From contig NZ_FRAX01000002.1 of NCBI RefSeq assembly GCF_900142465.1, forward strand, positions 248,001 through 312,000: a stretch of DNA of 64,000 nucleotides, in the 5' to 3' direction. The DNA comes from Fibrobacter sp. UWH6. Its GTDB lineage: Bacteria; Fibrobacterota; Fibrobacteria; Fibrobacterales; Fibrobacteraceae. Within the stretch, counting starts at the first letter, position 1. Each line of letters starts with the position of its first letter. The notes beneath the pieces are model-generated. The model was not told the origin of the DNA. It made no database searches and was given only the letters and a program-made list of their open reading frames with translations. The position numbers were made by a program, and so were the translations under genes. Positions 1 to 64,000 of the stretch are shown here, in pieces.

Positions 1-1173
1 TGCATATCCAATAGAGTCAAGTCGATGAGCATTTTTCGGCAAGGATGCACATTCATATTGTGCTACAGAGTATTCTGCATCTTCACAAATATATGGCTTT
101 CTGCAATACGGGATTTCGTTAATCTCGACTTTGTCAAAGCCATCATCGCATTCAAATCCAATCTTCTTATTCTTCTTTCGACGAGCATTTTTGGGAAGCC
201 CCTGACATTCATATTTACTGACGAAAAACTCATCTTCACTACAGTCATAGGGCTTTATACAATCATAATCTTCGTAAAGCTTAACTTTATCAAACCCTTT
301 TTTACAAGTAAAACCCACACCCTTGTTCTTCTTTGCATTTTCAGGAAGTTCTGCGCACGTCCATTTATCTACAGCATATTCAAATTCACCACAATCATAA
401 GGCTTGCGACATTCTCCATCCTGATAGAAAAATCCCTTCTCACAGTTTTGCACCATGTTACCATTTTCATCAACATTATAATTTTTCACGCAGCGCAAAT
501 AATTTGCAGAGGCTCCTCGATACACACGAACCGGACCTATTTCAAAATTATACCGATCTCTATATGCAGAATAATACACTACAGAGGCATCCTCAGCCTC
601 TGTGGTAGAGAACGTCTCAATATGTTTAAAATCCTTATATAGATACCTTAGAGGGAACTCTCCTCTTTTTCCTGTTTTAAAAAAACGCGCCGCCGCTGTT
701 GGGTCATCCTCTACATACCCCCTATAATATTCGGCACCAAGAATCATCAATTGACCGCCATATTTCAATCCAAACATTTTAGATGTTTCAAAACTTTCGC
801 CTTCATTATAGGCAAATTCGCTAAGGGAATCAAATTCAGCAACTGTGGGAACATGCCATCCACTTGGGCAAATCCCCTGATGCATTCGCTTTACATAATC
901 ATTAACATTTTCGTCATCATATGCTTTTTTTGCAGGTAGTTTCATTGCGGTATGCCACGGATACATTCGACCAAACTTTTGGCAATTACTTTCCTTACCG
1001 CCAAAACAGTAGGATGGAGATGCCTTGTACTTAAGATTTTCTGCCATCCACGTGTATTCCCCGATTTTAATGGTTTTATACTTCCTGCCATCGCGATTAT
1101 CAACAAGAGTTCCTGCAATTGAACAAGTAACACCCCAAAAGAGTAATGACACCAATAGTCGTTTTACAAACAT
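1..1173 (-). CDS. FISUMP-domain surface protein with Cys-rich C-terminal repeats (3' end outside window)
   Basis: The frame is open from an ATG at 1173 to base 1 (391 codons) and continues out of the window. AAAGGG lies about 8 nt before the start. A signal peptide (MFVKRLLVSLLFWGVTCSIAG) precedes a FISUMP domain at about residues 22-245: DGRKYKTIKIGEYTWMAENL, then GRMYPWHTA, then CPSGWHVPT, ending in ANYLRCVKN. After it come at least three repeats of about 46-48 residues, each with four Cys (C-x2-GF...C-x-KPY-x-C...Y/W-x-C-x2-LP-x-NA). FISUMP domains are a large Fibrobacter paralogous family believed to be extracytoplasmic and disulfide-bonded; the function is unknown. The repeats suggest a stalk or binding module, which is inference. 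Confidence 0.85.
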   Translation of the reverse strand, partial: MFVKRLLVSLLFWGVTCSIAGTLVDNRDGRKYKTIKIGEYTWMAENLKYKASPSYCFGGKESNCQKFGRMYPWHTAMKLPAKKAYDDENVNDYVKRMHQGICPSGWHVPTVAEFDSLSEFAYNEGESFETSKMFGLKYGGQLMILGAEYYRGYVEDDPTAAARFFKTGKRGEFPLRYLYKDFKHIETFSTTEAEDASVVYYSAYRDRYNFEIGPVRVYRGASANYLRCVKNYNVDENGNMVQNCEKGFFYQDGECRKPYDCGEFEYAVDKWTCAELPENAKKNKGVGFTCKKGFDKVKLYEDYDCIKPYDCSEDEFFVSKYECQGLPKNARRKKNKKIGFECDDGFDKVEINEIPYCRKPYICEDAEYSVAQYECASLPKNAHRLDSIGYA

Positions 1174-1212
1174 ACTCAGCACCCTTTAGTCACCAAAGAA
1201 TTAGTTAAACAA

Positions 1213-1251
1213 GCCCCTGGAAGCGAGTTCAAAGTTGCAACTTCCAGGAGC
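1213..1251 (-). terminator. Hairpin after the GIY-YIG gene
   Basis: An 11-bp inverted repeat (GCCCCTGGAAG at 1213-1223 against CTTCCAGGAGC at 1241-1251, one G-U wobble). It is followed by a T-rich run on both strands, so it could end the minus-strand operon and also work in the other direction. Confidence 0.6.
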
Positions 1252-1269
1252 CTTTTTTAGAAATAGATT

Positions 1270-1791
1270 TTATTTAATGTTGAGACATTTTTTGAAATTG
1301 GAAACATCTTCTGTTGGCTTTCCCGGCTTTTTGTCTCCGTGGATTCCTTCAATGGAAAATGTTGTTGATAGTTTCCTTACATTCAATAAATTTTTGTTGG
1401 CGTCCTTACACTTTTGTATAAGCAAAGTTTCGCAAGAATCTATTTCTTCTGGGCAACTTTTCCGATTGTTCAACACAACAAAATAGATTTGCAGCCCTGT
1501 TTTCGTTGCACAAGCAAGAAAGTCATTGAGCATAGCCTTCTTGTGCGTTGAAAAACACTCGTCCTTGAAGGAGGTGTTCGTTTTGCCAACATAAATCGGA
1601 GTAGACCCTTTTGTCACAGCATTTGCAAAAACATAGCAGCCTTTCTTATTAGCATACTCAGAGAAAGGTGCTGATCTCCATAATGCGGCATTAACATCTT
1701 TCAACTGAGAAATTGATACCGAGCCTCCCTTAATTTTCTTTGGAGCAGTGGGAACAGGGATAGGACCATGAATGGTGAATTTCACTGACAT
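1270..1791 (-). CDS. GIY-YIG-like protein
   Basis: 173 residues. The core GCYVFANA...TPIYVGKTN (about residues 51-73) matches the GIY-YIG nuclease signature, with GCY for GIY and YVG for YIG. An FSTHK stretch follows, and CETLLIQK near residue 121 supplies the Glu that binds metal in this fold. GIY-YIG domains cut DNA in homing endonucleases, UvrC and SLX1, but small solitary versions are often uncharacterised. The start ATG shares its A with the TAA of the upstream FISUMP gene (TAATG), so the two are probably translationally coupled. There is no signal peptide, so it should be cytoplasmic although its neighbours are exported. The exact nuclease activity is not established. Confidence 0.7.
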   Translation of the reverse strand: MSVKFTIHGPIPVPTAPKKIKGGSVSISQLKDVNAALWRSAPFSEYANKKGCYVFANAVTKGSTPIYVGKTNTSFKDECFSTHKKAMLNDFLACATKTGLQIYFVVLNNRKSCPEEIDSCETLLIQKCKDANKNLLNVRKLSTTFSIEGIHGDKKPGKPTEDVSNFKKCLNIK

Positions 1792-2975
1792 TAATTATTC
1801 CCCTTTTTTTCTGAATCAGCAAGACAACGAACTGATAAACCATCATTAAATGTGTGCCTCCCAAAAGAAGCAACATCCAAATAATCAAGCAATTCCATTG
1901 CTTCAGCTTTATCGTTCCTTGAATCTGTCGTCCAAAAATAGGCCGATTTCCCAAAATCATTTTTTACTGTTGAACCAGAAGGCAGAGCATTGAACCCTAA
2001 TTCATCCAAGCCATTTTTCTTAGGCCAATTAGTTTTTGATTTCAAAATACTAGCATTGTTGTCAACATAAGCAAATAGTACTCTCCACTCATCTTTTGAT
2101 GGGATATGCCAACCCATTGGACAAAGATCTTTGATTTGATTCCAAGAATAAAGCCTTCCATACTCCTTACAATTTCTTTTATCGTTTGCATAGCAAGAAC
2201 TTCCTTTTTCGTTATACGCCAAATTTTCAGCCATCCATTTTTGATTTCCTATGGTCACTGTTTTATACACCTTTTTATCACGTTTATCTTTAAAGGTTCC
2301 TACAGCAACAGCATCAATTTCATAGTTTTTCATACAACGAATTGGTTCAGCAACCCAATCCGCCTGGGTTTCATCAAGTCTGCTTACCCAGTTATCATTG
2401 AAAAAGAACCATTTATAATAGTATTTTTCATTATGTGTAGATGTCCAAAATGCAACAGCATGTCCATTCGGATCAAATCGGTCAATTTTATTCTCAGATA
2501 ATTGAGCATTACCAACAGGAAGCACATTAAAACCTAGTTCATCCCATCCATTATTACTCTCCCACCCACTTCTACTCTTCAATTTTTCACCGCTATCATC
2601 TCCAACAGCCCAAAGCAACCGTTTTATTTCATAACGAGAAGGAAGATGCCACCCAGCAGGGCATGCCTTTTCGGCATCTTCCCACTTATATAGCCTGCCA
2701 TATTTCTCACACTCCAAAGGATCATTATTGTGACAATAACTATTTTTTGTTTCAAAGTTTAGGTTCTCCGCAAGCCATGTTTGTTGATTTATTTGTACAG
2801 TTTTGTATTCTTTTTTGTCTCTGCTGTCTACAAATTTACCTTGTATCACAGAGTACTTTTCTTTACTTGTTGGAGATGATTCTTCTCCTTGAATGCAACG
2901 AACTGTCATTCCAAAATAACGAGATTTTGCACATTTTGTTTTTTGAGGATCTAAGTCATCTATTGTGGTACACAA
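1791..2975 (-). CDS. FISUMP protein, C-terminal part downstream of an in-frame amber
   Basis: An open frame of 394 codons from a TTG at 2975. It contains the tail of one FISUMP domain (YFGMTVRCIQGEE) and two complete ones. Domain 2 runs from KKEYKTVQINQQTWLAENLN to AEPIRCMKN; domain 3 runs from KKVYKTVTIGNQKWMAENLA to DGLSVRCLAD. It is in the same frame as the open frame upstream (3009-3467), with only the TAG at 3009-3011 between them and no frameshift. I read it as the second half of one three-domain secreted protein. Alone it has no signal peptide and no convincing start, so it is either a pseudogene half or translated only by readthrough or reinitiation. Confidence 0.75.
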   Translation of the reverse strand: MCTTIDDLDPQKTKCAKSRYFGMTVRCIQGEESSPTSKEKYSVIQGKFVDSRDKKEYKTVQINQQTWLAENLNFETKNSYCHNNDPLECEKYGRLYKWEDAEKACPAGWHLPSRYEIKRLLWAVGDDSGEKLKSRSGWESNNGWDELGFNVLPVGNAQLSENKIDRFDPNGHAVAFWTSTHNEKYYYKWFFFNDNWVSRLDETQADWVAEPIRCMKNYEIDAVAVGTFKDKRDKKVYKTVTIGNQKWMAENLAYNEKGSSCYANDKRNCKEYGRLYSWNQIKDLCPMGWHIPSKDEWRVLFAYVDNNASILKSKTNWPKKNGLDELGFNALPSGSTVKNDFGKSAYFWTTDSRNDKAEAMELLDYLDVASFGRHTFNDGLSVRCLADSEKKGNN

Positions 2976-3008
2976 GGCGTTACCCTGATCATCACTCGAT
3001 TCTTTTGA

Positions 3009-3467
3009 CTATGTCCAATAATACGATATCCCTTCCTTATCGAAATTTCCATAAGGATCCCTAAATCCAACTGTGTAAGCATTAAAATTTGGAGCGGATA
3101 CCTGATAACCTATTTCGGGAACATCATCATCCCACAAATATAACCTATCCTCATTTTTTACAAGTGTTTTAAGAGTCATCCAATCACTACGCGACGGCAA
3201 TCTCCATCCTTGTGGACATGCATTTAAAGCTGCACGCCATGTATAAAACCGGCCTAGTTTCGCACACTCTTTGTCATCATTATGATAACAGAAACTATTG
3301 TGAGTATCAAAGTTCAAATTTTCCGCCATCCAAACTTGATTCTCTATCCGAATAGTTTTATATGTTTTACCATCTCTTGGATCATCTAAATTCGGAGCAG
3401 AAACAACTTCTGCAAATGTAAAAGCAACAAAAGACAAAGAACAAATTGAAATTATTTTATTCATCAT
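3009..3467 (-). CDS. FISUMP protein, N-terminal part ending at an in-frame amber
   Basis: A signal peptide (MMNKIISICSLSFVAFTFA) is followed by the first FISUMP domain (DGKTYKTIRIENQVWMAENL, GRFYTWRAA, CPQGWRLPSRSDW) up to ISYYWT and then TAG. An ORF caller would start at 3488, but AAAGGAG at 3473-3479 lies about 5 nt before the ATG at 3467, which begins the signal peptide properly, so 3467 (or the next ATG at 3464) is preferred. Domains 2 and 3 follow in frame beyond the stop. The break falls where other FISUMP domains read (Y/F)WT(S/T), so the domain is left unfinished and probably misfolds unless the stop is suppressed. Confidence 0.75.
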   Translation of the reverse strand: MMNKIISICSLSFVAFTFAEVVSAPNLDDPRDGKTYKTIRIENQVWMAENLNFDTHNSFCYHNDDKECAKLGRFYTWRAALNACPQGWRLPSRSDWMTLKTLVKNEDRLYLWDDDVPEIGYQVSAPNFNAYTVGFRDPYGNFDKEGISYYWT

Positions 3468-3484
3468 ATATTCTCCTTTGAAAT

Positions 3485-3826
3485 TCATTTAATCTTTCGT
3501 TTTGCAGGCATGTCAAAAAGAATTTTGAATGCTGCCAGAAATTCAATTGCATCTGCATAAGTCCAAATGGAAACAATAGCTTGACTAGCTTTCCATTTCC
3601 CCTCGGAATCGTAACCAACAAACTTTACGACATAGTGATTTTTTATCCATTGAAACCTAAACTCTACAGAATGCCACCGTTTCGAATAAATACTGAAAGA
3701 CTTACGACTATCGTCAAAACCATACCCCTTTTCATTCGCAACATCCTGAAATGTTTGACGAATTTTCTCTCGTAAATTTTCGATTTCTTTTTTTTCTTCA
3801 GCCACAGAAACCTCCATTGTATACAC
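3485..3826 (-). CDS. Small protein of unknown function
   Basis: 113 residues from ATG 3826, or 110 from the ATG at 3817. The N-terminus is charged and helical (EEKKEIENLREKIRQTFQ), followed by a mixed segment with several Trp and aromatic residues (KRWHSVEFRFQWIKNHYVVK) and a basic tail. There is no signal peptide. It is first in the minus-strand cluster, and its TGA lies beside the FISUMP gene start, so the two are probably co-transcribed. I recognise no family. Real coding is supported by the intact frame and its operon position. Confidence 0.55.
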   Translation of the reverse strand: MYTMEVSVAEEKKEIENLREKIRQTFQDVANEKGYGFDDSRKSFSIYSKRWHSVEFRFQWIKNHYVVKFVGYDSEGKWKASQAIVSIWTYADAIEFLAAFKILFDMPAKRKIK

Positions 3827-4403
3827 CTATGAAGTTCACCCTCATTCATCAAAGAGCCACATCAATTTTCAGGAAATAAAAAAGGACGCAGGTCGATGCA
3901 TTTGCCTAAACGAGGCTCTCGACAGCCTTTAGACGACAAACACAAACGACCCACGCCCCAAAAGGGCTGTTGCCCATGGTCATACGACCAAAGACCCGCT
4001 TAAAAAGCCGGCACGACAAACTGAAACATACAGCAAAAAGCGGTATGCTTGCGTGAGCGTTCGCCTTATTCTCGTCTAAGGAAATGGTCGAGATTTCGTT
4101 TAGAGAACAAGAGCAAAACTCTATTTTCCACAAAAATAAATTAAAAAAGTAGTTTTCGCACAAAAAGTTTACAAATGCATTCTTTTTTTGGGAACCTGGA
4201 CCAAAACGTTTCAAAAAACGTTTTTCAGACAATATGATAATCTCAAGAATACGGACAAGCAGGGCATTGCGGGGCGGCGACTGAGCTCCGCAGAGGGGGT
4301 AGCGGAAGACCCGGCCGGGTGGGTTTCGGAACTTTATTCCCGTAGGGAATGATTGTAAGGGCGGGGCCGGGGCTGCAGCGAGGGGGAAACCTCCCCCACC
4401 ATC
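3827..4403. other. 577-bp intergenic stretch with hairpins and GC palindromes
   Basis: No convincing gene. The left half (3890-4110) holds perfect small hairpins: AGGCT/AGCCT at 3913-3928, GGGC-TGTT-GCCC at 3965-3976 and GGTC-ATAC-GACC at 3979-3990. 4120-4200 is AT-rich and could carry the promoter of the minus-strand cluster. The right part (4255-4403) is abruptly GC-rich with palindromes (ACCCGGCCGGGT; ATTCCC-GTA-GGGAAT; GGGGG...CCCCC) and stops where the truncated acyl-CoA dehydrogenase sequence begins. A minus-strand frame at 3906-4232 looks spurious. Confidence 0.5.
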
Positions 4404-4945
4404 ATAAGCTCACCAAGGGCATGAATGCCGAATACTCCAACATCAACAGCTACGACAGCATCCAGGTTCACGGTGGTTCCGGCTACATGCTGGAATACGC
4501 TTGCCAGCGCCTCTACCGCGACGCTCGTATTACCTCCATCTACGAAGGTACTACCCAGCTCCAGGTTGTTGCTGCCCTTCCGCACATCACCACCGGCACC
4601 TACACTTCCATGCTCGACGAACTGGAAGCAGCCGCTGTTGCACCGGAATTTGAAAGCCTCAAGGCCCGCGCAAAGGCTATGGACGACAAGTTCAAGGCTG
4701 CCATCGACTACGTCAAGGCCGCTGAAAACAACGAGTTCCTGGACCTCTGCAGCCGCCGCCTGTACGAAATGGCCGGTAACTGCGTCATGGCTCAGCTCCT
4801 CATCCGCGACGCTTCTGCAAACGCAGAACTGTTCGGCAAGAGCGCCAAGGTCTACCTGAACCTTGCTGAAGCAGAAGTGATGAAGCACTCCAACTTCATC
4901 ATGAACCTGACTGCAGAACAGATCGCTGATTATAAGAAGGCTTAA
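4404..4945 (+). pseudogene. 5'-truncated acyl-CoA dehydrogenase (C-terminal part)
   Basis: The frame from [18 protein letters not shown] onward is the C-terminal portion of an acyl-CoA dehydrogenase. [20 protein letters not shown] followed by [14 protein letters not shown] is the conserved region near the FAD- and substrate-binding C-terminal helices, and an extra C-terminal helical stretch ends in IADYKKA. About 180 residues remain, whereas the family usually has 380-600; the N-terminal and middle domains are absent. The upstream sequence is GC-rich palindromic DNA that does not read as this family. Codon use is that of a well-expressed gene, so the loss looks recent, or the junction is an assembly artefact. 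An ATG at 4422 could still give a short product, but it would not be an active dehydrogenase. Confidence 0.7.
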
Positions 4946-4987
4946 TCGCTGATTGGGATTGCGCGGACATAGCGCCGCGCGGTTCAG

Positions 4988-5036
4988 CACGTCATCCTGA
5001 ATGAAGTCGCGAAAGCGACGAAATGAAGGATCCAGC
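4988..5036 (+). repeat. Dispersed CGTCATCCTGA...GGATC repeat, copy 1
   Basis: CGTCATCCTGAATGAAGTCG followed by GCGAAAGCGACGAAATGAAGGATCCAGC. A second version of the same motif occurs in reverse complement at 14738-14772. It lies between the acyl-CoA dehydrogenase remnant and its terminator. Confidence 0.5.
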
Positions 5037-5046
5037 AAAACTTAAA

Positions 5047-5079
5047 AGACCTCGACTCGAATGAGTCGGGGCCTTTTTT
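5047..5079 (+). terminator. Rho-independent terminator of the dehydrogenase remnant
   Basis: The stem CCTCGACTC / GAGTCGGGG with loop GAAT is followed by CC and six T. It lies about 100 bp after the stop codon. Confidence 0.75.
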
Positions 5080-5162
5080 GCATCTTGATGATGAATACGG
5101 TTTCATAACAAGCTGCCCAAAATAGTTCATCTATTTTAGGTAGAATGAGTTGATTAACAGCG

Positions 5163-6758
5163 CTACTTCACTTTACTTAGGAGAGCTTGAGCGGCGGCGC
5201 TGGCAGCGGCAGCCTCACGCATACGCTTACGGGCACGGGAGCCGGGGCGATTCTTGCCGATGGTACGGCGGTTCAGGTTGTCGCCTTCGAAACCATTCTG
5301 CGGAACGGAACCATTTTGAGAACTGGGACGGTTCTGCGGGTTGGAGGCGCCTCGAACCTGTTCCGGCTTGCGACCGAATTTTTCCGCACGATTGCCACGG
5401 CGCTCTTCTCGAGACTGACGAGGCTGTTCACCATTTTCGCGGGCCTGTTCTGCAGCGCGGGCGTTACGCTTGTCGGCCTGGTGCTTACGCCAGTCGAACT
5501 TTGCGGGCTGTTGGCCTTCGCCGCGATTTTCTTCGCGACGGTCGCCCTTCTGACCACGAGGTAAACGTCCGCGAGCATTACGCATTTCGCTTTCAGGAGT
5601 TTCCTTCTGCTGTTCAGGCAACTTTTCGTAAATAGCCTTGTCACCTTCGGGAACCTTCACCTTGGTCAGCTTTTCAATGGCACGCAGATCCTGTTCTTCA
5701 TCGGGAGCGCAGAAAGAAATGGCGACGCCTTCCTTGCCAGCGCGAGCCGTACGGCCAATGCGATGCACAAAAGTTTCCGGTTCGTTGGGCAGGTCATAAT
5801 TGAAGACGTGGGTCACATCATCCACATCAATACCGCGAGCAGCAATATCCGTTGCCACCAGCACGCGGATACGTTCATCCTTGAAATTGCCAAGAGCTTC
5901 CTGACGACGATTCTGGCTCTTGTTGCCGTGAATGGCGGCGCACTTGACACCAGCCTTTTCCAACACACGAACAATTTTATCAGCGCCATGCTTGGTGCGA
6001 GTAAACACCAGCACCTTCTTCATCTCTTCATGAGAAGCAAGAAGTTCCTTCAACAGGGCGCCCTTGCGACGCTTATCAATGCGGTACAGTTCCTGGCGAA
6101 TTCGTTCAATGGGAGTGCTCTGGGGAGCCACTTCCACACGAACCGGATTTGCACTGAGGATCGTTGCAGCCAGGTCAGAAATTTCCTTAGGCATGGTGGC
6201 GCTGAAGAACAAGTTCTGACGCTTGCCCGGAAGCACGCCCACCACCTTGCGAATGTCGTGAATGAAGCCCATATCCAGCATACGGTCAGCTTCATCCAAA
6301 ACGAAAAATTCCACATTCTTGAGGGTCACGGCATGTTGGCCAATCAAATCCAGCAAGCGGCCCGGAGTTGCCACCAGAACATCTACACCGCGAACAAGAA
6401 CGTTCTTCTGCTTCACATCGCTAACGCCACCGAAAATGCAGGCAGTAGAAATAGCAGTATACTGGGCATACTGCTTAAAGCATTCCTCCACCTGAATTGC
6501 CAATTCACGAGTGGGCAGCAAAATCAGGGCGCGACAAGTTTTAGGCTGACGGAACTTACCAGAGTCCAGTAAGCGCTGCAGAATAGGGAGCGCAAAGGCT
6601 GCGGTTTTGCCCGTTCCCGTCTGGGCGATACCCAGCAGGTCCTTACCCTCCAGCAAACTGGGGATGGACTGTTCCTGAATGGGAGTGGGGGTTTCGTAGC
6701 CTACAGTGCGAACAGCACGCTGCAGCGGATTTGCCAAAGGAAGTTCTTCAAATTTCAT
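5163..6758 (-). CDS. DEAD-box ATP-dependent RNA helicase, RhlE-like
   Basis: 531 residues with every superfamily-2 motif: Q-motif region YETPTPIQEQSIP (21-33), Walker A AQTGTGKT (45-52), PTRELA, TPGRLLDL, DEAD (155-158), SAT (186-188), ARGIDVDDV and HRIGRTARAG near residue 345. From about residue 400 the tail is rich in Arg, Asn, Gly and Gln, a low-complexity RNA-binding extension common in RhlE/CsdA-type helicases that act on rRNA assembly and mRNA turnover. The order of motifs and the short core favour RhlE, but subfamily assignment is not certain. It has no clear Shine-Dalgarno and stands alone between oppositely placed terminators. Confidence 0.93.
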   Translation of the reverse strand: MKFEELPLANPLQRAVRTVGYETPTPIQEQSIPSLLEGKDLLGIAQTGTGKTAAFALPILQRLLDSGKFRQPKTCRALILLPTRELAIQVEECFKQYAQYTAISTACIFGGVSDVKQKNVLVRGVDVLVATPGRLLDLIGQHAVTLKNVEFFVLDEADRMLDMGFIHDIRKVVGVLPGKRQNLFFSATMPKEISDLAATILSANPVRVEVAPQSTPIERIRQELYRIDKRRKGALLKELLASHEEMKKVLVFTRTKHGADKIVRVLEKAGVKCAAIHGNKSQNRRQEALGNFKDERIRVLVATDIAARGIDVDDVTHVFNYDLPNEPETFVHRIGRTARAGKEGVAISFCAPDEEQDLRAIEKLTKVKVPEGDKAIYEKLPEQQKETPESEMRNARGRLPRGQKGDRREENRGEGQQPAKFDWRKHQADKRNARAAEQARENGEQPRQSREERRGNRAEKFGRKPEQVRGASNPQNRPSSQNGSVPQNGFEGDNLNRRTIGKNRPGSRARKRMREAAAASAAAQALLSKVK

Positions 6759-6798
6759 ATTAAAGTCAAATGTAGAAATTTGAAGTCCAACCTATATC

Positions 6799-9700
6799 TT
6801 ATCGCACCATCACACGAGTAGAAACTCCATTGACGCGAACCAAATAGTTCCCTGCGGAAGTCAGTTCAACAATGTGGTTTACACCGCTGATTCTGTCCTG
6901 GGCCACAATCTTGCCCTTCATATCAACAACGAGCATCTTGTCGCCCTGCTTAGCGCCAACAATGTTCAGAGTGCGACCGCTAACAGAGACACCAAAGTGA
7001 CGTGCCACAGCAATGTTCTTCATGCCAGTGGAAGCATCCACAAACTTGGCCACATACACACCGTCAGAAAGAACCCACTTGTCAAAGACGTAGTCCACAC
7101 CCTTCTTGGTGTAGCCTTCGGGAGCAACACCCATCAAGGCACGCTGAACGACCTCATCCGAATTTTCTACGTCGTAGTTGAACACCACTTCCATTTTTCC
7201 GGATACATCGCCAGCCTTATAATGGACAGTCTTCTGGAACAGGGCATAGAAAGTCTTTCGGCCCTTGGCTTCGGCACCGACAAACTTTACCCTGAGACCA
7301 GCGTAATCCTCAGTTTCATACCAACCCATAAACTTCCAGGATTCATCATCCTTGATGGAAGCAGATGGGAGCTGCACACCTTTACCAAGAACGTACTTTG
7401 AAACGTCGCTGGAAAGAACCGCATTTGAAGGCATCACATAGACAATCTTGTATGCCTTTGAATAAACAGGCACATAATTGCCGTATTCATCTTTTTCCCA
7501 CTTACCATCAAATTCATTACCAACAGAATCCTTGTCACCAACGACAGGAACGACAATGCTAGAATCCTTCTTGGAAATTTCGGCCACAGCATCGTTAATC
7601 TTCTGATTGACATCATCATCAGAATCATCCTTGTCAATAACAACGCTGATAGCAGTGTTTCCAATGACTACGACAATCTCCTTTTCGTAAACAGGAACAT
7701 AATTGCCATCATCATCCTTCTTCCATTCGCCATTGAATTCGAAACCATCTTCAGATTCAGGAACTTCAATCTTGGGATCATGATTATTCAAGGTTTCTTC
7801 AATCTTCTGCTTAATTTCTTCGTCAGAAGCATCCTTGGGAACAACAACTTCAATGGTATCCTTGCCAACAACAACTTCAATGACCTTGCTGTCATCAGGT
7901 ACAACATATACCGGAGTGTACTTGTCGTCGCCATCGGCGTCTTCCCACTTGCCGTTGAAATCACGACCAGCTTCATCCTTGGCAGGAACAACAACGGCAG
8001 GATCAGTCTTGGCAGCCTCAGCTACAGCGTCATTAATCTTATCGCTGATGTCATCGGCGCTATCGCCCTTCTTGATGTCAACGGGGATGTCCTTGCCTGC
8101 AACTTCAGCCTGGACAGTCTTTTCGTAGACGGGTTCGTAATTGCCATCCTTATTCTGTTCCCATTCGCCATTGAACTGGTAGCCATCTTCATCCTTGTCG
8201 CCAACGACAGGCTTGGTTACGACTTCGCTAATCTTCTGTTCAACTTCTTCGTCAGAAGCATCCTTGGGAACAACAACTTCAATGGTATCCTTGCCAACAA
8301 CAACTTCAATGACCTTGCTGTCATCAGGTACAACATATACCGGAGTGTACTTGTCGTCGCCATCGGCGTCTTCCCACTTGCCGTTGAAATCACGACCAGC
8401 TTCATCCTTGGCAGGAACAACAACGGCAGGATCAGTCTTGGCAGCCTCAGCTACAGCGTCATTAATCTTATCGCTGATGTCATCGGCGCTATCACCCTTC
8501 TTGATATCAATATCGATTTCCTTACCAGCAACAACCACCTTGATTGTTACAACATCATAAACAGGAACATAATTACCGTCCTTATCCTGTTCCCATTCGC
8601 CATTGAACTTATAACCATCGCCATCCTTGGCGGGAACTACAATTCCGGCATCCTTCACAGCATCGTTAATTTTCTGATTAACGGTTTCCTTAGAATCATC
8701 CTTTCTGACGGTAACATCAACTTGAGAACCACCCACTACAACATGAATATTCTGGTCTTCACGAGAAATGGCATCGTATTCGGGAACATATTCGCCACCA
8801 TCTTCCTTCCAATGACCATTGAATTCATAAACGAAATCATCATCGGAAGGTTTTTCGGGAACCTTCAAGTCAGAATTCGGATCACGGAGCAGTTCGTTAA
8901 TCTTTTCTTCAATTTCATCCTTTGAAGCATCTTCACTTACAGTGACCGTAATCTTATTTCCTCCGAGATTAACCGTCACATCAATCGTTTTCTCGGTCCA
9001 CACAGCCGTATAGGAAACATTTTCTGCAGGCATCGTTTCCGGGACACTCGGATTCCAACCAGAGAAAGTATAATGTTCCTTTTCAACAACCGGAGCATTC
9101 AAGGAAGTTCCATATGAAACTTCACCAGCTGCAGTTCCTGCCGTTGCAACACTGCCACCTTCAAGATTCCAAGCCAATTTAAACTTCTTGGGAGCAACAT
9201 CGATTGTCACCACAACATTCTTCTTCGGCATCACAAAACTTGTCGTCTTCGTATCTAACGTCACATCACTGGAAGACACTTCAGTAATTTTATATCCATC
9301 ATGAATCAACATTGTGGGATACTTGACATTCACATCGGAAGCGCTAGACACATCTAGGTACCTAGCTTCCAGATATTCAGCAGCGTCAGTCGACGCAGCG
9401 CCAACAATCTTGAAAGTAACGGCATACAACGTCAAAGCGCTTTCATCCCAGGCAGGATACAACGTAACAGATGCATTTCCCTTATAGTAGCTTTCAAGAT
9501 CATAGAACTTTTTACCACCATCAGAAAGAGACCAACCAATTTGATTGACTGTCGTTTGTACAGAGCAATTTTTACCATCCTTATCACATTTGTAGACATT
9601 TCTCGTGAAGACTTTTCCAGCCAACTTAACGGAATCCCCGTGATTCACCAATTGTGCGGCAGGAACTTCACCGACGCCATCAGTACCTTCGGCATAGTAG

Positions 9701-11691
9701 ACGTAGTAGGATTTCACACTCCACTTGGCATAGAATTTCTTATCACCAAAGGAACCGGTAAGAATCGTCTTAATGGCTTCGCCATTAAAGTCAGCATTGT
9801 CATACCAGCCAATAAAATCATAACCATCCCTGGACGGAATCTGCAAAATAATGTTTGCAGATTCAATCGTATAGGACACAGGATTAGCAATATTATTCAC
9901 GCCATTTTCACCCAATTCATAAAGAATGGCGTAGCTGACGGGAACCCACTTTGCATACAATTTCAAATCATTCAAAACCGTTTTTTCGAAATCATAAGGC
10001 AAGCCCTTGCCATCGGCAGAGGTGTACCAACCATCAAACTTATAACCATCAGCAATTGGATCTTCGGGTCTAAAAGCCGTTGAATGTTCCTTCACACGAT
10101 CAATAGCCGGAGTTTCACCATGTCCATTCACATCATAGATGACGGAGTAATAAACTATCTTCGTCTCTTCCCAAACAGCATAAACATTAACATCACCCTC
10201 AGCCGCACCAAGGCTCTGAACATCAACAGCATCACTTGTCAAAGCCCAGCCCTTGAATGAGAAATACTTCGTATCTTCTCCGGTGCCTTCAGGAGCTCTA
10301 GAGGGAATTTCAATATCAGAAGAGACAATCACAGACTGTTTGGCAACTTTCTTAGCCAGTTCAGTCTTGTCACCAGCAAACTTACCACCATTAGAATGGA
10401 AGGTCACGGTTACATAGTCTTCCCACACGGCATACACCGTGCTAGAGCCAGACACCTTGCCCAGACTTTCATCCGGTTTTGTAGCAGAAGCATTCAAAGA
10501 CCAACCGAGAAACTTCTTCTCGTCGCAAACAGGTTCCGTAATACCGGTAGATGTAATCGGACTATCAAACTTCAAAGCCTTGGAAGTAATAGCACCTGAC
10601 GGGAATGCACAACCTGTACCGGCAGCGAAATAGATCGTGTACACAGTATTGTCAACATTATCGTTGGAAATACCGGTATTGGTGATATTGTCCGATCCGT
10701 TAGACCAAATACATTTTTCGCCACACCCTTCATTCAAATTTTCAACGGTTTCTGACGTATTTACATCAGGAAGACCTACACCGCTACCGGAACCGTTATC
10801 TTCGTTTCCGACAGGTTTATCAACAGTCTTATTGTCATAGTAGCTGTTCGCAATCGATCCTGTACCCCCGTTTTTCTGCCCCACAAGGCCGCCCAACGTA
10901 CCATCGCCAGCATTGTAAACGCCATTGCCCCCATACACGCAACGTTCAATTTTTGCATTGCTAAGGGTTCCTGCAACACCGCCCACAAAGCTTGCGTTAC
11001 TCAAGTTATGAATTTCAACAGAACTCAAGCAATCCTTTATCGTACCAGCTGTTGCATAGCCTGTTATACCACCAACACTCTGAGCCAAACCATCTGTAAC
11101 AATAGAGCCGGAGGCATAACATCCACTGACCGTACCATCTTCCTGCCATGCGACAATAGTACCCACACTAATGGGGCGGCTTCCTCCTCTTTCCTGTATA
11201 CCCGTAGCCTTAATTTCCACATTTTCAAGAACCACATTTTCAATCACAGCTTCTGTCGTTATCACACCGAACAGGGCCACATTCTGATCATCACTATCGA
11301 TTTTCAAATTACGGATAGGATATCCCTGGCCATTAAAATTACCAACATACCGACGACCACTATTTTCATTACCCATCGGCTCAAAGTTTTCGGTACAGGT
11401 CATATCAATAGGACCAGTCACAATCGCATTAAGCCCGGCATTGGGGAAGGACGCAGATTTCGTCATAAGGGAGCCTTTTTTCTGGCAATTATTGTCGCCA
11501 TACACATAGTCATAACCAGACGGGCAAACAATCGTGTTTACCAAACTGGAAAATTCCACCAAGTTTTCGCACGTTGCAATGACCTTGTACGTTTTACTAC
11601 TGACCGTGGTATCTTTAAGCGCAGCAAAAGACTGACCTACCAACAGCAGGACAAACAAAACAGACAAAAAAACACAATTAAGCGATTTCAT
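6799..11691 (-). CDS. Giant repeat-built surface protein (GLUG, InlB-type repeats, T9SS-like tail)
   Basis: About 1630 residues. The start at 11691 is preferred over 11727 because GGAGG lies 10 nt upstream and MKSLNCVFLSVLFVLLLVG begins a clean signal peptide. Order: an N-terminal domain with GLUG-like repeats (GGLVGQKNGGTGSIANSYYD); about six InlB B / Listeria-Bacteroides-type repeats ending in (Y)A(V/K)W, such as YKFDGWYTSADG...LYAKW; seven acidic repeats of 60-75 residues ending in FNGxWxxxxxGNYxPVY; and a C-terminal domain NIVGAKQGDKMLVVDMKGK...GNYLVRVNGVSTRVMVR, which resembles the type IX secretion type-A sorting domain. It is therefore probably exported and attached to the cell surface as an adhesin or stalk; the ligand is unknown. 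Two of the repeats are identical at DNA level. Confidence 0.85.
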   Translation of the reverse strand: MKSLNCVFLSVLFVLLLVGQSFAALKDTTVSSKTYKVIATCENLVEFSSLVNTIVCPSGYDYVYGDNNCQKKGSLMTKSASFPNAGLNAIVTGPIDMTCTENFEPMGNENSGRRYVGNFNGQGYPIRNLKIDSDDQNVALFGVITTEAVIENVVLENVEIKATGIQERGGSRPISVGTIVAWQEDGTVSGCYASGSIVTDGLAQSVGGITGYATAGTIKDCLSSVEIHNLSNASFVGGVAGTLSNAKIERCVYGGNGVYNAGDGTLGGLVGQKNGGTGSIANSYYDNKTVDKPVGNEDNGSGSGVGLPDVNTSETVENLNEGCGEKCIWSNGSDNITNTGISNDNVDNTVYTIYFAAGTGCAFPSGAITSKALKFDSPITSTGITEPVCDEKKFLGWSLNASATKPDESLGKVSGSSTVYAVWEDYVTVTFHSNGGKFAGDKTELAKKVAKQSVIVSSDIEIPSRAPEGTGEDTKYFSFKGWALTSDAVDVQSLGAAEGDVNVYAVWEETKIVYYSVIYDVNGHGETPAIDRVKEHSTAFRPEDPIADGYKFDGWYTSADGKGLPYDFEKTVLNDLKLYAKWVPVSYAILYELGENGVNNIANPVSYTIESANIILQIPSRDGYDFIGWYDNADFNGEAIKTILTGSFGDKKFYAKWSVKSYYVYYAEGTDGVGEVPAAQLVNHGDSVKLAGKVFTRNVYKCDKDGKNCSVQTTVNQIGWSLSDGGKKFYDLESYYKGNASVTLYPAWDESALTLYAVTFKIVGAASTDAAEYLEARYLDVSSASDVNVKYPTMLIHDGYKITEVSSSDVTLDTKTTSFVMPKKNVVVTIDVAPKKFKLAWNLEGGSVATAGTAAGEVSYGTSLNAPVVEKEHYTFSGWNPSVPETMPAENVSYTAVWTEKTIDVTVNLGGNKITVTVSEDASKDEIEEKINELLRDPNSDLKVPEKPSDDDFVYEFNGHWKEDGGEYVPEYDAISREDQNIHVVVGGSQVDVTVRKDDSKETVNQKINDAVKDAGIVVPAKDGDGYKFNGEWEQDKDGNYVPVYDVVTIKVVVAGKEIDIDIKKGDSADDISDKINDAVAEAAKTDPAVVVPAKDEAGRDFNGKWEDADGDDKYTPVYVVPDDSKVIEVVVGKDTIEVVVPKDASDEEVEQKISEVVTKPVVGDKDEDGYQFNGEWEQNKDGNYEPVYEKTVQAEVAGKDIPVDIKKGDSADDISDKINDAVAEAAKTDPAVVVPAKDEAGRDFNGKWEDADGDDKYTPVYVVPDDSKVIEVVVGKDTIEVVVPKDASDEEIKQKIEETLNNHDPKIEVPESEDGFEFNGEWKKDDDGNYVPVYEKEIVVVIGNTAISVVIDKDDSDDDVNQKINDAVAEISKKDSSIVVPVVGDKDSVGNEFDGKWEKDEYGNYVPVYSKAYKIVYVMPSNAVLSSDVSKYVLGKGVQLPSASIKDDESWKFMGWYETEDYAGLRVKFVGAEAKGRKTFYALFQKTVHYKAGDVSGKMEVVFNYDVENSDEVVQRALMGVAPEGYTKKGVDYVFDKWVLSDGVYVAKFVDASTGMKNIAVARHFGVSVSGRTLNIVGAKQGDKMLVVDMKGKIVAQDRISGVNHIVELTSAGNYLVRVNGVSTRVMVR
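7816..8064 (-). repeat. Perfect direct repeat within the surface-protein gene, copy A
   Basis: 249 bp identical by eye to 8245-8493, offset exactly 429 bp (143 codons). It encodes the stretch from KKGDSADDISDKINDAVAEA to VPKDASDEE. Flanking repeat units have diverged, so this pair is a recent in-frame duplication or was homogenised by gene conversion. Confidence 0.9.
8245..8493 (-). repeat. Perfect direct repeat within the surface-protein gene, copy B
   Basis: Partner of 7816-8064. The first mismatches flanking the identical block are at 8244 and 8494. Confidence 0.9.
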
Positions 11692-11934
11692 AAAAAAAGC
11701 GCCTCCATTTACGTTAAAAATAAGCATTTACCCCCAAAATAGGGAGCAGCCACCCATTATATGTGACCAATGACACCCAAGAAGCACTCCAATTTGGAAT
11801 AAACGAGTCAAATTCATCAAAAATAAGGGATAAAATGCGGTAAAAAGGACATTTTCTCGAAAAAACATTTGCACGACAAGCCAACATTGCGTAAGTTTAG
11901 TGGTAGTTTTTGCTTATCTCGGGAGTTTTTTCAA

Positions 11935-13347
11935 ATGGCTTTAATTCGAAAAATACTGACATTCTTGGCCTTCATGGCTGCGGTCGTCTTGGCTGCGCCA
12001 TCTATGCCGGCAACATCTGTGGAGAAGACACAGAAGGTTCTACAGGCAAAGTCCAAGACATCAAAGAGTGCCAAAAAGGCAAAGAAATCCAAGAAGAAGA
12101 AAAAGAAAAAAGAACAGGCAGAACAGGCTGTCGAGACTGCTGAAGAAGAATCCGCAGCAGAATCTTCTACAGAAGCCGTTGAAGATAACGCCGAAGAACA
12201 GACCGCCGAGGCCGAAGTTCCGCAGGAAGAACAGTCTGACCTTGAAAGTGCATTTGAGGAAGTGCAGTCCAGTGTCGCACCGGAACAAGCACCCACTCCC
12301 CCGGCAGAATCCGCACTTCAACCTGTTGCAGAACCGACTCCGCAACCTGAGGCCAAGCCCGCAGCACAGCCCGCCCCTCAACCGGCTGCACAGCCCGCAA
12401 CACAAGCATCAGCACAGCCAGCAGCCAAGGCAACTGCAGTTAATCCGGCGGTACTGAACACGAAGCCCGGTCAGCAGACATTTATCCTGAGAGGCACCTC
12501 GACACAGGCGACCACTGCAGCAGTTGCAGACACAGCAAACAAGGTTGAAGACGAGACTCTCACCGAAAAGAAGACTTACGCCAACCGCTTCAAGGCCATG
12601 CGCAAGAAGAAGAGCGTCGCGGAATACGACAGCACCCAGAACGCCATCAGAGACAGCATCGCCTCGATTACCTACAACTTCGGTCTTTCCTTTATCGGAG
12701 GAAGAGCCAAGGACAAGCGTTTGGGCAATCTCGAAGAAAACAGCGACTGGGACGGAAACTTTGGCGTATATCTTTTCTATCGATACTACTTTACCAGTTT
12801 CTTTGCCTTGCAGGGACGCCTTGGCGCCATATACCGTTATGCAAGATTCACAAAGAATGACGAAATCAAGGACGGAATCACATACAAGGAAACCCAATTT
12901 GACGTCAACAACAAGCTTACCGTAGACTATCATGACATCGCCGTTGACGCTCCTCTTACACTGAAACTCGGAGCTCACACCGGCCACACAACGTTCATTT
13001 TCCTCAGCCTTGCAGGGGATATCACAAAGTCCATTTTCGACCAGATCAATACAACTCGCGAATATACCGTAAAGCATCCGTCCAAGGAACTGAAGAAAGA
13101 CCTGGCCGTTCTTGAAAGTAAAGGACTTTATCCGGCCTACGAAAACTACACTGTTGAAGGTAATTTCTACATAGACGACTGGGAGTTCAGCAGTTGGGCC
13201 GGCGCAGGCATCGACTGCAAATACATCTCTGTCGAATACCAGGTACTCCTCGCTGCTGGTTCCACCAAAGACAATCATAGATTCCACGCCATTAACCATG
13301 GTGGCATGCCCTCATGGCGCGTAATGGTGGATTTGAGTCTAAAGTAA
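11935..13347 (+). CDS. Outer-membrane beta-barrel protein with poly-Lys and Pro/Ala linker
   Basis: 470 residues from ATG 11935; GGGAG about 10 nt upstream and the signal peptide MALIRKILTFLAFMAAVVLA choose this start over 11869. After cleavage there is a Lys cluster (SKSAKKAKKSKKKKKKK), then an acidic Glu/Ala stretch, then Pro/Ala/Gln repeats (QPAPQPAAQPATQ) to about residue 190. The C-terminal ~270 residues have alternating aromatic and polar strands (SITYNFGLSFIGG, FGVYLFYRYYFTSFFALQG, WRVMVDLSLK) typical of a small outer-membrane barrel. The linker could span or bind peptidoglycan, as Pro/Ala-rich periplasmic linkers often do; this is inference. A lipoprotein gene follows after 9 bp with its own AAGGAGG, so the pair is probably an operon. 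Confidence 0.75.
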   Translation: MALIRKILTFLAFMAAVVLAAPSMPATSVEKTQKVLQAKSKTSKSAKKAKKSKKKKKKKEQAEQAVETAEEESAAESSTEAVEDNAEEQTAEAEVPQEEQSDLESAFEEVQSSVAPEQAPTPPAESALQPVAEPTPQPEAKPAAQPAPQPAAQPATQASAQPAAKATAVNPAVLNTKPGQQTFILRGTSTQATTAAVADTANKVEDETLTEKKTYANRFKAMRKKKSVAEYDSTQNAIRDSIASITYNFGLSFIGGRAKDKRLGNLEENSDWDGNFGVYLFYRYYFTSFFALQGRLGAIYRYARFTKNDEIKDGITYKETQFDVNNKLTVDYHDIAVDAPLTLKLGAHTGHTTFIFLSLAGDITKSIFDQINTTREYTVKHPSKELKKDLAVLESKGLYPAYENYTVEGNFYIDDWEFSSWAGAGIDCKYISVEYQVLLAAGSTKDNHRFHAINHGGMPSWRVMVDLSLK

Positions 13348-13356
13348 GGAGGAATT

Positions 13357-14145
13357 ATGAGATTTAATTTTATCAAAAAACTTCTTGTAGCATCTGCAAT
13401 TGCATCTACCGCCGTTATTTTTTCCGCCTGTAGCGAAACAAGTGTTATCGAGGCCGAAAATGAAATTCTTAGCGAACACAAGGGTCCTAAAAAAGGTCTC
13501 CTGGATTCCCTGGAAGCCAACTTGGGCCGCGTAGATCTGTATAACTGCCTGGCAGCCTACAGCAAGGAACGCTGCTCCAATTTCTACAAGAAATTCGGTT
13601 CCTACGACTGTCCGCAGATTTCCAATCCGTACTACAACGACAAGGGCGAATACACCTACGACGATGGTCCAAAGGACACTACGGGCAACGTCACGCCGCA
13701 AGATACTAGCAACGTGACACCCAAGGATACCGTTGTGGAAGTCTACTACCTGCAGGAAAACAAGAACATCACCATTACGCTGAAGTCCTTTAAGCAGAAG
13801 TCAGACAAGGCCAGCAACCCGATGGTTCGTTTCAAGGTTGAACTGTACAGCGACAGCGTCAAGGCGAACACCCTTTCAACGGGAGTGCTACCCCTAGAAC
13901 TTGAAGAAAAGAAATGGCGCGATATGACTTCCTTTGACCCCATTTCGGTTGTCCGCGGCATTGACGAAATCAGGATTTGCCCCGTCGTTATCAGCCAGAC
14001 AGGCGATGACGAAGAAGACGAAATCGTCAGTTCTGGCCGATGCATGTCAGCAAAGGATATCGGATACATCAAGGATACGGAAACGTTCCTAGATGACGAA
14101 GATAACGACGATTACGCCATAACCTGGGAAGCAAAACTTTACTAA
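13357..14145 (+). CDS. Lipoprotein of unknown function
   Basis: 262 residues, preceded by AAGGAGG 5 nt before the ATG. The N-terminus MRFNFIKKLLVASAIASTAV followed by IFSAC is a lipoprotein signal with Cys25 as the lipidated residue. A short segment with paired Cys (YNCLAAYSKERCSNFYKKFG, YDCPQISNPYY) and a Thr/Asp linker (DTTGNVTPQDTSNVTPKDTV) lead to a beta-rich C-terminal domain with two further Cys. The layout suggests an anchored module on a flexible stalk. It sits directly after the outer-membrane barrel gene and may work with it. No family recognised. Confidence 0.75.
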   Translation: MRFNFIKKLLVASAIASTAVIFSACSETSVIEAENEILSEHKGPKKGLLDSLEANLGRVDLYNCLAAYSKERCSNFYKKFGSYDCPQISNPYYNDKGEYTYDDGPKDTTGNVTPQDTSNVTPKDTVVEVYYLQENKNITITLKSFKQKSDKASNPMVRFKVELYSDSVKANTLSTGVLPLELEEKKWRDMTSFDPISVVRGIDEIRICPVVISQTGDDEEDEIVSSGRCMSAKDIGYIKDTETFLDDEDNDDYAITWEAKLY

Positions 14146-14149
14146 AAGC

Positions 14150-14186
14150 AAAAAGGCATTCCGCGATAAAACGGAATGCCTTTTTT
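14150..14186. terminator. Bidirectional terminator between convergent genes
   Basis: The perfect stem GGCATTCCG / CGGAATGCC is flanked by A5 on the left and T6 on the right. It serves the lipoprotein gene on plus and the Lys/Ala-rich gene on minus. Confidence 0.85.
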
Positions 14187-14201
14187 AGTTACTTTGAGCA
14201 G

Positions 14202-14606
14202 TTACTTCTTGGACAGTTTCTTCAGCAGTTTATTGACGTCTTCAAAGCCTTTCTGGGCTTCGTCAGCGGCAATAGCGGCACCAGCGATAGTTCCCTGGAT
14301 AAACACCTTGAACAGCAGGGACTGAACATCCACATCGCTCACTTCTTCCTTGGAGAAGAAAGCTTCCATTTCGTCGGCGGCATTTTCGAAGTATTCGCTC
14401 TTGAGAGCTTCGACAACAATGGCACCCATGGCCGGGTTTGCATTCAGTTCAATGTCAAAGCCTTCGGATTCTTCAGCTGCAGCAGGCTTTGCAGCAGCCT
14501 TCGGAGAAGCCTTCTTTGCAGCGGGCTTTGCGGCAACTTTCTTTGCTGCAGTTTTTGCAGGAGCTTTCTTGGGAGCAGATTTAGCAGCGGACTTTTTTAC
14601 AGCCAT
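14202..14606 (-). CDS. Histone H1-like Lys/Ala/Pro-rich protein
   Basis: 134 residues; AAAGGAATGAATT precedes the ATG. Residues 2-46 are an H1-like tail made of (A/P)KK(A)AAK units (KKSAAKSAPKKAPAKTAAKK). The remaining ~88 residues form an acidic, helical domain (NPAMGAIVVEALKSEYFENA...) with a basic end KLLKKLSKK. Lys/Ala tails of this kind are known from bacterial histone-like proteins (AlgP, Hc1) and as extensions on nucleic-acid-binding proteins. A role in DNA or RNA binding is inferred from composition only; the C-terminal domain is not one I recognise. It stands alone between two terminators. Confidence 0.7.
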   Translation of the reverse strand: MAVKKSAAKSAPKKAPAKTAAKKVAAKPAAKKASPKAAAKPAAAEESEGFDIELNANPAMGAIVVEALKSEYFENAADEMEAFFSKEEVSDVDVQSLLFKVFIQGTIAGAAIAADEAQKGFEDVNKLLKKLSKK

Positions 14607-14708
14607 AATTCATTCCTTTTTTGAAGTTCTTTATTTTCAATTTAAACAAAAAATCTTGAGACCGAACGGACTTTATACAAATAGCATAAACAAATCGCAA
14701 TTTGTATA

Positions 14709-14737
14709 AAAAATCCCCGATTGATCGGGGACTTTTT
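14709..14737. terminator. Terminator downstream of glk
   Basis: The stem TCCCCGA-TTGA-TCGGGGA has A6 on one side and T5 on the other, so it can act in both directions. For glk the minus-strand product ends in GGGGATTTTTTAT. Confidence 0.8.
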
Positions 14738-14772
14738 AGCTAGATCCTTCGCTCTACGGGCTCAGGATGACA
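14738..14772 (-). repeat. Dispersed GTCATCCTGA...GGATC repeat, copy 2
   Basis: On minus it reads GTGTCATCCTGAGCCCGTAG and then AGCGAAGGATCTAGC. This is the same motif as at 4988-5036 with a different centre. It lies between the glk stop codon and its terminator. Confidence 0.5.
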
Positions 14773-14788
14773 CGCTGCGCGTGACCGC

Positions 14789-15856
14789 TTACTTCTGCAG
14801 ATTCAGGCTTGCGTTTGCAGCGCCGTAAAGGCTGATGCTATAATCCTTGATCACGTACACAGGAATCTTGTTCAGAAGCGGGCGGATGTTGGGGTTATAG
14901 TTCTTTTCGAAGTACTGCATGAACAGGTTATCGCGTTCCAGCCAGCGCAGATCCTTCTGTACGGTACCGCCAGCCAGGTAGAAGCCACCCAGCGGGAGGA
15001 ACAGGGTTGCAGCGTCGCTAGCAAAGCGGGCCAGCATCTTTACGAACAGGCGCATCATTTCGGCGGCCACCGGATCGTTGTCGCTGGCGCGGGAAATGTA
15101 CTTGGGGCGATCGTTGGGTTCGGTCTCTTCGATCTTCTGGAAGTATTCGTTGTTCGGAACGCCGCGGGTTTCCTTCCACCATTCGTACATGTTGCGAAGA
15201 CCCATACCGGAAACCAGAGGTTCTACACCGGGAACAACGCCAAGCTTCTTTTCCATGTAATCGTGGAATTCCTGGGAGTCCTTGTCGAAAGGTGCGAAAG
15301 TAGAGTGGCCACCTTCAGAAGAAGCGGGAATGTACTTCTGACCGTCGAATGCCAGGAAGCCAACGCCCATGCCGGTACCCGGACCAATCACAGCCTTGGT
15401 TGCTGCCTGGGGAGCGGGAGTGGATCCGTCGGTGTGGACCAGCTTGTGGATCTGTTCCGGATCGTCCACGTCCAGAGTGGGGATACCGTAGCTGATAGCC
15501 ATGAAGTCATTGATCACGAGAGTGGGAATGCCCGTTGCAGCAGAGATGGCATCGCCATCCACAGACCAAGGGAGGTTGGTCATGACGCACTTGTTATTGG
15601 CAACAGGACCGGCAGCGCTAATGCAGATGTGGCTCACCTTAAGGTCAGCGCGAGCTTCTGCAGCCAGCTTAAGGGTTTCGCGGATGGGAGCATCCAGACC
15701 GTCAATGTCTTTGGAGGGACATACGGTTTCGAGAATCAAGGTGAACTTTCCATCCTTGTAGCCAACAACGCCAAGGTTGGTGTTGGTACCGCCGATATCG
15801 CCAGCCAAAACCAGACGATCAAACTTTGCATCAGGATTACGCCATTTAATTTCCAT
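14789..15856 (-). CDS. glk: Glucokinase (Glk family)
   Basis: 355 residues. LAGDIGGTNTNLGVV (17-31) is the phosphate-1 motif of the ASKHA fold, ISAAGPVANNKCVMTNLPW is the substrate-side segment, and GPGTGMGVGFLAF near residue 160 is the Glk signature. It phosphorylates glucose to glucose-6-phosphate with ATP in the cytoplasm, the entry to glycolysis after uptake of cellulose-derived sugar. The length is near that of E. coli Glk (321) with a small C-terminal extension. GGAG lies about 8 nt before the ATG. It is monocistronic between a terminator and the FISUMP lipoprotein gene. Confidence 0.93.
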   Translation of the reverse strand: MEIKWRNPDAKFDRLVLAGDIGGTNTNLGVVGYKDGKFTLILETVCPSKDIDGLDAPIRETLKLAAEARADLKVSHICISAAGPVANNKCVMTNLPWSVDGDAISAATGIPTLVINDFMAISYGIPTLDVDDPEQIHKLVHTDGSTPAPQAATKAVIGPGTGMGVGFLAFDGQKYIPASSEGGHSTFAPFDKDSQEFHDYMEKKLGVVPGVEPLVSGMGLRNMYEWWKETRGVPNNEYFQKIEETEPNDRPKYISRASDNDPVAAEMMRLFVKMLARFASDAATLFLPLGGFYLAGGTVQKDLRWLERDNLFMQYFEKNYNPNIRPLLNKIPVYVIKDYSISLYGAANASLNLQK

Positions 15857-15977
15857 AATAAAACTCCGAGTTTACGGTAAATAATTTACGCCTTTTAATC
15901 TAGTATAAGATTAGACGTTCCATGTTTAACGAATAAAATTTTCCCTTATAAATAGATGTTTTTTGGGCCCTACGTTC

Positions 15978-17309
15978 TTAATTATTGTTCTTTAAACAGC
16001 GGAGAGACCAAGCCCAATTCTTGAAAGCCGCAGAGCCCTTATAATACTTCAGGGTCTTGTAATCGGTGGAATAGCTAAAGAACACCACATAGACTCCGGT
16101 ATTGTACGTTTCGTTAACACTCCAAAGGCGGGAATCCTGGCCAAAATACGAAGGGTAAACTTTTGAATCGTAATAAATGAAACTTCCTACAGGCAGTATA
16201 TTCAGCCCTACAGAGTTAATTCCCTTCGGAATTTCAACTTTCACACGGTCATCGCCAGAACCCATCCAACCATAGCCATCGACCCACAAGCTATCAGACT
16301 TCAGGTGTTCGGATATAGAATGCGAAGAATCGGGGTCTATGTTGGTATAAATGTAATCTTCGAGGGCATACCATTCATGGTGATTGGGAACGTGCCAGCC
16401 GTTGGGGCAAGCTCCCTGATATTCCTTGGTTGTATCCACCACGGTTCCTACGGCACTAATCTCATTATACTCATCAGGGATATTCATGGCACTAGCCCAT
16501 CTGTACACACGGCCGTACTTTTCACAATCGCCCTGAGTAAAGTCATCGGGACTCGTGGCGATACCGCCAGCACACCAGCTGCTATCAACGGCGTAGTTTA
16601 AATTTTGAGCCATCCAGGTTTGATTACCGATGGGGATGCTGCGATAGAACTGACCGTCACGATCATCCACAAAATATTCGTAATTGAATTTACCCATACG
16701 GACGTAGCGATCGTGAAGTTTGTTCTTATAACAGATCTTCTTGGCCTTGTCGTATACAGTACCGCCGCAGGCAAGGACCGCCACATCATTCACGCAGGTC
16801 GCACTATCGGGATTATAGGTTTTGCCTCCGCACAGGGGATATACGTTACCCATATAACAGAATTGGGACTTTTCATCAAACTTATGATTGGCGCATTCCT
16901 GAAGAATTTTTTCTTCCGCAAGGTAAAGAGTATCTAAAATCGTGTCACGGGCGTAAACCGTATCACGAAGATAAAGTGTATCACGGACAACTACGGTATC
17001 ACCATCTAAAACCAAGGTGTCTTTCTTGGTCACCACAACGGTATCGCCCTTCACGACCAAGGTATCTTTCTTGGAGACCACTACGGTATCGCCATTTTTG
17101 ATAACGGTATCCTGTTTGGTTACAACGACCGTATCACCTTTTACGCGAATGGTATCACCTTTTATGTTGACGGTGTCTCTTACATAGACAGTATCTACAC
17201 GACTCTGTTCATCCTGAGAACCGGACGCACTGGTGGAATCCTCGCAGGCAAAAAAGAACATCGCAAGAAGTGATGTGACATAAATAAAAGGTACACGAGC
17301 GTTCCTCAT
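15978..17309 (-). CDS. FISUMP lipoprotein with a DTV-repeat stalk
   Basis: 443 residues from ATG 17309 (AAAGGAG 7 nt upstream); a TTG six bases further upstream is a weaker start. The lipoprotein signal ends FFFAC with Cys22. Residues 39 to ~128 are a near-regular repeat of about 15 residues (DTV-x-V-xx-GDTVVV-T/S-KK-DTLV), which probably forms an extended stalk. A Cys-rich linker (CANHKFDEKSQFCYMG, CGGKTYNPDSATC, CGGTVYDKAKKICY) follows, then one FISUMP domain (DGQFYRSIPIGNQTWMAQNL, CEKYGRVYRWASA, CPNGWHVPNHHEWYALE, ending WAWSLRCLKN). It should be an outer-membrane lipoprotein displaying the FISUMP domain away from the membrane. Function unknown. Confidence 0.88.
   Translation of the reverse strand: MRNARVPFIYVTSLLAMFFFACEDSTSASGSQDEQSRVDTVYVRDTVNIKGDTIRVKGDTVVVTKQDTVIKNGDTVVVSKKDTLVVKGDTVVVTKKDTLVLDGDTVVVRDTLYLRDTVYARDTILDTLYLAEEKILQECANHKFDEKSQFCYMGNVYPLCGGKTYNPDSATCVNDVAVLACGGTVYDKAKKICYKNKLHDRYVRMGKFNYEYFVDDRDGQFYRSIPIGNQTWMAQNLNYAVDSSWCAGGIATSPDDFTQGDCEKYGRVYRWASAMNIPDEYNEISAVGTVVDTTKEYQGACPNGWHVPNHHEWYALEDYIYTNIDPDSSHSISEHLKSDSLWVDGYGWMGSGDDRVKVEIPKGINSVGLNILPVGSFIYYDSKVYPSYFGQDSRLWSVNETYNTGVYVVFFSYSTDYKTLKYYKGSAAFKNWAWSLRCLKNNN
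16925..17195 (-). repeat. 15-residue DTV repeats in the lipoprotein gene
   Basis: An imperfect tandem repeat of about 45 bp encoding DTVVVTKKDTLVxxG-type units, five to six copies by eye. Confidence 0.75.
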
Positions 17310-17370
17310 GGGCAAACTCCTTTTTTCTCGCTAAAAATTAGCATTCCTTACCTGCAGATTCCCAAATCAT

Positions 17371-17399
17371 TTGACAAAATCGGGGCTGAAAACGATAAT
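17371..17399 (+). promoter_or_regulatory. Sigma70-type promoter of recCBD
   Basis: TTGACA at 17371-17376, a 17-nt spacer and GATAAT at 17394-17399, followed 41 nt later by the recC ATG. This is the best consensus promoter I saw in the window. Confidence 0.75.
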
Positions 17400-17440
17400 C
17401 AAATAGAACAATCCTTTTTTTATAAAATATATTGCCCACT

Positions 17441-20400
17441 ATGCTTCACTTAAAATTCGCACTGAATCTCGAGAACCTCGCCGACGAAATGATCGACGCC
17501 ATTTCCACCAGCTGGAAGAACCCTTTCGTATGTCCAATAGTCGTGTTTCCGGATCCAAAACTGGAACAGTGGTTCAGGCTCCGCTGGATTCAGAAGAAGG
17601 GCGCTCTGGCTGGCCTCAGCACCATGATGATCGACCGATTCCTCATGGAAATTCTGGTGGGTGACGACAACAGCAAAAAGAAGCTGACGGCAGATATGCT
17701 GTGCAATGTGATTCTCGCCTATCTGAAAATGGAAGAAGGTGGATCCTACAATTACGAAAAGCTGGGCGACGAAGTCCGTCGGTACTTGATTGTGGAAGAC
17801 GCAGACGGCAAGGGCAAACTGGACGAGACCCATCTTTTTGATTTCGCACAGAAAATCGCCACATTGTTTTTGGAATACGAGACGAGCCGTCCCAGAGATT
17901 TTGTGAAGAACGCCGATGGCAGTGCAGCCGATGGGATTCTCGATAAGTGGAAACAGGGCGATTTACAACCTTTCTTTACAGGCAACCGCAATGGAGACGT
18001 GGCGGTCCGCGAAAAATGGCAGCAGAAATTGTACTCCGCCATTTTTCACCAGCACGGTAACAAGGACTCCCTTCTCACCCGCGTTTTCAAGAAAGAGGCA
18101 GAACGCAAGAATGATGACCAGATTACCTATCTGACCATCCCTTTCCTTTACTACAGTTGCTTCGATGAAAACGGCATCGCCAAATTCCATCTGGAAAAAA
18201 TCAAGGACCAGCCCCTGTTCATTTTCGGTCTATCTGGTATGGGGCAGTTCTACCGGGTGATTCTTCATAAGTTTGCCGAGGAGCACGACGTTTTTGCCTA
18301 CATCCAGAATCCCTGTATGGAATTCTGGGAAGATATTGCCAGCGATAAGATTGTTCGCAGGTGGGTTGCATCTAACGGTTCCTGGAACGATGAAAATGGC
18401 AACGAACTGAACAGCGTTAAACGCCGCATGGATGTAAATCTTGGCGAAGCGGGAAATAGCGTTGCAGAAGTCAGTGCGACCGATCCAGACGACATCCCAG
18501 AATATCAGAATCTCGCCGAAGAGGAGTCCGAAAACACACTGCTCTGCACCTGGGGAAGATCCGGCCGCGACAACATCAAGTTGTGGTGTCAGGCCGCAAA
18601 TTACGATTTCGATTTTGACGCAAGCAATGGGAGTGCTTCATCGGCAAGCGACTTGCCCCAGGACACCCTATTGCATAAATTGCAGTACGCTATCGCCAAC
18701 CGAACCAACATTATCGGCGAAGGGGCAACAGAAGAGAACAGCCTAACATTAACGGCAGCTCCCACAAAAATTCGTGAAGTGGAAGCTTTGCATTCCAGCA
18801 TCTGCAAACTTCTGCAGAGCGGAGCCCGCATCAATGACATTCTGGTAGTTTCACCAGACTTGGATAGTTACCGCACAGCCATCAAGACCGTATTCGACCA
18901 GACTCCCGACCGAAAGGTTTCTGACGTGGCAGGCCATAACAATTCCGGCTACCTTCATATTCCATTTTCCATTGTTGATTCACCGGCCCACAGCTCTTTA
19001 ACCGAAACCGCCCTACAGGATCTGTTCTCTATTTTAGAGGGAAACTCCATTGGACGTCCCCAGTTCTTTAGCTTGATGCGCAATCCTGTAGTGCAGCAAA
19101 CCCGCGGCATCAAGGAAGAGGAAGTTAACGATTGGGAAACCTGGATTGAAGAAACCAATGTTTATCGCGACCGCAGTTCAAAGAAACAGGACTGGCTCGA
19201 CGGAGTCCGCCGACTGCTTTTGGCCAAGATGACAAAAAATCTGGTGAAGTTCTCTGGCGAGGAAGACTCGCTAAAACCGTACTCCGATATGGCCACCAGC
19301 AACAACGCCAGCCTTTGCCGCTTTGTAGAAGCCATTAACGATTTAAGAGACTGGATTGCCTTCGGTTCCCAAGGAAAAATTGCGGATCTTAATAAGCTGA
19401 ACGATCACCTAAACGGATGGCTCGCCATGACTGGCGCTCCCGAAGGTCTTGGAGGAGAAACCATCATCTTCAAGCGAGTGACGGAATCCGTGGAAAATCT
19501 TCACTACCAGCTGGATACCGGCATTGAGGCCATTTCATGGAAAATTATCGAGCAGAGTCTGATTACGGCAGCCCAGGGATCCGCATATAGTTGCGGTAAC
19601 CTGTTCGTGAATGGCATAACCTTCATGAAATTCATCCCTAACCGAATCATTCCTGTAAAGCACCTGTTCTTTATTGGTGGAGATTCCATCAACTTCCCTG
19701 GAGCCAAGCAGCAGAACACTTTGGACTTACGTAAATCCTGCCGCCCCTGGCCTGGTGATGGCTCCCCTATCTCCAAGCGACGCTACGCCTTCCTCTGTCA
19801 GCTCATGAGCGTAAGCGAAAGCTTCCATATTAGCTTTGTCGACCAGGACATTAAAAAGGATGCGGAACTTTACCCCACGTCCGTCGTCAATGACATCCAG
19901 AAATTTCTTTTGAAGAATGGCATCGCATGGAAAAAAAAATCAATCTCGCTGGACGAGACCCGCGACACTACAGAACTATTTACGCCCAGAAGCCTCCGTA
20001 ACAAAAAGGCTTACGTAGACATGGTCCACGACGGAAATGCCAAGGCCCGCACCAACATAAAAGTTCGAGGTGACGAGTCTACTGACATCAAGAACATTGC
20101 CATCAAGATTCCCGAACGAGTTTCTCTGTTCCAGTTGTGCAAATTCCTGGAAGACCCATTTGAGTTCCGAATCGGCCTGATGATGATGGAGCAAGATGAT
20201 GACGATCCCGAAAAAGAATTTTTTGAACCGATTTTCTTTAACAAGTTGGAAGAAAGCAACTTACTGAAAATGATGCTGGCAGCAGAACTTTCGGGCAAGG
20301 AAGACGAACTGGAAAAATTCAAGAGGGATAGTCAGCTGAAGGGCAAGATGCCCGACCAGATTTTCAGTGAAAAAATCTGGAAAGACCTGAACGTAAAAAA

Positions 20401-21139
20401 GAACCTTATTCTTTGCCAGATGGGCGAAGAAAAAATTCAGGAACTCCGCAACGGCTGGACGTATAAAGACCGTTTGCAAGATCTGCAATTATTGCGTGGT
20501 GACGGAACCAAGTGGAACCTTTCCGGAACCATGGACTGGTGCAACAACAAGGAACTGGGAGATGTTACCGAAATCATTTCTATAACAACATCTAACAGCA
20601 CTGCCGATAAAATCAATTTCAGTAAATACTTAAGCCCGTATATCAAGGCCTTGGCCCTTCTCGCCCTTAAATGCGAAAAGCATCCGGACTCGGCAAATAA
20701 GGAACAGACCATTGGCATTTCCATTTATTCTTGCGACGAGAATATCGGTGGCCCTGCAACAACATCTGTAAAAATGTCACCCGTTCAAGCTAGGGAAATG
20801 CTGGAACGTATATACAGCGAAGCCTACGGTTGCGAAAAGACAAGGAAGATGCCTTACAGTAAGGCTGTCCCCGCAGACCTTCTTGACACAATCAAGGAAA
20901 GCGACGATATATATGAGTACAGAGGAAAACTATTGGATGGTCCCTGGTCCTACTTCGGCAAGAAAGCACTTTTCGATCCGGTAAAGGATGTGGGATTCGA
21001 TTCCGAGAATTTCAAGGAGCAGTGGGCAGAAGCGAAGGCCAAGATGAAGTCCCTTATGGAAATCAAGGCCTACGAAAAACCGGAAAAGCCTGCTAAAACA
21101 GCAAAGGGAACAAAATCCGCAACGAAGAAGGGGGCATAA
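17441..21139 (+). CDS. recC: Exodeoxyribonuclease V subunit RecC
   Basis: 1232 residues from ATG 17441 (a TTG at 17432 is possible). The opening resembles RecC: FVCPIVVFPDPKLEQWFRLR, then STMMIDRFLMEI. LLHKLQYAIANRTN, IHSS-type segments (EVEALHSSICKLL), HLFFIGGDSINFPG and the C-terminal SLFQLCKFLEDPFEFRIG match the helicase-like and inactive nuclease-like parts of RecC. RecC recognises Chi and holds the RecBCD complex together during repair of double-strand breaks. It is first in a three-gene operon; recB starts 2 bp after its stop. It ends in a Lys/Ala-rich tail (EKPAKTAKGTKSATKKGA), which is unusual. Confidence 0.9.
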   Translation: MLHLKFALNLENLADEMIDAISTSWKNPFVCPIVVFPDPKLEQWFRLRWIQKKGALAGLSTMMIDRFLMEILVGDDNSKKKLTADMLCNVILAYLKMEEGGSYNYEKLGDEVRRYLIVEDADGKGKLDETHLFDFAQKIATLFLEYETSRPRDFVKNADGSAADGILDKWKQGDLQPFFTGNRNGDVAVREKWQQKLYSAIFHQHGNKDSLLTRVFKKEAERKNDDQITYLTIPFLYYSCFDENGIAKFHLEKIKDQPLFIFGLSGMGQFYRVILHKFAEEHDVFAYIQNPCMEFWEDIASDKIVRRWVASNGSWNDENGNELNSVKRRMDVNLGEAGNSVAEVSATDPDDIPEYQNLAEEESENTLLCTWGRSGRDNIKLWCQAANYDFDFDASNGSASSASDLPQDTLLHKLQYAIANRTNIIGEGATEENSLTLTAAPTKIREVEALHSSICKLLQSGARINDILVVSPDLDSYRTAIKTVFDQTPDRKVSDVAGHNNSGYLHIPFSIVDSPAHSSLTETALQDLFSILEGNSIGRPQFFSLMRNPVVQQTRGIKEEEVNDWETWIEETNVYRDRSSKKQDWLDGVRRLLLAKMTKNLVKFSGEEDSLKPYSDMATSNNASLCRFVEAINDLRDWIAFGSQGKIADLNKLNDHLNGWLAMTGAPEGLGGETIIFKRVTESVENLHYQLDTGIEAISWKIIEQSLITAAQGSAYSCGNLFVNGITFMKFIPNRIIPVKHLFFIGGDSINFPGAKQQNTLDLRKSCRPWPGDGSPISKRRYAFLCQLMSVSESFHISFVDQDIKKDAELYPTSVVNDIQKFLLKNGIAWKKKSISLDETRDTTELFTPRSLRNKKAYVDMVHDGNAKARTNIKVRGDESTDIKNIAIKIPERVSLFQLCKFLEDPFEFRIGLMMMEQDDDDPEKEFFEPIFFNKLEESNLLKMMLAAELSGKEDELEKFKRDSQLKGKMPDQIFSEKIWKDLNVKKNLILCQMGEEKIQELRNGWTYKDRLQDLQLLRGDGTKWNLSGTMDWCNNKELGDVTEIISITTSNSTADKINFSKYLSPYIKALALLALKCEKHPDSANKEQTIGISIYSCDENIGGPATTSVKMSPVQAREMLERIYSEAYGCEKTRKMPYSKAVPADLLDTIKESDDIYEYRGKLLDGPWSYFGKKALFDPVKDVGFDSENFKEQWAEAKAKMKSLMEIKAYEKPEKPAKTAKGTKSATKKGA

Positions 21140-21140
21140 G

Positions 21141-24100
21141 GTGAGCGACACATTGAAAAGTTTCAATCTGAAAAATTTTGATCCGAAACACAGCCTCTTT
21201 ATCGAAGCGTCAGCAGGGACAGGCAAAACCTATACCATTCAGCTCATGGTATCCAAGCTGATTAGTCAAGGCACGCCTCTCAAAAAGATTCTTATCGTCA
21301 CCTACACCGAAAAAGCTGCGGGTGAGTTAAAGGACCGTATCCGCAAAAAGATTAACGAAGTCCTTGAATTCAAAAAAATCAACAAGGATGACTCTGACGA
21401 ACCGGAACTTTCCAAGGACGTATTGTCCCTTTTTGCCAAGGCAAACCAGGATGTTGACAACGCAGCGATCTTCACCATCCACTCCTTCTGTCAGAAGGCC
21501 TTGAAGGAATACGCCTACGACGCGGGCCGCCCCTTTGATATGGGTATGATCGATGATGCCGCGGTTACCACCTTGGTAGAACAGTATATTCGCGACCAGT
21601 GGGTCAATGACGAAAAATTCCAGAAACTTCTCGCATCTGAAAAAACAGAATCTTTGACCAACCAGTTAACGGAAACCATTGTCAGCGCCATCAACAACTA
21701 TAAAGGCTGTTGTAAAAAAGGCGAAATCATTCCGTTAGACGGGCCCAGTCTTCCGAAAATCAATGGTCAGGAGGTCCCCCTAAGCGCTCTTGAAAAAATT
21801 TCTAAAGCCACCTGTTATAACGATTTGAAGTGTATTCCCGGTTTTGAAGATGAGCTGACTTTTTTCGACAGCGTTTCTAATACAGAAAAAAGAGCCACGG
21901 AGTTCACCGAAAAAATCAAGTCATGGACCAACGAAAGTCAGGACCTTCTTTTTAACGGCCACTCATTCACAACAAAATCATTCTCCGAGACAACCCTTCC
22001 CCATTTCAATGCAATCAAGGAAATCAAGGAACTGATCAAGAGCGCCCCAAAACACCTTTATCGCGCCCAGTACGAGGAATTTCTCTGCAAGCAGATTCCC
22101 ATACTTTTTGACAAGTGGCAAAAAGCAAAGAAGGATGACAAAAGGCAATCCTTTAACGACATGATTCTTTCGGTACATAAGGCTATCACCGAAAGTGACA
22201 ATCTCAAGGAAAAATTGCGTCAGCAGTTCAACTTCGCCATCATTGATGAATTCCAGGATACCAATAAACTGCAATGGGATATTTTCCGCACAATCTTTTT
22301 GAAAGATCAGGGCAAGGCCGTCGAAGGTCATTCCATTTTTGTGGTAGGCGATCCAAAACAATCCATCTATAGTTTCCAGGGAGCCGACGTAAACGTCTAT
22401 AAGGAAGCGATCCTGGAAATCAACAACGGAACTTCTCTCAACAACAACTTCCGTTCTACAACGGGAATCATTGAAGGTTGCAACGAACTGTTCAAGGGAA
22501 GTTTCTTTACTCCTGCAGAAAGCTCTCCCGAACTGGTAAAATTCCAACCATCTGGTGCTCCTACCAACGAAAGCCAAGTTAAAGTTCCGCCTATGATAAG
22601 CGGCAAGGAAGTTGCACCGATCTGGATTAGCGAAAACGAAATTTCCAGTCTGAATTTCGCACGTTCCGCTGTGGCAAAAATCGTAGACTGGTGTTCCTTC
22701 GAAAACGGAAAGACCAAGCTCCAGGTTTTCGACAAGAAAGATTGTCGCAAATACCGCAACGTTTCCTTCAAGGACTTTGCCGTACTGGCCCGTACTCGCA
22801 GCGAAATGGAGGTCATGGAAGATTCACTGCGACACGCAGGCATCCCTTTCAGTCGTTACAAAGACAACAACCTGTTTAACAGCCGTGAATGTGCCGAATG
22901 GATAGCCCTGTTCCGTGCCTTGAATGCTCCGGATTTTTCTGCATGGAACCGTAAACTTTTAAGTGAAGTTCTCATTACCGATTTCTTTAAGACGGTCTTT
23001 ACCAAAAAAGACAATTCTTCTGAAGATCACAGCATGGATGAACTTCATTATGTTGACAGCAAGGTTTTTGACGACCCCAATAATAGGGAACGCAAACTGC
23101 TGAATGTCTGGCGAGACTTGGCTCTTAAGCGTCGATACGCCGAAATGCTGGAGCGTATTTATAGCGACACCCAGATTGAGCAACGTCTAATGGATATTTC
23201 CAAGTTGCAAAATTTGGCGAAGCTCCGTCAGATCGGAAACTACGCCGTAGAATTCCTTTATAGCCACAACTGTTCCCTGGAAGATCTAGTCCGTCACTTG
23301 GAAGGACTGGCTGCATTCCGTGATGACGCCGACGATGAAGACGGAAGCCTCGTTGAAAAGGGAACCGACTACGATGCCGTTCAGGTCATGACCATTCACG
23401 CCTCCAAGGGGTTGGAATTCCCCGTGGTAATTTCTGTGGCAGGATTCAAGGGCGTGAATAATCTTTCTAGAGGTCCCTTCCTGTATCATGACGACAATGG
23501 AATCCATTTGGGCTTAGGCAGCGACGCCAAGGAAATTCGCAAGGCAGAAGAACTGGAAGAATGGAAGCGTTTGTTCTACGTGGACTTTACACGAGCATCA
23601 TCTATTCTAATGCTACCTCGCTACGAAAACTGGACCAAAAAGGACAAGAGCGGAGCCATTATTTCTGTTAAACCAGAATTCAAGTTTCTACATGATTCCC
23701 ATAAGGAATTTTGTGAAAATGCCGTATGTATCGAAAATGCTGAAAACAGCGTTTTTGAATATCCCTGCTACACAATTCTAAAAACAGACAGCGATTGGAG
23801 CATTGCCGAAAAGAAAAAACTCGTACGGGAATATATTCTGCAGCCATTAAGCAAAAACAGTTCCTCTGCGGAATCCACAGACAATATCGAAGAGCTGATT
23901 CAGGAACAAAAAGGCATCATGGAAGACCTGCAGAAGCATGTGCCTCAGGCCTGCATTATGCAGTATTCCTACTCATCCCTTTCGGGCAAGGCCGACAACG
24001 GCATCAGCAACGAAGACGATACTCCCATCGATCAAGACGGCAACGAAGAATCTTCTGTGGCTGATGTTGCAGGCAAGAACAAGGTCTCCATCAAGAGTAT

Positions 24101-24926
24101 TGATGTCAATGCACTAGATTGTACCCTTGCCTACGAGGAATCTCGCGATTATCAGAGCCACTACGAAGAAAATCTAAAGAAGTTCCCTCGCGGAAGCAAA
24201 TTGGGTAACGCCATCCACCATGTCTTTGAACGAGCCAAGTTCTTTGAAATCGGACAACAGCTCCCTACTCTAGAAAGTGCCTTGGCAGATTCCAAATGCA
24301 TAAATGTCGTCGAAGAAGAATTCAAGAACGAGGCATTGCCTATTTGGAATCACAAGAAGGAATGGACTGACATCGCCATTGCCTACTTGTGGAATACACT
24401 GAATGCAAAACTACCCGCCATCGCAGGAAATTGCGCTACAGGAGAATTTTTCACCCTAACAGAAATTCCTCTGGAAAATCATAAGGCTGAAATGCAGTTC
24501 AACCTGAATGCAGGAACCTCCGAAGAGCTCCGCAGATTCTGCAAGGGTTTTATCGATTTGATGTTCGTGCGAACTGATGCCCAGGGCAACAACCTCTACA
24601 GCATTCTGGACTGGAAATCCGACGTTCTGGAGGAAAATCGCTATACGCCAGAAGCCTTAAAGGAACGCGTTGATGCAGACTATTCCATTCAACGAGTGCT
24701 ATACAGCTACTGCCTTATTCAATGGCTGAAACAGTTCTATGGAGAAGGTACTGCAGAAAACCTGACTGAAGAAGAAATTTTCAACAAGCATTTCGGCGGC
24801 ATCTACTACGCATTTGTCCGCGGCACCCAGGGCGGAACAGGCAAGGGAATTTACGCCCAGACCTGGAAATGTTATGACGATCTTAAAAATGCCTATGGCG
24901 AAATCAAAAAATTGATGAGCAAGTAG
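21141..24926 (+). CDS. recB: Exodeoxyribonuclease V subunit RecB
   Basis: 1261 residues, GTG start 2 bp after recC. UvrD-type helicase motifs: ASAGTGKT (23-30), TYTEKAAGELKDRI, FTIHSFCQKAL, IIDEFQDTN near 365, VVGDPKQSIYSFQGAD near 400, VMTIHASKGLEFPVVI near 750 and FYVDFTRASSILML. The C-terminal nuclease domain has GNAIHHVFERA near 1020, GFIDLMF near 1135 and ILDWKSD near 1155, which carry the metal-binding His, Asp, Asp and Lys of the RecB nuclease, so it looks catalytically complete. RecB is the 3'-5' motor and the only nuclease of RecBCD and loads RecA. Confidence 0.95.
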   Translation: MSDTLKSFNLKNFDPKHSLFIEASAGTGKTYTIQLMVSKLISQGTPLKKILIVTYTEKAAGELKDRIRKKINEVLEFKKINKDDSDEPELSKDVLSLFAKANQDVDNAAIFTIHSFCQKALKEYAYDAGRPFDMGMIDDAAVTTLVEQYIRDQWVNDEKFQKLLASEKTESLTNQLTETIVSAINNYKGCCKKGEIIPLDGPSLPKINGQEVPLSALEKISKATCYNDLKCIPGFEDELTFFDSVSNTEKRATEFTEKIKSWTNESQDLLFNGHSFTTKSFSETTLPHFNAIKEIKELIKSAPKHLYRAQYEEFLCKQIPILFDKWQKAKKDDKRQSFNDMILSVHKAITESDNLKEKLRQQFNFAIIDEFQDTNKLQWDIFRTIFLKDQGKAVEGHSIFVVGDPKQSIYSFQGADVNVYKEAILEINNGTSLNNNFRSTTGIIEGCNELFKGSFFTPAESSPELVKFQPSGAPTNESQVKVPPMISGKEVAPIWISENEISSLNFARSAVAKIVDWCSFENGKTKLQVFDKKDCRKYRNVSFKDFAVLARTRSEMEVMEDSLRHAGIPFSRYKDNNLFNSRECAEWIALFRALNAPDFSAWNRKLLSEVLITDFFKTVFTKKDNSSEDHSMDELHYVDSKVFDDPNNRERKLLNVWRDLALKRRYAEMLERIYSDTQIEQRLMDISKLQNLAKLRQIGNYAVEFLYSHNCSLEDLVRHLEGLAAFRDDADDEDGSLVEKGTDYDAVQVMTIHASKGLEFPVVISVAGFKGVNNLSRGPFLYHDDNGIHLGLGSDAKEIRKAEELEEWKRLFYVDFTRASSILMLPRYENWTKKDKSGAIISVKPEFKFLHDSHKEFCENAVCIENAENSVFEYPCYTILKTDSDWSIAEKKKLVREYILQPLSKNSSSAESTDNIEELIQEQKGIMEDLQKHVPQACIMQYSYSSLSGKADNGISNEDDTPIDQDGNEESSVADVAGKNKVSIKSIDVNALDCTLAYEESRDYQSHYEENLKKFPRGSKLGNAIHHVFERAKFFEIGQQLPTLESALADSKCINVVEEEFKNEALPIWNHKKEWTDIAIAYLWNTLNAKLPAIAGNCATGEFFTLTEIPLENHKAEMQFNLNAGTSEELRRFCKGFIDLMFVRTDAQGNNLYSILDWKSDVLEENRYTPEALKERVDADYSIQRVLYSYCLIQWLKQFYGEGTAENLTEEEIFNKHFGGIYYAFVRGTQGGTGKGIYAQTWKCYDDLKNAYGEIKKLMSK

Positions 24927-24937
24927 GAGGCAACATA

Positions 24938-27055
24938 ATGAACTTTATTGAAACAGAAAACTTTGAAGATTTCTACAACGCATTAAAGGAAATGCGTGGG
25001 ATTTCCGCCATCGACAAGCACCTTCTCTCTTTGCTGTTTGACATTCAGCCGGATATCAGCCTGAAGGTACAGAAGTTTCTCGCTCTCTGCTTTTCGTTGC
25101 TGGACGATGGCAATACCCGCCTGCCTCTTATCGCCGAAGAATTTTTTGAAATGTGGTCCAAGAAGTGGCAAGGCCTTGTGCAATTGAGCATCAGCGCTTC
25201 TGAAACAGAAATAGACGAAAACAACTTCCACGCACCGCAGGAATTTTTGGACATTATAGACGCGGGAATCTCCGAATTCAAGAGCCTAAAATTTTCTGAA
25301 ATCGTAGAAGGACGCCTGGTAAACGAAGCCATTGACAATGATAACTATTCTAAGCCATTTATCATCACCACCGGCGTAACGCCCTACCTTTATTTTGCCA
25401 AGCATTTCAATGCAAAATGTCTCATTGAAAAGTCGGCAGCACTTCTGTTCAAGAACGGCAGCAACCCTTCTGCTACATCAATCAAGAAATGCATTGATGA
25501 AATTTCAAAAATTAGAAAGCCTATAAACGGTAAACCATTCCTGGTCAATGAACAACAGGCAACGGCAATCCTTCGCGGACTTTCTGAGAATTTGATTATT
25601 ACAGGTGGCCCGGGTACGGGTAAAACCACCGTGGTTCTCTACATCCTGTGGAAGCTATTGCAATCTAACAGCGATATGCTGGACTGGTCTATCTATTTGG
25701 CAGCCCCCAGCGGCAAGGCTGCAGACCGTATGCGAGAAAGCCTTTCTGATGGTCTTTCCGCCATCAACGACGAAATCCGTGAAAGCGAAGAAGGCGCTCC
25801 CATATTCAAGAAGCTGAAGGATCTGGAAAGCAGCACTATTCACCGTTTGCTGAAATTCTCCCGAGAAAAAGGCGACTTTCATTACAACAAGAATGAACAG
25901 TTTTCCAAAAATTCCATCTTCGTCATTGACGAAGCCAGCATGATCGATATTGAAATGTTCGCCGCCCTGTTGCAGGCCATTCCCGAAGGTGCACGCCTCT
26001 TTATTCTTGGTGATCCGTACCAGTTGCCCTCTGTGGATTCGGGAGCAGTTCTGGGAGAAATCCTAAAGGCCAAAAACAGCGCTCGCAACTTTACTGTCAA
26101 ACTAGAAATATCAAACCGTTTTACCGATGATTCCCTCATCGGACGCCTGGCTCACGAAATCAAGACTGTAGCCGAAACCAAGGACATCGGCAACTTCAAG
26201 CCCCATAATTTCCTGTTGCATCCGGCCCTCTGTTCCGAAGGCGATACAATGTCTAGTGCAGACAACGGTTCCGAAAAGATGAAGGACTTGGTTTCATATT
26301 ACCGACTGGAATCCGAAAGCGAATGTAAGACCGCCAAAAAGATCGAAGAAAAACGCATCGAAAAAATCGTAAATGCCTGGGTCAGCAACTTCAGCAAACT
26401 TTCCCAGTTAGCAGAACAGGTTCACCCGAACAAGGCCACTGGCGAAACAGAACTCCGTGATGAACTCTGGAACTTGAGCCTCACCCAGCGCATGCTTTCG
26501 GCAGAACGTCGCGGCCCCCGCGGTGTTGAAAACCTGAACAAGAAAGCTTGCAGTAAACTCCGCAGCCTCTGGAAGAAATCCAAACAGACTGCGCGAGAAA
26601 CAGAACCCACCGAAACTATAGCCATTCAGGATTCCGGATATTTCCCCGGTCAACTTTTGATTATCACCCAGAACCAAGAAATGTACAAGTTGTACAATGG
26701 TGATACCGGTATTGTAGTTTTTGATGGGCATACTCCCTACCTGATGTTAAAAAAAGCGCCACCTCAGGATTCCAACATACAAAGGGACAACTATGTATTC
26801 TATCCCATTGCGGTTTTGCCAGAAGAAGCCATTGAAAGCGCCTTCGCCATCACCATCCATAAATCCCAGGGATCCGAATACAAACATGTAACCATGTACC
26901 TCCCAAAGCAGAAGGGCCACCCCCTATTAACGAACCAAATTCTGTATACGGGCATTACCCGCGCCAAGGAATCTGTAACCATAATAGCCTCCCCCGAGAC
27001 CTTCAAGGCGGCTTGTTGCACGGTCACCGAACGCGAAACAGGGATTGAGTTGTAG
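24938..27055 (+). CDS. recD: Exodeoxyribonuclease V subunit RecD
   Basis: 705 residues; GGAGG precedes the ATG and the gene starts 11 bp after recB. TGGPGTGKTT near 220 (Walker A), VIDEASMID near 329 (Walker B), ILGDPYQLPSVDSGAVLGEI and the C-terminal AFAITIHKSQGSEY and LYTGITRAKE are the superfamily-1B helicase motifs of RecD, the 5'-3' motor of the complex. The N-terminal 200 residues match the usual RecB-contacting region. It is last in the operon. The recC-B-D gene set is complete with all catalytic residues, so a working Chi-regulated nuclease is expected. Confidence 0.93.
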   Translation: MNFIETENFEDFYNALKEMRGISAIDKHLLSLLFDIQPDISLKVQKFLALCFSLLDDGNTRLPLIAEEFFEMWSKKWQGLVQLSISASETEIDENNFHAPQEFLDIIDAGISEFKSLKFSEIVEGRLVNEAIDNDNYSKPFIITTGVTPYLYFAKHFNAKCLIEKSAALLFKNGSNPSATSIKKCIDEISKIRKPINGKPFLVNEQQATAILRGLSENLIITGGPGTGKTTVVLYILWKLLQSNSDMLDWSIYLAAPSGKAADRMRESLSDGLSAINDEIRESEEGAPIFKKLKDLESSTIHRLLKFSREKGDFHYNKNEQFSKNSIFVIDEASMIDIEMFAALLQAIPEGARLFILGDPYQLPSVDSGAVLGEILKAKNSARNFTVKLEISNRFTDDSLIGRLAHEIKTVAETKDIGNFKPHNFLLHPALCSEGDTMSSADNGSEKMKDLVSYYRLESESECKTAKKIEEKRIEKIVNAWVSNFSKLSQLAEQVHPNKATGETELRDELWNLSLTQRMLSAERRGPRGVENLNKKACSKLRSLWKKSKQTARETEPTETIAIQDSGYFPGQLLIITQNQEMYKLYNGDTGIVVFDGHTPYLMLKKAPPQDSNIQRDNYVFYPIAVLPEEAIESAFAITIHKSQGSEYKHVTMYLPKQKGHPLLTNQILYTGITRAKESVTIIASPETFKAACCTVTERETGIEL

Positions 27056-27163
27056 TTTTTTCCAAAAAAAAGGCATTTTTACACTTCGTTGTATTTTTTT
27101 CAACGGCATTTCTCAACACCCGGTTTCCAGAGTGGCATTATGTAACTACTTTTGTTTAGATTT

Positions 27164-28027
27164 ATGAACATGCCCGAAGTATTAGAGTATCTAGAGTATC
27201 GTGAGTTTTTGAGAGATTGGTTTGTCGAAACGAAAAAAGACAATCCTTTCACCTCATACCGCTATCTTGGCCAGAAGACCGGCGTTGACCCGGCCTGGCT
27301 TGTTCGCGTGTTCCAGAAAGAGGGACACCTGAACGAAAGCACCTTGCCGGTGTTCATCCGCCTTTGCGGACTCGACGACCGCCGTGCGGAATATTTCAAG
27401 ACACTTTACCGCTTTAACAAGACCAAGGCAAAGCAGGCTCTTTCCGAACTGTACTACCGCCTTATGGAATTGCGCTCCCTGGAAACCCGAGTGCTCTCTA
27501 CACCGGAACTTTCCTACTTCGGCAGCTGGGCATGCGCAGCTCTACGCGCCCTTATCGGCATTACCAAGGACACCAGCGACATCAACAAGCTGGCATCCAA
27601 CCTGAATCCCGCCATTTCCCAGGATGAAGCCCGCAACGCGTTGGGCGTCATGAAGCAGCTGGGCCTGGTGGTACCCGACGGCAACGGCGGATGGAACATT
27701 ACCGACCAGATTATCAGTACCGGCGGCGAAGTCAAAAGCACCGCTGTCCGCGACTTCCATAGACATACCATGGAACTGGCCCTGGAATCTATCGACCGCC
27801 ACAAGCCCGAAGACCGTGACATTTCCAGCGTGGTATTTACCGCAGACGAGTCCGATCTGCCGGAAATCCGCCACCGCATCGAGGAATTCCGCCGCGGACT
27901 TCTGCAGTTCGCCCGCAAGAGTGAACGCGCCGACCGAGTTTACGCACTGAATATCGCCATGTTCCCCCTCTCCAACAAAGTGGATGACCCTTGCACGGGT
28001 TCCGAGCCGCCAAAGAAGGAGGGATGA
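27164..28027 (+). CDS. TIGR02147-family (Fibrobacter paralogous) protein
   Basis: 287 residues from ATG 27164 (27170 is also possible). The opening MNMPEVLEYLEYREFLRDWF, SYRYLGQKTGVDPAWLVRVF, LCGLDDRRAEYFKTLYRFN and LYYRLMELRSLETRVLS match the Fibrobacter second paralogous family. The N-terminal half looks like a helix-turn-helix region and the middle (ARNALGVMKQLGLVVPDGNGGW) like a winged helix, so a transcription regulator is plausible though not proven. Its TGA overlaps an ATG of the downstream lipoprotein gene (ATGATG), so the pair is tightly coupled. Such proteins often sit beside lipoprotein genes in Fibrobacter, as recalled rather than checked. Confidence 0.85.
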   Translation: MNMPEVLEYLEYREFLRDWFVETKKDNPFTSYRYLGQKTGVDPAWLVRVFQKEGHLNESTLPVFIRLCGLDDRRAEYFKTLYRFNKTKAKQALSELYYRLMELRSLETRVLSTPELSYFGSWACAALRALIGITKDTSDINKLASNLNPAISQDEARNALGVMKQLGLVVPDGNGGWNITDQIISTGGEVKSTAVRDFHRHTMELALESIDRHKPEDRDISSVVFTADESDLPEIRHRIEEFRRGLLQFARKSERADRVYALNIAMFPLSNKVDDPCTGSEPPKKEG

Positions 28028-29313
28028 TGGAACTATTCGGAAAAAATTTTTATTTTTTGGGTATGAGCAAGTCCTATAGAACATTGGCAGTTACAGCAGT
28101 CCTTGGCTTTGGCCTCGGTCTTTCTGCATGTTCTGACGACAAGGTTGCAGGCGGCGGCCCCTCTGGCACCGAAGCCGGAAACGCCATTACCGCACAGATT
28201 TTAACAGCCGACAAGACTCCTGCCGCAAGAGCCAAGGTTAAGCTTGTAGAAAGCGCAAGCCTCGAAGGTTCCAAGGATGCCTACACCGCCGAAACCGATA
28301 AGAACGGTCAGGTAGTTGTTGAAGGCGTTGCCAGCGGCAGCTACATTCTGGAAGCCTCCCTCGAGGGCAAGGCCATCCAGACAAAGGTCAAGGTTTCTGA
28401 CGCCGGAGTAGATCTTGGAACAGTGAACCTGGCCGATATGGCAACCATCAACGGTTTCCTGGGTTACATCGATGAAGGAACCATCAAGGTTCGCGGCCTC
28501 GACCATTCCGCAAAAGTTGTCAACGGCGAATTCGTTCTGGATTCCCTGCCCGCCGGTCATTTCGACCTGGTGTACATTCCCAACGAAAAGGCAAAGGATA
28601 CCACCAGCACATACCTGAAGATTGATGCAGGTAAGGAATCCTCCACTAGCACTTTTGCCAACGAACGCCAAGCCTTGCTTTTGGACGACTTCGAAGACGG
28701 CAACAACCAGCATCGTTTTGGTCCCAAGTATTTTGGTCCCAGTGATGGCGGCTGGTGGTTCCAGTCTCATCATTCCAATGTCATCATCGATGCAGGTACC
28801 GAGATTGTCGTTGCAAAAGGCGATACCAGCGAATACCTGAAGATGTACGACGACGGTGAACAGCGTCTGTTGCACGTCACCTTCAATTTCGACACCTTGC
28901 GCGACACGAACACCGACGACAAGGGCGCCCTGCTGGTCTACCCCTGGGCTAATGTGGGCGTCGGCATCGGCAGTAACGACAAGTCTATCTGTTACGACCT
29001 TTCTTCCGTCGATTCCATTAGCTTTAAGGTTAGAGGTACTGGCAGCTATTACTTCATCATCGAAGACGAAGTACACAAGAAGCCTACCGACGGAAACGGT
29101 TCCATCACCGTCGAAAACAAGTCCTACGGATTTAAGGAACTTTCTGACGAGTGGGAAACTGTTACCGTGGCGACCGCCGACATCGTCGACGAAACCAAGG
29201 GTAGCCTCAGCTGCGTCACCATCTTGACCTGGCAGTTCACTAATACGGTTGACTTCTGGATGGATGATGTCAAACTGATTGGTGGCGACAGACAGAGCAT
29301 TTGGGAAAAGTAA
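28027..29313 (+). CDS. Lipoprotein with carboxypeptidase-like domain and C-terminal beta domain
   Basis: AAGGAGG lies 4-5 nt before ATG 28027 and overlaps the end of the previous gene. ATG 28063 (MSKSYRTLAVTAVLGFGLGL, SAC) would give the cleaner lipoprotein signal but has no Shine-Dalgarno, so the start is open. After the lipid Cys comes a Gly-rich spacer (DDKVAGGGPSGTEAGNAI), then a carboxypeptidase-regulatory-like domain (AARAKVKLVE...TDKNGQVVVEGVASGSYILEA), a second similar domain, and from about residue 215 a domain opening LLLDDFEDGNNQHRFG and ending WMDDVKLIGG that resembles carbohydrate-binding beta sandwiches. It is probably exposed at the surface and may bind polysaccharide, which is inference. 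Confidence 0.82.
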   Translation: MELFGKNFYFLGMSKSYRTLAVTAVLGFGLGLSACSDDKVAGGGPSGTEAGNAITAQILTADKTPAARAKVKLVESASLEGSKDAYTAETDKNGQVVVEGVASGSYILEASLEGKAIQTKVKVSDAGVDLGTVNLADMATINGFLGYIDEGTIKVRGLDHSAKVVNGEFVLDSLPAGHFDLVYIPNEKAKDTTSTYLKIDAGKESSTSTFANERQALLLDDFEDGNNQHRFGPKYFGPSDGGWWFQSHHSNVIIDAGTEIVVAKGDTSEYLKMYDDGEQRLLHVTFNFDTLRDTNTDDKGALLVYPWANVGVGIGSNDKSICYDLSSVDSISFKVRGTGSYYFIIEDEVHKKPTDGNGSITVENKSYGFKELSDEWETVTVATADIVDETKGSLSCVTILTWQFTNTVDFWMDDVKLIGGDRQSIWEK

Positions 29314-30050
29314 TGACAGACAACGCAGTTCATGCGGTAACATCTAATCAAGACGGTCTTTACAAAAATCTAGACGAAACGGTTCGCAAGTATATTGCGA
29401 CCCGTTTTTTGCGTCCTATAGCCGACCATACCCGCGAGGCTTTTGGGGTCGCAAAGGACTACGTCAAATCTTTTTACGAGAAGAATGGGAACAAGGTCTC
29501 TGGCAACGCCGAAGGGTTCCGCATCGTTCTGGATTCGGGCTGTGGCGCAGGTGAAAGCACGCTACATCTGGCCCGACGTTTTCCAGGCATTCCTGTCATC
29601 GGAGTGGACAAGTCTGCAGTTCGCCTGAACAAGGCCGGTAACGAGCACCAGCAACAGGCCGCAGGCACAGACCAGCCCGCCAACGCATTCTGGATCCGAG
29701 CCGAACTTCTGGATTTCTGGCGTCTAGCCCAGGAAGAAGTTCTTGCAGGCAACTGGATCATCGAACATCACGCCGTGTTCTACCCCAACCCCTGGCCCAA
29801 GGAAAGCGAAGCCGGCAGACGATTCCATCTGCACCCCATCTTTCCTACGCTGCTGTCCCTGAGTCCCGTTACGGAACTTCGTACCAACTGGGACATCTAT
29901 GCACAGGAATTTGCAGAAGCAGCCCGCATCGTGAACACTTCAGCCACTGTCGTTTGCGAATCCTTCAATCCCGAAAATCCGGAAACGGCATTCGAGCGAA
30001 AATTCAAGGAAGCAGGCCAGCAACTCTGGCGAACTCTAGTCCGCAAATAG
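29313..30050 (+). CDS. trmB: TrmB-like tRNA (guanine-N7)-methyltransferase
   Basis: 245 residues from ATG 29313, which shares its A with the preceding TAA. Motif I is LDSGCGAGESTLHLARRFPG (about 72-91), followed by VIGVDKSAVRL. The diagnostic TrmB stretch FYPNPWPKESEAGRRFH and the C-terminal ELRTNWDIYAQEFAEAA agree with an enzyme that makes 7-methylguanosine at position 46 of tRNA from S-adenosylmethionine. The insert in motif III and the lack of the usual DPWPKKRH spelling leave a small chance of a different substrate. It is the last gene of the run and ends at a strong terminator. Confidence 0.82.
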   Translation: MTDNAVHAVTSNQDGLYKNLDETVRKYIATRFLRPIADHTREAFGVAKDYVKSFYEKNGNKVSGNAEGFRIVLDSGCGAGESTLHLARRFPGIPVIGVDKSAVRLNKAGNEHQQQAAGTDQPANAFWIRAELLDFWRLAQEEVLAGNWIIEHHAVFYPNPWPKESEAGRRFHLHPIFPTLLSLSPVTELRTNWDIYAQEFAEAARIVNTSATVVCESFNPENPETAFERKFKEAGQQLWRTLVRK

Positions 30051-30078
30051 AATTCCCAAATTGAGTTCAAATAGAAAA

Positions 30079-30111
30079 GCGGGTTCACTCAAATGGTGAA
30101 CCCGCTCTTTT
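30079..30111. terminator. Bidirectional terminator
   Basis: The 11-bp stem AGCGGGTTCAC / GTGAACCCGCT has AAA before it and CTTTTT after. It lies between the convergent trmB-like gene and the lipoprotein gene at 30146. Confidence 0.88.
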
Positions 30112-30145
30112 TAAAAGTTAGCGGTACTAGACCTGCAGAACCCTA

Positions 30146-31372
30146 TTATTTACGGTCCCTAGTCCAGGCCAGGAAACCCTTGGTTCCACGGGTAAACTTC
30201 ACTTCGATTTCGGCACCTTCCCTAACAATGAATTCGGTAAGGCCATACTTGTCGCCATCGGTACGACCCCAGTCGTATGTATAGCCCAGACGTGTCCAGG
30301 GGAAACCGCCTTCGCGCCTATAGGCCTGAGAGCGAGTCTTGTCGAACCACTTCTTGAACCACATGGCGCTTTCGCTACGGTCTTCTTCGAAAGAGCTGGG
30401 GAACGCCACGTTCATCACGTCATTGGTGGGATCGGGAACAAATGCCGGACGGAACACATCCTTCACGGGGACCCAGAATACGGTAAAGTAAGTTCCGTCA
30501 AAGTCAGGAGCCTTGCCCAGGAGCTGCTTCAGGCGCAAAGTCCAGTTGTTCACGCCATCCTTATTTTCGTTGAACCACTTCATGAATTCCTTGTCGGTAA
30601 AGGCCCACACGAAGTCCTTCTTCAAGGTCATGATCTGACCATCCTTGAACTGGTCCGGATCATTGTGCCAGGTCACCAACATCACCTGAGTGTTGTCGCC
30701 GCTCAAGGTAGCGACGCTGGAATTCTGGTCCAGGTTCACCAGGGGCTGAATGTCATCGCTAGTCAACTTGGGAGCGCTCTTCAGTGCTGCTTCATATTGG
30801 GCATCAATCAAAGAATCGCGATTGACGAAGGAGACCACGTTACCCTTGGTATCGATAATATCGCAGTAAGGAACATTATCCGGATTCAGGGCCACCTTCT
30901 CCTTCTCAAACTGTTCCTGCAACAGGGCGTCATTGTGAGAGAACAGATTGTCATTTTCCAGGAAGGAAATCACAATCTTGCAGAAGCCGTCATCCGGAAT
31001 CTTTACGGCAATAGGGAACGGACGCTTGCCATTATCGGCAGTATCCAGAACCAGCTTGTTATCGTTTTCACCGCAAGTATATTCGTAGGAATAAAGAGTT
31101 GCAACGCCGGGATTCATTTCGTTCACAAACAGGTTGTCCTGTTCGCTGCTCCAACCGGATTTTACCAGGATTCGCTTGTCGCCCAAAGTCATGTATTGGG
31201 GATTCACATCGCTGCAATAAAAAGCGGCCTGGCGAAACACGCCAATCACGCCGGACTTATTCTTGAAGGACTCCGGATCCTTGACCTTGAAACCGCCGGC
31301 ACATGCCATCAGTGCGGCACCCGTCACGGCCACAGCGGACAAAGCACAAATACTCTTTGCAAACTTGTTCAT
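30146..31372 (-). CDS. Putative lipoprotein, unknown family
   Basis: 408 residues from ATG 31372; AAGGTGGAAG lies just upstream and the signal MNKFAKSICALSAVAVTGAA with LMAC gives lipid Cys24. The upstream ATG at 31402 is rejected. The mature protein has several Cys (FYCSDVNP, YTCGENDNK, FCKIVISF, PYCDIID), many Trp in the C-terminal half (WHNDPDQF, WNNENKD-type, WFKKWFDKTRSQ) and ends in WTRDRK. No family recognised; probably an envelope protein. The gene upstream (31423) is 50 bp away on the same strand and may be co-transcribed. Confidence 0.75.
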   Translation of the reverse strand: MNKFAKSICALSAVAVTGAALMACAGGFKVKDPESFKNKSGVIGVFRQAAFYCSDVNPQYMTLGDKRILVKSGWSSEQDNLFVNEMNPGVATLYSYEYTCGENDNKLVLDTADNGKRPFPIAVKIPDDGFCKIVISFLENDNLFSHNDALLQEQFEKEKVALNPDNVPYCDIIDTKGNVVSFVNRDSLIDAQYEAALKSAPKLTSDDIQPLVNLDQNSSVATLSGDNTQVMLVTWHNDPDQFKDGQIMTLKKDFVWAFTDKEFMKWFNENKDGVNNWTLRLKQLLGKAPDFDGTYFTVFWVPVKDVFRPAFVPDPTNDVMNVAFPSSFEEDRSESAMWFKKWFDKTRSQAYRREGGFPWTRLGYTYDWGRTDGDKYGLTEFIVREGAEIEVKFTRGTKGFLAWTRDRK

Positions 31373-31422
31373 TTTCTTCCACCTTAAAAAAATCGGTGGC
31401 AAATATAGAAATAACGGGATGT

Positions 31423-32478
31423 CTATTCAAATGCGGCAGCCTTGATTGGGGCGAAGAAGGCATCCAAATCCTTGGGCTCTTTCTTATACCAGGCGCCACC
31501 TCTATCAAAATCCTTGTCCCGCTGATGCTTGTCAATATTTCCGAAGCCTGAGCCAATAGTCCAAAGTTCTAGAACTTCGGCGGAATCTTTATACAAAGTA
31601 ATAACCGTTTCGGCACGAGACACAGTAGAACCAGCAAAAGTTTCAAACGTGGGGTTCAGCAACATTTTTTTGAATTCCACCAGCTGCACAGAATCAAGCA
31701 CCACCTTCTTAGAAGCTACGCGAACCTCTTTCTTACAATCCTCATTGCAGTTAAAAATCACTTCGGCCCGGTTGCAGTCTCGTACAAGTTCACTAAGCGG
31801 TGTTCCAAGAGCCGTATCGGCCGGGAAAATCAGTTCGTTCAAAAGTTCCATCGTTACGGCAACCTGTTTTTTTACAGAATCGCCCAACTCAAACACGTTA
31901 CCGTCTCTGTCTACTTCATACAGGATCTCAGAAGAATCAGCATCCCGTTTCCCATGTCTTTTCTTGAATTTGGGAACAGTCATTACTTCGGTCTTTTCAG
32001 ATTTTTCAGTAACCATGTCAGATTCGATTTTGCAACCTCTAAAGGGAACGCCCACATCCTTCAGGAATTTATTAATCTTATGCAATCTGGGAGTACTCCA
32101 GTATCCCACCGAACCTTCTCGGTTAAACGCAGTGGTAAAACGGAATCTGTCCAGGGAATCCGCACCGCGATACAAAGTAATATAGGTACCCTCTTTACAG
32201 TCAGATTCGAGAGTATCCTGCGGATGTTCATAAAGAAGACCGACACGGAGTATCTGTACAAAGTTCTGGTACAACCGACCATCAATTATCTTGTTACGTT
32301 CAATTTTACCAAGGCCCGCCGCAGTCACTTCCATTCGGTCCGCTTTTTCAAGGGCTTCAGGGAAACTCAATTTTTGCGGGGCAATCCCCTTTTCACGAGA
32401 ACTGATAAACTGGTAAAGTGACACTCCCAACACCAATACAAGAGCCACAGCAACAAGAACTTTCACGAAAGACTTCAT
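31423..32478 (-). CDS. Membrane-anchored protein of unknown function
   Basis: 351 residues from ATG 32478 (MKSFVKVLVAVALVLVLGVS), which starts a single N-terminal membrane segment. The remainder is extracytoplasmic by prediction, with Cys pairs (SDCKEGTYITLYRGAD, FNCNEDCKKEV) and a duplicated pattern: YITLYRGADSLDRFRF in the first half and VITLYKDSAEVLELW in the second. This suggests two copies of one beta-rich domain. I do not recognise the family. Confidence 0.7.
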   Translation of the reverse strand: MKSFVKVLVAVALVLVLGVSLYQFISSREKGIAPQKLSFPEALEKADRMEVTAAGLGKIERNKIIDGRLYQNFVQILRVGLLYEHPQDTLESDCKEGTYITLYRGADSLDRFRFTTAFNREGSVGYWSTPRLHKINKFLKDVGVPFRGCKIESDMVTEKSEKTEVMTVPKFKKRHGKRDADSSEILYEVDRDGNVFELGDSVKKQVAVTMELLNELIFPADTALGTPLSELVRDCNRAEVIFNCNEDCKKEVRVASKKVVLDSVQLVEFKKMLLNPTFETFAGSTVSRAETVITLYKDSAEVLELWTIGSGFGNIDKHQRDKDFDRGGAWYKKEPKDLDAFFAPIKAAAFE

Positions 32479-32609
32479 ATTTCCAAATATAAAATAGATG
32501 TTCCGCAAAATAGGACGTTAAACCTTATTGAACATTCAAAATGCATAAGTGGACTTTTTTGAATTTTCTATCTTGTACCTCGTAAAGAAATATCAAAAAG
32601 AGGTCAATC

Positions 32610-32870
32610 ATGACGTTTGAAGAAATCTACGCGCTGGTTTGCGAGCGCAAGAGAACCATGCCCGAAGGCAAGAGCACCACTGAACTCTTCAAGAAGGGTG
32701 CTCACGGTATCGGCAAGAAGCTGGTGGAAGAAGCCGGCGAAAGCTGGATGGCCGCCCGTTACGAAACTCGCGACGACCAGTGCCTGGAACTTTCCCAGGT
32801 TCTGTACTATGTGGCCTGCATGATGGCAGAAAAAGGTCTCACCCTCGAAGAAGTGTACGCTAAACTATGA
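32610..32870 (+). CDS. hisE: Phosphoribosyl-ATP pyrophosphatase HisE
   Basis: 86 residues, a complete single-domain HisE. KSTTELFKKGAHGIGKKLVE followed by EAGESWMAA is the all-alpha NTP-pyrophosphatase core with metal-binding Glu residues, and LELSQVLYYVACMMAEKGL is the second half. It hydrolyses phosphoribosyl-ATP to phosphoribosyl-AMP, step two of histidine synthesis. Its TGA overlaps the hisG ATG by four bases. Having hisE separate from hisI and paired with hisG is less common than the hisIE fusion. Confidence 0.9.
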   Translation: MTFEEIYALVCERKRTMPEGKSTTELFKKGAHGIGKKLVEEAGESWMAARYETRDDQCLELSQVLYYVACMMAEKGLTLEEVYAKL

Positions 32871-33706
32871 TTAAAGTAGCTCTCCCGAACAAGGGCATGC
32901 TCTTTGAACCCACCCAGGAACTTCTGAAGGCCTGCGGTTACAAGGCATCCAAGCCCTACAAGACTTTGACCCAGATCGACACCAAGAACGGTATCGAATT
33001 TTTCTTCCTGCGCCCTAGCGACATCCCCATGTATGTGGGTCGCGGCATCATCGACGCAGGTATCACCGGCATCGACTTCAACGCCGAAGCCAAGAGCCCG
33101 GCTGTCAAGGTTCTGGACCTGCCCTTTGGCGCTTCCAAGATGTGCGCTGCAGTTCCTAACGAAAGCCCCATCCAGACTCTGGACGAACTGAAGGATTCTA
33201 CCATCGCCACCTCCTTCCCCAACATTGTTGAAGGCTACTACAAGAAGCCCATGAACTTTGTGGTTCTGGAAGGCGCTGTGGAAATTTCCGTAAGCCTCGG
33301 TGTTGCAGACGCCATCGTCGACGTGGTGGAAACCGGTACCACCCTGAAGCAGGCTGGCCTTCGCATTATCGGCGAACCGCTGTTCCGCTCCAACGCAGCC
33401 CTCTACTGCAACCCCCAGAAGACCGACCTGGAAGAAGTGAACACCCTGATCCGCCGCATCCAGGGTAAGCTGGTCGCACAGTCCTACATGATGATCGAAT
33501 ACGACTGCCCCGCAGACGTTCTCGACAAGGCTGTAGCCCTGACCCCGGGTCTCGATGCTCCTACCGTTGCCAAGCTCCACGGTCGTGACTGGTACTCCGT
33601 AAAGGCCATGGTGCCCCAGGAAGATGCCAACGCCATCATGGACAAGCTCTGGGACGCAGGCGCACGCAGCATCCTGCTCTTCGGTATCAAGTCCGCCCGA
33701 ATTTAA
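32867..33706 (+). CDS. hisG: ATP phosphoribosyltransferase HisG, long form
   Basis: 279 residues. KVALPNKGMLFEPTQELL, FFLRPSDIPMYVGRGIIDAG, GITGIDF and AIVDVVETGTTLKQAGL (the phosphoribosyl-binding loop) are all present. The C-terminal part (IEYDCPADVLDKAVALTPGL and onward) is the ACT-like regulatory domain of the long form, which binds histidine for feedback inhibition. It catalyses the first committed step of histidine synthesis from ATP and PRPP. Start overlaps hisE (ATGA). Confidence 0.95.
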   Translation: MIKVALPNKGMLFEPTQELLKACGYKASKPYKTLTQIDTKNGIEFFFLRPSDIPMYVGRGIIDAGITGIDFNAEAKSPAVKVLDLPFGASKMCAAVPNESPIQTLDELKDSTIATSFPNIVEGYYKKPMNFVVLEGAVEISVSLGVADAIVDVVETGTTLKQAGLRIIGEPLFRSNAALYCNPQKTDLEEVNTLIRRIQGKLVAQSYMMIEYDCPADVLDKAVALTPGLDAPTVAKLHGRDWYSVKAMVPQEDANAIMDKLWDAGARSILLFGIKSARI

Positions 33707-33718
33707 CGCAACGAGGTC

Positions 33719-33847
33719 GCCTTACTCCGTAAGGCTTTGAGCAATGAGGTCGTGCCTCCGGCACTTTGAGTGAAAGCATGGCGCTTCGCGCTCTTTTTAG
33801 GGCGCCCTCGGCGCGATTGTTCAGCTCATACCTCAAAGCGAGCTTTG
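33719..33847. repeat. Array of five small hairpins, four with 3-nt loops
   Basis: GCCTTAC-TCC-GTAAGGC (33719-33735), GTGCC-TCC-GGCAC (33752-33764), GCGC-TTC-GCGC (33781-33791), GCGCC-CTC-GGCGC (33802-33814) and CAAAG-CGAG-CTTTG (33834-33847). All arms are perfect. The array fills the gap between hisG and the EAL gene. Confidence 0.75.
33781..33797 (+). terminator. Possible hisEG terminator
   Basis: The hairpin GCGC-TTC-GCGC is followed directly by TCTTTTT. It is the only hairpin of the array with a T-run. The stem is short, so strength is uncertain. Confidence 0.5.
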
Positions 33848-33875
33848 CGAGCGACCTCGCACCTCACGTCTCTCC

Positions 33876-34739
33876 ATGGAATCACTCGCTTATTTAGCCC
33901 GTCAGCCGATCCTTGACCGCGATGGCAAGGTGTGCGCCTATGAGTTACTGTTCAGAGATTCTCCGAACAGCAGTACGGCTGTTATATCCAGCGACTTGCT
34001 GGCAACCGCACAGGTGTTGGAGAACGTACTGAACAACATCGGCATCCAGCGTCTGGTCGGCAGCAGCAAGGCTTTTGTCAACTGCAGCCGGAACATGCTG
34101 CTGGACAATTTATTCGGCCTGCTGAATCCTAAATATTTCGTTCTGGAAGTTCTCGAAAGTGTAGAAGTGGACGATCGCGTCATCGAAGCCATCGAGGAGT
34201 ATAAGTCCATGGGTTTCGAAATCGCCCTGGACGACTTTATCTTCGAAGAGAACTTCATCAACCGCTTCGCCCCGCTGTTCCCCTACGTCAGCTACATCAA
34301 GATGGACGTTGTAGAAAACAGCCTAGACAGCATGAGCAAGGCCGCCGCCTTCTTCAAGGCAAGGAACATCAAGCTCCTAGCCGAAAAAGTCGAAGACGAA
34401 GAAACCTTCAAGCGTTGCGTAGAAGCCGGTTACGATTATTTTCAAGGGTTCTATTTCGCCCGACCCGAAATGGTCACCGGTCAAAAAATTGACGCCACAT
34501 CTACAGCCATTTTGCAGTTGCTCCAGCTATTGCGGATCCGCCCCACTCTAGAAGAACTCTGCAGCAACTTGGACAAACATCCGGAAATTGCCGCAAACCT
34601 TCTAAAGTTCGTCAATTCCGACAGCCAGGCCCACGACCATATAGACAACATAAAAGATGCAGTCGTCTGGGTTGGTATGCGCCACATTCAGGAATGGTTG
34701 CTGCTCATGTTATACGCCAGACCGGAAAATAGCCTATGA
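33876..34739 (+). CDS. EAL-domain protein with short C-terminal HDOD segment (YuxH-like)
   Basis: 287 residues. Residues 1-205 are an EAL-type domain: YELLFRDS in the EAL position, FVNCSRNMLL, LEVLES, ALDDFIFEENF, IKMDVVE, AEKVEDEETF and YFQGFYFARP. EAL itself reads ELL, and the Gly of DDFG is missing, so cyclic-di-GMP hydrolysis is doubtful. Residues 210-287 resemble the start of an HDOD domain (IAANLLKFVNSDSQ...VVWVGMRHIQEWLLL) but stop early; YuxH-type proteins usually have about 400 residues. Its TGA overlaps the recR start, placing a signalling-type protein at the head of a recR-engB-mlaEF run. No clear Shine-Dalgarno. Confidence 0.78.
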   Translation: MESLAYLARQPILDRDGKVCAYELLFRDSPNSSTAVISSDLLATAQVLENVLNNIGIQRLVGSSKAFVNCSRNMLLDNLFGLLNPKYFVLEVLESVEVDDRVIEAIEEYKSMGFEIALDDFIFEENFINRFAPLFPYVSYIKMDVVENSLDSMSKAAAFFKARNIKLLAEKVEDEETFKRCVEAGYDYFQGFYFARPEMVTGQKIDATSTAILQLLQLLRIRPTLEELCSNLDKHPEIAANLLKFVNSDSQAHDHIDNIKDAVVWVGMRHIQEWLLLMLYARPENSL

Positions 34740-35332
34740 TGGTAGAACCACAAAGTCTTGAAGCTCTCATTGGGGAATTTTCAGGTCTCCCCGGCATCGG
34801 GCAAAAGACAGCCCGACGCCTGGCCTACCACATTCTCACCCGCAAGCAATCCGACGTGGAACGCTTCGCCGAGAACCTGGTGAACGCCATTACCAAAGTT
34901 CATCATTGCCCCAACTGCTACGCCTTTACCGACGAAGACCTCTGCCCCACCTGCAAGGCCAGGGCAGGAGCAAAGTCCATCTGCGTCGTAGAAAAAAGTT
35001 CAGACATCATCCCCTTTGAAAAGTCAGGCATTTTCCGCGGACTTTATTTTGTACTGGGGGGAGTCATTTCTCCGTTAGACGGTATCGGTCCCGAGGCACT
35101 CCACTTAAACCAACTGGTCAACCGCATCAAGACCGAAGGGATCGAAGAACTGGTCCTGGCATTAGGTTCCAGCCCCGAAGCTGACAGCACCGCCCTCATG
35201 ATCGACCGCATGCTCAACGGAGTCAACGTTAAGCGTACCCGCCTGGCCCGCGGCATCCCCATGGGCAGCGATCTTGAATTTGTAGACGAAGTCACCATGT
35301 TAAGAGCCTTCGAAGGAAGAGTAAGCCTATGA
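34736..35332 (+). CDS. recR: Recombination mediator RecR
   Basis: 198 residues. SGLPGIGQKTARRLAYHIL is the helix-hairpin-helix, HHCPNCYAFTDEDLCPTC is the zinc-binding four-Cys motif, and ICVVEKSSDIIPFEKSG with FVLGGVISPLDGIGPEAL forms the Toprim part. RecR acts with RecF/RecO to load RecA on gapped DNA. The ATG (34736, with a second at 34739) overlaps the previous gene and the stop overlaps engB (ATGA). The usual partner dnaX and the YbaB gene are not adjacent. Confidence 0.95.
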   Translation: MMVEPQSLEALIGEFSGLPGIGQKTARRLAYHILTRKQSDVERFAENLVNAITKVHHCPNCYAFTDEDLCPTCKARAGAKSICVVEKSSDIIPFEKSGIFRGLYFVLGGVISPLDGIGPEALHLNQLVNRIKTEGIEELVLALGSSPEADSTALMIDRMLNGVNVKRTRLARGIPMGSDLEFVDEVTMLRAFEGRVSL

Positions 35333-35967
35333 GCGCACCCGTAAAGCACCAAGCCCCCGTTGAAGTGGGCGGCTTCACCGTCACCTCGGCAGTCTTTGTA
35401 ACGGCAGCCGTAAACATGAAAGGGCTTCCCGAGGAACGCCTCCCTCAAATCGCATTTCTTGGACGATCCAATGTGGGAAAATCTTCCCTTATGAATGCAC
35501 TTATGGGCAAGAACGGACTGGTCAAGGTCAGTTCTACCCCCGGAAAAACCCGCGAAATCAATTTCTTCAAAGTCAACAACAAGTTTTTTCTAGTAGATTT
35601 ACCAGGTGTAGGCTACGCAAAGGTCAGTTCGTCCAAAAGCGAGCAGATGTCCACCGCCATTCGAGACTACATCGCAAAATGCAAGGACTTGAAGGGTCTG
35701 GTCTATCTGGTAGACATCCGCCACGGCGGACATGACGTAGACATCGACGCCGTGGAAAATATCCGCGCCGCAGGATGCCCCGTGCTGATCGTTGCCAGCA
35801 AGCGCGATAAGGTCAATCAGTCTGAACTTGCCAAGGGACTTCGTTCCATCAAGGAAAAGTTCGGTCTTGAATCTAACCCTCTTTGCGTGAGCTCCCTAAA
35901 AAAATTCGGTCTTGACCAGCTCTGGACTGAAATTCTTGAAGCAATGAACCAAGGCGAAAAGGTCTAG
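35329..35967 (+). CDS. engB: Ribosome-assembly GTPase EngB/YsxC
   Basis: 212 residues. GRSNVGKSSLMNALMG (G1), TPGKTREINFF (G2), LVDLPGVGYAK (G3), and ASKRDKVNQ (G4, with KRDK in place of TKxD) are in the right order for YihA/YsxC/EngB, which is needed for assembly of the 50S subunit. Both ends overlap its neighbours by 4 and 1 bases, so translation is coupled through recR, engB and mlaE. Confidence 0.93.
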   Translation: MSAPVKHQAPVEVGGFTVTSAVFVTAAVNMKGLPEERLPQIAFLGRSNVGKSSLMNALMGKNGLVKVSSTPGKTREINFFKVNNKFFLVDLPGVGYAKVSSSKSEQMSTAIRDYIAKCKDLKGLVYLVDIRHGGHDVDIDAVENIRAAGCPVLIVASKRDKVNQSELAKGLRSIKEKFGLESNPLCVSSLKKFGLDQLWTEILEAMNQGEKV

Positions 35968-36845
35968 TGAGAACAAAGAGATCAAAAAACTGGCAGAAGC
36001 TCAGCCCCCCGGCAAAGATATTCCACTACCTGGGAATGTTCTTGCTGCATCGTACCTTTGGGCAGCAGTGCGCTCTTTTCTGGAACGCCATCACCAGTCT
36101 TTTCTCTCGCAACCGTAATTTCAAGACAGACACCAAGAATATCATCACCCAGACGTTCTTTACCGGCGTAGAAATTTTTCCGGTATTGTTCGTCGTGGCC
36201 ACCTTGTTCGGTACAGTCGTCATCATCGAAGTAATCTCCCTCATGGGCAGGATGGGTTTCTCCGATGTGGTTGGAAGTCTGATTGTTATTGTAATCATCC
36301 GAGAATTAGGGCCCATTCTTACGGCATTCCTTATCGCTGGCCGAAGTGGATCCTCGCTGACCACATACATCGGAAGCATGGTCATTAATTCGGAAGTTGA
36401 TGCGCTGGCCACCATGGGTGTGGACCCGATTCGATTCCTTGTTATGCCGGGCCTTTTTGGTGGATGCATCGCCCTGTTTTTCATGAACATCATCTTCAGT
36501 GCAAGCGCCATCTGTGCAGGGTTCCTCGTAACCAAGGCCATGATCGCCCTCACCGGAAATATCATCAACATCCAGCTGACCTGGGATTATCTGACCACTG
36601 AAATCCTGAGCGCACTGACCCTTACAGATTTCGTCTATATCATAATCAAGCCTCTCGTTTTCGGGGCAATCATTACAACCAACGCCTGTTACCAGGCACT
36701 GAATATTCCGCGAGACATCCGCCAGGTCCCCAAGGCCACCTCCCGATCCGTTATCAAGTCCTTCCTGTATATTGTGTGCGCAGACGTAGTGCTTTCTATA
36801 TTCTATTTCGTCGACTACATGAACAACATCAACTCGATTATCTAA
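35967..36845 (+). CDS. mlaE: MlaE-family ABC transporter permease
   Basis: 292 residues, GTG start overlapping the engB TAG. Several membrane helices; the family signature is visible in IIREIGPILTAFLIAGRSG-like text (IIRELGPILTAFLIAGRSGS), EVDALATMGVDPIRFLVMP and GAIITTNACYQAL. MlaE/TTG2B proteins form the inner-membrane channel of lipid transport systems that move phospholipid between the membranes. The MlaF-like ATPase gene overlaps its stop. No mlaD-type MCE gene is beside it in this window, so the periplasmic partner must be elsewhere. Confidence 0.9.
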   Translation: MRTKRSKNWQKLSPPAKIFHYLGMFLLHRTFGQQCALFWNAITSLFSRNRNFKTDTKNIITQTFFTGVEIFPVLFVVATLFGTVVIIEVISLMGRMGFSDVVGSLIVIVIIRELGPILTAFLIAGRSGSSLTTYIGSMVINSEVDALATMGVDPIRFLVMPGLFGGCIALFFMNIIFSASAICAGFLVTKAMIALTGNIINIQLTWDYLTTEILSALTLTDFVYIIIKPLVFGAIITTNACYQALNIPRDIRQVPKATSRSVIKSFLYIVCADVVLSIFYFVDYMNNINSII

Positions 36846-37660
36846 TGATTGACGAAGCTTTAAGAATGGAAGATATTCACCTGTCCTACAACGATCTGGC
36901 AGGAACGATTTTCTCAAAGCCCCGAGCCTTGGGATTCTTCAAGAAAGTTGAAGACGACCCCCAGAAAGAGTTAGTGACCGGAGCGAATCTTACCGTGACC
37001 CGTGGCGACACTATTTGTATCGGTGGTGGATCCGGTCAGGGAAAAAGTGCCATTCTGCGAATCATTGCAGGGTTGGTGCGCCCCACCAAGGGGAACCTAT
37101 ATTATTTTGGTGAATACATCCCACCGGAACGTCTAACGGCACTGGAAGTGGCAAAACGTCAGGTAGGACTGGTTTTTCAGAATGGAGCCCTCATTTCCAA
37201 TCTGAAGGTGCGAGATAACATCGCCCTCCCCCTGCGATACCACAAGATGGGCTCACCCGACGAAATCGACGAAAAGATCAACATGGCCATGGACTTGATG
37301 CGAGTCCGTGAAGAAGCAGACCTTTACCCGCACCAGCTTTCTATGGGTATGCAGAAGCGCGTGGCCATCGCAAGATCCTGGGCCATGGACCCGAAGCTCC
37401 TTTTGATGGATGAACCTACCGCAGGTCTGGACAACTACAATCGCCGAAACCTGTTGCCTCTGATCGACAACATGCGAATGCTGTTTAAGACAACAATCAT
37501 CATCGTGACCCATGACTTGCTGATTTCTAAAGAATTGGATTGCAATATTTGCTTCTTGCACCGCAAAGTTCTTACGGAACCCAACTCCTTTGAATACTGG
37601 AGAACCTCCAACAGCGAAATCTCCAGGGAACTGTTCCGAGACCTAAGAACAAGCGGATAA
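36845..37660 (+). CDS. mlaF: ABC transporter ATP-binding protein, MlaF-like
   Basis: 271 residues from ATG 36845, which overlaps the mlaE TAA; the frame upstream of it is only carry-over inside mlaE. Walker A GGSGQGKS near 60-67, Q-loop GLVFQNGALISNL, signature LSMGMQKRVA (LSGGQ variant) near 165, Walker B LLLMDEPTAGLD near 186 and HD in VTHDLLIS. The insert YNDLAGTIFSKPRALGFFKK in the first strands is longer than in E. coli MlaF. It powers the MlaE permease for phospholipid traffic. Confidence 0.9.
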   Translation: MIDEALRMEDIHLSYNDLAGTIFSKPRALGFFKKVEDDPQKELVTGANLTVTRGDTICIGGGSGQGKSAILRIIAGLVRPTKGNLYYFGEYIPPERLTALEVAKRQVGLVFQNGALISNLKVRDNIALPLRYHKMGSPDEIDEKINMAMDLMRVREEADLYPHQLSMGMQKRVAIARSWAMDPKLLLMDEPTAGLDNYNRRNLLPLIDNMRMLFKTTIIIVTHDLLISKELDCNICFLHRKVLTEPNSFEYWRTSNSEISRELFRDLRTSG

Positions 37661-37817
37661 GAGGCGCGAGGGCGGTCGCCTACGGCTCCTTTCATCGGTG
37701 AGTTTTGAGCCGAGAGCAATGAGCTAGATAATCGCGCCGAAGGCTCCTAACTTTAGCACATAACTCATCGCTCATAACTCTTCACTATTCACTCCCAACT
37801 ATTCACTGTTCACTATT
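37661..37817. repeat. Short-word repetitive spacer before pyrC
   Basis: It contains repeated words: TAACTCATCGCTCATAACTC, then TTCACTATTCACT, CTATTCACTGTTCACTATT. The first half shares GAGCAATGAG with the spacer after hisG and has two GCC-NNN-GGC mini-hairpins (GCC-TAC-GGC and GCC-GAA-GGC). No gene or tRNA seen. Confidence 0.55.
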
Positions 37818-38819
37818 ATGTTCCTTCCTTTACCCGATGACTTTCACGCCCATCTCCGTCAGGGCGAACTGATGCCCGGCTATGTCCGCGACCTTGTTGC
37901 ACAATTCGGCCGTGCCATCATCATGCCCAACACCATGCCCCCCATGACATCTGCCGCATCCATCAAGGAATACAAGCAGCAGATTCTTGAAGCCGCCAAG
38001 AGTGTCCGCCCGGATTTCCAGCCCCTCATGACCTTCAAGCTGAATCCGAACTACACCGAACAGGATCTAAAGGACATGATGGCAGAAGGTGTCGTGGCAG
38101 GCAAGTACTATCCTGCAGGCGTCACCACCAACAGCGCCGACGGAATCAGTGATTTCGAAGCCGTATTCCCCGTAGTGGCCATGATGGAAAAACTGGGCCT
38201 TATTCTCTGCGTCCATGGTGAAGAACCGGGCGAATTCTGCCTGGATCGCGAACCCGCATTCATCAAGCGCGTGGAAACTCTGGCCGAAAAATTCCCCAAG
38301 CTGAAGATAGTCTTTGAACATCTTTCCAGTGCAAAGGCCGTAGAAGCCGTAAAGCGTCTGCCCGCCAATGTGGCAGCCACCTTTACCGTTCATCACCTGA
38401 TGATGACTCTGGACGATGTGATTGGCGACGCCCTGCGTCCCCACCACTTCTGCAAACCTCTGCCCAAGCGCCCCGAAGACCGCGCCGCCATTCGCGAAGC
38501 CGCATTTAGCGGCAATCCCAAGTTCTTCCTGGGCACCGATTCCGCTCCCCATCAGCAGGGTAAGAAGGAATGCCCCTGCGGTGCCGCTGGCGTCTATAGC
38601 GCCCCCGTAGCCATCCCGCTTCTCGTGCAGGAATTTGACCGGGCAGGTGCATTGGACAAGCTAGCCAATTTCATCGCGGGCTTCGGTGCAGACTTCTACG
38701 GACTTCCCCGAACCACCAGTCAAATCGAAGTGGTCAAGGAAAACTGGACTGTTCCCCAGGTCGTCAACGGAGTGGTTCCCCTGGCAGCCGGCCAAACCTT
38801 GGAATGGAAGTTGAAATAA
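37818..38819 (+). CDS. pyrC: Dihydroorotase PyrC
   Basis: 333 residues, the length of the E. coli-type enzyme. DDFHAHLRQG gives the HxH zinc ligands, GKYYPAG the Lys that is carboxylated, LCVHGE and FEHLSS the further His ligands, and LGTDSAPHQQGKKECPCGAA the catalytic Asp. It cyclises carbamoyl-aspartate to dihydroorotate in pyrimidine synthesis. It stands alone after a repetitive spacer and ends at a clear terminator. No recognisable Shine-Dalgarno. Confidence 0.96.
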   Translation: MFLPLPDDFHAHLRQGELMPGYVRDLVAQFGRAIIMPNTMPPMTSAASIKEYKQQILEAAKSVRPDFQPLMTFKLNPNYTEQDLKDMMAEGVVAGKYYPAGVTTNSADGISDFEAVFPVVAMMEKLGLILCVHGEEPGEFCLDREPAFIKRVETLAEKFPKLKIVFEHLSSAKAVEAVKRLPANVAATFTVHHLMMTLDDVIGDALRPHHFCKPLPKRPEDRAAIREAAFSGNPKFFLGTDSAPHQQGKKECPCGAAGVYSAPVAIPLLVQEFDRAGALDKLANFIAGFGADFYGLPRTTSQIEVVKENWTVPQVVNGVVPLAAGQTLEWKLK

Positions 38820-38838
38820 GCTAAAAAACATCTAGTAC

Positions 38839-38872
38839 GGGACCCTTGATGACGCAGGGGTCCCTTTTTTTA
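38839..38872 (+). terminator. pyrC terminator
   Basis: GGGACCC ... GGGTCCC with an 11-nt loop, followed by seven T. Confidence 0.82.
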
Positions 38873-38930
38873 TGTAGATTGTCTACAAGAGAACAAGGAC
38901 CCATCGCATCACAACATTAAGGTTCCAATT

Positions 38931-39683
38931 ATGGCTTTTGTATCTTTTATTAGAGCAATACTTTATTACCTGACCATCGCCGTTTCCCTTATCATCATCG
39001 GCGTCCCCTACATGCTTTTCCGTGGTGGACTTTTGGGTCAATGGCAAGAATGTACCCGTGTCTGTATCACCTATTTTAACGTACTGTTCAAGATTTTTAG
39101 AATCAAGCTGAACGTGATCGGCAAAGAAAATATCCCCGAAGGTACCAATTTCGTTATCGTGTCCAACCACCAGAGTTTCCTGGACATCAACGTTATCTGG
39201 CCGGGCATCATCATTAGCTCCTTTATCGCCAAGGGCGAACTTTGGAACATCCCCATTTTCGGATGGGTCCTCAACCACGTAGGTTGTATCCCAGTAAACC
39301 ACAAGGATCCCAAGAAAAATGCCGGCATGGGCAAGCTGGTCAGTGACCGACTTTCCAAGGGCTACACCATCAGCGTGTTCCCCGAAGGACACCGTAGTGC
39401 CGATGGCCGAATGCTGAAGTTCCAAAATGGAATATTTCGCATGGCGAAAGAAGAACATTTTACAATTTTGCCAATTACATTAATTGGAACCGGCGAACGT
39501 CTGTCCAAGACGAAGTTTTCGCTCGTTCCCGGTGAAGTCAAGATTGTCGTCCATCCGGTTTACAAATACGAAGATTACGCCGATAAACCTATGGCAGACT
39601 TCCGCGACGAAGTACACGATTTGATTGAATCCGCATTGCCCTATAAGCAGGCGGAAATGGCAGCGGCCCAGGCCGAAGCATAA
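38931..39683 (+). CDS. plsC: 1-acyl-sn-glycerol-3-phosphate acyltransferase PlsC
   Basis: 250 residues. An N-terminal membrane helix (AILYYLTIAVSLIIIGVPYM) is followed by NHQSFLD near residue 80 (the NHxxxD catalytic box) and FPEGHRSADGRMLKFQNG near 150 (the second acyltransferase box). It adds the second acyl chain to lysophosphatidic acid in phospholipid synthesis at the inner membrane. rnr begins 13 bp after its stop with a strong AAAGGAGG, so they are probably one transcript. Confidence 0.93.
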   Translation: MAFVSFIRAILYYLTIAVSLIIIGVPYMLFRGGLLGQWQECTRVCITYFNVLFKIFRIKLNVIGKENIPEGTNFVIVSNHQSFLDINVIWPGIIISSFIAKGELWNIPIFGWVLNHVGCIPVNHKDPKKNAGMGKLVSDRLSKGYTISVFPEGHRSADGRMLKFQNGIFRMAKEEHFTILPITLIGTGERLSKTKFSLVPGEVKIVVHPVYKYEDYADKPMADFRDEVHDLIESALPYKQAEMAAAQAEA

Positions 39684-39696
39684 AAGGAGGCTTAAC

Positions 39697-42069
39697 ATGG
39701 CACAGCAATTACCGACAGTCGAGCAGATTGTCGCCGTTCTCCGAGAAGAACCCATGGTTGGGAGCAGACTCCGCGCCTCCCTCGGCCTTCCCAAGAAACA
39801 GAAAATGGAATTCAAGCAGCTTCTGGCCGATTTGGTCAGCCAGGGCGTCTTGAAGCGTACCAATCACAAGGAATACCAGATTGGTGACGGCGAACCTTTG
39901 GAAGAAAAGCGTGAAAAACGCCTGAAAAAGCTGGCAGAAGCAAGCGATGGCGACAACCGCCGTCCGGGAGCCCGTAGCCGCCGCCAGACCACCGACGATA
40001 AGAGCACCCGCGTCCGCCGAGGCGTACTGCACCAGACTGGCGAAGAATCCTGGATCGTCACCGAACTGGATTCAGAACAGCAGTTCGAAATATGCCACCG
40101 CCGTCAGGCTCCGGGTAAGGAAGGGGAAGTCATCAGCTTTACCCTGTACCCCCACCCCCGTCTGAAGCACAGCTATTTAGCCAAGGTGGACCATTCCGCC
40201 GAAATCTTGAACGTTTCCTGGTCCGAGATTACCCAGAAGTTCATGGAAGAGTCTAACCTTCCCAAGGGCTTCAGCAAGGAAATCCAGGATTACATCAAGA
40301 CCATCAAGGCTCCTACCGCAAAAGATTTCAAGGGTCGCGTGGATTACCGCAAGACCACCATCCTCTGTATCGACCCCGAAGGCGCCATGGACCATGACGA
40401 CGCCATTTCTATCGAACGTACAGAAGATGGCGGCTACAAGCTGGGAGTCCATATCGCTGACGTAAGCTACTATGTTCCCGAGGGCAGCGCCCTGGACCAG
40501 GAAGCCATGGAACGCAGCTACACCCAGTACCTGCCCTGGACCGCAGTCCCCATGATTCCCGACGAACTTTCCAGCGACATCTGCTCCCTCCACGAAGATG
40601 TGGACCGTTGCGCCCACACCTGCATGATCATGCTGGACAAGAACGCCAATGTTCTCAGCTGGGATTTCCACCGCAGTATCGTCCGCATTACCCGCTCCCT
40701 CACCTACCAGCAAGCAAAGAAGCTGTGGGAAGAAGGTGACAAGGATATGCAGGACCTGGCCGAAGTTACCGCCAAGCTGAAAGCCAACCGTACCAAGGAA
40801 GGCCTGCTGGAATTCAAGAGTACCGAACTGGGCTGCCACTTCAACGAAGCCGGCGAACCCACTGACATTTACCCCCGCACCACAGACATCTCCAACTCCT
40901 GGGTTGAAGAATGTATGTTGATTGCCAACAACTGCTGCGCCAAGGAACTGAAGAAGCGCGGTCTGCAGGGCATCTACCGTATTCACGAAGCCCCCGACAC
41001 CAAGGACATCATGGAACTGTACTATATGTACCCCAACCTGTTCCAGGGCGCTCCGGTGATGCTTCGCGATCTAGGCAAACCCCGCAGCGGCGACACCAAC
41101 CTGAATCCCACCGCGTTCAAGCTCTATGAACACCTGGTGCAGAAGGCTGGTGACGACGAGACCTTGATGAACCGTATTCTGCGTAGTATGCAGAAGGCTC
41201 ATTACGACAGCAACAGTTTCGGCCACTTCGCCCTGAATTGGCAGGACTACTCTCACTTTACCTCCCCCATCCGCCGTTACGCCGACCTCTGGTGCCATCG
41301 CGAACTGGCTCGCAAGGGCAAGGAAATTTCCGCAGAGCGCAAGGAAAGCGTCATTGACGTATGCGACTTGATTTCCGCCAACGAAATCAAGAACATGAAG
41401 GTGGAACGCCAGGCCATCAAGGTCTGCTCTACCTGGCTCCTGAAGGACCGCATCGGCGACAACTTCGAGGCCACCGTCAACGGCATCGAGGAATGGGGCA
41501 TCTACCTTTCCATTAACGATCCCATCGCCGAAGGTCTGTGCCGCTACCGCGACATCGCCGGCGATGACTTCTACGTATACAATCCGGACCAGGGTCTTGC
41601 ATTCGGCAAGCGCAGTGGCCGCACCTTCCGCCGTGGCGACAAGGTGATGGCTCAATTGCTCCGCGTGGACCCGCTACGCGGCCAGGTGGACTTCTCCATT
41701 ATCGAAAAACTCTCTCCCGAGCCCAAGAAGCAGCGCCGCACCCGCCGCGACGTGGAAGAAGACGCTCGCAACTACAACGAACGCATGGACCGAGCCGAAG
41801 CCGCAGAAGCCATGGGCTACCTGAGTCAGCCCGACGATGACGATCGCGATGACGGCATGCCGGCATTCCTTTCCGCAGGCATGCGCGGACGAGGACGTCG
41901 TGGCCGCCGTGGTTCCGACATGGACGCACCCAGCTTCGAACGCACCGGACGTGCCGCCCGAGGCAGAGCCGACCGCGGACACAGTTCAGCCGCCAAGGAA
42001 ACTCGCGCTACACCCAGAAGCCGCAGCGAAAAGCCCCGTAAAGGCAAGGTCCGCACCCGCCGCAGGTAA
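39697..42069 (+). CDS. rnr: Ribonuclease R
   Basis: 790 residues from ATG 39697 (AAAGGAGG 6 nt upstream; the longer frame from 39625 is rejected). An N-terminal winged-helix segment (TVEQIVAVLREEPMVGSRLR) and cold-shock-like region precede the RNB catalytic core with DPEGAMDHDDAIS near 225 (the metal-binding Asp residues) and HFTSPIRRYADL. An S1 domain (DNFEATVNGIEEWGIYLSI, near 590-670) follows, then a long Arg/Lys-rich tail (GRGRRGRRGS, KPRKGKVRTRRR) expected to bind RNA. It is a processive 3'-5' exoribonuclease for structured RNA. Confidence 0.94.
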   Translation: MAQQLPTVEQIVAVLREEPMVGSRLRASLGLPKKQKMEFKQLLADLVSQGVLKRTNHKEYQIGDGEPLEEKREKRLKKLAEASDGDNRRPGARSRRQTTDDKSTRVRRGVLHQTGEESWIVTELDSEQQFEICHRRQAPGKEGEVISFTLYPHPRLKHSYLAKVDHSAEILNVSWSEITQKFMEESNLPKGFSKEIQDYIKTIKAPTAKDFKGRVDYRKTTILCIDPEGAMDHDDAISIERTEDGGYKLGVHIADVSYYVPEGSALDQEAMERSYTQYLPWTAVPMIPDELSSDICSLHEDVDRCAHTCMIMLDKNANVLSWDFHRSIVRITRSLTYQQAKKLWEEGDKDMQDLAEVTAKLKANRTKEGLLEFKSTELGCHFNEAGEPTDIYPRTTDISNSWVEECMLIANNCCAKELKKRGLQGIYRIHEAPDTKDIMELYYMYPNLFQGAPVMLRDLGKPRSGDTNLNPTAFKLYEHLVQKAGDDETLMNRILRSMQKAHYDSNSFGHFALNWQDYSHFTSPIRRYADLWCHRELARKGKEISAERKESVIDVCDLISANEIKNMKVERQAIKVCSTWLLKDRIGDNFEATVNGIEEWGIYLSINDPIAEGLCRYRDIAGDDFYVYNPDQGLAFGKRSGRTFRRGDKVMAQLLRVDPLRGQVDFSIIEKLSPEPKKQRRTRRDVEEDARNYNERMDRAEAAEAMGYLSQPDDDDRDDGMPAFLSAGMRGRGRRGRRGSDMDAPSFERTGRAARGRADRGHSSAAKETRATPRSRSEKPRKGKVRTRRR

Positions 42070-42071
42070 TC

Positions 42072-43004
42072 ATGCCTACAAGTTCCAAGCTAGTCCTATA
42101 CGCTTCGTACCAAGTCGGGGAAGACCTCCCCGGCTACGTCCGCTTTGCGTTAAAGCACTTGGCAGAAACCGACTTTACCGTGGTCCTTCTGACAAATAAC
42201 CGTCCGCTTTCTGCAGAAACAAACACGTTCCTCGAAGAAAACGGGATCAGGCTTTACCTTACAGAAAACCACGGCTTCGACTTCGGCATGTGGCACCGTT
42301 TTCTCAAGGATCTGGCACAAGGCAAAGGCAAGTTTGCCCCATTGGCCAGTATCGAACGAATCCTGCTGGTAAACGATTCTATCGTCTACTACCAGAACCG
42401 TTTCGCCGATTTTATCAAGCGGGCCGAAACCAGCACTGCCGACGCGGTTTCTCTTACCATGAACAACGAAGTCACTCCCCACCTGCAGTCTTTCTTCCTT
42501 TATCTAAAACAGGAAGCACTTGGGGCCTTCTATATGCACCTCATGGAAACTCCCGAACAGGAAACTTTCTACGATGTGGTCCATCGTCTTGAAATCGGGC
42601 TTTCCAGCGCATTCCTAGAAGCGGAAGTTCAAACGGAAAGTCTTTTCAACACAGAACGACCTGTCATGTTCGCCTATCCGGAACTGATCGCACAAGGTTG
42701 CGGTTTTGTAAAGCGCAAACTCCTGCAGCACCGATTCGACGCCAAGGAAAGAATGCACTTTATCCGAAACAAGGCCTACGACGCCCTCTCGGCAGACTAC
42801 GCAGCCCTTATCAAGGAAGCAGGTCTCGCAAACGATTTCAAGGAAGAATGGCTCCCCAAGCCCGCAGGGAACATCATCACCCAGACCCGAGACACCCTGC
42901 TGGAAAAGGGATTCCATAAAATCGGCTGGCCCATTTTGCGGAAGGCAATCAAGATGAAATACAAGATTCTCGGCCGCAAATTAGACGGCGCAGAATACGA
43001 GTAG
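42072..43004 (+). CDS. Rhamnan-synthesis F (RgpF)-like protein
   Basis: 310 residues, ATG 2 bp after the rnr stop. LVLYASYQVGEDLPGYVRFA, VVLLTNNRPL, LTENHGFDFGMWHRFL and ILLVNDSIVYY resemble the start of RgpF proteins (which read NxGRDFGAY and NDS in the same places), proteins that extend rhamnose-rich cell-wall or O-antigen glycans. The Arg of the RDF signature is Phe here, so activity on the usual sugar is not assured. Basic C-terminus. Its pairing with rnr has no obvious functional reason. Confidence 0.72.
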   Translation: MPTSSKLVLYASYQVGEDLPGYVRFALKHLAETDFTVVLLTNNRPLSAETNTFLEENGIRLYLTENHGFDFGMWHRFLKDLAQGKGKFAPLASIERILLVNDSIVYYQNRFADFIKRAETSTADAVSLTMNNEVTPHLQSFFLYLKQEALGAFYMHLMETPEQETFYDVVHRLEIGLSSAFLEAEVQTESLFNTERPVMFAYPELIAQGCGFVKRKLLQHRFDAKERMHFIRNKAYDALSADYAALIKEAGLANDFKEEWLPKPAGNIITQTRDTLLEKGFHKIGWPILRKAIKMKYKILGRKLDGAEYE

Positions 43005-43030
43005 TCAAACGGAAAAATTCATACTATAAA

Positions 43031-43062
43031 AAAACTCCCGAGTTCAGACCTCGGGAGTTTTT
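43031..43062. terminator. Bidirectional terminator
   Basis: AACTCCCGA / TCGGGAGTT stem with A-run before and TTTTTC after, between the convergent RgpF-like gene and yidC. Confidence 0.88.
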
Positions 43063-43098
43063 CAATTCTATAAGACTACAGTCTAGAAAGCCAGCAGA

Positions 43099-44937
43099 CT
43101 ACTTGACGATTTCAGCGTCCTGGACCTTCTTGCCCTTAATAGTCTTGGAATCGGAGCCATTCTGATCGCGCTTGATGATCTTGTACTGGACAATGGACCA
43201 GATGTTAGAAACAATCCAGTAGAGCACAAGGCCAGAAGGCATCACGGCACTGAACAGGAACATCATGGCGGGCATCATCCAAGCCATCATCTTAGCCTGG
43301 GCAGGATCCATCGCGGAGTTGCTACCCATGGTCACCTTGGTCTGGAAATAGGTGGTAACCACCATGATCCAGGGGAGAACAGCGAGACCGGCAGGCATGA
43401 GGAACGGAATGCTGAAGCCATCGAAAATAACATCGCTACGGCTCAAGTCGGTAATCCAGAGGAAAGCCGGCATACCGCGGAGTTCCACAGCACGGCCAAG
43501 CACGAAGAACAAGCCCATGAACACCGGCATCTGGAACAGCATGGGGAGGCAGCCACCAGTGCAGCTAGCCAGCGGGTTCACGCCATTCTTCTGGTAAAGT
43601 TCCATAATAGCGGCCTGCTTCTTCTGAGGATCGCTACGGTACTTCACGTTGATTTCATCCAGCTGGGGTTTCAGCTTGCTCATGGCGCTGGTAGACTTCA
43701 TCTGCTTGACAGTAAACGGAGTGGTAATACCGCGGACAATGAAGGTCACCAGAATGATGGCGATACCGTAGTTGGGCAACATGCTGTAGAACAGGTTCAG
43801 GAGCTTCAGCAACATCTTGCAGATCCATACGAACCAAACGTTTGCTCCGCACCAGGTCCAGCCACTGACGATGATCTTTTCGTAGTCCTGGTTCAGGGAT
43901 TCAATTTCGTTCCACTGCAGCGGGAGAACCATGAAGTTGTAAGCCAGTTCGTCGCCATGGAATTCATCAGAAACAGTCAGCTTGTAGGTACCGGGATCCT
44001 TGTCGTTTTCCATCACCTTCATGGGCTTTGCCTTGAGGGTCGCAGGAACCGGAGTGTCAAACTGCATGGTCATGGCGACATACTTGCGACGAAGGCCAGC
44101 CCAGGAAAGACGGCCATCGTTGAAGGAAGTTTCTTCGCGGACCATTTCGCGTTCCACATTGCTGGTATTATTGTAGACGACTTCGCTGAAGAAGTAGGAG
44201 GCGCCACCGAAGCTCTTACCCTGAGGAATGTCTTCGGTTTCCTTCATGCCGCCCTTCCAGGACAGTTCATAACCGTTAGCGCGGAAACCCACCACCTTGT
44301 TGGACTGGCGAACAGCAGCACCATCCTTGGTAAAGCCATAGCTACGGATAACCTGGTTACCATTGGCGTCCTTGAAAACAAACTGCACTGTAGTATCGGA
44401 AGCCACATCAATCTTAGCGGGAACTTCACCAGCATCAAACAGCACTTCGCTCAGGTCAGCACCGTCAATCTTCAGGTCCAGGGCACCGAGGGTGGTATCC
44501 TGAATCAGTTCGGGGAACTTGCCTGCGGAATCCGGCAGGGCCTTCACGATCACACTCTGGATCTTTGCACCCTTGTTGGTGAGGGTCATGATGAACTTTT
44601 CGGTTTCCACCACGACGGAACGGGCTTCAATCACCTTGGCAGGTGCAGCGGAAGAATCAACAGCTGCAGAATCCTTGGCAGAAGAATCCGCTGCGGCAAC
44701 CGCAGGAGCACCACCCAGAACCGGAGCGGCCTTCAGTTCCGTATTTCCCGTTACCGGGAGAACCAGGCTACCATTAGAGGCAGACTGTTCGGCCTGGAGG
44801 GCAGCAACAGAATCTGCAGCAGCCTTCTGGGCGGCCCTGGCAGCCATGGAGGCCTCGTTATTAGCGGCATTGGTACTGAACCACCAGATCATGATGGCTA
44901 CAATAAGAATAGTTCCGACTAGGGTATTCTTGTTCAT
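43099..44937 (-). CDS. yidC: Membrane protein insertase YidC
   Basis: 612 residues. An N-terminal membrane helix (TLVGTILIVAIMIWWF), an Ala/Ser-rich linker and a large periplasmic beta domain are followed by the conserved insertase core: YGIAIILVTFIVRGITTPF (the essential Arg in the groove), MKSTSAMSKLKPQLDEIN, ELYQKNGVNPLASCTGGCLP and VLYWIVSNIWSIVQ. It inserts and folds inner-membrane proteins, alone or with Sec. Last gene of the rpmH-rnpA-yidD-yidC block; ATGA overlap with yidD. Confidence 0.96.
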   Translation of the reverse strand: MNKNTLVGTILIVAIMIWWFSTNAANNEASMAARAAQKAAADSVAALQAEQSASNGSLVLPVTGNTELKAAPVLGGAPAVAAADSSAKDSAAVDSSAAPAKVIEARSVVVETEKFIMTLTNKGAKIQSVIVKALPDSAGKFPELIQDTTLGALDLKIDGADLSEVLFDAGEVPAKIDVASDTTVQFVFKDANGNQVIRSYGFTKDGAAVRQSNKVVGFRANGYELSWKGGMKETEDIPQGKSFGGASYFFSEVVYNNTSNVEREMVREETSFNDGRLSWAGLRRKYVAMTMQFDTPVPATLKAKPMKVMENDKDPGTYKLTVSDEFHGDELAYNFMVLPLQWNEIESLNQDYEKIIVSGWTWCGANVWFVWICKMLLKLLNLFYSMLPNYGIAIILVTFIVRGITTPFTVKQMKSTSAMSKLKPQLDEINVKYRSDPQKKQAAIMELYQKNGVNPLASCTGGCLPMLFQMPVFMGLFFVLGRAVELRGMPAFLWITDLSRSDVIFDGFSIPFLMPAGLAVLPWIMVVTTYFQTKVTMGSNSAMDPAQAKMMAWMMPAMMFLFSAVMPSGLVLYWIVSNIWSIVQYKIIKRDQNGSDSKTIKGKKVQDAEIVK

Positions 44938-45203
44938 CTTCTTTCCTTTTTAGGGGGTACGGGATCGTAGCCGCCCTTGCAAAATGGATTGCACCTTAAA
45001 ATTCTAAAAACCGCAAGATAGAAACCTTTGAAGACTCCGTGGACGCGGATAGCCTCAATTGCATACTGAGAACAGGTCGGCTGAAACCTGCAGATGCCAC
45101 TAAAGAAAAAAGGATGGATAATTTGGTACAGACGTATGGGAGCAATCATCACGCTCCGGGCAACATCCCGTATCTTATCCATTCTTGACGTCGGAGTCTG
45201 CAT
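44934..45203 (-). CDS. yidD: Membrane protein insertion efficiency factor YidD
   Basis: 89 residues from ATG 45203; ATG 45182 (MDKIRDVARSVMIAP) is an alternative that reduces overlap with rnpA from 29 to 8 bases. IHPFFFSGICRFQPTCSQYA followed by IRVHGVFKGFY and RCNPFCKGGYDPVP is the complete YidD signature, with its three conserved Cys. It assists insertion by YidC. The fixed gene order supports the call. Confidence 0.95.
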   Translation of the reverse strand: MQTPTSRMDKIRDVARSVMIAPIRLYQIIHPFFFSGICRFQPTCSQYAIEAIRVHGVFKGFYLAVFRILRCNPFCKGGYDPVPPKKERR

Positions 45204-45540
45204 GGCTCCATTCCATCTTTTTGAAGATTTTCTCGGCGGTTTCGCGGAAACGTTCCGAAGTAACTTCTTCGGCCTTATCGTTTACGATGATCATAGCCCA
45301 AACAGGCTTGGTGATCTGGGGAACCATCCCATAGAACAACGGGCGCAGAAGTCTGCGGCACCTATTGCGATAAACGGCATTACCGTTTTTCTTTTTTGCC
45401 AAAAAGCAGAAACGACAAAAACCGTCCGGACTATCAATCCACCTCATCGAGAACGATGAACCGCGGACATACTTCCCTTGGACGGCTACTTGCCGGTAAG
45501 CGGGCTGGTTGGGCAGCCTATAAGAACGTAGACTGGCCAC
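45175..45540 (-). CDS. rnpA: Ribonuclease P protein component
   Basis: 121 residues. FCFLAKKKNGNAVYRNRCRR holds the RNR basic signature, and LRPLFYGMVPQITKPVWAMI continues the alpha-beta sandwich. It binds RNase P RNA and helps 5' maturation of tRNA. The N-terminus (RSYRLPNQPAYRQVAVQGKY) fits the substrate-binding cleft. Lies 15 bp after rpmH as in most bacteria, though divergence from textbook sequences is marked. Confidence 0.9.
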   Translation of the reverse strand: MASLRSYRLPNQPAYRQVAVQGKYVRGSSFSMRWIDSPDGFCRFCFLAKKKNGNAVYRNRCRRLLRPLFYGMVPQITKPVWAMIIVNDKAEEVTSERFRETAEKIFKKMEWSHADSDVKNG

Positions 45541-45555
45541 GAGCCAATTCCCAAA

Positions 45556-45711
45556 TTACTTCTTGTAGATAGTGTCGCTGATGGTCAGACGCTTGCGGCC
45601 CTTGGCGCGGCGACGGCTCAAAACAGCACGACCCCAACGGTCTTCCATACGGGTCATGAAACCATGCTTGTTGACACGCTTACGATTGTGAGGCTGGAAA
45701 GTTCTTTTCAT
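45556..45711 (-). CDS. rpmH: 50S ribosomal protein L34
   Basis: 51 residues, too short to be listed by most ORF callers. It reads [20 protein letters not shown], then [20 protein letters not shown] and [18 protein letters not shown]-x-RKR-x-HGF is the L34 signature. The C-terminal eight residues extend beyond the usual 44-46. First gene of the rpmH-rnpA-yidD-yidC block, with a candidate promoter just upstream. Confidence 0.96.
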
Positions 45712-45750
45712 TGTAGTAACCTTTATTAAAAGTCAAATTTTTGAAATGCA

Positions 45751-45778
45751 AATTTAGTAAAGTTCAAGGATAAATCAA
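45751..45778 (-). promoter_or_regulatory. Candidate promoter of the rpmH operon
   Basis: On minus, TTGATT (45778-45773), a 16-nt spacer and TAAATT (45756-45751), about 40 nt before the rpmH ATG. Match is partial. Confidence 0.42.
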
Positions 45779-45828
45779 GGGGGGTAGTCTAAGAAATCGG
45801 GGTTATCAACACCTTTTCCACGAATTTC

Positions 45829-46911
45829 TTAATCAGCCCCATTGCGAATTTGATTTTTTCCATGGGTTTTCGCAAACACCAGAAGTTCATCCACGTGGCT
45901 CAAAACCTGCCGAATATCAGAGAAAGACCGCCCAGAACAAGGCACAAAACCACCGCTTATAGTCACGGAAACGTCTGGAAAATCTTCAAACTGGAGCTGG
46001 CGAACTTCCTTGCGGATAGCTTCCGCCCTGGCAAAAGCCTCGCCTTCGGACGAAGCGTTCATGGCATACACAAAATTAACGCCGCCGTAACGGGCAACAC
46101 ACTCCCCGCAACCTTCGTCCTGATGATTTGCCAGAATTCGAGCCACGGCATTGATAATCTGATCCCCGAACGGATGTCCAAGACGGTCGTTTATCCGCTT
46201 AAAGTCATCCAGGTCCAGCATCAGCAGGTAAAATTCATTTCGACGGCGCCAGACCACATCCTGCAAGTGGGAAATCAAGTGCCTGCGGTTATAAATCTCG
46301 GTTAGCGGGTCTCGCTGCGATAAATAATCCAATTTATACAGCAAAACTTCACACTTCTTGCGTTCTTCGGCATAAGCCCTCAAAGAGAACGCCCCCACAG
46401 CAAAAAGGGTCAACGAAGTGAAGAGGCTCGTTACCAGAATATCCAGGTAGGCGCCATCCCGATCCAATTCCGCCACCACCAGGTTCGGGTAGACCCAGGA
46501 CGCCAAAAACACAATGGCGTTCACCAGGACCGACACAGAAAAAGCCACGATCTTGGCCGTCCCCCGCGCCGCATAGGCGATCAAGGCAATGGCCGTCACA
46601 TAGTAAAGAGGCATTCCGCTGGTAATACCGCCGCAGAACAAGAACAGCAACGGCATCAAAAAGCAGGTGAGCAGGCAGCACATCACCAGATAACACTGGT
46701 TATACAGGGAAGTTTTTACTGCAACGGCAGCCACCATCAAGCAGACAAGTACACAGCCGAAGCCACAGGCCGCAGCTATGGCGCTCATCCCTTCAGCTAC
46801 CGTAAAGATAGCCGAACCCGTAGAAGCCAGGGTCACCACAACAAGAATCGACCAGAAAAGTTTCCTTTCCAGGGTGTTCTGCTGTTTCCAGAAATTCTTT
46901 ATTATTCTCAT
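45829..46911 (-). CDS. Membrane protein with degenerate GGDEF domain
   Basis: 360 residues from ATG 46911 (AGGATTG just upstream); the longer frame from 46992 adds an unlikely leader. Five to six membrane helices (about residues 15-200) carry an integral sensor region, followed by a GGDEF-type domain: RDPLTEIYNRRHLISHLQDV, YLLMLDLDDFKRINDRLGHP, FGDQIINAVARIL. The signature loop reads RYGGVNF instead of GG(D/E)EF, losing the catalytic acidic residue, so diguanylate cyclase activity is unlikely; a cyclic-di-GMP- or GTP-binding role is possible. Ser-rich C-terminus normal for the family. Confidence 0.82.
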   Translation of the reverse strand: MRIIKNFWKQQNTLERKLFWSILVVVTLASTGSAIFTVAEGMSAIAAACGFGCVLVCLMVAAVAVKTSLYNQCYLVMCCLLTCFLMPLLFLFCGGITSGMPLYYVTAIALIAYAARGTAKIVAFSVSVLVNAIVFLASWVYPNLVVAELDRDGAYLDILVTSLFTSLTLFAVGAFSLRAYAEERKKCEVLLYKLDYLSQRDPLTEIYNRRHLISHLQDVVWRRRNEFYLLMLDLDDFKRINDRLGHPFGDQIINAVARILANHQDEGCGECVARYGGVNFVYAMNASSEGEAFARAEAIRKEVRQLQFEDFPDVSVTISGGFVPCSGRSFSDIRQVLSHVDELLVFAKTHGKNQIRNGAD

Positions 46912-46975
46912 CAATCCTATCCTGCACCAAAATATAAAACGAATTCTGCAGAAAACAAAAAAAGTCCACATTTTT

Positions 46976-46994
46976 AATTGAATTTTTTTCAATT
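46976..46994. other. AT-rich inverted repeat in the divergent promoter region
   Basis: AATTGAA-TTTTT-TTCAATT, perfect 7-bp arms, between the divergent GGDEF and DivIVA-domain genes. It could be an operator or part of a promoter; nothing proves either. Confidence 0.35.
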
Positions 46995-47102
46995 TTCGGC
47001 ACCTCTAACCCACTTTATAAAGTTAGACGGACTAAATTGGGAATTCTTATTATTATATTTCTACACGTCTTAAAAAGGACTTCCAACTTTACAAGGTTAA
47101 TT

Positions 47103-47642
47103 ATGGAACTGACACCTCTAGATATCCGAAATCAGACTTTCCACAAGAAGAGCTTTGGCGGCATCGACCCCGAAGAAGTCAAGGCATTCCTGGAAACGGC
47201 AGCCAACGCCTTTGAACAGATGTCCAGGGAGCGAACCGACCTGACTGAACGTCTGAAGGTGGCCGAAGAGCGCGTCAACTATTACCGCCAGATTGAAAAG
47301 ACAATCCAGGACGCCGTAGTGACCATGCAGAAGACTGTAGACGAAGTAAAGTCTACCGCCGAAAAGGAAGCCGAAATTATTATCGCCGAAGCCAAGGCCC
47401 GCGCCGTCCGCGAAGTGGAAAGTACCAAGCGTGAAGCCGAAGACCTCCGCGCCGAAATCGAACAGCTGAAACAGCTGCGCACCAACTACTTCATCCGCTG
47501 CCGCGCCCTGATCAAGGGCCAGCAGGACCTGCTGACCGCCATGGAAAACGACCAGCGCGAAATGGAAGCCCTGGAACGGGAACCCAAGCGCGTGGCTCCT
47601 GCCAAGGTCAATGTTCCCACCATGGGAAACGTCCTGGCCTAG
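47103..47642 (+). CDS. DivIVA-domain protein
   Basis: 179 residues from ATG 47103. MELTPLDIRNQTFHKKSFGG followed by IDPEEVKAFLETAANAFEQM is the DivIVA N-terminal lipid-binding domain, and a long coiled coil (about 40-160) follows. DivIVA proteins mark curved membranes at poles and septa and organise division or growth; in Gram-negative phyla such as this one the role is little known. A DUF167 gene follows after 15 bp, the same adjacency seen for DivIVA/YlmH-region genes in many bacteria. Confidence 0.85.
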   Translation: MELTPLDIRNQTFHKKSFGGIDPEEVKAFLETAANAFEQMSRERTDLTERLKVAEERVNYYRQIEKTIQDAVVTMQKTVDEVKSTAEKEAEIIIAEAKARAVREVESTKREAEDLRAEIEQLKQLRTNYFIRCRALIKGQQDLLTAMENDQREMEALEREPKRVAPAKVNVPTMGNVLA

Positions 47643-47657
47643 GCCCGCAGGAACCCC

Positions 47658-47888
47658 ATGAGAATCAATATCAAGGTTCACGCCCGCAGCAAGCGGGAAT
47701 CGGTAACGCCCCAGCCCGACGGCAGCTTTAAGGTGGAAGTCAAGGCCCCGCCGGTAGAGGGTGCCGCCAACGAAGCCATCTGCGAGCTGCTGGCGGACCA
47801 TTTTAAGGTTCACAAGCGGGATGTTCGGGTGGTTTTAGGCTCAACGAACAACAAGAAAGTCGTCGAGATCGACGGAATAGACCCGTAA
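47658..47888 (+). CDS. DUF167 (YggU-family) protein
   Basis: 76 residues. INIKVHARSKRESVTPQPDG, VEVKAPPVEGAANEAICELL and VRVVLGSTNNKKVVEIDG are the family's conserved core (KV-x-P...K-x2-PP-x-G-x-AN). Function unknown; small alpha-beta fold, cytoplasmic. The TAA stop lies in the loop of the transcription terminator. Confidence 0.88.
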   Translation: MRINIKVHARSKRESVTPQPDGSFKVEVKAPPVEGAANEAICELLADHFKVHKRDVRVVLGSTNNKKVVEIDGIDP

Positions 47889-47902
47889 TCGGGTCTTTTT
47901 TT
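47879..47902 (+). terminator. Terminator overlapping the stop codon of the DUF167 gene
   Basis: AGACCCG-TAAT-CGGGTCT followed by seven T; the loop contains the TAA stop. Confidence 0.85.
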
Positions 47903-47955
47903 GTGATTTTCAACGAATTTCCGTAATTTTTTTGAAAAATTGCTCCAATTTGTAG

Positions 47956-47976
47956 CACTTTAAAGGTTTTAAAGTG
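47956..47976 (+). promoter_or_regulatory. Palindrome upstream of the SDR gene, possible operator
   Basis: CACTTTAAA-GGT-TTTAAAGTG, perfect 9-bp arms with a 3-nt centre, 46 bp before the SDR start. No T-run follows, which argues against a terminator. It could bind a dimeric repressor; the regulator is unknown. Confidence 0.45.
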
Positions 47977-48022
47977 TATTTTATTTTCGCATTAAAAAAA
48001 ACTCATCACACAAGGAATAAAG

Positions 48023-48796
48023 ATGAAGAATTATTTCGATTTGACCGGTCAGGTCGCAGTTGTTACTGGTTGTTCCACTGGTCTTGGCGTTCAGATGGCC
48101 AAGGCACTTGCAAATCAGGGCGCAAAGATTGTTGCAATCGCCCGCCGCAAGGAAATGATCGAAGCTGTCGCCAAGGAAATTTCTGAAACCTACGGCGTCG
48201 AAGCTATCGCAGTCCAGTGCGACATTACCGACACAGCCAAGGTCGAAGCAGCCGTTGACGAAATCCTCGCAAAGCTTGGCCGCATCGACATCCTGATCAA
48301 CAACGCCGGTACCGGCGCTGTCGCTCCGGCAGAAGACATTACCGACGACCAGCTGAACCACGAAATGAACGTGGACCTGGGCGGCACCTTCAAGATGGCT
48401 CGCGCCGTCGCCAAGAAGGCAATGCTCCCGGCAAAGTATGGCCGTATCATCAACATCGCCTCTATGTACGGCCTTGTTGGTAACAAGATCTGCGGTTCTG
48501 CACCGTACCACGCCGCAAAGGGCGCAGTTGTTAACCTGACCCGCGCCCTGGCCGCTGAATGGTCCAGCAAGGGCATCAACGTTAACGCCATCTGCCCGGG
48601 TTACTTCTACACCCCGCTCACCAAGGAAACCCTGGATTCCGACTTCTTCCAGGCAAATGCCAAGACTATGATCCCGGCAGAACGCTATGGAAACGAAGGC
48701 GAACTGGATACCGCCGCAATCTTCCTTGCATCCAAGGCTTCCAGCTACGTTACCGGCATCATGGTTCCGGTTGACGGTGGCTACACCTGCATGTAG
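48023..48796 (+). CDS. Short-chain dehydrogenase/reductase (SDR)
   Basis: 257 residues. VVTGCSTGLGVQMAKAL is the TGxxxGxG cofactor loop, ILINNAGTG the NNAG motif, INIASMYG holds the active Ser, and YHAAKGAVVN the YxxxK pair, so the catalytic set is complete. ARRKE after strand two suggests NADP(H) preference. PVDGGYTCM is the usual SDR C-terminus. The closest recalled relatives are gluconate 5-dehydrogenase-type and 3-oxoacyl-ACP reductase-like enzymes; the substrate cannot be decided. Monocistronic, with a palindrome upstream. Confidence 0.88.
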   Translation: MKNYFDLTGQVAVVTGCSTGLGVQMAKALANQGAKIVAIARRKEMIEAVAKEISETYGVEAIAVQCDITDTAKVEAAVDEILAKLGRIDILINNAGTGAVAPAEDITDDQLNHEMNVDLGGTFKMARAVAKKAMLPAKYGRIINIASMYGLVGNKICGSAPYHAAKGAVVNLTRALAAEWSSKGINVNAICPGYFYTPLTKETLDSDFFQANAKTMIPAERYGNEGELDTAAIFLASKASSYVTGIMVPVDGGYTCM

Positions 48797-48842
48797 TAGG
48801 TGAAAGCGGATAGAGTAAAGCGGAAAGAAATTCAGAAAAAAA

Positions 48843-48888
48843 TCCGCTTTCCTTTAAACTTTAACCTTTAAACTTTAAGCTTTAAGCT
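48843..48888. repeat. TTTAAACTTTAA short-word repeat
   Basis: TTTAAACTTTAACCTTTAAA followed by CTTTAAGCTTTAAGC. It is an AT-rich low-complexity run between the SDR stop and its terminator, of the same style as the spacer before pyrC. Confidence 0.55.
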
Positions 48889-48890
48889 AA

Positions 48891-48918
48891 AAACGCTCGC
48901 GGAAACGCGGGCGTTTTT
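48891..48918 (+). terminator. Terminator of the SDR gene
   Basis: AACGCTCGCG-GAAA-CGCGGGCGTT followed by TTTAT; ten-bp stem with one T-G pair. Confidence 0.75.
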
Positions 48919-48978
48919 ATGTTCAACAATAAGAAAAAAATGATTTTTGTCCCGCGCTTTTGGTATTAGATTAGGGAC

Positions 48979-49602
48979 ATGGCGAAATGGATTGTTGTTT
49001 ATTCCAGCGTTACGGGGAACACCCGCAAACTGGCTGAAGTGGCCGCCCGTGAAATGGGTGCCGATTTATTGAACGTTCAGGAAATTATTGGACCCGCAGA
49101 TATTCGCGAAGAAGACGATGAGGAATCTGTCTCCATCGACGTCTGCAGAAACAGTCTCGCCATTTCATCGGAAACTCTCGACAGAAAGCTGGAAGAAAAA
49201 CTTTCCGGCTACGATGGAGTCATGGTAGGTTACTGGCTCCGCAAGGGCGCTCCCGACCGTAAGTCCTCCATTTTACTTTCTAGAATTTCCGGCAAGAAGG
49301 TCGCCCTGTTCCAGACCCACGGTGCCTACGACGGAACGGAACACACCATCACGGCCTTTGCCCGGGCAGGTTCCATGCTGGGACCAGGCAACAGGATCCT
49401 CGGGACCTTCAGCTGCCAGGGAGCCGTCAACCCGGCACTAATCAAGCGACGCCTCGAAGGAAGCGTTCCCGGCCACAGGGGCGAAGACCTTGAAGCCTGC
49501 AAGAAACGCTGGGCCGATGCAGCAACACGACCTAACGAAAACGACCTGCAGCGTATGGCCGATTTCGCAAAGAAGATGAAGGCTACTGCAGAACGCGAAT
49601 AA
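48979..49602 (+). CDS. Flavodoxin-family protein
   Basis: 207 residues. WIVVYSSVTGNTRKLAEVAA is the FMN phosphate-binding loop with (S/T)xTGNT, and VMVGYWLRKGAPD and LFQTHGAYDGTEH fit the isoalloxazine-facing loops. The C-terminal helical extension (LEACKKRWADAATRPNENDL) makes it longer than plain flavodoxins (~150). It is probably a single-electron carrier in anaerobic metabolism; partner unknown. Its 3' end overlaps the convergent azlD gene by 20 bp. Confidence 0.82.
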   Translation: MAKWIVVYSSVTGNTRKLAEVAAREMGADLLNVQEIIGPADIREEDDEESVSIDVCRNSLAISSETLDRKLEEKLSGYDGVMVGYWLRKGAPDRKSSILLSRISGKKVALFQTHGAYDGTEHTITAFARAGSMLGPGNRILGTFSCQGAVNPALIKRRLEGSVPGHRGEDLEACKKRWADAATRPNENDLQRMADFAKKMKATAERE

Positions 49603-49921
49603 GAATCATGTAGATCGCGGTTCCTACAGCCATGGAGAGGAACAGCTGACGACGCCACACATGAACTGCCGCGGTAGTCAAAATGCCCACTACCTCGGGA
49701 ATGCCGTGCACCCCCTGAAGCCACTGAACATCCTTAAGGCAGTACACCACCAGCATTCCAAAAACAGCTAGCGGTAAAGCCTTGCCCAGGTACTGAATAT
49801 ACTTGGGCGTTTCTTTTTTCCGGGACTTCCCTTCCGAAAAGATGATGAAAGGCAAGGCTCGCGTCAACACCGTCATCAAGGCCAGAATGGCAATGGTCAA
49901 TATTTGTTGTTGGGATGTCAA
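49583..49921 (-). CDS. azlD: AzlD-family branched-chain amino acid transporter subunit
   Basis: 112 residues, four predicted membrane helices. LALMTVLTRALPFIIF and YIQYLGKALPLAVFGMLVVY are the AzlD core. With AzlC it forms an exporter for branched-chain amino acids (azaleucine resistance in Bacillus). The start overlaps the azlC stop by four bases. Mixed signals about the substrate in this phylum. Confidence 0.85.
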   Translation of the reverse strand: MTSQQQILTIAILALMTVLTRALPFIIFSEGKSRKKETPKYIQYLGKALPLAVFGMLVVYCLKDVQWLQGVHGIPEVVGILTTAAVHVWRRQLFLSMAVGTAIYMILIRVLQ

Positions 49922-50610
49922 AGGTTTACCTCTAACTTTTTACGGAAAGTGGTCAACAGCAAAAGAATACCAATCATGGCAGGAATCACAAAGTACTGAC
50001 TTCCAAAAACGAACAGCGCCGCCGCCGTGCAACCGATTCCAATCCACGCCGGACGATGCTCCTTTTCTTTCAGGAACTGATCCATGAAGATGGCCACAAA
50101 CATGGCGGTCACCACAAATTCCAGACCGTGAATATCCACCTTCAGAAGGGAACCGAACATGTAGCCCATAAAGCCGCCGGATATCCAGTAAAGGTAATCC
50201 AGGAGGCTCACCAACAGCATTTCCGTAGGCGTTGATTCCTTGGCGTTATAGTTGATGGCGAAGGTTTCATCCGTAAGCCAGAAAATCAGGAAGGGCTTTC
50301 GCCACCCCATACCGCGATAACGGTCCAGCATGGAAATTCCGTAAAACAGATGACGGGCGCCCACCACCAGAGCCATACTTGCAGCGGCCAGCGGATTGAA
50401 ATTTGCGGCAAGCATTCCCAGGCCAAGAAACTCCGCAGACCCGCTAAAAATGAACAGCGCCATGCTCAGCGGGTAAAGATAGCTGAAGCCCATGGACTCC
50501 GCCAACACCCCATAAGTAATGCCCAGAAACCAGTACCCTGTAAGTACTGGCAAAGAACGCTTGAAGGCGATCTTCAGAGAATTCTTGAATGAGGATTGAG
50601 TCGGCTGCAT
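49918..50610 (-). CDS. azlC: AzlC-family branched-chain amino acid exporter subunit
   Basis: 230 residues. FKRSLPVLTGYWFLGITYGV, LFIFSGSAEFLGLGML, VGARHLFYGISML and WLTDETFAINY are the family's signature segments, with about seven membrane helices. It is the larger subunit of the AzlCD exporter. Divergent from the AraC-fusion gene, with only about 50 bp between the two starts, so promoters overlap; regulation by that gene is possible but not shown. Confidence 0.88.
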   Translation of the reverse strand: MQPTQSSFKNSLKIAFKRSLPVLTGYWFLGITYGVLAESMGFSYLYPLSMALFIFSGSAEFLGLGMLAANFNPLAAASMALVVGARHLFYGISMLDRYRGMGWRKPFLIFWLTDETFAINYNAKESTPTEMLLVSLLDYLYWISGGFMGYMFGSLLKVDIHGLEFVVTAMFVAIFMDQFLKEKEHRPAWIGIGCTAAALFVFGSQYFVIPAMIGILLLLTTFRKKLEVNL

Positions 50611-50661
50611 TGTAGTGGGAATATAGAAAACAGAACCGAAAATTTATTGTATATTGGAAAC

Positions 50662-52269
50662 ATGATGAAAATGTTTGGGGCGTTATTTGTTACGTTTGTG
50701 TGCGCGACCCTTATGGGCTGTGGCAGTCACGAACACAAGTATGTGATTGGAATTTCTCAGTGTTCGCTAACGGATTGGCGTTACCAGCTAAAAGATGAGC
50801 TGGTGCTAGCATCCTATTTTAATGAGGATGTGGAAATCCGTATGGCCTTTGCCAACGATGATGATGTACAGCAGAGCCGTCAGATTGATTCTCTTTTGGA
50901 TACAGGATTGGATATCCTGATTGTTTCGCCTAATCAGGTGAAGGGCCTTTCTGGAAGCATGAAGCGGGCCCAGGACATGAAGGTGCCTGTGATCCTTTAT
51001 GACCGCAAGATGAATGACGTGGAATTCGCGGCGTTCATGGGCGCAGACAATTACGCCATCGGAAACATGATGGGGGAGTTTGCGGCGGCTCAGCTGAAGG
51101 GTAAGGGAAACATTGCCGAAATCGGTGGCCTCAAGGGATCCTCGCCGGCTAAGGAACGCCATCAGGGTTTTGCGGATGCCATCAAAAAATATCCGGATCT
51201 GAAAATTGTGGGTTACGCCGAGGGCGACTGGAAGGAAGAATCCGGTGCCAAGGCCATGGAGGAAATCCTCAAGTATTATGATGGCCCCATCGACCTGGTT
51301 TTTGGAGATAACGACCGTATGGCCCTGGGGGCTCGCAAGGTGCTTTCGTCCCGCGAGCAGTCGGACGGTCTGAAAAAAGAAATTCTGTATCTGGGTGTGG
51401 ATGCCCTGCCTATTTCCGATGGCGGTATGGAAAATGTCCGTGATGGTCTGCTGACTGCTTCTGGCATTTACCCCACCTGTGGTGATGAGCTGATTGACCT
51501 TGCCCTGAAGATTCTTCGTGGGGAGCCTTATGAAAAGAACAATGTGCTGGAAACCAGCATTGTTACCAAGGAAAATGCCAATGTTTTGCTGCTTCAATAC
51601 CGCGAAGTCCAAAAAAGGGCGGGCTATATCGCCAAGATGCACAATCTGGTTGGTAAAATCAAGGATGAATCGGAAACTCGAGCCATGCTTAGCATTGCCA
51701 TGTGCCTTTTCACTGGCGTTGTTTTCGTTTTCTTGATCCTGATTATTCATGCAAATCGTGTAAAAGACTGCCTGAATGAGGAACTTCGTCAGAAAAATGA
51801 CGAACTGATCCGCAAAAATGAGGAACTTGATGCTGAAAAGGCCCGTGTGGAACTGCAAAGGGACCAACTTGAGGAACAAAGAGACCAACTTTTGGACGCT
51901 ACGACCCAAACTTTGACTGAAAATCAGCCGGCTGAACCGGAAAAGTCCGCAGAAATCCCTCAAAAGAACGAATTTATGGAGAAATTCCTGTCCTGTGTGG
52001 ATGAAAAGCTGGACAGCCCCACTCTTTCCGTAGAGGATATTAGCCAGGAAATGTGCGTTTCTCGCGTGCAGCTGTACCGCAAGGTGAAAAGTCTGGCCCA
52101 GAAGTCCCCTGTGGAGATTATCCGCGAGCGTCGTCTGCAACGGGCCAGTGAGCTTTTGCAGGATTCGAGCCTCAGTATTTCCGAGGTGGCTTACCGCGTC
52201 GGGTTCTCCGCTCCCTCCTATTTTACCAAGTGCTACAAGGAATTTTTCGGTAAAAATCCCCGTTCCTAG
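50662..52269 (+). CDS. Membrane-anchored sugar-binding/AraC one-component regulator
   Basis: 535 residues from ATG 50662. The start MMKMFGALFVTFVCATLMGC carries a lipobox (LMGC), then a periplasmic-binding-protein domain of the ribose/LacI type (YVIGISQCSLTDWRYQLKDE, ILIVSPNQVKGL, VPVILYDRKMN, IAEIGGLKGS...KERHQGF, DLVFGDNDRMALGA). A membrane helix at about 343-364 (SIAMCLFTGVVFVFLILIIH), a coiled coil to ~415 and a C-terminal AraC DNA-binding domain (VEDISQEMCVSRVQLYRKVK, ISEVAYRVGFSAPSYFTKCY) follow. Thus sugar is sensed outside and DNA bound inside by one chain, without a kinase. A sugar porter follows. Confidence 0.88.
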   Translation: MMKMFGALFVTFVCATLMGCGSHEHKYVIGISQCSLTDWRYQLKDELVLASYFNEDVEIRMAFANDDDVQQSRQIDSLLDTGLDILIVSPNQVKGLSGSMKRAQDMKVPVILYDRKMNDVEFAAFMGADNYAIGNMMGEFAAAQLKGKGNIAEIGGLKGSSPAKERHQGFADAIKKYPDLKIVGYAEGDWKEESGAKAMEEILKYYDGPIDLVFGDNDRMALGARKVLSSREQSDGLKKEILYLGVDALPISDGGMENVRDGLLTASGIYPTCGDELIDLALKILRGEPYEKNNVLETSIVTKENANVLLLQYREVQKRAGYIAKMHNLVGKIKDESETRAMLSIAMCLFTGVVFVFLILIIHANRVKDCLNEELRQKNDELIRKNEELDAEKARVELQRDQLEEQRDQLLDATTQTLTENQPAEPEKSAEIPQKNEFMEKFLSCVDEKLDSPTLSVEDISQEMCVSRVQLYRKVKSLAQKSPVEIIRERRLQRASELLQDSSLSISEVAYRVGFSAPSYFTKCYKEFFGKNPRS

Positions 52270-52286
52270 TGCATAAACAGCAAAAA

Positions 52287-52345
52287 ATGTTACAAAAAGG
52301 CCGAAAAATGTTTCAAGGAAACAAAAGTCCGTGCCTTTGAAACAT
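52287..52345 (+). promoter_or_regulatory. Candidate AraC-type operator half-sites before the sugar porter
   Basis: ATGTTACAA at 52287-52295 and ATGTTTCAA at 52308-52316 are direct repeats spaced exactly 21 bp; TTGAAACAT at 52337-52345 is the exact inverse of the second. 21-bp spaced direct half-sites are the known layout for AraC (araI1/I2). They lie between the fusion regulator stop and the porter ATG 52405. Confidence 0.55.
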
Positions 52346-52404
52346 AATTGATAACGTGACCCCTTGCCTCGGGATAGTTTAAGGGAAAACAAGTGAGGTT
52401 CACC

Positions 52405-53802
52405 ATGGAAAACAGAAAGACATCCAATCTCAAGCACGTTGTGCTGGTTACCCTGTCCGCTGCAATTGGCGGCTTCCTCTTTGGCTTCGACTCCTCCGTG
52501 ATTAACGGTGCAAACGGGGCCCTCAAGGCACACTTTAATGCTACCGACGTCCAGTTGGCTTGGGCTGTGTCCCTGGCTTTGATCGGTGCCGCAGTGGGTG
52601 CCTATTTTGCAGGTCGCCTGGCTGATTCCTTTGGCCGTGTCCGTTGCATGCTGGCTGCTGCCGCCCTCTTCCTGGTCAGTGCCATCGGTTCTGGCGTTCC
52701 TTTTGGAATTCCTGACTTTATTATGTGGCGTGTGATTGGCGGTGTGGGCATCGGCGTTGCAAGTATCATCGCTCCCATCTACATTGCAGAAACTGCTCCC
52801 GCACATCTTCGCGGTCGTCTGGGATCCATGCAGCAGTTCGCTATCGTGATCGGTATCTTTGTGGCTCTGCTTTCCAACTATCTTATCGTGGTGAAGGCTG
52901 GTTCTGCATGTGCTGACTTTATCGGCGGCTGTAAGGCTTGGCAGATCATGTTCTGGGTGGAAGTTATTCCTGCAGCTCTTTATGGTCTCGCAGCCCTCCG
53001 TCTTCCGGAATCTCCCCGCTACCTGGTAAGCAAGGGTCGTCTGGACGAAGCCAAGGAAGTTCTGGCCAAGATTGACTCTGAAGGCGTGGATGCAGAAATC
53101 AACCAGATTCACGAAACTTTCAAGAACGAAAAGCCTGCAAAGCTCAGCGACCTTTTCGAAAAGATTGGCGGCAAGAAGCGCATCGCTCCCATCGTTTGGG
53201 CAGGTCTCGGTCTTGCAGTGCTCCAGCAGTTGGTCGGTATTAACGTCATCTTCTACTACGGCACTATGCTTTGGCAGAGCGTTGGTTTCGGTGAAAGCGA
53301 CGCCTTCCTCACCAGCCTTGTTTCCAGCGGCATCAACCTGACCATGACTATTGCAGCAATCCTCCTGATTGACAAGATTGGCCGTAAGCCGCTCCTCCTC
53401 ATCGGTTCTATCGGCATGGCTGTTACTCTCGGCACTCTCGCCCTCTGCTTCATCTGCGGTGCAGACGCTAGCGGCAGCCTGGTCGGTGCAAGCGGCGTTA
53501 TCGCCCTCATCGCAGCAAACCTCTATGTGACCTTCTTCGCTGCCACTTGGGGCCCGGTCATGTGGGTGATGCTTGGCGAAATGTTCAACAACCGCATCCG
53601 TGCCGTGGCAATCTCCGTGTGCGGCTTGGCTCAGTGGGGCGCAAACTTTGTGGTCAGCTGGTCCTTCCCGGTTCTCACCGGCAAGAATGGAATTGGCGTT
53701 GGCCCCACCTATGTGCTCTACACTCTCTTCGCCACCATCAGCATCTTCTTTGTCGCAAAGTTCATTACTGAAACCAAGGGCAAGACCTTGGAAAGCATGT
53801 AA
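52405..53802 (+). CDS. MFS sugar porter
   Basis: 465 residues from ATG 52405 (GTG 52393 is less likely). Twelve membrane helices with sugar-porter motifs: GGFLFGFDSSVINGA, GRLADSFGRV, RVIGGVGIGVASIIAPIYIA, RLPESPRYL, QQLVGINVIFYYG, DKIGRKPLL and the end TETKGKTLESM. This subfamily (XylE, GalP, Glf) imports hexoses or pentoses by proton symport or facilitated diffusion. It is 135 bp downstream of the sugar-sensing regulator with candidate operators in between, so it is probably its target. The substrate cannot be read from sequence. Confidence 0.92.
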   Translation: MENRKTSNLKHVVLVTLSAAIGGFLFGFDSSVINGANGALKAHFNATDVQLAWAVSLALIGAAVGAYFAGRLADSFGRVRCMLAAAALFLVSAIGSGVPFGIPDFIMWRVIGGVGIGVASIIAPIYIAETAPAHLRGRLGSMQQFAIVIGIFVALLSNYLIVVKAGSACADFIGGCKAWQIMFWVEVIPAALYGLAALRLPESPRYLVSKGRLDEAKEVLAKIDSEGVDAEINQIHETFKNEKPAKLSDLFEKIGGKKRIAPIVWAGLGLAVLQQLVGINVIFYYGTMLWQSVGFGESDAFLTSLVSSGINLTMTIAAILLIDKIGRKPLLLIGSIGMAVTLGTLALCFICGADASGSLVGASGVIALIAANLYVTFFAATWGPVMWVMLGEMFNNRIRAVAISVCGLAQWGANFVVSWSFPVLTGKNGIGVGPTYVLYTLFATISIFFVAKFITETKGKTLESM

Positions 53803-53830
53803 TCAGAAACTCCAATCAGAGTCCTCCTTA

Positions 53831-53866
53831 AAAAGGCCCTCGCATCACATGGTGCGGGGGTCTTTT
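53831..53866 (+). terminator. Terminator of the sugar porter gene
   Basis: A stem of 10-11 bp pairs GGCCCTCGCA with TGCGGGGGTC (two G-U pairs), followed by TTTT. Confidence 0.7.
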
Positions 53867-53930
53867 GGTGTTTTAATTAGTCATCGAAACCCACCTCTGA
53901 ATGAATTAACTTTTTCTATCTTTCTTTCAT

Positions 53931-56135
53931 ATGTACGATCCTCGATTTTTACCTATCTGCAAAGAAGACCTGGACGAACTTGGCTGGGATTATGTTGACG
54001 TCATCGTGATAAGCGCTGACTGTTATGTGGATCATCCTAGCTTTGGCCACGCCGTGGTGGCAAGGCTTTTTGAGCACGAGGGTTTGAGGGTCGCTATTTT
54101 GCCGCAGCCTAACTGGCGCGACGACCTTCGCGATTTCAAGAAGTTGGGTAAGCCCCGTCTGTTCTTCGCCATCAGTAGCGGCATGGACAGTATGGTGAAC
54201 CATTACACGGCTGGTAAGCGCCTCCGTCATGACGACGCCTTTACCGCTGGCAACAAGGCCGGTTTCCGTCCGGATTACGCCACCTACACTTACGCGAAGA
54301 TTGTGAAGATGCTTTACCCCGATGTGCCACTTCTGATTGGCGGTCTGGAAAGCAGCCTTCGTCGCGTCACCCATTACGATTACTGGAGCGATAGACTGAA
54401 GCCCAGCATTTTGGCTGAAACGGAAGCCGATATTCTGGTGTACGGCATGGGCGAAAAACCCCTGAAGGAAATCGTAAGACTTTTGAAGAAGGGCGTTCCC
54501 TTCAGCAGCCTGAAGAATATTCCCCAGACGGCGGTTCTTGTGAACAAGGGCGAATTGCCCACACCAGGCAAGCACAAGGAACTGGGAACCACCTGGGAAG
54601 ACCTGCGCCTGCCAAGCCACGAAGAATGTGTAGCCAGCAAGAAAACGCAAATCCAGAGCTACAACAAGGTGGACATCGAATGCAACAAGATGTTCCAACG
54701 CCGTGTTTTGCAAGACGTTGGCGACAAGACCGTTGTCATTAACCCCGCCTACCCGCCCATGGAATACGGCGAACTGGATGAAAGTTTTGAATACCCCTAT
54801 GCACGAGCCCCCCACCCCCGCTACAAGAAGCGCGGTGACGTTCCTGCATTCGAGATGATCAAGTACAGCATCAACACCCACCGCGGCTGTTTTGGCGGAT
54901 GTAGTTTCTGCGCCATTAACGCACAGCAAGGCAAGTTTATTGCCAGCCGTAGCCGCGAGAGCATTTTGCGGGAAGTAGAAATCGTTACCCAGATGGAAGG
55001 CTTTGCAGGTACCATTACGGACCTGGGCGGTCCCAGCGCCAACATGTACAAGATGCGGGGCAAGGATCGTAGCCGCTGTTCAAAGTGTGCGCGCCCCAGT
55101 TGCTGTACCCCCAATATTTGCGACAACATGAATACAAGTCATCGGGAACTGATCGACTTGTACCGCGAAGTCCGCAACCACCCCAAGGTAAAGCACCTGT
55201 TCATTGGCAGCGGTGTTCGTTACGACTTGCTCTTGCAGGAAAACTGCGATGAAAAGATCAAGAAGGAACACGAGGAATACGCTCGTGACCTAATCGACTA
55301 CCACGTCAGTGGCCGCTTGAAAGTGGCACCGGAACATACGGTGGAAGCGGTTCTGAAATTGATTCGCAAGCCTAGCTTTACGCTGTTCCACAAGTTCAAG
55401 GAATTCTTTGACGAGGAATGCAAGCGCATCGGCAAGAAACAGCAACTGATTCCTTACTTTATCAGTAGTCATCCAGGCTGTACCGAAGCCGACATGGCGG
55501 AGCTGGCCTTGGAAACAAAGCAATTGGGATTCCAGTTGGAGCAGGTCCAGGACTTTACGCCGACGCCCATGACCATCGCCACGGAAATGTTCTATGCCGA
55601 AATGAAACCGGATGGAACGCCCCTGTATGTGGCAAAAACTCCGGAACAGAAAAAGAGTCAGAAGCAGTTCTTCTTCTGGTACATTCCTGAGAACCGCCCG
55701 CAGATCCGCGCCACCTTGGAACGCCTCAAACTGGGCAAAATCGGACGTCTCCTTTTAAGCCGCACGGCTATCGCCGAAGGTAAGAGCTTCAGCCCCAGCA
55801 AGGAACGTGAAGAAAATCCGGAATTCCGCGAAAAGGATTTGCAGAAGCGAGCCGAACGCAGCAGCCTTTCCATCGTCCCGCAAAAGTCTGGCGAGAAGGG
55901 CCGCTGGGAAAACTCCGCCCGCCGCGAACGCAGACAGGCCGAATTTGGAGACAAGACCTGGACTCCAAAACACGAACGCCGTGAGGGTCGACGGGACGAT
56001 TACCGTCCTGATGATCGTCGCGACAATGGCTCCCGCAATAAGTTCGGTCAGCAAAGAAGCAACACGAACAATCCCCCCCGTAGAAGAGACGATAGCCCCG
56101 TCCACTTCACGTCAAAACGAAGATTCGGTAGATGA
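53931..56135 (+). CDS. ygiQ: YgiQ-family radical SAM protein
   Basis: 734 residues. DVIVISADCYVDHPSFGHAV and KPRLFFAISSGMDSMVNHYT are the family's B12-binding-like N-terminal region, IGGLESSLRRVTHYDYWSD is strongly conserved, and RGCFGGCSFC gives the CxxxCxxC 4Fe-4S cluster site. A second Cys cluster (RCSKCARPSCCTPNICDNM) and VSGRLKVAPEHTVE follow. From about 640 the tail is Arg/Asp/Asn-rich low complexity. Function of the family is unsettled. Monocistronic, ended by a terminator. Confidence 0.93.
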   Translation: MYDPRFLPICKEDLDELGWDYVDVIVISADCYVDHPSFGHAVVARLFEHEGLRVAILPQPNWRDDLRDFKKLGKPRLFFAISSGMDSMVNHYTAGKRLRHDDAFTAGNKAGFRPDYATYTYAKIVKMLYPDVPLLIGGLESSLRRVTHYDYWSDRLKPSILAETEADILVYGMGEKPLKEIVRLLKKGVPFSSLKNIPQTAVLVNKGELPTPGKHKELGTTWEDLRLPSHEECVASKKTQIQSYNKVDIECNKMFQRRVLQDVGDKTVVINPAYPPMEYGELDESFEYPYARAPHPRYKKRGDVPAFEMIKYSINTHRGCFGGCSFCAINAQQGKFIASRSRESILREVEIVTQMEGFAGTITDLGGPSANMYKMRGKDRSRCSKCARPSCCTPNICDNMNTSHRELIDLYREVRNHPKVKHLFIGSGVRYDLLLQENCDEKIKKEHEEYARDLIDYHVSGRLKVAPEHTVEAVLKLIRKPSFTLFHKFKEFFDEECKRIGKKQQLIPYFISSHPGCTEADMAELALETKQLGFQLEQVQDFTPTPMTIATEMFYAEMKPDGTPLYVAKTPEQKKSQKQFFFWYIPENRPQIRATLERLKLGKIGRLLLSRTAIAEGKSFSPSKEREENPEFREKDLQKRAERSSLSIVPQKSGEKGRWENSARRERRQAEFGDKTWTPKHERREGRRDDYRPDDRRDNGSRNKFGQQRSNTNNPPRRRDDSPVHFTSKRRFGR

Positions 56136-56139
56136 TTTT

Positions 56140-56171
56140 AAAGCCTTTCGGGAAATCCGAAAGGCTTTTTT
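56140..56171 (+). terminator. ygiQ terminator
   Basis: AAGCCTTTCGG-GAAAT-CCGAAAGGCTT followed by TTTTTC; eleven-bp perfect stem. Confidence 0.88.
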
Positions 56172-56245
56172 CATATGGTATTCCTAAAAAAACATTACAA
56201 TATTATATTAACAGTTAAAGTTTTCTTTACAAAGGATCCATTGAA

Positions 56246-56773
56246 ATGAATAAACTTGTCACACTCACCTTGGCTGCAGCGTCCGCCATCGCCATGAGCG
56301 GCTGCGCTTCCAGTTCATCCATCAAAGTCACGGAGATCAACTCCCTTAACCACGAACAGGCCGCACATCTTCGTGCCAAGGGTGTTGCCAACATGAAGAC
56401 CCTGGGTCCCGTGTTCGTCAAGACCGAAGACCGCTGCTCCCTGGCTGATATTGCCAAGTCCGCCAGCGCCAAGTACAAGAACGTCTCCGACCTGGTGAAC
56501 ATCCGTATGGAAGAAACGGAACAGGTTTCCGGATCAAGCACCACTTATTCCTGCAAGTCCTCTGCACTGGCCGTCAACTACCAGATCGTGACTCCGGAAG
56601 AAGCTAAGCAGTGGCGCGCCCTCTTTGCCGAAAAGAGCGAGACCGTTATTGAAGAAGCTCCGGCAGAAGTCGCACCCACCGCAGTGCCCGAAAATCAGGA
56701 TTACGAAAATACCGAAGCAGCTGAACAGCCTGCAGAAACTGAAGCCGCAACTAACGGTTTCTACGTAAGATAA
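56246..56773 (+). CDS. Lipoprotein, first of a paralogous pair
   Basis: 175 residues; AAAGGA upstream. The signal MNKLVTLTLAAASAIAMSGC gives lipid Cys20. The core DRCSLADIAKSASAKYKNVS and LVNIRMEETEQVSGSSTTYS CKSSALAVNY matches the next gene in the pattern K-x-Y-x4-D-x2-N-x2-MEETE-x3-GS-x2-TYSCK-x-S-x-LA-x2-Y. The two Cys of the core probably form a disulfide. Acidic Pro/Glu-rich C-terminus. No known family recognised; envelope location inferred. Confidence 0.75.
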   Translation: MNKLVTLTLAAASAIAMSGCASSSSIKVTEINSLNHEQAAHLRAKGVANMKTLGPVFVKTEDRCSLADIAKSASAKYKNVSDLVNIRMEETEQVSGSSTTYSCKSSALAVNYQIVTPEEAKQWRALFAEKSETVIEEAPAEVAPTAVPENQDYENTEAAEQPAETEAATNGFYVR

Positions 56774-56794
56774 GACGAAAGGAAGGTATTCACT

Positions 56795-57316
56795 ATGAAA
56801 ATCAAAGCTCTTTTACTCGCTGCTCTCAGCACTCTCATGCTTTCCGGTTGTGCACTGATCAAAAGCAACAACACTAAGGTTATCAGCCCCATCGAACCGG
56901 TAAGCAACGCCGCCTTCGAAGCTTACGGTAACGAACGTATCGATGTTCTGGGCATGGCAGCCACCAAGGCAGACGGTCCCTGCTCCGCTGTGGAATTCTT
57001 CAAGTTCATCACCAAGCTCTACCCCGATGCAGACGACATGATCAACGTCCACATGGAAGAAACCGAAATTACCAAGGGTTCTACCAAGACCTACAGCTGT
57101 AAGTACTCCGGTCTGGCAATCGCCTACACTCCGCTTACCCTCAACGAAAGCATCGCCTGGAAGAAGTCCGAACAGGTTGAAGAGAAGCCTCTTCCCGTAA
57201 AGACCGAAATCAAGGAAGTTCCTGTTCCTGCCTGCACTCCCTGCGCATGCGTTACTTGCGGATGCCAGCCCTGCAGCAACATCAACCCGAACAACTACTA
57301 CAAGCCCGAAAACTAA
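56795..57316 (+). CDS. Lipoprotein, second of a paralogous pair, with Cys-rich tail
   Basis: 173 residues, 21 bp after its paralogue with GAAAGGAAGG upstream. MKIKALLLAALSTLMLSGC gives lipid Cys19. The core GPCSAVEFFKFITKLYPDAD and MINVHMEETEITKGSTKTYS CKYSGLAIAY parallels the preceding gene. The tail CTPCACVTCGCQPC packs six Cys in 14 residues, which could bind metal or form disulfides. The outer-membrane protein gene that follows is 28 bp away, so the three genes may form one envelope unit. Confidence 0.75.
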   Translation: MKIKALLLAALSTLMLSGCALIKSNNTKVISPIEPVSNAAFEAYGNERIDVLGMAATKADGPCSAVEFFKFITKLYPDADDMINVHMEETEITKGSTKTYSCKYSGLAIAYTPLTLNESIAWKKSEQVEEKPLPVKTEIKEVPVPACTPCACVTCGCQPCSNINPNNYYKPEN

Positions 57317-57344
57317 TCCTAATTCCAGATAGAGAGATATTCCC

Positions 57345-58154
57345 ATGTCTAAAAAGATCATCGTTTCTACACTCCTCGGTGCAAGCCTGTCCTTTGCCAC
57401 ATGGGGATACTTCCCTCTGCAGGAATCAGATAAGGGCCTTCAGGTAAAGGCAAGTTTTAACCTCGGCACAGGTGATAACCCCATCGCATTCGGATTGGGA
57501 GCAAGGTATGTTCTTGGATCCTCTTTCGAAATTTCCCTGATGGATATCGGTTTTGTCTCCGGGGATAAAATTCCCCTGGATCTTGAGAGTTATGGCGACA
57601 ACGAACTTCCCACCAACTCCGGATTAATGAATCCCGTCTTGGGCGTCCGTTACCAGTTTACAAGAAAGTTCGGGGCCTTTGTCGACCTGGCCATTCCCTT
57701 TGACTCCCAGGAATTCGCTCCCGGTTACATCTACTTGGGCATTCAAAAAGCCTTTACCCTGAACAGGCATTTTGCATGGGGAAATGAAGTCGGTTACAAA
57801 AGCTTTTTCGCAGTCAGCAGCGAGACTTACTACGGCGACACAGAAGATGTCACAAGGGGATCTCAAGTTTTGGTGGCCACAGAGCTGGACTTCAACAAGA
57901 ATCCTAATTTCATCTGGTTCGTAGGCGGCAAGGTCTCTTGGAACATTTCCGAAACCAATGGCGAAGCTAGAATTGACGGCACCCACAATCTCGGTGAAGA
58001 GGGAGATACGGGTATCGACGTCTTCGCAGGTGCGAGCTACAAAATCAACCCAAACCTCGCCATCGAAGAAGAATTTTCCATGACACTCCTAGGAAGTGGA
58101 GAATTCGACAAGTCCGGCTTGAACTTTAAAACTAGCGCAAAATACGCTTTTTAG
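57345..58154 (+). CDS. Putative outer-membrane beta-barrel protein
   Basis: 269 residues. The signal MSKKIIVSTLLGASLSFA precedes alternating-strand segments (LQVKASFNLGTGDNPIAFGL, FEISLMDIGFVSGD, VLGVRYQFTRKFGAFVDLAI, IEEEFSMTLLGSGEF) ending FKTSAKYAF, the aromatic C-terminus expected for barrels inserted by BamA. No specific family; probably a small porin-like or structural barrel. Its 3' end overlaps the spurious tail of the truncated transposase gene on the other strand. Confidence 0.72.
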   Translation: MSKKIIVSTLLGASLSFATWGYFPLQESDKGLQVKASFNLGTGDNPIAFGLGARYVLGSSFEISLMDIGFVSGDKIPLDLESYGDNELPTNSGLMNPVLGVRYQFTRKFGAFVDLAIPFDSQEFAPGYIYLGIQKAFTLNRHFAWGNEVGYKSFFAVSSETYYGDTEDVTRGSQVLVATELDFNKNPNFIWFVGGKVSWNISETNGEARIDGTHNLGEEGDTGIDVFAGASYKINPNLAIEEEFSMTLLGSGEFDKSGLNFKTSAKYAF

Positions 58155-58515
58155 AAAAAGCCCCCAAAGGCATCATTTTAAAGTAACCTCGACACCAAAA
58201 TACCCTATTCCGGTACTTATTCTGCAATTCCGGGATTATGTCATACAATTCTAGACTGCTCTTGCCCTTTAAATACCCCATGAAACTCGAAACGGAAAGT
58301 TTCGGCGGTATGGCAACCAACATGTGAATGTGATCAGGGCAGACTTCAGCCTCAATTATCTCCACATCTTTCCATTCGCATAATTTTCTAAGAATTCCTC
58401 CCACAAGTTCTCTTTTCTGATTGTAGAGAATCTTCCTTCTGTACTTAGGCGCGAACACAATATGGTACTTGCAATTCCATGTGGTATGAGCAGTCGATTT
58501 ATTTCTATCATTCAT
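58132..58515 (-). pseudogene. tnpA: IS200/IS605 TnpA transposase, C-terminally truncated
   Basis: 127 codons. TAHTTWNCKYHIVFAPKYRR, VEIIEAEVCPDHIHMLVAIP (the HUH metal site), VSSFMGYLKGKSSLELYD and RVFWCRGYF are IS200-type. After GYF (near 58197) the frame runs into the terminal sequence of the neighbouring gene (KMMPLGAFSKKRILR), whereas the family continues with a helix that carries the catalytic Tyr. The active Tyr is therefore missing and the product cannot transpose by itself. Confidence 0.85.
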
Positions 58516-58650
58516 TTTATATCCTTTGATTTTATTGTGATGCAGCTTGCAGACCGCATTTCAATATTAATCAAAGGATTTCTTTCTCCCATGACCGCCA
58601 GAAGGCTTTTACGGAACTACCGGCCTAGCCGGTAGTTTTCTTTATACAAA
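58197..58650 (-). mobile_element. Remnant of an IS200-type element
   Basis: It spans the truncated tnpA and its 5' end with the hairpin at 58615-58640. The 3' end of the element is lost at the junction near 58197. The exact ends cannot be fixed without a full copy to compare. Confidence 0.6.
58615..58640 (+). terminator. Hairpin at the 5' end of the IS200-type element
   Basis: AACTACCGGC-CTA-GCCGGTAGTT, ten-bp perfect stem. On plus it is followed by TTCTTT. In IS200 elements a 5' hairpin blocks transcription from outside; it may also end prmA transcripts. Confidence 0.65.
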
Positions 58651-58667
58651 CACCCTCAGCGTCTCAC

Positions 58668-59510
58668 TCAGGAGCGTGCAAGCACGCTCCACCACTCACC
58701 AGAAATTCTTTCCTTCTGGACGGTGAAGCCGGCTTCTTCAAACCATTTCAGGATGTAGTCCTTTTCGGTCAGGAGCTGGCCGGAAATGATGATCTGGCCA
58801 CCGGGAGCTAGCAGGTCTTCCATGTCGTCGCGCATGGGCCACAGTTCGCTGCGGATCATGTTGCAGAGCAGCACGTCGAACTTTACGCCATCCTTGAAGG
58901 AATCCAAAAAGCCCAGCACGCATTCGCTGTGATCAAAACCGTTACGTTCAAAATTTTCGGTAATGCAGGGAATAGTCAGCGGATCGATTTCGGTTCCTAC
59001 GGCAAGCTTTGCACCCTTGCGGCGGGCGAACATAGCCAGGATGCCAGTACCCGTACCGATGTCCAGAACGGTCTTTCCGTTGAAATCGATTTCTTCCATC
59101 AGATGGGCGCAGCTGCTGGTGGTATCGTGTTCGCCGGTACCGAAGGCGGTCTTCGCCTCAAGTTCCAGAACAACGGTCTGCGGATCTTCGGGAGTATATT
59201 CAACCCAAGGCGGACGCACCACCAGATGGGGGCTCACGGAAACAGGCTGGGCACGGTCACGCCACCACTTGTCCCAATCCTTGGCTTCTTCTTCGGTGAC
59301 TTCAAAATGATACTGGGGGAACTCGGCCACAATACGGTCGCGTTCTTCCTTATCGCCGGTATAGAAGCAGAAGTCGGTACGACCATCTTCCACCGGATCC
59401 AATTCTTCGAGAGTAGCAACACCGGCTTCAAAAAGCAGGTAGCTTGCGATTTCATATTCTTCTACCGGGCAGTAGCCCTGTGCCTTATACCAAGTATCAA
59501 TTTTCTGCAT
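58668..59510 (-). CDS. prmA: Ribosomal protein L11 methyltransferase PrmA
   Basis: 280 residues. The N-terminal substrate domain (EYEIASYLLFEAGVATLEEL, DWDKWWRDRAQPVSVSPHLV) is followed by AFGTGEHDTTSSCAHLME and VLDIGTGTGILAMFARRKGA, the S-adenosylmethionine motif I with the FGTGxH signature of PrmA, then LLCNMIRSELWP (NPPY-like). It trimethylates L11 of the large subunit. The N(I/P) catalytic loop reads CNMIR, slightly unusual. Divergent from the Fic gene with 26 bp between starts. Confidence 0.9.
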   Translation of the reverse strand: MQKIDTWYKAQGYCPVEEYEIASYLLFEAGVATLEELDPVEDGRTDFCFYTGDKEERDRIVAEFPQYHFEVTEEEAKDWDKWWRDRAQPVSVSPHLVVRPPWVEYTPEDPQTVVLELEAKTAFGTGEHDTTSSCAHLMEEIDFNGKTVLDIGTGTGILAMFARRKGAKLAVGTEIDPLTIPCITENFERNGFDHSECVLGFLDSFKDGVKFDVLLCNMIRSELWPMRDDMEDLLAPGGQIIISGQLLTEKDYILKWFEEAGFTVQKERISGEWWSVLARS

Positions 59511-59536
59511 GGTTAAAATTTAATATTTTTTCGTCA

Positions 59537-60553
59537 ATGCTTTACATCCACCAATATCCCGACTGGACTAACTTCCGTTACAACCACCAAAGTGTTGCCG
59601 ACGCTCTGGGCCAGACCCGATTTTTGGAGGGTAAGCTGGTCGGTACCGCAGACCTGGTGAGTTCATCAGAAGAAGAAACGTCCATTCTTGCGCAGGATAT
59701 TGCCGCCAACTTTTCACTGGATGGATACGTCCTCGACGCAGAACAGATAAAGCAGGAAATCGCAAAGAGAAATGGCGCCGTAGACGCCGTCCGAAATATT
59801 CTGGGCGCGCTGCAGAACGCAAACTCGCCTCTTACAGAAGACCGCCTTTTCGCATGGCATGCCGCCATCGGACAAAACAAGGTCCGCAAATTCCGCAGCA
59901 AGGAAAGTTCGATCCGCTTTCAGGACGGCGATAAGAACCGCACTTTCGTCGGCGTGAGTCCAGACCGTATCCCCCACGAAATGGAACGTTTTCTGAACTG
60001 GTTCGAGACCGCCTCTGTAGACGGAGCCATCAAGGCAGCCATTGCCCAGTTCTGGTTCTTGACCATTCGACCTTTTGACGACGGCAACGGACGAATCGCC
60101 CGCACCCTCAGCGCCATGCTGCTGGCCCGCAGCGAAGAAACCGCCCGATGCCAATACCCGCTGAACAAACTTTTCGCAGAACACCGCGACGAATACAGGC
60201 GCATTCTATCCCAAGCCCAGGCAGGCAACGGCGACCTTACGGAATGGATTCTATTCTTCCTTAAAAACTTGCGCGACTCCATTGAAAGACGTCTGACAGA
60301 ACTTGCGCCAGCATTAAAGAATATGCAGGTCCGTCTGAAGTTCAGCCAGATGGACTTCACCCCCCGTGAAAGGCGTTTACTTGAAGCAGCCCTTTCAGGC
60401 GCATTGAGCGTTCCTTTTTCAGTCAAGGAAGCCGCAGCCCTTACAGATGTAAGCCACGACTCCTCTTTGCGAGACATTCAGTCCCTAATAGAAAAAGGCG
60501 TTTTCAAGGCCGAAAAGAAGGGCGGACGTAGCCAGCGCTATTCCCTTTTTTAA
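59537..60553 (+). CDS. Fic-family protein (DUF4172 type) lacking the catalytic His
   Basis: 338 residues from ATG 59537; the longer frame runs into prmA. The N-terminal domain YIHQYPDWTNFRYNHQSVAD resembles DUF4172, and the Fic core reads FLTIRPFDDGNGRIARTLSA near residue 178. The family motif is HPFxDGNGR; here the His that attacks the nucleotide alpha-phosphate is Arg (codon CGA). The expected inhibitory SxxxE(G/N) helix reads NFSLDG. A winged-helix-like C-terminus (VKEAAALTDVSHDSSLRDIQ) follows. It may be inactive in AMP transfer, or use other chemistry. The neighbours give no antitoxin gene. Confidence 0.85.
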   Translation: MLYIHQYPDWTNFRYNHQSVADALGQTRFLEGKLVGTADLVSSSEEETSILAQDIAANFSLDGYVLDAEQIKQEIAKRNGAVDAVRNILGALQNANSPLTEDRLFAWHAAIGQNKVRKFRSKESSIRFQDGDKNRTFVGVSPDRIPHEMERFLNWFETASVDGAIKAAIAQFWFLTIRPFDDGNGRIARTLSAMLLARSEETARCQYPLNKLFAEHRDEYRRILSQAQAGNGDLTEWILFFLKNLRDSIERRLTELAPALKNMQVRLKFSQMDFTPRERRLLEAALSGALSVPFSVKEAAALTDVSHDSSLRDIQSLIEKGVFKAEKKGGRSQRYSLF

Positions 60554-60701
60554 TACCCTTTTTAGTTAGACGTTCTTCTTTTGCAGTCACACCAAAAAAA
60601 ACTGCAATTCCAGTATACAATTATAAAACTCAAAACGATATACTCTCGTGGGGAGGGGATCCCCGTTCTAGGTTTTCAGACAGGGTTATATCAAGGGTTT
60701 T

Positions 60702-63125
60702 ATGACAGTCAACACAAACAGCAACATCAGCAGCACCAAGTACTTCAACAACATCCATTCCAAGCTGGAAAAGGGCGGCGAAATCAAGCGCCCGGATCCG
60801 GTAGTCTTTTCATCACTGAAAATTCTGGAGTACTGGATTCGAATTCTGCAGCAGAATCCCGAATGCATCAACACGTCCGTGGCCATCCGCCTCATGGACG
60901 AATCCCACACCATGAAGTTCACGGAAGACGTGGTCAAGATGTTCATCCCGTTGCTCAAGAAGAAGGGATCCAAGGCAAAGAATTCCAGGAAGAAATCCGA
61001 TGCCGAAGCACTCAAGGCCCTGCTCAATTCAGACGCAGATGACGACGATGACGATGACGGTTTCCGAACCGACATTTGCAGCGGAACATTCCTCCGCGCC
61101 ATCAAGCGATTCGTCGATGAAGACAAGCCCGATTGTCATGTCAAGGCGGTAAACAACTTGCTGAAGGTCATCAGCAATACGGATTCCGACGACATGCATC
61201 CTACCCTTTTCCAGGAACTGCAGCGTACCATCGGCGAACATTTCACCAATTATGCCATGAGCACTATCAAGAAGGGCGTCAAGAAGAACGATTCCTCTTT
61301 TGTAAGGGTCCAGAAAGTCAAGGATACTTATCGCCTTAACGACGATGAGTTGGAAATGCTTTTGTACCTCTGGCTCCGCGACAGCCCGGATCTTGAAATC
61401 CAGGAATCGGAACGTTCCATTTTGCGTCACCGCCGTTTCCGCGACAACGACAACAATGTGAATAGCCTCATGAACATCGCCCGCGCCACCGGTTTCTCGA
61501 CGGAGCGCATCACGGAACTTCTGGGAAAGAACAGCGCCCTGAGCCGATTGAATTTGCTGAGCGACAACCTGGATTTGCCCAACGAAGTTTGCAAGTATCT
61601 GAGCGGCTACAGCGATGGTGCCCAGATGAAGGCATTCTCTGCAGCAGAACCGGCCACCGTCAGCTTTGAACAGCTCCAGGGCAAAAACCCCGATGCCCGC
61701 CTGCTGTTGACCATGCTCAAGAACCATGACCGAAAAAGCCCGCTGAACGTCTTGCTGTACGGTGTTCCCGGCACCGGCAAGACAGAGCTTGCAAAGGCTT
61801 TAGCCGCCGAGCTCAAGGTCCCCCTTTGGGAAGTGAGCATCGACGTGGATGATGAAGAAATCGGCGGACGCCGTCTGGATTCCCGCAACAACAATCTTCT
61901 GCAGTACCGCCTTCGTGCCGTCACCCTGGCCGACTGGCATTGCGAAAAGAATCCTGGAATTATCCTGGTAGACGAAGCGGACATGGTGCTGAATTTTGGC
62001 GAAAAAGGTTCACTGAATCACTTCTTTGAAACATTGCACACACCCGTCATCTGGATTTCCAACAAGACGGGATTGGTAGAAGACAGCACCCGCCGACGCT
62101 TCGACTTTTCCATGGCATTCAAGCCTTTGGCAAAAGATGAACGTCTGAGCGTCTTGAATTCCGTTTTGAAAGCCCAGGAAGCAGAAAGCCTGCTCACCGA
62201 CGAAGAAAAGCTGAAACTTGTGGTGGAATATCCTGCCATGGCTGGCGGCCTCACCTTGGCCGTACAGCGCACCAAGAGTCTTATAGACTGCGGAGCCACC
62301 GGTGCTGCAGACAGCTACAAGACGGTCGCCAGAATTCTCAAGGCACATACACAGCTCATGGGAATCCGCAATGGAAACTTGAAGGACGTCGAAAGCCATG
62401 CTCCCAACTACTCCCTGGAAGGTCTGAACATCGAAGGTTCCACTCAAGAAATTATGGAAGTGGTTCACAACTACGATCAGGTCTGGAACACCTTGGAAGA
62501 AGATGACGCGCCCAACTCCCTGAACATCCTGCTTTACGGTCCTCCGGGAACCGGCAAGACAGAATTCGTTCGCTACATGGCCCGCGCCCTCGGCCGCAAC
62601 CTGATTATCAAGCGCGCCAGCGACCTGCTTGGAATGTTTGTAGGCCAGACCGAAGCCCAAATTGCCGCCGCCTTCGAGGAAGCCAATCGCACCAAGTCCA
62701 TTCTGTTCTTCGATGAAGCAGACAGCCTGCTGAATGACCGTGCCGGAGCATTCCAGAACCACGAAGTCAGCAAGGTCAACGAACTGCTGACCCAGATGGA
62801 AAACTTCAAGGGAATCTTTGTGGCGGCCACCAACTTCGAAAAGCATCTGGACCCGGCAAGTTCCCGCCGTTTCGCCCTGAAGCTGGGTTTTGATTACCTG
62901 AAGCCCGCCGGTGTACGTCACATCTGGAACGTCTTCTTCCCGGATACCGTCTGCCCCGATTCCGTGGCACAGATTCCCATGCTCACCCCCGGCGACTTCA
63001 ACGCCGTCAACGGACGCCTTCGCTACTTCCCCACAAGCAGCAAGACTCCCGACCGCATCGAAGCCGAACTCCGCAAGGAATTGCGCTGCAAGGACGACAA
63101 GGCCGGCAGAACCATGGGGTTCTAA
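60702..63125 (+). CDS. Tandem AAA+ ATPase with large N-terminal domain
   Basis: 807 residues. The N-terminal ~330 residues are helical with an Asp run (SDADDDDDDDGF near 109-120) and are not recognised. AAA module 1: Walker A GVPGTGKT near 354, Walker B IILVDEAD near 421, and arginine-rich STRRRFDFS. Module 2: GPPGTGKT near 613, ILFFDEADSLL near 667, VSKVNELLTQMENFKGIFVA and ASSRRFALKLGF. Both sites look intact. The module-2 text is like Vps4/FtsH/CbbX-type AAA proteins, so unfolding or remodelling of a protein target is likely. Target unknown. Ends at a terminator. Confidence 0.85.
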   Translation: MTVNTNSNISSTKYFNNIHSKLEKGGEIKRPDPVVFSSLKILEYWIRILQQNPECINTSVAIRLMDESHTMKFTEDVVKMFIPLLKKKGSKAKNSRKKSDAEALKALLNSDADDDDDDDGFRTDICSGTFLRAIKRFVDEDKPDCHVKAVNNLLKVISNTDSDDMHPTLFQELQRTIGEHFTNYAMSTIKKGVKKNDSSFVRVQKVKDTYRLNDDELEMLLYLWLRDSPDLEIQESERSILRHRRFRDNDNNVNSLMNIARATGFSTERITELLGKNSALSRLNLLSDNLDLPNEVCKYLSGYSDGAQMKAFSAAEPATVSFEQLQGKNPDARLLLTMLKNHDRKSPLNVLLYGVPGTGKTELAKALAAELKVPLWEVSIDVDDEEIGGRRLDSRNNNLLQYRLRAVTLADWHCEKNPGIILVDEADMVLNFGEKGSLNHFFETLHTPVIWISNKTGLVEDSTRRRFDFSMAFKPLAKDERLSVLNSVLKAQEAESLLTDEEKLKLVVEYPAMAGGLTLAVQRTKSLIDCGATGAADSYKTVARILKAHTQLMGIRNGNLKDVESHAPNYSLEGLNIEGSTQEIMEVVHNYDQVWNTLEEDDAPNSLNILLYGPPGTGKTEFVRYMARALGRNLIIKRASDLLGMFVGQTEAQIAAAFEEANRTKSILFFDEADSLLNDRAGAFQNHEVSKVNELLTQMENFKGIFVAATNFEKHLDPASSRRFALKLGFDYLKPAGVRHIWNVFFPDTVCPDSVAQIPMLTPGDFNAVNGRLRYFPTSSKTPDRIEAELRKELRCKDDKAGRTMGF

Positions 63126-63155
63126 AAATTCCCGTATAACTCCGTAAAACCAAAA

Positions 63156-63186
63156 TCCCCACAGAAGAATTCTGCGGGGTCTTTTT
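63156..63186 (+). terminator. Terminator of the AAA gene
   Basis: CCCC-A-CAGAA-GAA-TTCTG-C-GGGG with one mismatch, followed by TCTTTTT. Confidence 0.75.
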
Positions 63187-63234
63187 CCTTTAAACTCAAG
63201 GATTACTTCCAAAATTCAGTATTTTACTTCTCTT

Positions 63235-63251
63235 TTGAAAATTATTTTCAA
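63235..63251. other. AT inverted repeat
   Basis: TTGAAAA-TTA-TTTTCAA, seven-bp arms, in the spacer between the AAA gene and the last gene. Role unknown; it resembles the inverted repeat at 46976-46994. Confidence 0.3.
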
Positions 63252-63335
63252 TACAAACCAAAAGGTTCCTGAAAAAAATTACTTATAAGGCAACAAAGTT
63301 ACAAGTAACATAACGTTTCTTCAAGAAAGTTTTTG

Positions 63336-64000
63336 CTACTTCAGCCAATTTTCCTTTAAAAACTTCACAAAAAATTGGCTGCTGGTTAGCCCTTTGAAAT
63401 AATCCGGGCGTTCCGCCATATTCCAGTGCGGGCTGGAGGGGTGATTCACATATACATATCTAATGCCCTTGCGGTCTGTATAGTGCCAAAGATCATCACG
63501 GAAATACTTTGGATAATCTTCAACCTCTGCGCAATTCACCACAAGTCGGCTCGTCATGATAACGAGATCTGGATGCAAAGCCTCCAGAACGTCAATGAAG
63601 TTTTTTATCGCATACTCACGATCCATGGCTGTCAACACATTCGCAATGGAATCACCCTGTTCCTCCGCAGGGCGCAAAAAGTAGTTGTAGCTAGCCACCT
63701 CGTCAAATGCGTTTTCACCTGCAAAAGGAGCAACAGACTTTAACGCAGAATTCAACGTTTTGCAATAGCCACCGCTGAGCCACTCGCGGGTCCCACGAGT
63801 ATTGCACCACCCCTCCTCTACCTCGGTAAGTGTCGGAGAACCGGAATACCACCTGTCAACATCGCGCTGTACAGTGGAACCCGCAGGCAAATAGTGGCTT
63901 TCGCCTACCAGCAACAACTTTTTATGAAGAGCCGACTCGTAGTTGCGACCAACAAACGGCTTCATGTACGGATGCGTCTGGTAGAACGGAATGGAGTTTA
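63336..64000 (-). CDS. Protein of unknown function (5' end outside or at the edge)
   Basis: An ATG at 63965 gives 209 residues, but the frame is open upstream to the window edge (NSIPFYQTHPYMKPFVG), and the upstream residues read like protein, so the true start may lie outside. KLLLVGESHYLP, WYSGSPTLTEVEEGWCNTRG, SYNYFLRP, VIMTSRLVVNCAEV and YVNHPSSPHWNM are notable. LVGESHYLP and HPSSPH are placed like motifs of the uracil-DNA glycosylase superfamily, which is a weak resemblance only. Family not recognised. Confidence 0.65.
   Translation of the reverse strand, partial: NSIPFYQTHPYMKPFVGRNYESALHKKLLLVGESHYLPAGSTVQRDVDRWYSGSPTLTEVEEGWCNTRGTREWLSGGYCKTLNSALKSVAPFAGENAFDEVASYNYFLRPAEEQGDSIANVLTAMDREYAIKNFIDVLEALHPDLVIMTSRLVVNCAEVEDYPKYFRDDLWHYTDRKGIRYVYVNHPSSPHWNMAERPDYFKGLTSSQFFVKFLKENWLK

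Follow-up and report, generated by a model that had tools for sequence, protein, structure and literature searches.

The gene at 50662..52269 (+ strand) of the window, by which we mean the whole 64,000-nucleotide stretch analysed, encodes a sensor-regulator of 535 aa that starts from the ATG at 50662 (open reading frame and Pfam). The chain opens with a lipoprotein-type signal peptide (50662..50721, +) carrying the lipobox LMG-C, and its cysteine (Cys20) is kept in 81 of 81 aligned relatives. A periplasmic sugar-binding domain follows (residues 27-300; 50740..51561, +), in which Pfam places Peripla_BP_4 at residues 57-288 (E 1.7e-42). This domain is two-lobed in an AlphaFold model built from 14 relatives (mean pLDDT 81.6). 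In the same model, and in agreement with the sequence of the relative L047, residues 303-414 (51568..51903, +) form one unbroken helix that serves as stalk, membrane segment and coiled coil. The single membrane segment lies at about residues 342-364, and the coil part of the helix has lower pLDDT. A short, disordered linker (residues 410-435, pLDDT 33-35) then leads directly to the AraC-type DNA-binding domain (residues 437-535; 51970..52266, +), with HTH_18 at residues 461-534 (E 1.5e-19) and no receiver between coil and AraC domain. Pfam finds no HisKA, HATPase_c or Response_reg match in the 535-aa sensor and clear matches in the relative L036; the sensor also lacks an H box.

The initial annotation had described this same succession of lipobox, periplasmic domain, one membrane helix, coil and AraC domain without kinase or receiver, and Pfam, the lipobox alignment and the AlphaFold model confirm it. 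The "double tether" of lipid anchor and helix that it also mentioned is nothing special to this protein, because the lipobox cysteine is common to all 81 relatives, full hybrid two-component sensors (HTCSs) included. An HTCS shortened by misassembly was rejected as an explanation of the missing parts, because intact kinase-less frames are found in independent Fibrobacter-type assemblies as well as at 24 Bacteroidales loci. The sensor is under strong purifying selection (dN/dS 0.08-0.16, with stop-free frames in five copies).

Downstream lies the presumed target gene, an MFS sugar porter of the Sugar_tr/XylE-like type (52405..53802, +), which bears out the earlier assignment of a sugar porter next to the sensor (Pfam Sugar_tr, E 7e-109). 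It has a dN/dS of 0.03 and is followed by a terminator-like hairpin (53831..53866, +) recognised by sequence scan. A simple scan of the + strand found no consensus promoter 5' of the porter. Porter homologues occur in 89 of 101 Fibrobacteraceae genomes, and the sensor is rare, with four occurrences in 167 Fibrobacterota genomes.

The gap between the two genes holds an array of short repeats. Half-site 1, ATGTTACAA (52287..52295, +), and half-site 2, ATGTTTCAA (52308..52316, +), are direct repeats 21 bp apart, and half-site 4 (52337..52345), which reads TTGAAACAT on the + strand and ATGTTTCAA on the - strand, is inverted. All three were found by motif scan, strict pattern and copy alignment at exactly the positions and with exactly the 21-bp direct spacing first reported. 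Those three are real, and the copy alignment adds a fourth that had been overlooked: a degenerate half-site 3 on the - strand (52316..52324; AGGAAACAA on the + strand), 21 bp before half-site 4. In the alignment most Bacteroidales relatives have GTGAAACAT at this place. Across five copies, variable positions are fewer in the half-sites (2 of 35) than in the spacers (9 of 24; p = 0.0045).

Significance rests on the spaced arrangement and not on the single half-site. By itself, ATGTTNCAA is modestly enriched in the window (8 found vs 3.0 expected; none of 100 shuffles reaches 8). Matches to the strict pattern of sites 1, 2 and 4 come from 5 loci of the Fibrobacter type and 16 further kinase-less ones, against none in 3 Mb of Markov sequence. 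At most kinase-less Bacteroidales loci the array lies 3' of the regulator gene, in the intergenic stretch ahead of the next gene (SusC, GH32 or another): WTGTTnCAR is repeated after 21 bp, and two inverted copies start at distances of 29 and 50 bp from the first site. In two members of this set (L110 and L111) the array is absent from the next gap, and the next gene encodes an MFS transporter. By these conserved spacings the putative operator has four half-sites, arranged as two 21-bp direct pairs that face each other. The search for further ATGTTnCAA repeats that had been proposed returned a single match of the 21-bp pair in the 3.92-Mb genome, adjoining the sensor, which therefore looks like a local regulator.

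Similar pairs can be recognised near proteins that retain the phosphorelay. When the sites were turned into a weight matrix, some of the full HTCS loci also gave pairs spaced at 21 bp; these score as high as 22, and shuffled sequence does not exceed 12. The top-scoring ones stand ahead of GH32, transporter and fructokinase genes, or ahead of SusC. At its middle base the half-site usually has G in the kinase-less Bacteroidales, and A or T in the HTCSs and in the window; alongside this change, by eye, the first recognition helix differs (QLFR vs QLYRK). Published HTCS motifs are direct repeats with a period of 20-21 bp, in arrangements of 16+5, 12+9 and 14+6 (PMC3878776).

The closest solved structure to the sensor domain is 2x7x (phmmer E 2.9e-69); its entry reads "sensor protein", and we take it to be the corresponding domain of the Bacteroides thetaiotaomicron fructose HTCS, BT1754. 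No other HTCS of B. thetaiotaomicron has a sensor of this type, and the sugar that BT1754 senses is fructose (PMC3878776). A scan with one genome per species gave 80 relatives (alignment of 81). Besides near-identical Fibrobacter-type copies, these comprise two kinds. Full HTCSs, about 900 aa long and carrying H and G boxes, come mainly from Bacteroides, Phocaeicola and Prevotella. The kinase-less kind consists of 24 Bacteroidales proteins of 490-574 aa, many from Paludibacteraceae of ruminants and horses. The kinase-less Bacteroidales clade matches the window locus in its three-part architecture and, for the most part, in its four-half-site operator, and it is separate in the tree. The AraC domain of the window protein is approximately 50-60% identical to those of its closest full HTCS relatives, and its coiled coil, LNEELRQKNDEL...LEEQRDQLLDA, resembles by eye the L047 coil directly before HisKA, LNKELFQQKQQLEEQRDKLEEQRDQL. 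By these sequence comparisons the window sensor is an offshoot of the BT1754-type HTCS family of Bacteroidota. The initial annotation had noted that HTCSs of Bacteroides do a similar job with phosphotransfer parts that are absent here; the protein is not an isolated case. No record of kinase-less HTCSs was found in the open literature, outside which most subscription papers lie.

The main tree (81 rows, sensor and AraC columns) places the Fibrobacter copies on a long branch with Prevotella proteins (100/99), beside L035 (99/91), and the 24 kinase-less Bacteroidales proteins in another clade (100/100). A constrained tree with a single clade for all kinase-less proteins is rejected (p-AU 0.0097), which makes two or more losses of the phosphorelay probable. 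The sensor-only tree is concordant, with Fibrobacter again joining Prevotella (95/91). In the AraC-only tree (99 columns), by contrast, the remaining relatives group together to the exclusion of the Fibrobacter domain (93/80); recombination or weak signal must therefore be allowed for, and the history of the Fibrobacter sensor may include recombination. We infer that the direction of change was loss of HisKA, HATPase and receiver, since the outgroup consists of AraC domains from other long, kinase-bearing HTCSs. Sensor, HisKA, receiver and AraC parts are present in two proteins of one Prevotellaceae genome, L035 (4953-7265) and L155 (G106 contig 25). HATPase is absent from L035 by Pfam and alignment, and from L155 by alignment, which should make self-phosphorylation impossible. 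These proteins possibly represent a half-way stage of kinase loss, or possibly act as partners of a kinase in trans.

The fructose HTCSs typified by BT1754 (HTCS_Fru) share with the window sensor the receptor family, lipobox, single membrane helix, coil and AraC domain, as well as 21-bp half-site pairs and control of sugar uptake genes (predicted here). The window sensor differs in its length (535 aa vs about 900), in having no HisKA, HATPase or receiver, and in its setting, since it occurs in Fibrobacter beside an MFS porter and without fructan genes. Among the features that define HTCSs, it has the periplasmic sensor with a membrane helix and the C-terminal AraC domain with 20-21 bp repeats; the HisKA/HATPase_c core and the receiver are both missing, and it is therefore not an HTCS. 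E. coli XylR likewise fuses a periplasmic-binding-protein-like sugar domain to an AraC domain, but XylR is soluble and cytoplasmic, a reading that the signal peptide (lipobox in 81 of 81) and membrane helix rule out here. CadC and ToxR work in a similar way, with one membrane helix linking a periplasmic sensor to a DNA-binding domain. Their winged helix is N-terminal and their domain order reversed, whereas the window sensor has an N-terminal signal peptide and a C-terminal AraC domain, and the domains are unrelated. CadC finds its operator at the membrane by diffusion and capture (PMC6320335), and this provides a precedent for the earlier argument that operator DNA must come to a membrane-bound regulator. 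SusR-like proteins are also membrane proteins with a periplasmic sensor, a cytoplasmic DNA-binding domain, no kinase and direct-repeat operators (PMC3878776). They differ in their sensor domain (here Peripla_BP_4) and in their site spacing, the tandem SusR sites being 67 or 77 bp apart (PMC3878776) and those of the window 21 bp. In outline the window protein works like CadC or SusR, yet it is a member of neither family.

W39 and R40, D114 and R115, R166, N217 and D247 of the sensor stand at the contact positions of ribose-binding protein, are therefore putative sugar contacts here, and are common to 2x7x. The periplasmic domain probably binds a monosaccharide, most likely fructose or a related hexose. 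The XylE-like porter has Ile and Phe at the positions of XylE Gln175 and Leu297, which we take to be the GLUT residues, favouring glucose. Since the putative sensor contacts favour fructose or a close relative and these porter residues glucose, the ligand may be fructose or another hexose. The porter is of the XylE/GLUT type, unlike the fructose transporter of the Bacteroidales loci, and no convincing GH32 was found in the host; together these leave room for a ligand other than fructose. Host genes do not name the sugar, because the GH32 matches in Fibrobacter are partial and weak. A related frame of 591 aa (L002; G000:C10:44654-46303) contains two tandem sugar-binding domains, each about 30% identical to that of the sensor.

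Sensor, operator, porter and terminator lie within a block (50640..53871, +) that is homologous among loci with unrelated flanks. The block common to the G018, G013, G056 and L033 loci starts at 50639/50640 and ends at 53864/53871, and by this comparison the sensor, operator and porter move together as a 3.2-kb unit. Other genomes carry the unit between a zinc alcohol dehydrogenase gene, which stops about 20 bp short of the sensor, and a truncated copy of that gene, which comes after the porter (L034:3946-4980, L034:8232-8674 and L216:7119-8150 are dehydrogenase entries); in the genome of the window an intact dehydrogenase gene stands alone, about 35 kb away. These different arrangements imply that the unit has moved or been reinserted. 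Flanking repeats considered as a transposon or integron cassette are the dehydrogenase gene and its truncated copy, and that candidate was rejected. For the position that the unit occupies in the window no clean empty site was seen, as none of 29 relatives shows AzlC homology beside YgiQ. The sensor of G056 is split from the porter by an insert or a contig break, and the array stays on the porter side. The two genes sit at contig ends there (L126/L125; contigs 6 and 46) with similar unrelated sequence at both breaks, which suggests a repeated insert between them. The L033 locus comes from a horse faeces MAG titled Bacteroidales bacterium whose contig genes are Fibrobacter-like, and this MAG may be misnamed or chimeric. 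Elsewhere in the window, two neighbouring small lipoprotein genes (56246-57316) are apparent paralogues, and an ORF at 58132-58515 (-) resembles by eye an IS200/IS605-type transposase.

We consider it likely that the sensor acts as a one-component transcription activator tethered to the membrane, that it arose from a BT1754-type HTCS by loss of HisKA, HATPase and receiver, and that it raises transcription of the porter. Periplasmic sugar would close the binding domain, and in response the stalk, membrane helix and coiled coil could reorient or dimerise differently. Two AraC domains might then come into register on the 21-bp-spaced half-sites next to the porter promoter, and porter transcription would rise. 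Ligand, DNA binding, activation as the sign of regulation, and the dimer mechanism are what we infer from the comparisons above. The AraC domain of an HTCS is kept inactive by the receiver as long as the receiver is unphosphorylated (PMC11253607); there is none here, so the window sensor must restrain its AraC domain in some other way, and this is the mechanistic point of greatest interest.

A rival reading is regulated proteolysis: on sugar binding a membrane protease would cleave the protein, releasing a soluble AraC fragment that then occupies the operator. The disordered linker could hold a cleavage site, and the membrane segment and coil evolve faster than the two domains (dN/dS 0.57 vs 0.07 and 0.11, from one sequence pair). 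However, the chain has no known cleavage motif, the linkers of the kinase-less relatives are much shorter at this point, and cutting of the parent HTCSs is not known, so we regard this route as improbable. We are equally doubtful that the protein is a repressor whose sugar-free, tethered AraC dimer blocks the porter promoter from the operator until sugar releases it. Half-site 4 does lie about 60 bp upstream of the porter start, no receiver restrains the DNA-binding domain, and AraC domains that are forced to dimerise are active (a point taken up in PMC11253607); against this, most AraC-type HTCSs activate, and many loci of the family keep the operator ahead of the promoter region.

It is very unlikely that the sites serve another regulator of the porter, with the sensor as a bystander. 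The array is present before every porter of the sensor-bearing loci and absent from all 14 sensor-free Fibrobacter porters with readable upstream DNA, most of which (L131-L143) have a conserved TATTCCAAnTTGGAATA-like palindrome upstream instead; it also recurs beside distant relatives of the sensor. Even harder to credit is a non-functional HTCS remnant with unrelated sites: kinase and receiver are indeed missing, but the five copies are free of stops and constrained as given above, and kinase-less relatives of other lineages keep the operator geometry. The initial proposal, a one-chain transmembrane sensor whose AraC output acts on these sites, remains the best reading and is supported by the comparisons, since the sites track the sensor, resist drift and recur beside distant kinase-less relatives. 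We conclude that the window sensor is a genuine, functional-looking one-component derivative of the fructose HTCSs.

HTCSs govern much of the glycan use of gut Bacteroidota, and the family has been called unique to Bacteroidetes (PMC3878776). The window locus apparently represents an HTCS offshoot that was brought into another phylum with its operator and has put a resident kind of porter gene under its control. We lean slightly towards the broader view that fructose-type HTCSs lost the phosphorelay at least twice, in the Fibrobacter lineage and in rumen/hindgut Bacteroidales, to give one-component regulators in which a 110-residue helix signals to the same operator. In these natural proteins the HTCS sensor, DNA-binding domain and operator are kept, and kinase and receiver are gone. 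Setting them beside full HTCSs on identical DNA would reveal the contribution of phosphorylation and tell whether a tethered AraC pair can be controlled directly by a ligand. If this view is true, such proteins would do without the receiver, supposedly the brake that HTCS DNA-binding domains need in general, and the tether would exert the control in its place.
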